Shown here: positions 1-22,483 of the stretch, piece by piece
How positions within the stretch are numbered: the first letter of the stretch is position 1
Layout: every line of letters begins with the position of its first letter
DNA from: a virus
Direction: 5' to 3' (one strand)
Virus record (IMG/VR): IMGVR_UViG_3300032282_001195
Coordinates: 1 to 22,483 of that record
DNA: 22,483 bases
The notes under the pieces: generated by a model
What the model saw: only the letters and a program-made list of their open reading frames with translations
The model's database searches: none
Told to the model about the DNA's origin: nothing
Made by a program: the position numbers and the translations under genes

Positions 1-35
1 CCACCTGTTTGTTTTTTTACTAGTTTCTTTGCCAT
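1..35 (-). CDS. Start of a small basic protein, cut by the window edge
   Basis: Only the first eleven codons and part of a twelfth are inside the window. They read MAKKLVKKQTGG from an ATG at 35-33, preceded by an A-rich leader as in the other leftward genes. The beginning resembles the neighbouring upstream gene (56-304), which has KKMQVGG near its start, so the two may be small basic paralogues. The function is unknown. Such Lys/Gly-rich peptides are often seen near virion genes in Bacteroidota phages, but nothing in these few residues shows a role. Confidence 0.5.
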   Translation of the reverse strand, partial: MAKKLVKKQTG

Positions 36-55
36 GATTTCTAAGTTTTATAAGA

Positions 56-304
56 TTATTTCTTTTTAGATTTGTTAGATGGAGTAGCCCATGATGGAGG
101 AGTATTAACACCACCAGAAGACTTAGCTCTAGAAGGAGTGCCTTTACCAGCTACTTTACGTGGAGACATTTCTTGAGATACATTAGCTCCACCTGATCCT
201 TTAGATCCTGGTTTAGTAGCTCTAACTACTGATGCTGTCATAATCTTAGATTTGTTAGGATTAGGTACACCACCTACTTGCATTTTTTTCATTGTTTTTT
301 TCAT
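56..304 (-). CDS. Small basic, disordered Lys/Ser/Gly/Pro-rich protein
   Basis: An 82-residue protein with no hydrophobic core. It has a basic N-terminus (MKKTMKKMQVGG), a middle rich in Lys, Ser, Gly and Pro, and a C-terminus ending in SNKSKKK. The strong net positive charge and low complexity suggest an intrinsically disordered nucleic-acid-binding or virion-internal protein. That is inference from composition only. The ATG follows the leader AAAACAAAATG, identical in its last eight bases to the capsid gene leader. It is 21 bases downstream of the 337-residue gene, so probably in the same transcript, and is followed by a second basic peptide (1-35). I do not recognise a family. Confidence 0.75.
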   Translation of the reverse strand: MKKTMKKMQVGGVPNPNKSKIMTASVVRATKPGSKGSGGANVSQEMSPRKVAGKGTPSRAKSSGGVNTPPSWATPSNKSKKK

Positions 305-325
305 TTTGTTTTATATTTTAAATTG

Positions 326-1339
326 TTATTGATTCCAAAACTTTTCTACTCCTTTTGTTATACTAATAAGTATAGACTCATTCAAAGGATTTCTTAAGAA
401 CTCTACACAATCAGATGGATTTCTACCCATTAATGCAGATGTCTCTACATGATAAATGAATCCATCAGCTTTAGGTGCAATAAACTTATAATAAGTAGAA
501 TCTTTAATTAAAGCTTTAAGCTTAATAGTTTCCATATCTAAGTTAGCTGCATCTAAGAAAGATTGAGCTGCTCTCTTTTTATTTGTTTCAACACCATCTC
601 CATTTATAAATTTATCCATGTTATCATAAATAACATCATGTGGTGTTGCTTTTCTATATTGTGTACTATTTCCATCTACTATTTTAGCAACATAGAATAG
701 TTTGTTTGTATTCTTATCAAATAACTTTTGCAATTCAGCAAGAGCTTTATTCTTAAGTTTCTTAACTTCAGTTTTTGTAGATACAGTATCTACTAACTTA
801 TCAAGATAAAACTTTGGTGGTACAGCTTTAGCTCTAGCATCTTCATAACTTTTTGCTAGAATTGAAAACCCACCTGCTTCAATTGCATATAATTTAATTA
901 AATCATATGGATCCTTAACTGGATCTAATTGTACTGGTTGATTACCACATCTAATTGTAATTCTTCCCCAAAATTCATAATTGCTAGGAGAAAGTAATTT
1001 AACTTTATTCCAAAATTCTGGATCAGAGACTTCAACAATATTAGCTCCAAGTTCTCTTTCTAATTGAGATACTACAGTTCTAATTTCATTAATCTTTGCT
1101 TCTCTTTCATCATCATTTTTAATAAGCTTTACATCAGGTGCAAATTCATTTAGACCTGTAATGTATCTTTTGATACCATTCATTTCTATACAAGCCATTT
1201 GCTCTTCATGAAATACTCCATCAAATAATGATAGGCCATATTTTTCTAATCCTAGATTAGACATGTTAGGGTCAAAGAACGGTTTAATTGATATACCTCC
1301 AGTTTTTAGTGTAGGTAATTCTACTATTGTGTAATTCAT
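326..1339 (-). CDS. Probable virion protein downstream of the capsid gene, function unknown
   Basis: A 337-residue soluble protein with no signal peptide or membrane segment. It has a mixed alpha/beta composition, with a Lys/Glu-rich helical stretch in the middle (roughly residues 190-215, around KKLKNKALAELQKL). I recognise no catalytic motif. It is the first gene after the capsid-gene terminator and has its own promoter-like element at 1359-1372. In crAss-like phages the genes just after the capsid gene usually encode head or head-tail components, so a structural role is a reasonable guess but is not shown by the sequence. The start is well supported by the leader AAACCAAAATG. Confidence 0.8.
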   Translation of the reverse strand: MNYTIVELPTLKTGGISIKPFFDPNMSNLGLEKYGLSLFDGVFHEEQMACIEMNGIKRYITGLNEFAPDVKLIKNDDEREAKINEIRTVVSQLERELGANIVEVSDPEFWNKVKLLSPSNYEFWGRITIRCGNQPVQLDPVKDPYDLIKLYAIEAGGFSILAKSYEDARAKAVPPKFYLDKLVDTVSTKTEVKKLKNKALAELQKLFDKNTNKLFYVAKIVDGNSTQYRKATPHDVIYDNMDKFINGDGVETNKKRAAQSFLDAANLDMETIKLKALIKDSTYYKFIAPKADGFIYHVETSALMGRNPSDCVEFLRNPLNESILISITKGVEKFWNQ

Positions 1340-1358
1340 TTTGGTTTAGGTTTTTTGG

Positions 1359-1372
1359 TTTATGCAAATATA
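1359..1372 (-). promoter_or_regulatory. Predicted promoter -7 element for the 337-residue gene
   Basis: Read on the minus strand this is TATATTTGCATAAA, an exact match to the Bacteroidota -7 consensus TAnnTTTG. It lies just upstream of the ATG at 1339 and downstream of the terminator at 1394-1422. No clear TTTG -33 box is visible at the expected spacing. The same TTTGYRTAWW core occurs in the four other long leftward leaders (4409, 13145, 17059, 21309). Confidence 0.5.
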
Positions 1373-1393
1373 TTATTAATTATTGTAATAATT

Positions 1394-1422
1394 AAAAAAA
1401 AGGGAGGAGTATTTCTCCCCCC
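1394..1422 (-). terminator. Intrinsic terminator after the major capsid gene
   Basis: On the minus strand GGGGGGAG, a five-base loop AAATA and CTCCTCCC form an eight-pair stem with one G-U pair, followed directly by eight T. It begins 23 bases beyond the capsid stop codon and precedes a new promoter-like element. It should end or limit the packaging and head transcript. T-runs on the other side (1426-1430) might also allow weak termination on the plus strand. Confidence 0.85.
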
Positions 1423-1444
1423 TGATTTTTAACTTTATCATAGA

Positions 1445-3073
1445 TTAGAATGATCCACCAGTGATAGGGTTTCTCATAACAATCTTCAATACCTTGGTTG
1501 GATCTTTAACCCAAATTGCAGGCATTGTTTGTGTCATGAATACACGGTAACCATTGAATTGTCCAGATGATTGGAATCCTTGTGTTCTTCCCATGTAATC
1601 CATTGTACCATTTTGATACCACCATTTCAATTGATTATCCCAAGATAATTTCAACATGAAGATGTTATCATTTCCAGTATCAGTGATATCAAAGATAACA
1701 AATGAATAAGAACTTAATGGGTTACCATCAATGATTGGATTCTCAATATCATTTGTATGTAAGTTATCAAATGCTGGGTTAAGTACAAACTTAACATTTG
1801 CTAAGAAAGGAATAACATAAGAAGTGAAGCTGAATCCAAAGTTCAAATCCATTGCATTAGTTCCTGTTACAGCACCAATACCTGCATTTTGTGCACCTTG
1901 AAGAACTAAACCTGAATTAACTGCTTCACGTTTAATAGCCTCATTTACCATTCTCATTCCACCCATACCTGTTTGAACAATTAATTGTCTCTTAGGATCT
2001 GGACCTTGGAACTCAATACGACCTGCATAGAAGTTGTAAAGCTCACCACGGAATAATTCAAGTGTAAAGTTAGTCTTGTTGTAAACTCTTTTGAAAGAGT
2101 TATCCAATTGCTTCCAAAGACCTACTGATAATCTCATATCATCTGGTCCATCTTGTTTAACTTTACCACCATGACCCCACATTAAGTAAGTCTCAATGTC
2201 AGTAGCAACTTTTGTCAAGTGTGCTGATTCCATAGTTGTTAAGAAAGTACGTGTCAAAGAACCATTTGCAACAGCTTTTTTCACATAATCTTTACCCATT
2301 ACAGATACCATATCTTCAATCTTAGTGATTGATGGATCCATTTGTTTGTCAAAGTTTCTCCAGATTTCTGTAACTGGTACAGTACCATCTGCATTAAGAC
2401 CACCTTTAACCATTAAGTCAGCTCTAGAAGATACTGAATAATGTACATGTGCTTCAGCTCCTCCTACAAAGTTGTAGAATTCACGGAAACCTGCACGTGT
2501 CATAACATCTGAGAATCTCTCACCGTACTCACCTCTTGCAGAACCTTTTCTGAAGATCTTAGTACCATTACTCAAATACTTGTTATCCAAGAATTTGTAG
2601 TTGTCATTGTTTACTAATTGTACAGTATAGATAAAACCATCTCCAATAGGAAGGATATCATCTACAGTGATGTACATCTCACAACCATTGTATTTATCAT
2701 AAGTGATGATATCACCATGACCAAATTCTCTACGGTTGATTTTAATTTTGAAGGTTGTTCCATCAATACCTTTGTTGATATTTTCTGGTTCAATGTCTTC
2801 AATGATGTATGGAAGCTCTTGAGAAACAGGAGTTTGCCATTTGTACTCACCACGAGCATTGTCTACCATGATGATGTTTTTACCACCAAAAGATGATAAT
2901 TGGTATAAAGGCATTTCAACTTTTTGAGCCATAGCCCAAATGTCTACTGGACCTAAATCCATTGGTTCTGCATTTTTAAGCATGTTCACCAAGTGGTATG
3001 AATCCACATGAGATGATGCTTGGTAATTGGTATCACGCAGGAATATACCATTGTTTAATACTGGAGTTGCCAT
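1445..3073 (-). CDS. Major capsid protein (HK97-type fold predicted)
   Basis: A 542-residue protein predicted to be the major capsid subunit that forms the icosahedral head shell. The call rests on context: it follows TerL, portal and an acidic scaffold-like gene, and is followed by a strong terminator, the usual place of the capsid gene in crAss-like phages. It is somewhat longer than is typical of those capsid proteins (about 500 residues). It has beta-rich character, no signal peptide and no membrane segment. The N-terminus (MATPVLNNGIFLRDTNYQAS) has no evident cleaved prodomain. No single motif is diagnostic, so homology is inferred. The leader AAAACAAAATG supports the start. Codon choice here looks more restricted than in neighbouring genes, as expected for a highly expressed virion protein, but this was judged by eye. 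Confidence 0.85.
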   Translation of the reverse strand: MATPVLNNGIFLRDTNYQASSHVDSYHLVNMLKNAEPMDLGPVDIWAMAQKVEMPLYQLSSFGGKNIIMVDNARGEYKWQTPVSQELPYIIEDIEPENINKGIDGTTFKIKINRREFGHGDIITYDKYNGCEMYITVDDILPIGDGFIYTVQLVNNDNYKFLDNKYLSNGTKIFRKGSARGEYGERFSDVMTRAGFREFYNFVGGAEAHVHYSVSSRADLMVKGGLNADGTVPVTEIWRNFDKQMDPSITKIEDMVSVMGKDYVKKAVANGSLTRTFLTTMESAHLTKVATDIETYLMWGHGGKVKQDGPDDMRLSVGLWKQLDNSFKRVYNKTNFTLELFRGELYNFYAGRIEFQGPDPKRQLIVQTGMGGMRMVNEAIKREAVNSGLVLQGAQNAGIGAVTGTNAMDLNFGFSFTSYVIPFLANVKFVLNPAFDNLHTNDIENPIIDGNPLSSYSFVIFDITDTGNDNIFMLKLSWDNQLKWWYQNGTMDYMGRTQGFQSSGQFNGYRVFMTQTMPAIWVKDPTKVLKIVMRNPITGGSF

Positions 3074-3120
3074 TTTGTTTTTAAAATTTAGTTAGTAATT
3101 AATTGTTTATTGTTTGTAAA

Positions 3121-4371
3121 TTATCTTTTGAAAAAACTTTGTTGTGCTCTTTGTAGTTTTTGAGGTGATGGAGTTCTCTTTTGATCATCATCTGAGTTAT
3201 CTACCATAGAGCTAATCTTATTGCTTTGTTCTGTTTTTAAAGCTCTAACAGTTTGTGCTACAGCTTCTTTTTTTCCTATTTGTCTTACTTTATCTTTGTA
3301 TCCTTCAGGATCTGCTAACAACCATAGAGCTTCTGCTATAAGGTCATGTCTAGGTTCAACATATTGATACTTCTCTAATAGGTGACCTAACATGTTAGTT
3401 GGTCTTCCACTTACAGAAGGATAGTTTGGTTGAACCAATCCTGTGTAAAGCATACTCTGAGTTTTCTTATCAAGTTTAACACCATTTAATTCACCTGGCT
3501 GTAGTACAGAATAAACATTATCCATGTATGCTCTAGCTTGTACTTCTTGTTGTTTTCTCATGCCTTCTTGTTTAACCAATTTTTGTTGTAGCACTTGTTC
3601 TTGCATTGCATCCAACTTAGGTTTAAACTTATTTGCTTTAGATTGAAGATCACCTCTATCTTTCCAAGCATCTATTTCTTCTTCAATATCCTCTGATGTT
3701 CCAAAGTTAGTAGCATGTAAGTATGATCTTACAATTGTTTCTTGACCATCTTCTGTACTTGGGTCAAGATTCATTACTTCTTCTGTTTGAGCAAGTGATC
3801 TGAATAGACCTTTTAAATCTGTTCCACCATCTGCAACATATTTAGCAGCATATTGTAACTCTTGAGGTAATGCATCAAAGAATTCAACTGGAGTTTGTTC
3901 TCTTAGTTTTCTTTCTCTCTCTGACATATTAGCTTCAAATAGCTCTTCAAAATCTTGAAGACTATATTTATCAATAGGCTTGTCATCATCAAAAGCTACT
4001 AATTGGCCTTTTTCAATAAGCTTCTTAGTAAACTCTATCATACCATCTTTAGACATTTTAGGTCTACCAGTATTTTTATTAGAGTCTGAATCATCATCAT
4101 CATCTGAATCTGATTTATTATCTTCTGCTACTATTGCATCTAATTCTTTACTAGCTACTGCTGGAGTTGAAGCTTTAGTTTTATCTTCTTCTTCTTCTTC
4201 ATTGTCAAGGAACGATGTATCTACTGTTTTGGATGAAAATAAATTAGGTTTCTTTTCTTCCTTGTCAGGTAACATAATGTTCTCTGCTCCAGGTGTACCT
4301 AAAATATCATTCATATCCATATCTACTTCCTGTATAGTTGTAGATTCTGTACTTGTTGTGTTCTCACTCAT
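3121..4371 (-). CDS. Predicted capsid scaffolding protein
   Basis: A 416-residue, highly charged, largely helical protein. The first ~110 residues are acidic and low-complexity, including EEEEEDK near residue 59 and a run of five Asp near residue 91. The middle is Glu/Lys/Gln-rich and probably coiled coil (roughly 240-285). The C-terminus is basic and ends RAQQSFFKR, as is common for scaffolds that contact the capsid shell. Its position between portal and major capsid gene is where crAss-like and many other phages encode the internal scaffold that guides procapsid assembly. No protease motif was seen. Function is inferred from place and composition. A promoter-like element lies upstream at 4409-4422. 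Confidence 0.7.
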   Translation of the reverse strand: MSENTTSTESTTIQEVDMDMNDILGTPGAENIMLPDKEEKKPNLFSSKTVDTSFLDNEEEEEDKTKASTPAVASKELDAIVAEDNKSDSDDDDDSDSNKNTGRPKMSKDGMIEFTKKLIEKGQLVAFDDDKPIDKYSLQDFEELFEANMSERERKLREQTPVEFFDALPQELQYAAKYVADGGTDLKGLFRSLAQTEEVMNLDPSTEDGQETIVRSYLHATNFGTSEDIEEEIDAWKDRGDLQSKANKFKPKLDAMQEQVLQQKLVKQEGMRKQQEVQARAYMDNVYSVLQPGELNGVKLDKKTQSMLYTGLVQPNYPSVSGRPTNMLGHLLEKYQYVEPRHDLIAEALWLLADPEGYKDKVRQIGKKEAVAQTVRALKTEQSNKISSMVDNSDDDQKRTPSPQKLQRAQQSFFKR

Positions 4372-4408
4372 TGGTTTGGTTTATTAGTTGGTTATGTATT
4401 AATTATAA

Positions 4409-4422
4409 TATACGCAAATTTA
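4409..4422 (-). promoter_or_regulatory. Predicted promoter -7 element before scaffold and capsid genes
   Basis: Minus-strand TAAATTTGCGTATA matches TAnnTTTG and continues with the YRTAWW extension shared by the other long leaders. It sits in the 110-base gap between portal and scaffold, the only long gap inside the packaging/head cluster. It may therefore boost transcription of the scaffold and capsid genes over TerL and portal. No convincing -33 box was found. Confidence 0.45.
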
Positions 4423-4481
4423 TCAAAATAAACATATAAAGTTTATCTTATATAAAAAAATGTTCTATTAGATAGCTAAAG

Positions 4482-7247
4482 TTACTTTTTATTTTTATCA
4501 TTTTTCTTGACATCATATTTATTCTTGTTTTCTTGAGCTATTTTAAGATCAGTTTGTTTCATATCTTTTTGAGCTTGTACCTTCTCTCTTTCTATTGCAA
4601 GTTTATCTCTATTTAATCCTTCTTTAGAGGCTTGTATATTCTGTTTAAGGCCCATTGTTTGTTGAAACTCATCTGATTTTCTAAGGATATCCATTTGATC
4701 AGCATAGTCTGATTGCATGTTTTTATCAATATCTTGCATTGCACCATAACCAGCTGACTTAATCTCTGCAACAAGTAAATCCCTTCTTCTATCTTTCTCC
4801 TTCTCCATAGCTGTTGCATCAAGCTCCATTTGTTTTTCCTTAGTTTTTTGCTCCATATCAGCTTGTTGCATTTGCTGTTCATGTTGCATTTGTTCTTGTC
4901 TCTGCTCTTTAGCTTTAGCATCTGTTTGTTTAAGAACATGTGTTACTTCAGCTAATGATTCAGCAGCCATAACATTACCTAGGTCATAGATACTTGCACC
5001 AGCTGTATTGTTACTTACAGCTAATTGTTTTATCTTTTCTAGCATATCTCTATGGTTAGCCTTAGTAGTACAGAAGATATTGATATCTCTTAGCATTAAG
5101 TCTGTACCATTTATCTCAAAGTTTACCTTCTCATCTTCAGATGTCATGTACTGAAGTCTAATAGATGGTTTTCTAGAATGATAATACTGAGCTAAGTCAG
5201 TTCTCATTTGGTGTACTCTAGGCATCAAGTAATCAGAGTGTTGCATAAAGTAAATCTCTGTTTGAGCATATGATCCGGCCATAGCTTGCTCTACTCCTGT
5301 TGCTGTATTAGTTTGTCCAATCTGTTGACCTAATCTTTGTGGAGTAATACCTATTACCTCAAAGCATTGTTGCTTAAAGTAATTAGCCATTTGAATCCTG
5401 GATAACATCCTTTGAGTTTGCTCAAGATTCATTACTTGGAAGTGTTGAAAGTTTAAAGCATTCTCTGTATTAGTAATAGATGTATCTAAAGGAAGCATTT
5501 GGAAGTTCTTCATAGCTACATAAGCTTTAGCTAAGTTGTTCTTTCCCCAATCTTCTCCCAAAGAATGTCTAGGTAGAGCATTCTGGTCTAACATGATTAC
5601 TGTACCTAATTCATCTACTAGGATATCAGCTATCTGGTTATTTACTATGTTATATCCTATTTGGAATGGTTTCATTAAATCTACCATTGCAGTAGATCTT
5701 GTATTTCTATCTGAGAATACAGCACCCTCTACAGGTAATTTACAACCATAGAGAGTATTGTCCCCCTTGAATTGGAATTTCAGCTTACCCATTTTGTTTT
5801 GACCAATACCTAAATACATAGGATTGATACCTCCAGGGTTATTCATACCCCAGAATGATGGATGATTAGGGCCAATCTTTACACCACCCCATACTTCATT
5901 AATCCATATCCACTCAATATGTTCTCCAAAGATTAAGTTATCTTTAGATTTGTTTTTAAATAGTGCTGTATTATATATTGGTTTATCAGTAATTTTATAA
6001 TCTTCATCAACTATATCTACAATTACTTCACCTTCTTCTGTAACTTTTGTAAGGTGACCTATTTTTCTTTGAGATTTCCAATATGCTGTAGTTGTTCTAA
6101 GCATGAATGCCATACCCATATCAGTGTAATCTTCTGATTCACCTACTATCCAGTTAACAATATCACCTCCATTATAAAGGAAGTTATCATACATAGATAC
6201 AAATTGTCTATAAGCTAAAGAAGGCATATCTGTATTCCACTCATGAGACTTAGTAGCATCATAGTAAGAACCATCATTTTGGTAACCTTGTATAGGATAA
6301 CCTGCAGATCTTACTGGATAAATAGCTTCAATAGATTCAAGTTGTTCTTGAGTCATAAGGTAACCATACTTATCTATAATATCAGCAACTGTCATCATCT
6401 CTATTTTACCAACCCAATTACCTTGGGAGATATATCTAGCTTCTGGAGATTTATGATAAAAGGTCATTACAGGATTCCATAATTCAATATCATAATCATC
6501 ATCATTCATTCTAAAGTGCCAGAACTCTCTATCTGTGATAAGCATCTCTCTGAATGCTCTCTCTTCAAGCTCATCCATTTTGAATCTTTCTTCATCTACT
6601 TTAAATTGATGTATAGCCCATTGTTCTGCCATACTTCTATAATCTTTAACAAAGAAGTTTTGTATTTCTGGTAATGACTTAAGGCTTTCAGGAGACATTT
6701 GTTGTTGCATCTGCTCTTGTATTTGTGGATCTTCTGGATCCATACCTGCTTCAATCATCTTAGCAAGCATCTTTTGTTGAGCATCATTAAGCAACACATC
6801 TTCTATTGCTTGTCTTTTTTGTTCTAATAATTCATTATATGAGAACTCATCAACACCTCTAAAGGTAATCTTGGTATTTCTCTTAGCAAACTCAGCTGTA
6901 AGTACATTGATTACATTTGGGATAATTGGGTAGAATTTAAGTTCTAATGCTGACACATCTTCTTTTGTCAATGTCTCCATTAAATCTCTATTCTCATTGT
7001 TCTCTTCTACCATGTAGTCAGTTTTATCTATAACACCTTTTGCAAGCTTATAGTTTTTCATTAACCTTCTGGCATTTCTTCTTAATTGTTTAAGACCATT
7101 CCACTCTAACCAATCCAAATTCCAAGCTGTCCAATCTTCATCTTTCTCTTTTCTTGGGATAAATTGTATAGGTTGAGTTAAAGAACCCATTCTATTGTAT
7201 TCAGACTTGGCACCGGCCTTCATCTGCATTGCATTTAATACTTTCAT
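4482..7247 (-). CDS. Portal protein
   Basis: A 921-residue protein predicted to form the dodecameric portal ring at the unique capsid vertex, through which DNA is packaged and ejected. It directly follows TerL with one base between stop and start, the standard TerL-portal pairing. The N-terminus is rich in Trp and basic residues (about 38-70, with RRNARRLMKNYKLAKG). A segment YPIIPNVINVLTAEFAKR near residue 106 resembles the early conserved region of crAss-like portals. The last ~170 residues are a Gln/Glu/Lys/Met-rich coiled coil ending in a basic tail (KKNDKNKK). It is long for a portal because of this extension. The clip and stem regions cannot be assigned by eye. Confident from context, family assignment inferred. 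Confidence 0.85.
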   Translation of the reverse strand: MKVLNAMQMKAGAKSEYNRMGSLTQPIQFIPRKEKDEDWTAWNLDWLEWNGLKQLRRNARRLMKNYKLAKGVIDKTDYMVEENNENRDLMETLTKEDVSALELKFYPIIPNVINVLTAEFAKRNTKITFRGVDEFSYNELLEQKRQAIEDVLLNDAQQKMLAKMIEAGMDPEDPQIQEQMQQQMSPESLKSLPEIQNFFVKDYRSMAEQWAIHQFKVDEERFKMDELEERAFREMLITDREFWHFRMNDDDYDIELWNPVMTFYHKSPEARYISQGNWVGKIEMMTVADIIDKYGYLMTQEQLESIEAIYPVRSAGYPIQGYQNDGSYYDATKSHEWNTDMPSLAYRQFVSMYDNFLYNGGDIVNWIVGESEDYTDMGMAFMLRTTTAYWKSQRKIGHLTKVTEEGEVIVDIVDEDYKITDKPIYNTALFKNKSKDNLIFGEHIEWIWINEVWGGVKIGPNHPSFWGMNNPGGINPMYLGIGQNKMGKLKFQFKGDNTLYGCKLPVEGAVFSDRNTRSTAMVDLMKPFQIGYNIVNNQIADILVDELGTVIMLDQNALPRHSLGEDWGKNNLAKAYVAMKNFQMLPLDTSITNTENALNFQHFQVMNLEQTQRMLSRIQMANYFKQQCFEVIGITPQRLGQQIGQTNTATGVEQAMAGSYAQTEIYFMQHSDYLMPRVHQMRTDLAQYYHSRKPSIRLQYMTSEDEKVNFEINGTDLMLRDINIFCTTKANHRDMLEKIKQLAVSNNTAGASIYDLGNVMAAESLAEVTHVLKQTDAKAKEQRQEQMQHEQQMQQADMEQKTKEKQMELDATAMEKEKDRRRDLLVAEIKSAGYGAMQDIDKNMQSDYADQMDILRKSDEFQQTMGLKQNIQASKEGLNRDKLAIEREKVQAQKDMKQTDLKIAQENKNKYDVKKNDKNKK

Positions 7248-7248
7248 G

Positions 7249-9441
7249 TTATCTTAAATTTTTAAATGGAGACCTTGGTATTTTCATATTACTATTTACA
7301 CTAGTTTTTCCTATATGTCTAAAAGGGCTCATACTTAATTTATACAAATTTTTTGACTTTTCCAAGTGTTTTGTGTTTACATGTTCAACTCTTTTTCTAA
7401 ATCCTCTGTTAGCTTGCTGTACTTTTGCAAAAGCAATTAAGGCTGCTAATGATACTAATCTATCCACATTGACCCCATCATCATAGGCTTCCATCTCTAC
7501 AAAGGCCATGATATCAGGTATTCTTTCTACACCATAGGTAGTTCTTACTATAGTACCATCATCTTTAGTCTCATGATAGATCTCTTCTTTAAGGAATTCT
7601 ATTAGGTAACTAAGCATATGACTCTTAAATAGGGTACCTGTATTTTTCCAACCATATTCCTGGAATACATTATTATTGGCACCTAGGTCTTTTAAGAATA
7701 ATATTTGGTTCTTTGGTACTAGGTATCTTTGTTTCTTTCTTTGGATCATGTGGTTAATAAAGTGAGAGATGTTATTCTCTACTATGGTCCATGCATTATA
7801 CCACTCAATTATAAGTTCTAATCTCTCATGGGTTTTATTAATGTCATCAAACCTACCACACCATGATGCTACTATTTTATCAGATTCTGTATAAGTTTGT
7901 ATTTCTGCAGCTGTATGTTTAGTTACTTCTACTGGGTTCTTATAAACATAGATAGAACACAATGATTCAGATGTTGTAGTTTTACCTTCACCAACAGGGT
8001 CAATAGATGCATAATAGGTACCCCATTCTGCTGTAGCATCTGGTTTTTCCCATACAACTAATGTTCCGGTTTTGTCTTCTAGATTCTTAGTAATAGGAAA
8101 CTCTATGATTGGTAATTTATTAGTTGATTTACCTTCTACTTTACCCTCACTATTTCTTGAGAGTTCCATAAAATCATATGGATAACTCTTATCTTCTATT
8201 CTTCTTTTCTGAGCTGATACAAGATTTACTGGGAATTTAGATACTTTTCTAAATGCAAAAGCTTCATTAATATTCTTAGGATGCTGAGATATCCTTAATT
8301 GATATTGTTCTGGTTCTAGATCTTTCTTCCAAAATACTCTTTGTTCATCTATAGCTGCTATAGCTGCTTCTACTAATGAATTACCATATTCATCAATATA
8401 TGGAGGCATAGACCATTGTTCTGGAATAAATAACCCTGTCATGCCAATAGTACCTTTATCATCCAGTAGGTTGGTTTCTACTGAATAAATACCATTGGCA
8501 TCAGGATATAGGATCATTCTTTTAAGTGGTTGACATTGATCTAAGTCACCCACTGATCCTGCAGCTACAAATAATCCAGTTGTAATCATACCTGATTGCA
8601 TTGCTGGATATAAAAACTCTACTGTTGTATTCATCTTAGGAGCAATACCTGCCTCCTCATGGAAGAAGAATGTACAAGGTCCCCCTACTCCAGATGTAGG
8701 ATCTTTATCAAATGTTACTCCTTGTAAAACTCCTTTAAGACCTTTTTGTGATTTCCTACCATTAACAGTTTGCTCAATCTGCTGTTGCCACATTAATACT
8801 TTACCAGGATTCATTGGGCGGTACCATGCAGTATGCTGATCTAGGAAAGACTTATACTCATTAAGGAATTTCCAAGATCCTTTCTCATTGATGTAATCTT
8901 TAAGACTAGCACCCATTTTAATAATAGGTGTTTCTTCAAACCATAGAAGGTTTATCATCTTAGCACAATGATAATAGGAAGAAGCTATCTGTCTTTTCTT
9001 TAGTATTGCACAATGCTTGTAATTGAGCTCTGCCAATAACTCGTATAAGGCCATATGGTACTGGGCATCTCTGACACTTGGGAAGTCAAACTTTCTTTTT
9101 TCTTTATCATTAATTGGTAAGAAATTGAGCCACATGTAGTATTCACGTGGTAATAACCAAGTTCCTGTGGAGTCCTTGTATATGACACCGTATCTACATT
9201 TTTCTTTTTCTGCATCCCAGAATTTTCTGTAATCTTTGCTACCCATAGGGCCAGTAAAGAAATAACCATTTTTTCTAAATAAATCAGCTTGTTCTGTAAA
9301 TAGTAGAGAAGTTTCATTAAAATTATATTTACCAGGTTCTTTGAATAAAGTTAATACAAAGTCTTTATACTCATCTCTAGAATTAAAGATGGTATAAGTC
9401 CATTGTCCAAGTTCCCAAGTTGGGATCTTTATATAAATCAT
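7249..9441 (-). CDS. Terminase large subunit (TerL)
   Basis: A 730-residue packaging motor with an N-terminal ATPase and a C-terminal RNase H-like nuclease. Visible ATPase motifs are a deviant Walker A, KKRQIASSYYH at 148-158; Walker B with catalytic Glu, FFFHEEAG at 258-265; and a coupling motif around VAAGSVGD (292-299). Nuclease acidic residues are in YYASIDPVGEG (Asp481), VENN (Glu555) and NVDRLVSLAAL (Asp660). The Walker A lacks the classical GK[ST] ending and has its basic residues at the front, as in other TerL families. The C-terminal tail is basic. Its start overlaps the stop of the upstream 65-residue gene by ATGA, implying coupled translation. It is directly followed by the portal gene. 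Confidence 0.95.
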   Translation of the reverse strand: MIYIKIPTWELGQWTYTIFNSRDEYKDFVLTLFKEPGKYNFNETSLLFTEQADLFRKNGYFFTGPMGSKDYRKFWDAEKEKCRYGVIYKDSTGTWLLPREYYMWLNFLPINDKEKRKFDFPSVRDAQYHMALYELLAELNYKHCAILKKRQIASSYYHCAKMINLLWFEETPIIKMGASLKDYINEKGSWKFLNEYKSFLDQHTAWYRPMNPGKVLMWQQQIEQTVNGRKSQKGLKGVLQGVTFDKDPTSGVGGPCTFFFHEEAGIAPKMNTTVEFLYPAMQSGMITTGLFVAAGSVGDLDQCQPLKRMILYPDANGIYSVETNLLDDKGTIGMTGLFIPEQWSMPPYIDEYGNSLVEAAIAAIDEQRVFWKKDLEPEQYQLRISQHPKNINEAFAFRKVSKFPVNLVSAQKRRIEDKSYPYDFMELSRNSEGKVEGKSTNKLPIIEFPITKNLEDKTGTLVVWEKPDATAEWGTYYASIDPVGEGKTTTSESLCSIYVYKNPVEVTKHTAAEIQTYTESDKIVASWCGRFDDINKTHERLELIIEWYNAWTIVENNISHFINHMIQRKKQRYLVPKNQILFLKDLGANNNVFQEYGWKNTGTLFKSHMLSYLIEFLKEEIYHETKDDGTIVRTTYGVERIPDIMAFVEMEAYDDGVNVDRLVSLAALIAFAKVQQANRGFRKRVEHVNTKHLEKSKNLYKLSMSPFRHIGKTSVNSNMKIPRSPFKNLR

Positions 9442-9635
9442 TTTAAAAGTTTTTTAATTTTAACTGGATCTCCACCTGTCTTAGTGATGATTTCTACAAG
9501 AGTCTGGTATTTTTTAGATACTAGAACATTTTGTAATTCACCATTAAAGTATTTACTAATGTCATCTCTTTTAAATACTGCCCAGTTTTTTGTGTGTGGG
9601 TTGTAATGAAACAACCAGTCATATAATGTTTCCAT
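9438..9635 (-). CDS. Small conserved-looking protein just upstream of TerL
   Basis: A 65-residue protein with an aromatic N-terminal half (LFHYNPHTKNWAVFKRDD) and a basic helical C-terminal half ending VKIKKLLK. Small proteins with a similar FHYNP...W..FKR pattern are, to my recollection, common next to terminase genes in Bacteroidota phages. That is memory, not a search result. Its TGA overlaps the TerL ATG in ATGA, and its own start is two bases after the previous stop, so it is embedded in the packaging operon. A packaging accessory role is possible but unproven. Confidence 0.8.
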   Translation of the reverse strand: METLYDWLFHYNPHTKNWAVFKRDDISKYFNGELQNVLVSKKYQTLVEIITKTGGDPVKIKKLLK

Positions 9636-9637
9636 GG

Positions 9638-10159
9638 TTAATTTATTTGGTCATATGCTAATCCTGCTCCACCTCTAGCATGTGATTGTTGTTCTTCTTT
9701 TAAATCTTTGTATGCTCCTTTAAATGATGTTCTAATAGCATCATAGTTTTTAGCTGCACTTACTAAAGCTGTAATGTTTCCATCTCTACCATCTGTAATA
9801 GGTGTATTCTCCATATATGTTGCTAATCTATCTAACATACTAGAGATGCCTTTATAAGCTCTTGATGTTGGTGTCTCATACATCTTAGTACATTTCTTTA
9901 AAGCTATCTGTATTAAGTCATCTTCTGTAGAAAAATCTGCTTCTATGTCTTGTATAATAACTTCTTCTTTTTCTATTTCTGACATATGAAAATAAGGGTT
10001 TACATCAGGATTAGGACAGGTCATATAAAACAAATATTCATATACTTTAATATGATTATCTGGATAATTATCCATAATATCTTTTAAAAACTTAAGTGTA
10101 TAACAATGCTCTGTTGCTCTTACCTTGTCATTCTCAATATCAAATAGTCTTGTTAACAT
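9638..10159 (-). CDS. Unknown protein of the packaging cluster, candidate small terminase or connector
   Basis: A 173-residue, mostly helical, acidic protein. It starts MLTRLFDIENDKVRATEHCY and contains a YLFYMTCPNP segment near residue 43. A probable coiled or helical region runs through residues 85-165, and the C-terminus is Gly-rich (ARGGAGLAYDQ). No DNA-binding helix-turn-helix is clear. It stands two genes before TerL, where a small terminase subunit could lie, but a head-completion protein is equally possible. It overlaps the upstream 54-residue gene by 20 bases. Confidence 0.8.
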   Translation of the reverse strand: MLTRLFDIENDKVRATEHCYTLKFLKDIMDNYPDNHIKVYEYLFYMTCPNPDVNPYFHMSEIEKEEVIIQDIEADFSTEDDLIQIALKKCTKMYETPTSRAYKGISSMLDRLATYMENTPITDGRDGNITALVSAAKNYDAIRTSFKGAYKDLKEEQQSHARGGAGLAYDQIN

Positions 10160-10304
10160 CTTTATTTAAGTTAGGGTATATTAATTCTTCTGTATCTTTT
10201 TGTAATTGCTTTATAAACTTATCTTGAACTTCCTCACAGAAAGTCTTTTTCTTTTTTAGATTATTCCAGAATTGTATTTGCTGGTATTCATCACTGCTTG
10301 CCAT
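10140..10304 (-). CDS. Small overlapping ORF of 54 residues, unknown
   Basis: The reading frame from ATG at 10304 to TGA at 10140 encodes MASSDEYQQIQFWNNLKKKK and then an amphipathic, Lys/Glu/Gln-rich helix. It is the only frame filling the 131-base gap between two larger genes. It overlaps the gene before it by 14 bases and the gene after it by 20 bases, matching the overlap style of the whole operon, which is the main argument that it is real. No family is recognised. Confidence 0.65.
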   Translation of the reverse strand: MASSDEYQQIQFWNNLKKKKTFCEEVQDKFIKQLQKDTEELIYPNLNKDVNKTI

Positions 10305-10674
10305 GGTTCTTATATTCATATTTAGCTTGTGGTACTTTGTTTCCTAATACATCTTTCTTGTAACTTAGTCCGGTTATTTCTATTAACTCTGCATGTTGTG
10401 CTTCATTTAAATTATCATTTAAACATCTAGCCATAATAGCTTCATCACTACACATGATTTCATCACAGTCTGTTATTTTATGTACTTCTTTTACTGTGTA
10501 AGTTTCAAACCTGAAGGTTCTACCGAATAGTTTAAAACTAAACCCTTTAAGATTAGCTTTAACTGATTCTTGTAGTTCAAATAGCTTAGGGTCATCTAAT
10601 ACAGGATTAGGTCGAGCCTGATGTTTCTTTACCTGCTTTTCTATAAAGTCAGGATCTGTTGTTTTGTCTATCAT
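10291..10674 (-). CDS. Unknown 127-residue protein of the packaging operon
   Basis: A soluble protein with a beta segment around FSFKLFGRTFRFETYTVKEV (residues 45-64). An acidic helical stretch follows with Cys residues near 70 and 75, and the C-terminus is basic (YEYKNHGKQ). No catalytic motif is seen. Its ATG overlaps the TGA of the 71-residue gene in ATGA, with leader ATAACAAAATG. Its length and the phage context leave a small structural or assembly protein as the best guess, at low certainty. Confidence 0.75.
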   Translation of the reverse strand: MIDKTTDPDFIEKQVKKHQARPNPVLDDPKLFELQESVKANLKGFSFKLFGRTFRFETYTVKEVHKITDCDEIMCSDEAIMARCLNDNLNEAQHAELIEITGLSYKKDVLGNKVPQAKYEYKNHGKQ

Positions 10675-10886
10675 TTTGTTATAAATTTAGTTAGTTCTTG
10701 AGCTAAACCTAATATCAACTTTCTAGGTATTACTATTGTAGCTATGACACTATTATCATTTGCTAATTGTTGTAATACCAAATCATTCTTATCATCATAA
10801 GGTACTGGATAAGATAACTTAAGCATGTTATCTTTAGCTGGTGGATCTACTATCCAAACTAGTGGTGTTAGGTTTTCTAGTATCAT
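10671..10886 (-). CDS. Unknown 71-residue protein
   Basis: A short protein beginning MILENLTPLVWIVDPPAKDN and ending in a hydrophobic helix-like segment with Lys (LILGLAQELTKFITK). There is no convincing transmembrane span. It is coupled on both sides by ATGA overlaps: its start overlaps the nuclease stop and its stop overlaps the next start. The leader is AAAACAAAATG. No function is proposed. Confidence 0.7.
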   Translation of the reverse strand: MILENLTPLVWIVDPPAKDNMLKLSYPVPYDDKNDLVLQQLANDNSVIATIVIPRKLILGLAQELTKFITK

Positions 10887-11719
10887 TTTGTTTTATTTAT
10901 TGTTTCACGGTTATCATGCAGCCAGTTAATCATAGATATTACTTCTGTTTTTAAATAAGGTAGCTCATATAATACTAGTTCTTTTACTATAGGATTACCT
11001 TCTAAATCTCTCTTAGCAATAGGATTACCAAACTCATCTTTAGATTCTTCTTCAAATTTTATATGATGTAAGGTTAGTTTCCCAGGTTTATAAGTTGGGT
11101 TATGTTTAAGTATCATATAAAGATAACAGCTTAATTGTAAAGCATAGTGATTAAAATTACAGTCATCTAAGTTAGAGCAAGGTCCTGACATTTTTTGTGA
11201 TATACCTTCCCAATTCTTAAAGCTTTCTTTTTTAATTTCTTTATTAGTCTTGTAATCTATTATATGTACTTCATTGTTTACAACCTCTACTAAATCTGAC
11301 TGGCCACATAAACCTGCAGATTTTAAATAAACAAAATGTTCTGGGTATATACCAGGTTTTAACTTTTGTTCAGGTGCATACTTTATACCTTCTTTAATAA
11401 TAGGAGTAAAAACTGGAAGTGTGATTCCATATTTTTCTAAAGTATTAATACCTATAATATCTGATTCTCTTTGATTATGATACCATGTTCCTAGATCTGT
11501 AGCTCTTTTAGCTTCACTAGACCAAATCTCTTGTATCTTTTCTGGAGTAAGTCCAAACCATTTTGATTTTTTATTCTTAGATACTTTTTTTGCTACTGTA
11601 TCAGTATCAAATTTATCTTTAAATAATCCTACAAAACCAGTTGCACTTACCCAATTAATATCTTCATCTGAGTTTAAACTCTTATAAGAGTGAGTATCTG
11701 CTTTGAATGTTAGTGTCAT
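10883..11719 (-). CDS. PD-(D/E)XK nuclease, RecB/Cas4-like
   Basis: A 278-residue predicted metal-dependent nuclease. The RecB-type motif set is present in order: GTWYH (His81), a PEHFV segment with Glu127, CGQSDLVEVV (Asp142), HIIDYKTNK (Asp155 and Lys157, the D...DxK core) and the helical QLSCY motif (Gln195, Tyr199). No helicase domain is fused and no four-Cys iron-sulfur cluster like that of Cas4 is evident. Phages use such enzymes in recombination, end processing or host DNA degradation. Here it lies within the packaging operon between an IHF-like protein and small unknowns, which would also fit replication or packaging. The fold is confident, the specific role unknown. Confidence 0.88.
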   Translation of the reverse strand: MTLTFKADTHSYKSLNSDEDINWVSATGFVGLFKDKFDTDTVAKKVSKNKKSKWFGLTPEKIQEIWSSEAKRATDLGTWYHNQRESDIIGINTLEKYGITLPVFTPIIKEGIKYAPEQKLKPGIYPEHFVYLKSAGLCGQSDLVEVVNNEVHIIDYKTNKEIKKESFKNWEGISQKMSGPCSNLDDCNFNHYALQLSCYLYMILKHNPTYKPGKLTLHHIKFEEESKDEFGNPIAKRDLEGNPIVKELVLYELPYLKTEVISMINWLHDNRETINKTK

Positions 11720-11756
11720 TTTGAGTTAAAGTTTGAGTTGGTAAATACATATTCAA

Positions 11757-12089
11757 TTAGTCTTTATCTGGATTGTATTTTATTTTTTCATAGTGAGCAT
11801 CTTGTTCTTCTTGTGTCATTGTAGCTGTCCATCTTGGACCAGTTGGATGTGGACATTCTGAAGCTAGTGATCTAACCTTTAGAGCTAGTTTACAACCACA
11901 GGATCCACAACAAGGTGCTGTTCCTGGTACCATACATGTACCTCCATCATAATCTATAATGTCACATTTCATACAAATAGCTAACCTATCCATTGCTACA
12001 TTTTCTATAGCTGGATGTCTTACTAAATAATTCTTAATTCCCTCCCAAATTAGTTTCCGGGTTTTCCAAATCTTTATTATCTTTTTCAT
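11757..12089 (-). CDS. Cys-rich, probably zinc-binding small phage protein
   Basis: A 110-residue protein with a basic N-terminal helix followed by eight Cys: CMKC at 39-42, then Cys52, a CCGSCGC cluster at 60-66, and Cys79 in ASECPHPTGPRW. The pattern C-x2-C ... C-x2-C-x-C-x-L-x-x-K-V-R ... C-P ... W recalls a small Cys-rich family found in many tailed phages, with a typical CGCxLxxKxR...CP core. It probably holds one or two zinc ions. The role is unknown. Its start lies 56 bases inside the upstream IHF-like gene, one of the longest overlaps in the window, and is supported by the Met-Lys-Lys start and the fit to the family-like pattern. Confidence 0.75.
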   Translation of the reverse strand: MKKIIKIWKTRKLIWEGIKNYLVRHPAIENVAMDRLAICMKCDIIDYDGGTCMVPGTAPCCGSCGCKLALKVRSLASECPHPTGPRWTATMTQEEQDAHYEKIKYNPDKD

Positions 12090-12444
12090 ATCTTTTGGTT
12101 TTTACTAAGTTTCTTTTATTATTTTGTTCTTCAAGCATTATAGCAACTTTATCTAATCTTTCTATCCTGATTTCTAAATCCTTAATTTTTTGAATATTAC
12201 TGAAATATTTAGGATTTATATTCTTTAAAATAGCTTTATATTTTTCAGTTACCTTTTTAAGTGTTAATGGTTTAATATACATTTTACCTAAACCTTCTAT
12301 ATTAACTGCTGCTGCATCAAGATTAGATAAAGATTTTCTTACCTTAGACCAGTAAAAAGAAGTTAAATCTTGAACTAGATTGATATCTAAATCAAGTTGT
12401 TTAGCTGTCTCCTCAATTATTACTTTATGCTTTTTGGGTATCAA
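12034..12444 (-). CDS. IHF/HU-like DNA-binding protein with coiled-coil tail
   Basis: A 136-residue protein. Residues 1-60 look like an HU/IHF core: two helices followed by VNIEGLGKMYIKP (47-59), matching the V-x-L-x-G-F-G-x-F beta turn of that family. The long DNA-binding arm with its Pro tip is absent or very short. Residues about 65-115 form a Lys/Glu-rich coiled coil. IHF-like proteins are known from crAss-like phages and would bend or compact DNA during replication, transcription or packaging. The start overlaps the previous gene by 20 bases. Fold assignment is by pattern only. Confidence 0.65.
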   Translation of the reverse strand: MIPKKHKVIIEETAKQLDLDINLVQDLTSFYWSKVRKSLSNLDAAAVNIEGLGKMYIKPLTLKKVTEKYKAILKNINPKYFSNIQKIKDLEIRIERLDKVAIMLEEQNNKRNLVKTKRYEKDNKDLENPETNLGGN

Positions 12445-12835
12445 AGTGTATAACTTTATAATCTAATACTATATTACCTACTGTTTGAATCTTTAAAACT
12501 TCAGATAGTGTAATCCTTTTTTTATTTCTACCTTCTTTAGATATAAGACCTAGTTTTTCAAGTTTGCTTAAACAATTTCTAACTGTTTGGGGATTCTTAA
12601 ATATATGAGATCTATGTTCTAATGTTGTATCCTTGTCTCTTTCATCTTCTAAACAAGAAGCATTACAGAAGTCTGATAACTCAGCTTCTGTATTTACTCC
12701 TAATAATGTAAGGCAATTAAGTTCTGATTCAGATAAAGTTAAACCTTGAATATAACAATGAGTAATCAGTTGGAACTTGATTATGTTCCACTGACTCATT
12801 GTTATCTTTTTAGTTACAAGATTTACCTTAGCCAT
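12425..12835 (-). CDS. Winged-helix DNA-binding protein
   Basis: I choose the ATG at 12835, giving 136 residues (MAKVNLVTKKITMSQW), over an in-frame ATG at 12904. The shorter start makes an eight-base overlap (ATGGCTAA) with the upstream stop, a junction type repeated at 14081-14088, whereas the longer one would overlap by 77 bases with Lys-rich, non-domain sequence. Residues ~75-112 (HIFKNPQTVRNCLSKLEKLG, then LISKEGRNKKRITLS) fit a winged helix: recognition helix, then a basic wing. It is probably a transcriptional or replication regulator. It lies next to the IHF-like gene, suggesting a small DNA-binding module early in this operon. Family and target are unknown. Confidence 0.7.
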   Translation of the reverse strand: MAKVNLVTKKITMSQWNIIKFQLITHCYIQGLTLSESELNCLTLLGVNTEAELSDFCNASCLEDERDKDTTLEHRSHIFKNPQTVRNCLSKLEKLGLISKEGRNKKRITLSEVLKIQTVGNIVLDYKVIHFDTQKA

Positions 12836-13121
12836 TACTTGGATCTTTTTTAAGTGATCTTTTAACTGGAGGTGCTTCAGGCATCTCATCTTCTTCTGCT
12901 TCATCTTTAGGACCAGCCATTACTTGAGCTTGTCTTACAGCAGCAACCATTCTTCTTAATGTAGCTTCTTCAATATCAGCTGATAAGTTTTCTACAACTT
13001 TTTGTAATTCTAATAATGGTTGTTGTTTAGTGTAATAGTCAAGCATTCTTTGTCTTAATGCTTCCATTTCTTCAGGATTAAGGTTTCTTGTTTCTGAAGA
13101 ATCAGTGTTTAAATTTTGCAT
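12828..13121 (-). CDS. Unknown helical protein, first gene of the packaging operon
   Basis: A 97-residue protein. It has a polar N-terminus and a long helical, probably coiled-coil middle (about 16-68, with MLDYYTKQQPLLELQKVVEN and LRRMVAAVRQAQVMAG). An acidic linker (DEAEEDEMPEAPP) and a basic end (VKRSLKKDPSNG) follow. No enzymatic motif is seen. It lies first after the promoter at 13145-13183, and its stop overlaps the winged-helix start. Confidence 0.75.
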   Translation of the reverse strand: MQNLNTDSSETRNLNPEEMEALRQRMLDYYTKQQPLLELQKVVENLSADIEEATLRRMVAAVRQAQVMAGPKDEAEEDEMPEAPPVKRSLKKDPSNG

Positions 13122-13144
13122 GTTTATTTGGTTTTTAGTTAAAC

Positions 13145-13183
13145 TTTATACAAATATAATAAAATAAGTTTAAACAATACAAA
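13145..13183 (-). promoter_or_regulatory. Predicted promoter of the packaging operon
   Basis: On the minus strand TTTG (13183-13180), a 21-base spacer and TATATTTG (13158-13151) match the Bacteroidota -33/-7 consensus TTTG ... TAnnTTTG at near-ideal spacing. The -7 box continues as TATATTTGTATAAA, sharing the TTTGYRTAWW extension with the other long leaders. It lies between the lysis-cassette terminator and the first gene of the downstream operon. It is the best promoter in the window. Confidence 0.7.
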
Positions 13184-13199
13184 TTTATTTACCTATTAT

Positions 13200-13231
13200 A
13201 AAATAAAAAACCCAATCTTACAGGATTGGGT
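13200..13231 (-). terminator. Intrinsic terminator after the lysis cassette
   Basis: On the minus strand ACCCAATC, loop CTGTAA and GATTGGGT make a perfect eight-pair stem, followed by TTTTTTATTT. It is downstream of the small membrane-protein gene ending at 13270 and upstream of the 13145-13183 promoter, so it marks an operon boundary. The 5' arm can alternatively pair with itself and its flank (see 13223-13237), which may modulate termination. Confidence 0.85.
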
Positions 13232-13233
13232 CA

Positions 13234-13255
13234 ATCCATGATGGAACTCATGGAT
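13234..13255 (-). other. Second hairpin next to the terminator, possible attenuator element
   Basis: ATCCATGA (13234-13241) and TCATGGAT (13248-13255) are perfect inverted repeats of eight bases with a six-base loop, transcribed just before the terminator hairpin. A third, competing palindrome GGATTG-ggt-CAATCC (13223-13237) shares one arm with each of the two hairpins. The three structures cannot all form, which is the arrangement of an attenuator or termination switch. No ligand or leader peptide is apparent. Confidence 0.45.
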
Positions 13256-13269
13256 AGGCAAACAAGAGC

Positions 13270-13518
13270 TTAAGTCTCAGGTTTGTCGGATTCTTTAAAG
13301 AAGTTTGTAAGAAATTTTCCTATTACTCCTATTAACATGGAACTACCTACTAATAGTCTAATAGTTCCTATACTAAATATTTCTTTTAAAGAATCAAACT
13401 GCCATATACCTCCAACAGCTAATACTGTAGCTGAAGCTAGTAAGGAGTCTCCAACTTTTCTCCAGAATGCTGGAGTAGGAGCTTTATAAAAAGATGATTT
13501 TAATGCAAATATGCTCAT
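13270..13518 (-). CDS. Small membrane protein, holin candidate
   Basis: An 82-residue protein with two predicted membrane segments, about residues 24-39 (SLLASATVLAVGGIW) and 52-70 (IRLLVGSSMLIGVIGKF). The basic N-terminus contains SSFYKAPTPAFWRK and the tail is charged (FFKESDKPET). It lies ten bases downstream of the endolysin gene and ends the cassette before the terminator. Size, two spans and position fit a class II holin that opens the inner membrane at lysis. A similar small membrane protein lies upstream of the endolysin (14081-14290), so which one is holin and which antiholin or spanin-like cannot be told. Confidence 0.7.
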   Translation of the reverse strand: MSIFALKSSFYKAPTPAFWRKVGDSLLASATVLAVGGIWQFDSLKEIFSIGTIRLLVGSSMLIGVIGKFLTNFFKESDKPET

Positions 13519-13528
13519 AATTTAAATT

Positions 13529-13975
13529 TTAGTTTATTCTAATAAATCCTTTACAGGTATTAGTTTTTCTTATTCTTCTACACACTTCATAGCCTTCTCT
13601 AGAACCAGTATCATTTGTATTACCTTCTATTGTGTGAATAACATCACCTTCTATAGATTCAACAAATCCTGTATGACCTAAGCCATGACCATGATCCATA
13701 ATAAATATATCTCCTGGTTTAGGTGTTATACTTTTAAATTTATTATCAATCTCATACCATTGTCTCAATACTCCTCCGGTTTTAACTAAAGGATTATTTG
13801 GATTAGCTTCTTTACAACACCAATAGACAAAGGCCATGCACCATGATGCTGGGAAATCTATACCTACTGAATGTAGATAGTGTATTACAGCTGGTTTATC
13901 CTTTGTACCCCAATTACTTCCTCTAGGTACTTCTTCTTGGCCTATCTGAGTTATTGCTACCTGAATATGATTCAT
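13529..13975 (-). CDS. CHAP/amidase-type endolysin
   Basis: A 148-residue single-domain peptidoglycan hydrolase. The NlpC/P60-CHAP pattern is visible: catalytic Cys46 in ASWCMAFVYWCC, His101 in GLGHTGFVE and polar residue(s) around IEGNTN (117-122). PKPGDIFIMDHG precedes the His, as in CHAP domains. There is no signal peptide and no separate cell-wall-binding domain, usual for phages of Gram-negative hosts, so it should need a holin for access. The ATG overlaps the upstream stop as TAATG. The flanking small membrane proteins support a lysis cassette. Confidence 0.88.
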   Translation of the reverse strand: MNHIQVAITQIGQEEVPRGSNWGTKDKPAVIHYLHSVGIDFPASWCMAFVYWCCKEANPNNPLVKTGGVLRQWYEIDNKFKSITPKPGDIFIMDHGHGLGHTGFVESIEGDVIHTIEGNTNDTGSREGYEVCRRIRKTNTCKGFIRIN

Positions 13976-14088
13976 TATCCTTGACCTCTATATTTTTTAA
14001 TACTTTCTTTTTTATTAGGATGCTTTTTGGCTTTACCAGTTTTCTTAGCTTGTTTAATAAAAGTTCCAGATGATTCTTTCTTAGCCAT
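13975..14088 (-). CDS. 37-residue Lys-rich peptide ending KKYRGQG
   Basis: ATG at 14088 to TAA at 13975 encodes MAKKESSGTFIKQAKKTGKA and then KKHPNKKESIKKYRGQG. It overlaps the upstream membrane-protein gene by eight bases (ATGGCTAA) and the endolysin by one base (TAATG), so it is tightly coupled in the lysis cassette. The composition is almost entirely basic and polar. Small peptides ending in KYRGQG(R) are, to my recollection, recurrent in Bacteroidota phages, function unknown. It may bind nucleic acid or membrane phospholipids. Confidence 0.7.
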   Translation of the reverse strand: MAKKESSGTFIKQAKKTGKAKKHPNKKESIKKYRGQG

Positions 14089-14290
14089 TTTTTCTTTTAT
14101 TAAAGTATTTTTGTTTAATGTATGCTATAGTACCTTTAAGTAAAAGCATTGTAAAATAAGAAGTTATAGCACCAATAAATGCACAAATTATTGTTGTTGC
14201 AATTGTTTGTGTTGGTATAGCTACTAAAGCTAAAAGGGTTCCTCCTGCTGTTCCTACTAAAGTTGAGTCATGTGTCATATTGTAATTCAT
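14081..14290 (-). CDS. Small two-span membrane protein, possible holin or antiholin
   Basis: A 69-residue protein with two hydrophobic spans, about 11-27 (LVGTAGGTLLALVAIPT) and 29-51 (TIATTIICAFIGAITSYFTM). They are joined by a very short turn and followed by a strongly basic tail (YIKQKYFNKRKNG). This is the shape of a small holin. It precedes the 37-residue peptide and the endolysin with overlapping starts and stops. A second candidate lies after the endolysin (13270-13518). Confidence 0.7.
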   Translation of the reverse strand: MNYNMTHDSTLVGTAGGTLLALVAIPTQTIATTIICAFIGAITSYFTMLLLKGTIAYIKQKYFNKRKNG

Positions 14291-14323
14291 TGTTATAAAT
14301 ATATATAAATAAATAAAAATCTT

Positions 14324-14695
14324 TTAATTTGAAGAGAATGATACTAATAATGTGCTACCTGTTGCATCCCATGAAAACAAGCTACCATCATACCAGTTAT
14401 TTACCCCGGGATCATAGTTAACAGTTGTTCCAGCTGGTATACTGATTGTACCACTACCACCTACAACAAGATCTATTGCAGAAGCCCCAACATTTGAGAA
14501 TGATACATTGTATATTATTGCAGAACCTGATAGATCATCACTACCTGTAGAAGATATTAGATATGGAAATATCTGTTTACCTGCTGTAGCTGGATTAATA
14601 GCAGCAGCTATTTCACCTAACAATTGTAAGTTTCTTAGTTGGTAAGGAAAATTATTTCCTTTATTACCTTGATCTTTTAAATTTCCTATTGACAT
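14324..14695 (-). CDS. Small virion-associated protein with beta-rich C-terminus
   Basis: A 123-residue protein. The N-terminus (MSIGNLKDQGNKGNNFPYQL and the following RNLQLLGE) is a polar then helical anchor-like segment. From about residue 50 it is Ser/Gly/Val-rich and beta-like (SGTISIPAGTTVNYDPG), resembling short tail or baseplate accessory proteins of Bacteroidota phages that often start with NLKDxGNxGNNFP. It follows directly after the modular protein block and precedes the lysis cassette. The exact role is unknown. Confidence 0.75.
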   Translation of the reverse strand: MSIGNLKDQGNKGNNFPYQLRNLQLLGEIAAAINPATAGKQIFPYLISSTGSDDLSGSAIIYNVSFSNVGASAIDLVVGGSGTISIPAGTTVNYDPGVNNWYDGSLFSWDATGSTLLVSFSSN

Positions 14696-14721
14696 GATAT
14701 GTTGTTTTTATTTAATTTATT

Positions 14722-15153
14722 TTAGCAATTATCTGCTGTGTTACAAAACTTTTCACCATCAAAGGTAAAAATACTTACATCTCTTTCTTGAGTATTTTCA
14801 CTAAAGTATAAACATGGAGGTGTATCAGAACCACCACACTGTGTTATATAAAAATATTGATTAGGAAAACAATAATCTATATCATCAGCTGTAGTATCTG
14901 GTTGACTTATAAGAATTATCTGATCACCAATAAGTTGTTTATTAGGATTAGCTAGGTGAAACTGTATATCGGTATATACAGTACTATCTATATAACCTAA
15001 TTGTACAATAGTTTTTCTAGCACCAGTTGTAATGTATACATCTCCATTTAATGGAGTAGAACTAGGTACTATAATACCTTCTTGTACTACAGTATCTATT
15101 GGTAAACCAGCTAATTGCCAGTTAAACTTTTTTGGTAGACTGAATAAATTCAT
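14722..15153 (-). CDS. Modular tail-associated protein, LPKxFNW family member A
   Basis: A 143-residue protein with the shared N-terminal signature MNLFSLPKKFNWQLAGLPI. Three upstream genes share it (15287, 16042, 16644), while the rest is unrelated to them. The body is beta-rich with Cys residues in its last third (CGGSDTPPCLYF and a CNTADNC end). No signal peptide is present. I infer that the signature docks these proteins on a common virion partner while the variable part differs in binding. Alternative: host-directed accessory proteins expressed late. Confidence 0.75.
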   Translation of the reverse strand: MNLFSLPKKFNWQLAGLPIDTVVQEGIIVPSSTPLNGDVYITTGARKTIVQLGYIDSTVYTDIQFHLANPNKQLIGDQIILISQPDTTADDIDYCFPNQYFYITQCGGSDTPPCLYFSENTQERDVSIFTFDGEKFCNTADNC

Positions 15154-15155
15154 AA

Positions 15156-15269
15156 TTATTTAGTTTTAACTTCTTTATCTTTTATAACAGTAATTTTGTC
15201 ATAGATTGCTTGACCTTTTTCTGCACCTAGCCTTGCTACAAGTGCATTTAATAATGCTGACTCTCTCAT
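15156..15269 (-). CDS. 37-residue small protein between modular genes
   Basis: ATG at 15269 to TAA at 15156 encodes MRESALLNALVARLGAEKGQ and then a Lys/Val-rich tail. It is amphipathic and helical, and exactly fills the gap between two members of the LPKxFNW family, ending two bases before the next start. The tight fit and a plausible helix support a real gene. No family is known to me. Confidence 0.6.
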   Translation of the reverse strand: MRESALLNALVARLGAEKGQAIYDKITVIKDKEVKTK

Positions 15270-15286
15270 TGTTTTATATTTTAAAA

Positions 15287-15865
15287 TTATGGATAAATAG
15301 TTATTTCTAATGCATTTTGTAAATAATAACCAAGGACATCATCAATAGGTCCTGATCCATTACCTGATAATATAATCATTTCGTTATCTGATATTGGAAA
15401 AATTGAAACAGCTACTCCAGAGAAAAATGCAAAACTATTAGTTATATTTGTTTGTGTATGTTGTGCTACAGGACAACCCATACCACAACCTGTAAAAATA
15501 GGTTTACTAGATGTTACAAGATAAGTACCTTCTGTAAGGTATTCATATGAAAAAGCTACTTCTGTGTTATTAGCTAATACTGTTCCTACAGGAGCTGATT
15601 GTTTAACATTAATAACTGCAGTACTATTAGTCCAAACAGTTGGGGTTGTTGCAGTAGCTATAAAAGGGATACCTAGTCCTGTATAACCTACATTAATAAA
15701 GTTATCTCCTATTTCTAGATAATTAATTACATACTCTACCCCAACTACTAATAGTCCAGATGTTGTATATACAGAATTCTGATATAGATCAGCTACATAT
15801 TTTTTTACAATTGGTTGACTAGCTAGTTCCCAATTAAATTTCTTAGGTAAGTTAAATTCGTTCAT
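15287..15865 (-). CDS. Modular tail-associated protein, LPKxFNW family member B
   Basis: A 192-residue protein starting MNEFNLPKKFNWELASQPIV, almost identical over the first 19 residues to member C (16042). After that it is unique and beta-rich, with alternating hydrophobic and Thr/Ser/Gly residues, a GCGMGCPVAQ segment near 127-136 and NGSGPIDDVLG near 168. The composition resembles receptor-binding or decoration domains. No enzymatic motif was found. It lies in a late-gene block following the fibre gene. Confidence 0.78.
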   Translation of the reverse strand: MNEFNLPKKFNWELASQPIVKKYVADLYQNSVYTTSGLLVVGVEYVINYLEIGDNFINVGYTGLGIPFIATATTPTVWTNSTAVINVKQSAPVGTVLANNTEVAFSYEYLTEGTYLVTSSKPIFTGCGMGCPVAQHTQTNITNSFAFFSGVAVSIFPISDNEMIILSGNGSGPIDDVLGYYLQNALEITIYP

Positions 15866-15870
15866 GGCTA

Positions 15871-16023
15871 TTATTTTTTAAACATAGTTTCTAATGCTGC
15901 TTTCATCTCTATTGTTTTAGCTTCAATTCTAGCTCTGTTAGGATTTACCTTTTCAGACATTAATCTAGCTTGTGGTTTAGGTCCCCAATTTTCTGGTTTC
16001 TTAAATAATGTTTTCTTTTCCAT
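15871..16023 (-). CDS. 50-residue Lys-rich small protein between modular genes
   Basis: ATG at 16023 to TAA at 15871 encodes MEKKTLFKKPENWGPKPQAR and a basic amphipathic helix ending LETMFKK. It lies five bases before the start of member B and 18 bases after the stop of member C. This is the same placement as the 37-residue gene, so each modular gene seems to be accompanied by a small partner. Function unknown. Confidence 0.6.
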   Translation of the reverse strand: MEKKTLFKKPENWGPKPQARLMSEKVNPNRARIEAKTIEMKAALETMFKK

Positions 16024-16041
16024 TGTATATAATTTTAAAGA

Positions 16042-16632
16042 TTAGTAAAGAGTAAACTTAATGTTTGTTGCTTCAGGAACTAAAAACTCAAATTCAAAAG
16101 CTGCAAAACCAGTTAAAGAAGTATCTGCTGTAGAAGAAGCAACTACTATATATAAATCTACTGCATCAGCAGCATATTGATCTACTGCAATATTCATAAG
16201 TTCTGCTGGAACTAAAGCATCAAGATTATCTGATACAGATGCTCCATTTGCAAATGCAGATATAACAGGACTTGGTCCTGGCCAACTTGGATAAGCAGTA
16301 ACAGATCCTGAAGTTTTATCTGGATATAAATATAAATTACTTCCATCAGTAGTTTCTACTGTACCAATATACTCTATAATAAAAGTACTACCATCAGCAG
16401 CTAAGTCATAAGCACCTACTACTTTATGTCCTACTAAACTTCCTACTGGAAACATAGTTGGAAATGCAGGTGTATCAATTATTTTAGTACATGTAGACAC
16501 CATAGCTGGTGTTACAGGAAAAGGATATAAATCATATATACCTGTTCTAACAGGTTGTTCTGTACATGTTTCTACAATAGGTTTACTTGCTAATTCCCAA
16601 TTGTATTTTAAGGGTAGTTTAAATTCGTTCAT
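16042..16632 (-). CDS. Modular tail-associated protein, LPKxFNW family member C
   Basis: A 196-residue protein starting MNEFKLPLKYNWELASKPIV, the shared signature. The remainder is beta-rich and Ala/Ser/Thr/Val-rich with no Cys beyond two in the first third and no catalytic pattern. A DLYPFPVTPAM stretch follows the signature and the C-terminal end is FEFEFLVPEATNIKF. Jelly-roll or Ig-like virion decoration is possible, but by composition only. Member D (16644) lies eleven bases upstream, so the two should be co-transcribed. Confidence 0.78.
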   Translation of the reverse strand: MNEFKLPLKYNWELASKPIVETCTEQPVRTGIYDLYPFPVTPAMVSTCTKIIDTPAFPTMFPVGSLVGHKVVGAYDLAADGSTFIIEYIGTVETTDGSNLYLYPDKTSGSVTAYPSWPGPSPVISAFANGASVSDNLDALVPAELMNIAVDQYAADAVDLYIVVASSTADTSLTGFAAFEFEFLVPEATNIKFTLY

Positions 16633-16643
16633 ATCTTTATGTT

Positions 16644-17012
16644 TTATTGAATATATACTTGTACTTCTATGTATGCTGTTCCATTAAGATCTACTGCATG
16701 TCCACCATCTAAAGTAAAAATTACTATTTGTGAAGGATTTGTAAAACCTTTTATTATTGATGCTGCAGCTGAACCAAGACTTGTTAAAACAAAGGTAGAT
16801 GTATTAAATTCTCCACCTTCTAATGTTCCATAATAGTATCCTCCAATAGCATCTCTTGTCCAAATAACATTGGTCTTTAGGGTATTTTCTAATATTGTAA
16901 CTACTGGATCAGCTGTCCCAGTTTGTGTCAATATAGCCTTATATATAGTTGGAATCTTGGTACTAGCTTTTTCCCAGTTATATACTTTAGGTAAATCAAA
17001 TTCTTGCATCAT
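16644..17012 (-). CDS. Modular tail-associated protein, LPKxFNW family member D
   Basis: A 122-residue protein starting MMQEFDLPKVYNWEKASTKI, the most divergent copy of the shared signature. The C-terminal ~95 residues are beta-rich (YKAILTQTGTADPVVTILEN) and end HAVDLNGTAYIEVQVYIQ, a pattern seen in small phage adaptor or decoration proteins. It is the first gene after the promoter-like pair at 17051-17072, so it leads the modular block. A start at the second Met is equally possible. Confidence 0.75.
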   Translation of the reverse strand: MMQEFDLPKVYNWEKASTKIPTIYKAILTQTGTADPVVTILENTLKTNVIWTRDAIGGYYYGTLEGGEFNTSTFVLTSLGSAAASIIKGFTNPSQIVIFTLDGGHAVDLNGTAYIEVQVYIQ

Positions 17013-17050
17013 TGAAATATTGTTTTATGGTATATACTAATATACTAATA

Positions 17051-17072
17051 TTCAGTCAAATATACAAATAAT
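17051..17072 (-). promoter_or_regulatory. Predicted promoter elements of the modular-protein block
   Basis: On the minus strand ATTATTTGTATATTTG contains two overlapping TTTG boxes. The second is TATATTTG (exact TAnnTTTG), and the first shows the TTTGYRTAWW extension (TTTGTATATT at 17068-17059). The ten bases 17059-17068 are identical to those at 21309-21318 upstream of the phosphoesterase gene. It lies in the 84-base gap before the modular genes. No clear -33 box. Confidence 0.5.
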
Positions 17073-17096
17073 ATTTAAAACTATTTCTTTAATTTG

Positions 17097-17258
17097 TTAT
17101 TCTTCTTTTACAGTTTCAGTTTCTGCAGGTTTTAATTGGGGAGTTGCTTGAGTATTTAATTTACCAATAAGATTGTTCACCTCTTCAAAAGGAAGTTTAC
17201 CCAATGCTTTTACAATTGTATTTGCTTCTTCTAATGTTAATGTAAATGTCAATTCCAT
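17097..17258 (-). CDS. 53-residue protein of the tail block, MELTFTLTLEEAN type
   Basis: ATG at 17258 to TAA at 17097 encodes MELTFTLTLEEANTIVKALG and a following GKLPFEEVNNLIGKL helix, then a Pro/Glu-rich tail (PAETETVKEE). The short strand plus two amphipathic helices is a pattern I recall from many small phage proteins near tail genes, in several host groups. Function unknown. It fills the gap between the 64-residue gene and the promoter. Confidence 0.75.
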   Translation of the reverse strand: MELTFTLTLEEANTIVKALGKLPFEEVNNLIGKLNTQATPQLKPAETETVKEE

Positions 17259-17280
17259 AATATATTATTTTAGTTTATTA

Positions 17281-17475
17281 TTAATTTTGAAAGTCTTTAG
17301 GCACATCTGTAAAGATAGCATAACCTCCATCAAACTTAATAGTATTGTCTATTATTTGAGCATTAGGAAGCTCTGTTGCTCTGTCAATAATAAACTGATT
17401 TATATCATCAGTTAATTGACTTATGCCCATATTTTCAGGCTTGCTTGGTGAATTAAAATAGATTAATTTTTTCAT
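17281..17475 (-). CDS. Unknown 64-residue protein after the tail fibre
   Basis: A soluble protein beginning MKKLIYFNSPSKPENMGISQ with an IDRATELPNAQIIDNTIKFD middle and an aromatic end (GGYAIFTDVPKDFQN). It starts two bases after the fibre stop, so it is probably translated from the same message. There is no membrane segment or known motif. A small virion or chaperone-like protein is possible. Confidence 0.7.
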   Translation of the reverse strand: MKKLIYFNSPSKPENMGISQLTDDINQFIIDRATELPNAQIIDNTIKFDGGYAIFTDVPKDFQN

Positions 17476-17477
17476 AG

Positions 17478-19538
17478 TTATATTACTGCTAATAATTTAT
17501 AAGTAGTTCCGTTAATTACTATTGTTACTGTTCTATTTGAAACAACAGTTTCAGTTGTTACAGTTTGTGTCAATTCAATGTTTCCTGCAAATAGACTTTT
17601 GCCACCTTGTACCCATAATGCATATGAGTTAGTTATTGTAGCATTAGTACCAGCAATTGGTGAAGCAGTTATTGCTAATGTAGCAGCAGTAGTTATAGTT
17701 GATGCTCCAACAAATGAGTAAGTTGGTGCATTAATTACTGCAAATCTTTGTGTAGTTAAAGCACCTGTTGCATGCTGACAAGTAACTGTTGCAATATTAA
17801 AACTTAATTGTTCAGTTGATGCAGTTTGATTTGTATTTGATGAAGGTAATAATGAAATACTTGTTAATGCACTAGAAGCAGTTGGAACAGTACCTATTTG
17901 TGTAGTTCCATTTGTTATGCTCATTCTATTTGTTCCACCAATAGCAAATATTAAACCATTTCCATTTAAGAAAGTGTTTCCACTATTTGCACTTCCAACC
18001 TTTAAAATATAGTTAGTTGCTGATGGTGCTGTAGTTTGGTCATTGAATAAAAATATACAAGGGTCAGCAGCAGTTGCAGTAGCTTGTCTAAATATTAAAC
18101 TTCCTGTACCATCATTGACTCTTACTGCTCCACTTTGTGACCAAATAGAATAAGCATTGGTTATGGTTGCATTACTTCCAGCAATAGGAGCTGCTTCGAT
18201 AGCTAAAGTTGCAGCACTTGTTATTGTACTTGCACCAACAAATGAAAATGTAGGAGCTGTGATAAAATTCTCTCTTTGAGTTGTTAAAGCACCTGTTGCC
18301 CATTGTCTACTTCCTGAATTTATCTTAAACCCCGATATCTCAGTAGATAATGTTTGATTTGTGTTAGCAGGATTGGTAAATACAAATGAAGATGATGCAC
18401 CACTTGTCTGAACAGCATTATTGAATGCTAAATTACCACTACTACCTATAACTTTTGGAGTAGTAATGTCAGTTAAAAATATTGGAGATGTCATTGTCTT
18501 TGCACCTGCAAATGTTTGACTTCCTGTTGTTATAACGCCTCTAGCTGTTGCACTTGCATCAGGTAAGTTAAACTTATGATCTGAACCTGAATCAACTATT
18601 GCAAAGTCTGTCCCTGTTGTTCCTGTGGTTAATGTTTGTGCTGCACCTGTTAGTGAGTTAATAGCAGTGATTCCTGTTCCAGCCATGATACCACTTTGCT
18701 GTGTAACAGTCATGATTACAGAAGCTGCAGATGGAGGAGGTGAACCTGCTGCATAAAAACGCATCTCTACATTAGTGTAATCTGTTGTACTCCAAACTAA
18801 TTCGTAGTATTGACCTGCAACAACACTTAACACATAGTTCCATCCTGCTATTATATGAAATGGATCACCTGGATTCTTTCTTGCTTGTAATCCAACAACA
18901 CCAGCAGTACCTGCTATATCTGTCCCATTTAATCTTAACCAAATGGTTACATCTTGAGGAGCATTTGATAGATTTTGAAACTGAGAGCTAAACTGAATGT
19001 TATAAATACCTGTATTTGCAAAAGTAATTCTTGTCGGGTCACCACTTCCATTGTTTACTATTGATATCCCATTAGGAGTTATATCAGCAGTATGGTACTT
19101 CATTGCATACCCTGTGTTATTTGCAGCAGCAGTTTGAGTGAAATCATCTTGCCAAGCACCATAATAACCTAATGGTGTTGCTGTAGCTGTATTTGTTAAT
19201 ACACCACCTGATAAAGTCAATCCTGAACCAACAGTAATCTCTTCCATTATACCTGTCCCTGCAGTACTTCTACCAACAAGTTTATTGGTGTTCATGGATG
19301 TAGTAATAGTACCTGATGTGGTTATAGGACCTCCAGATATAAGACCTGCTGTGGCTACTGATGTTACAGTACCTGTACCTCCACCGGGGATAGTTACTAT
19401 AGTTTTAGTACCACCATCTGCAACCGTTACACCTGCTCCTTGAAAGTCAAGTATAGTCTGTTGGGGCAATGCTACACCTTCATCTTCAATAGTTTGGTAT
19501 GCTGTTTCAATAGCTGGATATGAATAATAGGTTCTCAT
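17478..19538 (-). CDS. Tail fibre or tail spike protein with repeated distal modules
   Basis: A 686-residue protein, probably the receptor-contacting fibre. Residues 1-120 are Gly/Thr/Ser-rich (GTVTSVATAGLISGGPITTS, then GSGLTLSGGVLTN), typical of fibre shafts in Bacteroidota phages. Residues about 122-283 form a compact, aromatic-rich domain (GAWQDDFTQTA ... TGIYNIQFSSQFQ ... YYELVWSTTDYTN) resembling a C1q/TNF-like jelly roll. Two ~90-residue repeats follow at about 383-475 and 564-653, each containing NTNQTxSTE, ATGALTTQR and SFVGASTIT. There is no S74 chaperone domain or recognisable lyase motif. Its TAA overlaps no gene, but its ATG shares one base with the upstream stop (TAATG). Confidence 0.85.
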   Translation of the reverse strand: MRTYYSYPAIETAYQTIEDEGVALPQQTILDFQGAGVTVADGGTKTIVTIPGGGTGTVTSVATAGLISGGPITTSGTITTSMNTNKLVGRSTAGTGIMEEITVGSGLTLSGGVLTNTATATPLGYYGAWQDDFTQTAAANNTGYAMKYHTADITPNGISIVNNGSGDPTRITFANTGIYNIQFSSQFQNLSNAPQDVTIWLRLNGTDIAGTAGVVGLQARKNPGDPFHIIAGWNYVLSVVAGQYYELVWSTTDYTNVEMRFYAAGSPPPSAASVIMTVTQQSGIMAGTGITAINSLTGAAQTLTTGTTGTDFAIVDSGSDHKFNLPDASATARGVITTGSQTFAGAKTMTSPIFLTDITTPKVIGSSGNLAFNNAVQTSGASSSFVFTNPANTNQTLSTEISGFKINSGSRQWATGALTTQRENFITAPTFSFVGASTITSAATLAIEAAPIAGSNATITNAYSIWSQSGAVRVNDGTGSLIFRQATATAADPCIFLFNDQTTAPSATNYILKVGSANSGNTFLNGNGLIFAIGGTNRMSITNGTTQIGTVPTASSALTSISLLPSSNTNQTASTEQLSFNIATVTCQHATGALTTQRFAVINAPTYSFVGASTITTAATLAITASPIAGTNATITNSYALWVQGGKSLFAGNIELTQTVTTETVVSNRTVTIVINGTTYKLLAVI
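17580..17849 (-). repeat. Fibre repeat, distal copy
   Basis: Codons for fibre residues about 564-653. The encoded module runs NTNQTASTE ... HATGALTTQR ... SFVGASTITTAATLAI ... IAGTNATITNSYALW and is closely similar to the copy at 18114-18392. It is a tandem-like duplicated domain separated by a ~90-residue linker. Boundaries are approximate. Confidence 0.75.
18114..18392 (-). repeat. Fibre repeat, proximal copy
   Basis: Codons for fibre residues about 383-475. The encoded module runs NTNQTLSTE ... WATGALTTQR ... SFVGASTITSAATLAI ... IAGSNATITNAYSIW. It matches the distal copy (17580-17849) at most core positions. The duplication could allow recombination that changes fibre length. Confidence 0.75.
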
Positions 19539-19852
19539 TATAGTATAGTAGCAAATAGATTAAAGGATACATCACCATTTAAAGAGTATACTTTTATTGT
19601 ACTTCCTGCTGGTACAGTGTTATTGATTTCTGCTGTAAATGTCCCACCTGTTTTAATAGGTAGGTCATAGAATAAATAAGCATCTATTACTGGTCCAGTA
19701 TTCTTTTTAATTACAACCCTGATATAATCAGTAGCTAGTCCTTCATTACAAGCTACTAATTCTTGTAAAAATATTTTATTACTAGCATTAAGTATTATGT
19801 CTAGTACACCAGCAGCTGGTTTTAATTGACTAAGATATGGAGCAGTTGGCAT
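19538..19852 (-). CDS. Small beta-rich virion protein upstream of the fibre gene
   Basis: A 104-residue protein starting MPTAPYLSQLKPAAGVLDII. The body is beta-rich (QELVACNEGLATDYIRVVI; AGSTIKVYSLNGDVSFNLFA). Composition and position directly before the fibre gene fit an adaptor, decoration or baseplate-associated protein. The TAATG junctions on both sides (19538 and 19852) show strong translational coupling to the fibre and the metalloprotease. No defined family is recognised. Confidence 0.72.
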   Translation of the reverse strand: MPTAPYLSQLKPAAGVLDIILNASNKIFLQELVACNEGLATDYIRVVIKKNTGPVIDAYLFYDLPIKTGGTFTAEINNTVPAGSTIKVYSLNGDVSFNLFATIL

Positions 19853-20277
19853 TATAAGTTTCTATTAAGTTCTGTTATTTTATTATATAGGTATCCTGTT
19901 AAATATGCAATGTGCTCATTATCACCATCTTCTATATTTTCTAATCCACATTGTCTTATAATATGTTCTATTAAATGAAAGTTTTCATGAGCTAAAGTAT
20001 TTACTATTTCAGTCTTGTATTCTTCTGATCCATTTATGAACATGAATTTCATAAGGCCATGCTTTGATCTATCATTGATAACAAAGCCATAGGCCAACAT
20101 GTATTCATTTGTTTTGTAATCTTCTATTTTAACAGCTAGTTCTTCTAAGTATTTCAAAGCTTCTAAGTAACCTTCACTATCTTTATATTTTAGAAAGCAC
20201 ACTTTAGTTTCATATATAGGAACTACAAAGGTGCATATATAAAGATTATCTGTTTTGTATTCTATTAGATTTTCCAT
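19852..20277 (-). CDS. HExxH zinc metalloprotease-like protein
   Basis: A 141-residue protein containing LAHENFHLIEHII. The HExxH motif is HENFH at 97-101, which would supply two zinc-binding His and the catalytic Glu. A downstream Glu121 in DNEHIAYLTGYL is suitable as the third ligand (gluzincin-type spacing of about 20). The N-terminal half is beta-rich (NLYICTFVVPIYETKVCFL). There is no signal peptide. Similar small zincin-like proteins occur in phages, where substrates are mostly unknown. Processing of a virion or host protein is a guess. It lies between the phosphoesterase and the small virion gene with one- to two-base junctions. Confidence 0.75.
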   Translation of the reverse strand: MENLIEYKTDNLYICTFVVPIYETKVCFLKYKDSEGYLEALKYLEELAVKIEDYKTNEYMLAYGFVINDRSKHGLMKFMFINGSEEYKTEIVNTLAHENFHLIEHIIRQCGLENIEDGDNEHIAYLTGYLYNKITELNRNL

Positions 20278-20278
20278 A

Positions 20279-21280
20279 TTAATAGATTTTACCGTTAAAT
20301 ATTTTTTTGTTTTCTACTTTATGTTTTCCATTTTTAATATGGACTAGGGCATATCCGTGGTTATGTTCATTGAGTTCCATATAGCCTGGTTCTAACTCAC
20401 ATAAGCAACCGGTAGAGTGAGTCATTATAGTGGTCCCATCATATATCTTAGCTAAGTGATCCTTAGTTCTATGGAAGTGTCCACATAAGGTGTCTCTTTT
20501 AAATCTCATGAATAAAGTTCTAGCTGGATCAACACCCCCGGCACCTTTCATTTTGTCACCATGCTCTACAAGTAAGTTACCCATATAGCATTTAGATGAG
20601 TGAGGTATGTAATGTACACCTATCTCTGCAACCTTAAGTAGGATGTCTAGATGGAATTCTTTCATGTCAAGTAACTCAGGTGCTTTAACTCTTAGGTATC
20701 TTTCTAACCTAATCTCATGATTACCAGGTACATAGTATACTTGAGCTTTAGGAAACCTGGTCTTTAATAGTTTAAAGAAGTTCTGACCCATCTCTAAAGA
20801 CATGGCAACATCCATAACACTAGGATCCTTTTCATGGAAGCTTAAAGAATAGAAGTCCAACATGTCCCCATTAATATAGAATGCATCAACATCTTCTTTA
20901 AGACAATCATCTAGTACAGCTTTAAGAGCATCATTATCCTGGTAGGGAAAGTGAATATCAGATATTACTGCTACTTTCTTTAGAGAGGTAGGTAAGTTCC
21001 AAGTAACTTTAGCTTTAGTAGATGATAATGGTAATTCCCATTTATTCTCAGTAGGAGTATTAATAGGTTTAATGGTTGACTTATCTTTTAAATGTTTACG
21101 GTTGCTATCTCCAGCATGTCCTCTATAGTATTTAATCTTACCATAAGCTTCTTCTTTATTTTTAAAGAGTTTGGGTCTTTTTAAATAAGCTAATGTAGCT
21201 AATGTCCTGTCCCCATGATCAGGAAACTTTAATATTAACTCTTTAATATATACTGCTGATACTGAGGTTGGTCTAGCCAT
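20279..21280 (-). CDS. Calcineurin-like metallophosphoesterase
   Basis: A 333-residue protein. The complete two-metal phosphoesterase motif set is present: VISDIHFPY (Asp108, His110), YINGDMLDF (GDxxD at 138-142), PGNHE (186-189), VEHGD (His240) and CGHFHRTKDH (GHxH at 267-270). Residues 1-~95 are a separate basic region (MARPTSVSAVYIKELILKFP, then RTLATLAYLKRPKLFKNKEE) that could be a small helix-turn-helix or DNA-binding addition. Possible substrates are nucleic acid ends or cyclic nucleotides. The sequence does not decide. As the first leftward gene it would be transcribed from the 21309-21325 region. Confidence 0.9.
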   Translation of the reverse strand: MARPTSVSAVYIKELILKFPDHGDRTLATLAYLKRPKLFKNKEEAYGKIKYYRGHAGDSNRKHLKDKSTIKPINTPTENKWELPLSSTKAKVTWNLPTSLKKVAVISDIHFPYQDNDALKAVLDDCLKEDVDAFYINGDMLDFYSLSFHEKDPSVMDVAMSLEMGQNFFKLLKTRFPKAQVYYVPGNHEIRLERYLRVKAPELLDMKEFHLDILLKVAEIGVHYIPHSSKCYMGNLLVEHGDKMKGAGGVDPARTLFMRFKRDTLCGHFHRTKDHLAKIYDGTTIMTHSTGCLCELEPGYMELNEHNHGYALVHIKNGKHKVENKKIFNGKIY

Positions 21281-21308
21281 GAGTTTTATATATGTTGGTT
21301 ATACTACT

Positions 21309-21325
21309 AATATACAAAATTTTAC
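21309..21325 (-). promoter_or_regulatory. Predicted leftward promoter element before the phosphoesterase gene
   Basis: The minus strand reads TAAAATTTTGTATATT. It keeps the TTTGYRTAWW core of the other long leaders, and its ten-base core (21309-21318) is identical to 17059-17068. The TAnnTTTG spacing is not exact here, so support comes from the shared core and position before the first leftward gene. Confidence 0.4.
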
Positions 21326-21365
21326 TATACTAAACAACACCCCCCTACATTAAGTTTATATTATA

Positions 21366-21487
21366 TACCCCCCATGTGATTTAAAATATGGTCTATGTAC
21401 TAGTGGGTATTATAAAAATGTTTTATGTGTTAGAACATAGTGGGTCCATAATATCAAAACCCCGGCTCAACTCCAGCTTGGGGGGTA
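21366..21487. repeat. Inverted repeat TACCCCCCA / TGGGGGGTA
   Basis: Perfect 9-base arms at 21366-21374 and 21479-21487, 104 bases apart, in otherwise AT-rich sequence. The right arm runs straight into the palindrome GGGGTACCCC. A third C-run (ACCCCCC) lies just left at about 21340. This may be long-range pairing of an RNA, or G-run DNA elements in a control region. Confidence 0.5.
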
Positions 21488-21719
21488 CCCCGGGTTAGTA
21501 CCAGGCCAGAGCCCAAATCCAATAGGAATATTGAAAGCATTCTTTTCCTACTGGGATATGTTATCTCTATGGTTGACAATGCTCCAGCCCTCACACGCTT
21601 GCTCTTCACACAGGCTGACACACATGTCTAGCAAGCCTTGCTTCCCTTCACACTATCCTACACACCTGTGTGTTATATACTATGTATAAAGGGGTTTATT
21701 ATTTCTTTCTTTATAGAAA

Positions 21720-22001
21720 CTCTGTACTACTATTAGTAAGGTGATCGGGCTTGTAGCAGACGTACTTACCATCACAGGAATTGTCCTGTAAAGAATAACA
21801 TTATGCTCACTATCGCTGTTTTAAAGAACAGTCTAGAGTAATGTTATTTGATGTACCATCTAATGAGCAGTTGTAATAAATGGCTTACAGCAAAGCAACC
21901 AACTACTTTAATACCTGATCAGTATTAAGCTAAGAGAGTGTTGGTCTAGACTTCCAATATTACAATTGAAAACAATGGACTAATAATCCATTGTTTTTTT
22001 T
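21720..22001 (+). ncRNA. Candidate structured non-coding RNA with pseudoknots
   Basis: No gene is present, yet perfect complementary segments follow one another. P1: GTAAG 21736-40 / CTTAC 21765-69, crossing GTGAT 21741-45 / ATCAC 21771-75. P2: hairpin ACAGGA-attg-TCCTGT 21774-89. P3: AATAACATTA 21794-803 / TAATGTTATT 21839-48, crossing TGCTCA 21804-09 / TGAGCA 21864-69, with CTGTT/AACAG inside. P4: GTTGTAATA 21870-78 / TATTACAAT 21958-66, enclosing ACCAAC 21898-903 / GTTGGT 21940-45, which in turn encloses TTAATAC 21908-14 / GTATTAA 21922-28. It ends in a strong plus-strand terminator. P1 and P3 each show crossing order, i.e. pseudoknots or alternate folds. The 5' end is not defined, and no family is recognised. 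Confidence 0.6.
21969..22001 (+). terminator. Intrinsic terminator of the candidate RNA
   Basis: AAAACAATGGA and TCCATTGTTTT form an 11-pair perfect stem (21969-21979 / 21987-21997) with loop CTAATAA. The right arm merges into a run of eight T ending at 22001. The T-run lies on the plus strand only, so it ends a rightward transcript. No rightward protein gene lies upstream of it, which implies that the transcript is non-coding. Confidence 0.88.
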
Positions 22002-22064
22002 CTTTCTTTAGTAACTCTTTACTTGTATTGATATATTTAGTACTAACCCTTTAAATTAAAAAAA

Positions 22065-22202
22065 ATGAATAGTTATTGGATTACACTTGTGCACAACGGT
22101 GCACTTAAGCTTGCTCAGATAGTTATCTACAAGAGCAAAACAGTTACACGTGTTTATGATAATCCGTGTGACCTTACTGAGTTTACAATTATAGGGGAGT
22201 AA
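22065..22202 (+). CDS. 45-residue protein, first rightward gene
   Basis: ATG at 22065, preceded by eight A, to TAA at 22202. It encodes MNSYWITLVHNGALKLAQIV and then VYDNPCDLTEF. The A-rich leader and strand-like pattern support it as real. It shares the [VI][YF]DNP motif followed by Phe with the next gene (IFDNPYSAVRF), so the two may be diverged relatives. Function unknown. First genes after a divergent control region are often early host-takeover proteins in phages, which is inference here. A weak TATATTTA box lies at 22032-22039. Confidence 0.6.
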   Translation: MNSYWITLVHNGALKLAQIVIYKSKTVTRVYDNPCDLTEFTIIGE

Positions 22203-22238
22203 CTCACCCCTTTTTTCTAACCCTAAAAACTTATTATT

Positions 22239-22433
22239 ATGAAAACACTTCCAAGAGCATCCCTAAAACATTGTGTGCTTGTTTACCAACTTATTGATAA
22301 TCAATTAGTTGTTGTAAAGACAAGCATATTTGATAACCCTTATAGTGCTGTAAGGTTTGCTAATGAATTAACTGAACGTGGGTATTATGCTATACCAAAA
22401 ACTAAAGTAATTATGGAACAACCATTAGCATAA
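22239..22433 (+). CDS. 64-residue protein, second rightward gene
   Basis: Starts MKTLPRASLKHCVLVYQLID and includes TSIFDNPYSAVRFANELTER, then GYYAIPKTKVIMEQ. Strand-strand-helix-strand order is likely. Small size and position after the 45-residue gene, with a hairpin directly after the stop, suggest a short rightward transcript of two genes. It has no signal peptide and no catalytic motif. Its function is not known to me. Confidence 0.7.
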   Translation: MKTLPRASLKHCVLVYQLIDNQLVVVKTSIFDNPYSAVRFANELTERGYYAIPKTKVIMEQPLA

Positions 22434-22438
22434 GATTA

Positions 22439-22465
22439 AAGAGCAGGGGAAACACTCCTGCTCTT
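22439..22465 (+). terminator. Hairpin after the second rightward gene
   Basis: AAGAGCAGG (22439-22447) and CCTGCTCTT (22457-22465) form a perfect nine-pair stem with a nine-base loop, three bases after the TAA. The plus-strand side is followed by ATAACAATTT, so the T-run is poor. The minus-strand side reads into TTTAATCTT. It may be a weak or bidirectional terminator or an RNA-end stabiliser. Confidence 0.55.
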
Positions 22466-22483
22466 ATAACAATTTAAAACTTA

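Follow-up and report, generated by a model that had tools for sequence, protein, structure and literature searches.

Four neighbouring genes in a fragment of a crAss-like phage open with one conserved peptide, behind which stand three different kinds of body. In the most likely reading, this N-terminal tag works as a plug by which different short surface fibres are held in a single kind of socket on the particle. Judging from sequence comparisons, these genes probably code for short appendages of the particle surface, either fibres or decoration proteins, and the tag probably acts as a lineage-specific docking peptide for a crAss-like virion. A preliminary description of this DNA had reported the four genes (143, 192, 196 and 122 aa) with their common tag, and both the reading frames and the quoted N-termini could be confirmed. 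It had further proposed a docking or export tag carried by interchangeable late proteins. Docking is backed by the recurrence of two body families, Body I and Body III, behind other anchors, by other phages that repeat one anchor on neighbouring genes with different bodies, and by the position of Body I as the C-terminal domain of fibre-like proteins. Export found no support.

Genomic context of the tagged genes

The window, by which we mean the whole stretch of DNA analysed, is a 22.5-kb virus record. Its assignment to the crAss-like phages follows from a crAss-type capsid gene together with crAss-type portal and terminase genes in the conserved order (Table 1). In tblastn searches the window portal matches crAss-like portals, and among cultured phages the best match is the portal of Leptolyngbya phage Lbo-JY46 (31% identity). 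All structural genes and all four tagged genes lie on the minus strand. Along the direction of transcription, the gene series starts with a metallophosphatase, the 686-aa fibre-like gene and the four tagged genes, continues with the GNLKDQGNKGNNFPYQL-tagged gene, a small membrane-type protein, the CHAP endolysin and several small genes, and ends with a PD-(D/E)XK nuclease, the terminase, the portal, a 416-aa gene and the capsid gene. The 686-aa gene has no family match in Pfam or PHROGs. In the 122-aa gene a second methionine at 17009 aligns with the starts of the other three tagged genes, and translation of this gene probably begins there. A protein 100% identical to the window's 278-aa nuclease-like protein is encoded on another contig (L097:1952-2785), which is probably a further piece of the same virus, ending short of the tagged genes.

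Table 1. Coordinates of the tagged genes and of selected neighbours in the window.
Feature	Position	Strand	Evidence or remarks
Major capsid protein, crAss type	1445..3073	-	Pfam Crass_capsid 6.3e-31, exceeds curated cut-off
Portal protein	4482..7247	-	phrog_6547, 2e-84
Large terminase	7249..9441	-	phrog_6681, 7.2e-58
CHAP endolysin, lysis gene adjoining the tagged set	13529..13975	-	Pfam CHAP 1.6e-14; phrog_9589 endolysin 3.4e-17
123-aa neighbour whose N-terminus bears another recurrent tag, MSxGNLKDxGNKGNNFPxQL	14324..14695	-	36-gene family alike in N-terminus only
143-aa tagged gene	14722..15153	-	tag 15094-15153; body without detected relatives
192-aa tagged gene	15287..15865	-	tag 15806-15865; Body I interrupted by insert, ~15599-15772
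196-aa tagged gene	16042..16632	-	tag 16573-16632; Body III 16045-16557
122-aa tagged gene	16644..17012	-	tag 16950-17009; Body I ~16650-16943
686-aa Gly/Thr-rich fibre-like gene adjoining the tagged genes	17478..19538	-	role inferred from composition and place

The tag peptide

All four genes conform to the consensus M-x-x-F-x-L-P-[KL]-x-[FY]-N-W-[EQ]-x-A-[SG], and when the 20-residue tags are aligned together with four relatives, M1, F4, L6, P7, N11, W12 and I19 are invariant. The six possible tag pairs score 42-84 (ungapped BLOSUM62, residues 2-20), as compared with a maximum of 11 among 351 pairs drawn from the N-termini of the 27 other window genes and a maximum of 31 among 300,000 random 19-mer pairs; the similarity of the tags thus far exceeds chance. 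At the DNA level the copies form one 80-nt repeat family with 63-75% identity to the reference, confined to the tag and a few flanking bases. Per tag pair, between 2 and 9 of the 20 positions hold an identical residue encoded by a different codon. So many synonymous differences among the copies indicate that the peptide has been maintained by selection and that no fresh duplication is involved.

Beyond the window, nine viral contigs contain the tag pattern in its exact form, near-copies of one virus being included in this number, and in eight of them it opens a reading frame. Variant tags also exist, such as MAIIxPLKKxFNWQT on two neighbouring genes (L021/L260), MGYPEYKIxKTxNWQL (L255 and L258) and MALPEYKMMRNFQWQN (L106). 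The preliminary description had named as counter-evidence a tag belonging to a known domain whose body is shared as well; two of the four bodies are indeed homologous, but no Pfam or PHROG family covering the LPKxxNW peptide was found. The tag has no regular structure in the 122-aa protein as modelled with AlphaFold2.

Three kinds of body behind one anchor

In the tagged proteins a compact domain follows the conserved N-terminal peptide of about 20 residues. These bodies had been described as unrelated, which holds for the 196- and 143-aa proteins, whose bodies differ from each other and have no detectable relation to Body I. It does not hold for the other two genes: an iterated profile built on the body of the 122-aa protein picks up that of the 192-aa protein (iE 7.7e-24), so that on profile evidence both belong to one domain family, Body I. 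The 192-aa protein carries an insert of about 57 aa inside Body I (about residues 32-89; SGLLVVGVEYVINYLEIGDNFINVG...TPTVWTN), for which there is no match among cultured phages.

Body I is common and occupies a characteristic place. An alignment-based scan confirmed 218 relatives, and in 78 of 80 nonredundant phage proteins the domain forms the C-terminal end (end within four residues). About 34 N-terminal families precede it in these 80 proteins, long tail fibres included. Short carriers of fewer than 200 residues number 39, and proteins of 400-1500 residues are also among the carriers. The annotation of the corresponding genes in cultured phages reads tail fiber, structural protein or DUF285 protein; the accessible part of the literature on Baltic and North Sea Flavobacterium phages yielded no virion proteomics for Body I proteins. 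A signal-peptide-like start, MKKxxLLLL, is present on long proteins ending in Body I (L183, L204, L212, L221, L227, L235 and L248). Export by the Sec route is not normal for virion fibres, where a start of this kind is unusual.

For the 122-aa protein, AlphaFold2 (30 sequences; mean pLDDT 79.8) predicts an all-beta domain of eight strands. The best match of this model among solved structures is the C-terminal part of the phiAB6 tailspike (86-102 residues, rmsd 2.5-3.5 A), with a Z score of 8.8 that barely exceeds the background which models usually give when they lack a clear match. Weaker matches comprise WSSV VP37, the Pam1 tailspike, C1q-type heads and the AP22 tail fibre. A Foldseek search of the model against the PDB returned nothing significant, and Body I has no match among PDB sequences. 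Little above background as it is, the phiAB6 match agrees with the place that Body I takes in proteins, that of a putative fibre tip.

Body III, which the 196-aa protein carries, has three relatives in IMG/VR (L261-L263; 68, 64 and 54% identity), the similarity being confined to the body. Their N-termini are quite unlike the tag and represent two unrelated anchors, M-x-x-[KR]-K-[FI]-K-x-x-S-P in L261 and L262 and MDILNFISWIKxKR in L263, where it is repeated on a neighbouring gene. In L262 (229-7510), five neighbouring genes carry the anchor M-x-x-K-K-x-K-x-x-S-P-D, and one of these has collagen repeats and strong tail-fibre PHROG matches. Body III is the clearest instance of a body transferred between anchors, and together with Body I it shows that recombination among phages shuffles anchors independently of bodies. 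For the 196-aa protein, the model (mean pLDDT 51) was too poor for a fold search.

No relatives of the 143-aa body were detected in profile searches, and this protein could be something other than an appendage. A resemblance by eye to the body of L088/L255 ('Body II') was rejected, as the profile comparison lent it no support. When Bodies I, II and III were compared pairwise by profile, no relation emerged.

Repeated anchors across crAss-like loci

We surveyed crAss-like loci for genes that are alike at the N-terminus only, without using the tag as a query. The largest families found in this way are GNLKDxGNKGNNFPxQL (36 genes), LNNLxNFFNLI/MDILNFISWIK (17), the LPK tag (12) and MDIVKIQSLIAQGRVV (9). 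Over all loci, genes that share an N-terminus within a single locus form 17 nonredundant groups, which belong to at least eight anchor families. These within-locus groups make the window one case of a rule, according to which each lineage places copies of its own anchor in front of several bodies. The idea of cassette diversification, also put forward earlier, is borne out only as an evolutionary exchange of modules. No reverse transcriptase, recombinase or long repeat that would point to active tip diversification, by a diversity-generating retroelement or an invertible cassette, was seen among the scanned genes of this 22-kb fragment or in the repeats of 14200-17300.

Further observations concern individual anchors. 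The MSxGNLKDxGNKGNNFPxQL tag precedes different bodies in the window (14324-14695) and in L053, L083, L089, L090, L093, L114, L116 and L139. One GNLKD-tagged protein matches phrog_1645, 'virion structural protein', over almost its entire body (2.5e-138). The hub-like anchor family LNNLxNFFNLI has a match to gp22 of crAss001 that is too weak to establish a relation (iE 0.02). At L261:759-4852, three neighbouring genes share yet another anchor, KKRAFVRYSKQGKIVPGSLI, following the same principle as the window. In L260 (4087-4968), the gene of a 293-aa protein with a helix-turn-helix-like start separates the capsid gene from the tagged pair; it may be a mobile gene and so mark a site of insertion.

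A proposed docking peptide and its alternatives

We propose that the peptide would plug each tagged protein into one kind of docking site that is repeated on the virion, while the body would face outward and bind the host surface. New tips may arrive from other phages by recombination and would be retained once they are joined to the local plug. Candidate sites are a tail-fibre hub and a capsid hexon pocket. The small size of the proteins and the location of the L260, L255 and L258 genes beside or near capsid genes speak for the capsid; the tail is favoured by the fibre-like proteins in which Body I occurs and by fibre-like neighbours bearing the anchor of the Body III relatives. We also entertain, as a rather doubtful extension, a mosaic particle in which the four tips would compete via the shared 20-residue plug for equivalent sites, each virion thereby displaying mixed specificities; with other plugs, such an arrangement would be general in environmental crAss-like phages.

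The tag might bind another fibre instead of the hub or the capsid, in which case the four proteins would be secondary tips of a branched fibre. Precedents exist in phage K1-5, whose tailspikes bind the adapter gp37 via a hepta- and an undecapeptide, and in KP32, whose second receptor-binding protein carries a conserved 29-residue N-terminal peptide (PMC6872550). The long fibre-like gene adjoins the tagged set, and gp22 of crAss001 bears further tail fibre proteins (PMC10172136). However, a T4gp10-like branching domain was not found in the 686-aa gene by Pfam or PHROG searches, and tag variants lie beside capsid genes and away from fibre genes (L260, L255 and L258), which renders docking to an adapter unlikely.

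Slightly less credible still is a capsid-targeting sequence (CTS), which would bring diverse internal proteins into the prohead, the bodies then acting in the host after ejection. The T-even internal proteins, which have only their CTS in common, show the same pattern, in which small proteins that are otherwise diverse begin with one short conserved stretch (PMC3012670), and cargo proteins are present inside crAss001 particles (PMC10172136). Yet the CTS proteins are packaged inside the head, whereas the bodies in the window have their relatives among the C-terminal domains of fibre-like proteins; Bodies I and III are common to such proteins behind other anchors, which fits the exterior of the particle.

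Plain tandem duplication of one ancestor, whose bodies would have diverged past recognition while the N-terminus was kept, is very improbable, since for all the adjacency of the four genes on one strand and the homology of the 122- and 192-aa bodies, the occurrence of Body III behind unrelated anchors at such high identity, and of Body I behind so many N-terminal families, rules out divergence in place as their source; as a whole explanation it is contradicted for Bodies I and III, and it could apply to the 143-aa body or to the 122/192 pair.

Comparison with known phage fibres

The docking-peptide reading finds a close analogy in crAss001, likewise a crass-type phage with genes in a fibre and lysis region, whose fibres comprise gp21 and gp29 on the head and gp22 on the tail (PMC10172136). 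As in the window, gp21 (97 aa) and gp29 (123 aa) are small and combine a short N-terminal docking segment with a separate C-terminal domain, which in gp29 is an Ig-like beta-sandwich. Residues 1-38 of gp21 and 1-58 of gp29 are docking segments in hexon pockets, residues 1-26 of gp22 dock on the tail hub, and the authors of that work expected uncharacterized analogues in other crassviruses (PMC10172136). The tagged proteins fit this fibre plan in both size and layout. In contrast, profiles run against the crAss001 proteins reveal no sequence similarity of gp21, gp22 or gp29 to the tag or Body I, the N-termini of the three proteins also giving no match to the tag, and each crAss001 anchor is found on one protein, whereas the window has one anchor on four.

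The K1-5 and KP32 systems resemble the window in their short conserved N-terminal peptides or anchors and in tips that are exchanged horizontally between phages (PMC6872550). They differ in belonging to another phage group, in their unrelated sequences and in their large enzymatic tips, as compared with four neighbouring short genes that share one peptide. Short docking peptides and tip exchange are thus already known (PMC6872550). As far as open papers were checked, the LPKxxNW peptide and its use on four neighbouring short genes are new, and so are the families of bodies and the tally by which repeated anchors prove frequent in crAss-like phages.

These anchors serve as a code from which the surface proteins of an abundant and mostly uncultured phage group can be read. 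The tag marks genes that are likely to encode appendages for one site, and the bodies, which lack a named Pfam or PHROG match, qualify as candidate tip domains. Several neighbouring tips with a shared plug would allow one particle several specificities, and recurrent anchors, of at least eight families, could aid the annotation of fibre genes overlooked by whole-protein searches.

Among cultured phages, we finally highlight Flavobacterium phage elemo (NC_055854), in which gp34 carries Body I and the set likewise lies upstream of the terminase and portal genes. Its gp33 and gp34 share an N-terminal anchor of their own, MAxIKTYxxD, which is different from the tag in the window, and gp50 of the same phage has a weak similarity to Body I (iE 0.089).

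Follow-up and report, generated by a model that had tools for sequence, protein, structure and literature searches.

GOLLD (RF02032) and ROOL are large structured RNAs of unknown function carried by phages and prophages, in many cases close to tRNA genes; ROOL is 659 nt long and many GOLLD members exceed 800 nt (PMC12286853). The family described here, an RNA absent from Rfam 15 and common to many uncultured crAss-like phages, is likewise a large structured phage RNA, but it has no sequence or model match to either, measures 226–390 nt, folds differently, and carries a hypervariable, exchangeable arm. RAGATH motifs and phage self-cleaving ribozymes (hammerhead, twister, pistol; theta, PMC10879173) share its intergenic position in phages and its combination of a junction with a pseudoknot, but the family matches no Rfam model. 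The RAGATH-18 / TnpB guide RNA (PMC11061315) is also a structured, pseudoknotted scaffold adjoining variable sequence, whereas the variable part of this family is a closed arm within helix P3, with no 3′ guide. Both a TnpB guide RNA and a retron or other RT-associated RNA were rejected as identities, as the TnpB domain (PF07282) and the reverse transcriptase domain (PF00078) were absent from 26 genomes. Freshwater-1 RNA (RF02979) is found in the same phage regions (loci L129, L150, and L166), but it has a separate place in the locus and a different, 62-nt model. The HDV-like fold has a strand order that differs from the family's. A literature search that took in few subscription papers returned no description of the family, which may have been reported earlier elsewhere.

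The window and its noncoding region

The window, the whole stretch analysed here, is a 22,483-base virus record and represents a fragment of a crAss-like phage. Its leftward structural block encodes the major head protein, portal, and large terminase (PHROG), and tblastn relatives of the portal come largely from crAss-like phages, every one at <60% identity. No tRNA or tmRNA was found in the window. The features relevant to this study are listed below, with helices named as in the family.

20279–21280, minus strand: metallophosphoesterase, last gene of the structural block
21281–22064 (784 bases): noncoding divergent region between the structural block (leftward) and a small-gene block (rightward), flanked by diverging genes
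21699–21713 and 21996–22010, plus strand: 15-nt direct repeat, TTATTTCTTTCTTTA and TTTTTTCTTTCTTTA, bounding the window RNA
21794–21848, plus strand: hairpin P0, AATAACATTA/TAATGTTATT, directly 5′ of the family core
21804–21809, plus strand: TGCTCA, possible displaced 5′ strand of P2 that could pair with TGAGCA (from sequence only)
21849–21859, plus strand: counterpart of the P1 5′ strand, TGATGTACCAT, 10.5 bits
21864–21869, plus strand: TGAGCA, 3′ strand of P2 (family: GUGAG/UGAG), leading into P3
21868–21878, plus strand: 5′ strand of the family helix P3, CAGTTGTAATA
21879–21957, plus strand: variable arm within P3, an exchangeable module in relatives
21958–21968, plus strand: 3′ strand of P3, TATTACAATTG, followed by A 21969
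21968–22001, plus strand: intrinsic terminator of 11–12 bp with loop CTAATAA and eight T
22065–22201, rightward: small ORF, read by eye
22239–22433, rightward: small ORF

The original prediction, made from the sequence of the window, placed a structured RNA in a gene-free stretch at 21720–22001, and we indeed found no convincing ORF in 21281–22064. The folding energy of the region is −69.9 kcal/mol (z −2.77), as good a value being reached in 2 of 200 dinucleotide shuffles, and the region contains nine complementary words of length at least 8, those of the terminator included, vs. 1.1 in shuffles. The arms of P0 (21794–21803 / 21839–21848) form the perfect 10-bp pair that had been described, and the terminator is likewise as described, with GAAAACAATGGA (21968–21979) facing TCCATTGTTTTT (21987–21998) in 11–12 pairs and eight T at 21994–22001. 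The 9-base arms 21870–21878 / 21958–21966 also pair, but through eight Watson-Crick pairs and one G-U rather than perfectly, and they extend to an 11-bp helix (21868–21878 / 21958–21968). This helix is P3, which relatives maintain through compensatory changes, and the presence of a structured RNA at the site is supported. The 5′ domain (21715–21848) yielded no relative; 21715–21850 taken by itself folds only slightly above chance (z −1.39), and an exact 40-mer from its supposed pseudoknot region was absent from IMG/VR.

Two pseudoknots had been named. Their segments are present (GTAAG 21736–21740 / CTTAC 21765–21769 with GTGAT 21741–21745 / ATCAC 21771–21775, and TGCTCA 21804–21809 / TGAGCA 21864–21869), but crossing perfect 5-mer pairs number 62 where 58 are expected, and 110 of 300 shuffles are as high. 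Crossings at this chance level leave both pseudoknots without support from the letters themselves, and the pseudoknot that covaries in the family is another one, between the P2 loop and a 3′ tail, that is missing from the window copy. The statement that no known family could be recognised agrees with our Rfam 15 scans of the window, strict and lax, which gave no match; the suggested likeness to ROOL and GOLLD holds only for the kind of RNA, with neither model matching in the window. BLAST of the region against isolate phages returned no match.

Elsewhere between the divergent blocks, 21440–21640 consists of a noncoding, G+C-richer stretch and then runs rich in pyrimidines and CACA. The folding of 21440–21570 is no better than chance, and a promoter or an origin may lie here.

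Architecture and covariation of the family

Starting from the head protein, 80 close relatives were obtained, and 50 of their records were searched with the window RNA. Only short matches resulted, several of them on the query stretch TGAGCAGTTGTAAT; these shared their strand relative to the head gene and lay upstream of it at similar distances. Scans of IMG/VR with the TGAGCAGTTGTAAT core gave 72 and >120 stretches, and one with a separate conserved motif gave 68, some not genuine; 173 distinct elements from IMG/VR were kept after removal of duplicates. Because they were collected partly by exact patterns, P3 conservation is inflated in part of the set. Family members had no BLAST match among isolate phages, and the core pattern was not found in GTDB genomes. 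Synteny was unhelpful when followed through the metallophosphoesterase, whose relatives carry different upstream genes, and the 64-aa ORF downstream of the window RNA had no relative in 38 records.

At the core of the family is a three-way junction of P1 (UGCAC/GUGCA), P2 (CUCAC/GUGAG), and P3 (CAGUUGUAAU/AUUACAACUG, capped by the variable arm), with a pseudoknot between the P2 loop UCCC and a GGGR tail 3′ of P1. The short form lacks extra domains and runs UAAUGCACCA(y)-CUCAC-UUCCCAAGG-GUGAG-CAGUUGUAAU-[arm]-AUUACAACUG-A-GUGCA-GA-GGGR. Long forms (226–390 nt, median 283) contain within P2 the series GUGG-AUAUAAAGACUU-CUUA-[var]-UAAG-AUGUGAAA-CCAC, in which AUAUAAAGACUU/AUGUGAAA is a conserved internal loop, plus a CUGAUUA-[var]-UAAUCAG hairpin. 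A third form has a short-looped P2, and its tail extends P1 (CCCUUUGCAC/GUGCAGAGGG) rather than pairing with the P2 loop. The motif of the P1 5′ strand is TAATGyACCAy (TAATGTACCAT in L180, L188, and L258), and in many members, as read by eye, a hairpin directly precedes this strand.

There is strong evidence that the core is kept by compensating mutations. The 30 long forms are 96.1% paired, with double-sided change in 21 of 32 pairs and 60 compensatory cells vs. 11.7 ± 2.9 in shuffles, which ignore relatedness; against a control that retains relatedness, in which columns were slid by 1 to 3, the covariation score is 0.237 vs. 0.026–0.069. For the 38 short and third forms, pairing is 94.7% and double-sided cells number 21 vs. 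5.7 shuffled; the third-form P2 is poorly aligned in alignment A1. Double-sided changes affect 8 of the 10 P3 pairs in relatives, and covarying variants of P1, P2, and the pseudoknot include UGUAC/GUACA, CUCCA/UGGAG, UCCA/UGGA, and UCAC/GUGG. Directly upstream of the element in L150, L172, L188, and L249, a hairpin of the type GCGGGG...stem-GAUAUAAUGCGAAGUGAAAC-stem was seen by eye; it resembles the long form's conserved internal loop and, in L150 and L249, is without an Rfam match.

Relation of the window RNA to the family

The window contains the P3 helix followed by A (21868–21878 / 21958–21968, A 21969) and, ahead of the P2/P3 strand, the P1 motif UAAUGyACCA in the form TGATGTACCAT at 21849–21859. 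Between the P1 and P3 strands there is only CUAAUGAG. Absent from the window are the P1 3′ strand (GUGCA/GUACA), in whose place AAACA offers at most 3 of 5 pairs; a P2 hairpin with a UCCC loop pairing a 3′ GGGR, or the alternative extended P1; and the GAGGG pseudoknot strand expected after P3, which the terminator follows directly. The RNA lies on the strand opposite to the capsid gene, 18.8 kb upstream of it, compared to 9–40 kb in relatives. A joint score for three motifs (P1 strand, P2/P3 strand, 3′ arm) reached 44.4 bits at 21849/21863/21959, and the best of 400 second-order Markov windows, both strands scanned, reached 29.0 (Gumbel p 4e-5).

The window copy escapes both family covariance models. 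R1 misses it because the 3′ strand of P1 and the P2 hairpin are missing, and R2 also missed the first copy in G016 (~150 nt), so it may fail on the long arm of the window. These failures are what would be expected if the match were a coincidence and the window RNA an unrelated structured RNA, or nothing, and by our own estimate a 16-nt exact match in ~3 Mb is expected ~0.5 times by chance. Discovery of the motif with the window as query partly predetermined the 5′ arm of the match, but had no bearing on the P1 strand or the 3′ arm. Coincidence is made very improbable by the ordered occurrence of the three motifs (window-wide p ~4e-5) in a noncoding region, on a strand, and at a distance that are all as expected, and by P3 strands that pair. 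By its likeness to what is observed in the relatives, we are highly confident that 21849–21968 is a diverged, outlying member of the family, to which the hairpin 21794–21848 and the terminator to 22001 probably belong.

From its sequence, the window copy may be either an eroded short form or a variant that would use UGCUCA, in the P0 loop, as the P2 5′ strand. A window-like displaced P2 (TGCTCA...TGAGCAGTTGTAA) was sought and set aside: the 18 stretches recovered comprise one ordinary short form and others that look like chance, and no second copy resembling the window's arrangement was found. The arm of the window has a weak match to that of L212 (E 0.007), arm exchange itself being demonstrated only in relatives.

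Genomic position, exchangeable arm, and possible function

Model R1 located the element in 9 of 26 capsid relatives, where it occupies the strand opposite to the capsid gene, ~20–26 kb upstream of it. A further set of records having both element and capsid showed opposite strands throughout and distances of 9–40 kb, as calculated from coordinates with near-complete records treated as circular. Among 39 further records, which had been chosen as element sources, 34 gave an R1 match and 26 a capsid protein match, the latter in many cases at only 22–29% identity over the matched part, which indicates that the RNA spans distant groups. No conserved neighbour gene was identified: the neighbours are small proteins, and the largest family adjoins 17 of 173 elements. 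Each genome has one or two copies, always in the same block and on the same strand, with tandem copies in several genomes. A terminator lies within 90 nt of the element in only 7 of 171 cases, so most elements appear to sit within a longer transcript, which counts against a stand-alone RNA as the general rule.

The P3 arm is swapped between phages in the manner of a cassette. Its length in relatives, as parsed, is 29–252 nt, and on average it has a more stable fold than its mononucleotide shuffles (mean z −1.35). In 49 pairs of elements with a similar arm, both flanks differ in 43; conversely, five pairs with both flanks in common carry different arms. One arm is common to a third form (L214), a short form (L230), and a long form (L232), and both arm and core have been exchanged at the same site in L138, L159, and L256. 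The same arm on different chassis and different arms at the same site would fit a modular phage RNA with a conserved folded chassis, three interchangeable architectures, and a hypervariable arm swapped as a cassette. We put this forward as a possible but rather doubtful reading; if true, it would be a type of RNA system so far undescribed, and the arm would perhaps be a target-binding or decoy module under host pressure. By eye, the arms of L286 and L279 contain T-arm-like sequences (GTTCGATTC and GGTTCAAATCC).

For function we tentatively favour a trans-acting scaffold over its rivals, at somewhat less than an even chance. The element would be transcribed along with the small-gene block, opposite to the structural genes, and the RNA would act in trans: its core would bind an invariant partner, either a protein or a second copy of the RNA, and its exchangeable arm would serve as the variable business end. 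The window copy, with its own terminator, would be a stand-alone RNA of about 200–290 nt. The family assignment and this mechanism taken jointly are the best explanation we can offer, and we judge the pair equally likely to be right or wrong. If right, annotation pipelines have overlooked a structured RNA that is widespread in environmental uncultured crAss-like phages, one that combines strong covariation, a pseudoknot, and an arm recombining as a unit. Probing, knock-out, and pull-down experiments would then have a well-defined target, and the question of a common function among ornate phage RNAs a test case.

Two other proposals, each of which we consider unlikely, give the RNA a role on its own transcript. 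An undescribed self-cleaving ribozyme might cut a polycistronic transcript between small genes, with the window copy degenerate or differently folded; the element does lie between genes and on their strand, its small junction-plus-pseudoknot core has alternative architectures, and Rfam ribozyme matches occur near elements in relatives (L194, L235, L148, and L118). Yet the element itself matches no Rfam ribozyme model in the 44 loci scanned, the short form has no counterpart to the conserved internal loop in the long form, and the unpaired nucleotides conserved across the three architectures are few, mainly one A between P3 and P1. Established small ribozymes have, to our knowledge, more conserved unpaired nucleotides than this. 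Regulation, stabilisation, or processing of early-block mRNA by a cis-acting intercistronic element, with no action in trans, would suit the usual lack of an own terminator and the downstream ORF found on the element's strand in 144 of 153 cases (median gap 197 nt), and in L237, L263, and L285 the GAGGGG tail has two possible pairings, one in the pseudoknot and one in an intrinsic terminator downstream of the core. Neighbour genes vary, however, and the window copy, which carries its own terminator, occupies the first position at the divergence point. A terminator overlapping the pseudoknot strand was rejected as a general switch, since it occurs in only 5 of 171 elements.

It is still less probable, to the point of being a minor concern, that the element is a selfish intergenic one spreading between phages and sites, with an RNA structure that serves its propagation. 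Such spread would account for the lack of related flanks, the occurrence of tandem copies in several genomes, the exchange of arm and core at one site, and the 15-nt direct repeat bounding the window RNA. Against it, copies are limited to one or two per genome in a constant block and strand, and no TnpB or reverse transcriptase is associated (the search covered these two domains, not other transposases). Flanking direct repeats, at 10 of 156 elements vs. 1 in the control, are not a general trait of the relatives.

Other RNAs were seen near the elements. A Pistol match lies above cut-off in L194 (2664–2725) and below it in L118 (2814–2873), and matches to twister-P1 in L235 (855–923) and to the RAGATH-1 hammerhead in L148 (2710–2795) are also below cut-off. 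In L176, a GOLLD-like match (1538–1937; 100.3 bits, E 2.5e-25; gathering score 150 bits) lies ~1.3 kb from the element. Element loci also contain tRNAs, and Rfam tRNA matches of 109–123 nt that ARAGORN did not call (L137, 3697–3805; L167, 940–1062; L239, 4783–4891) are possibly tRNAs with inserts.
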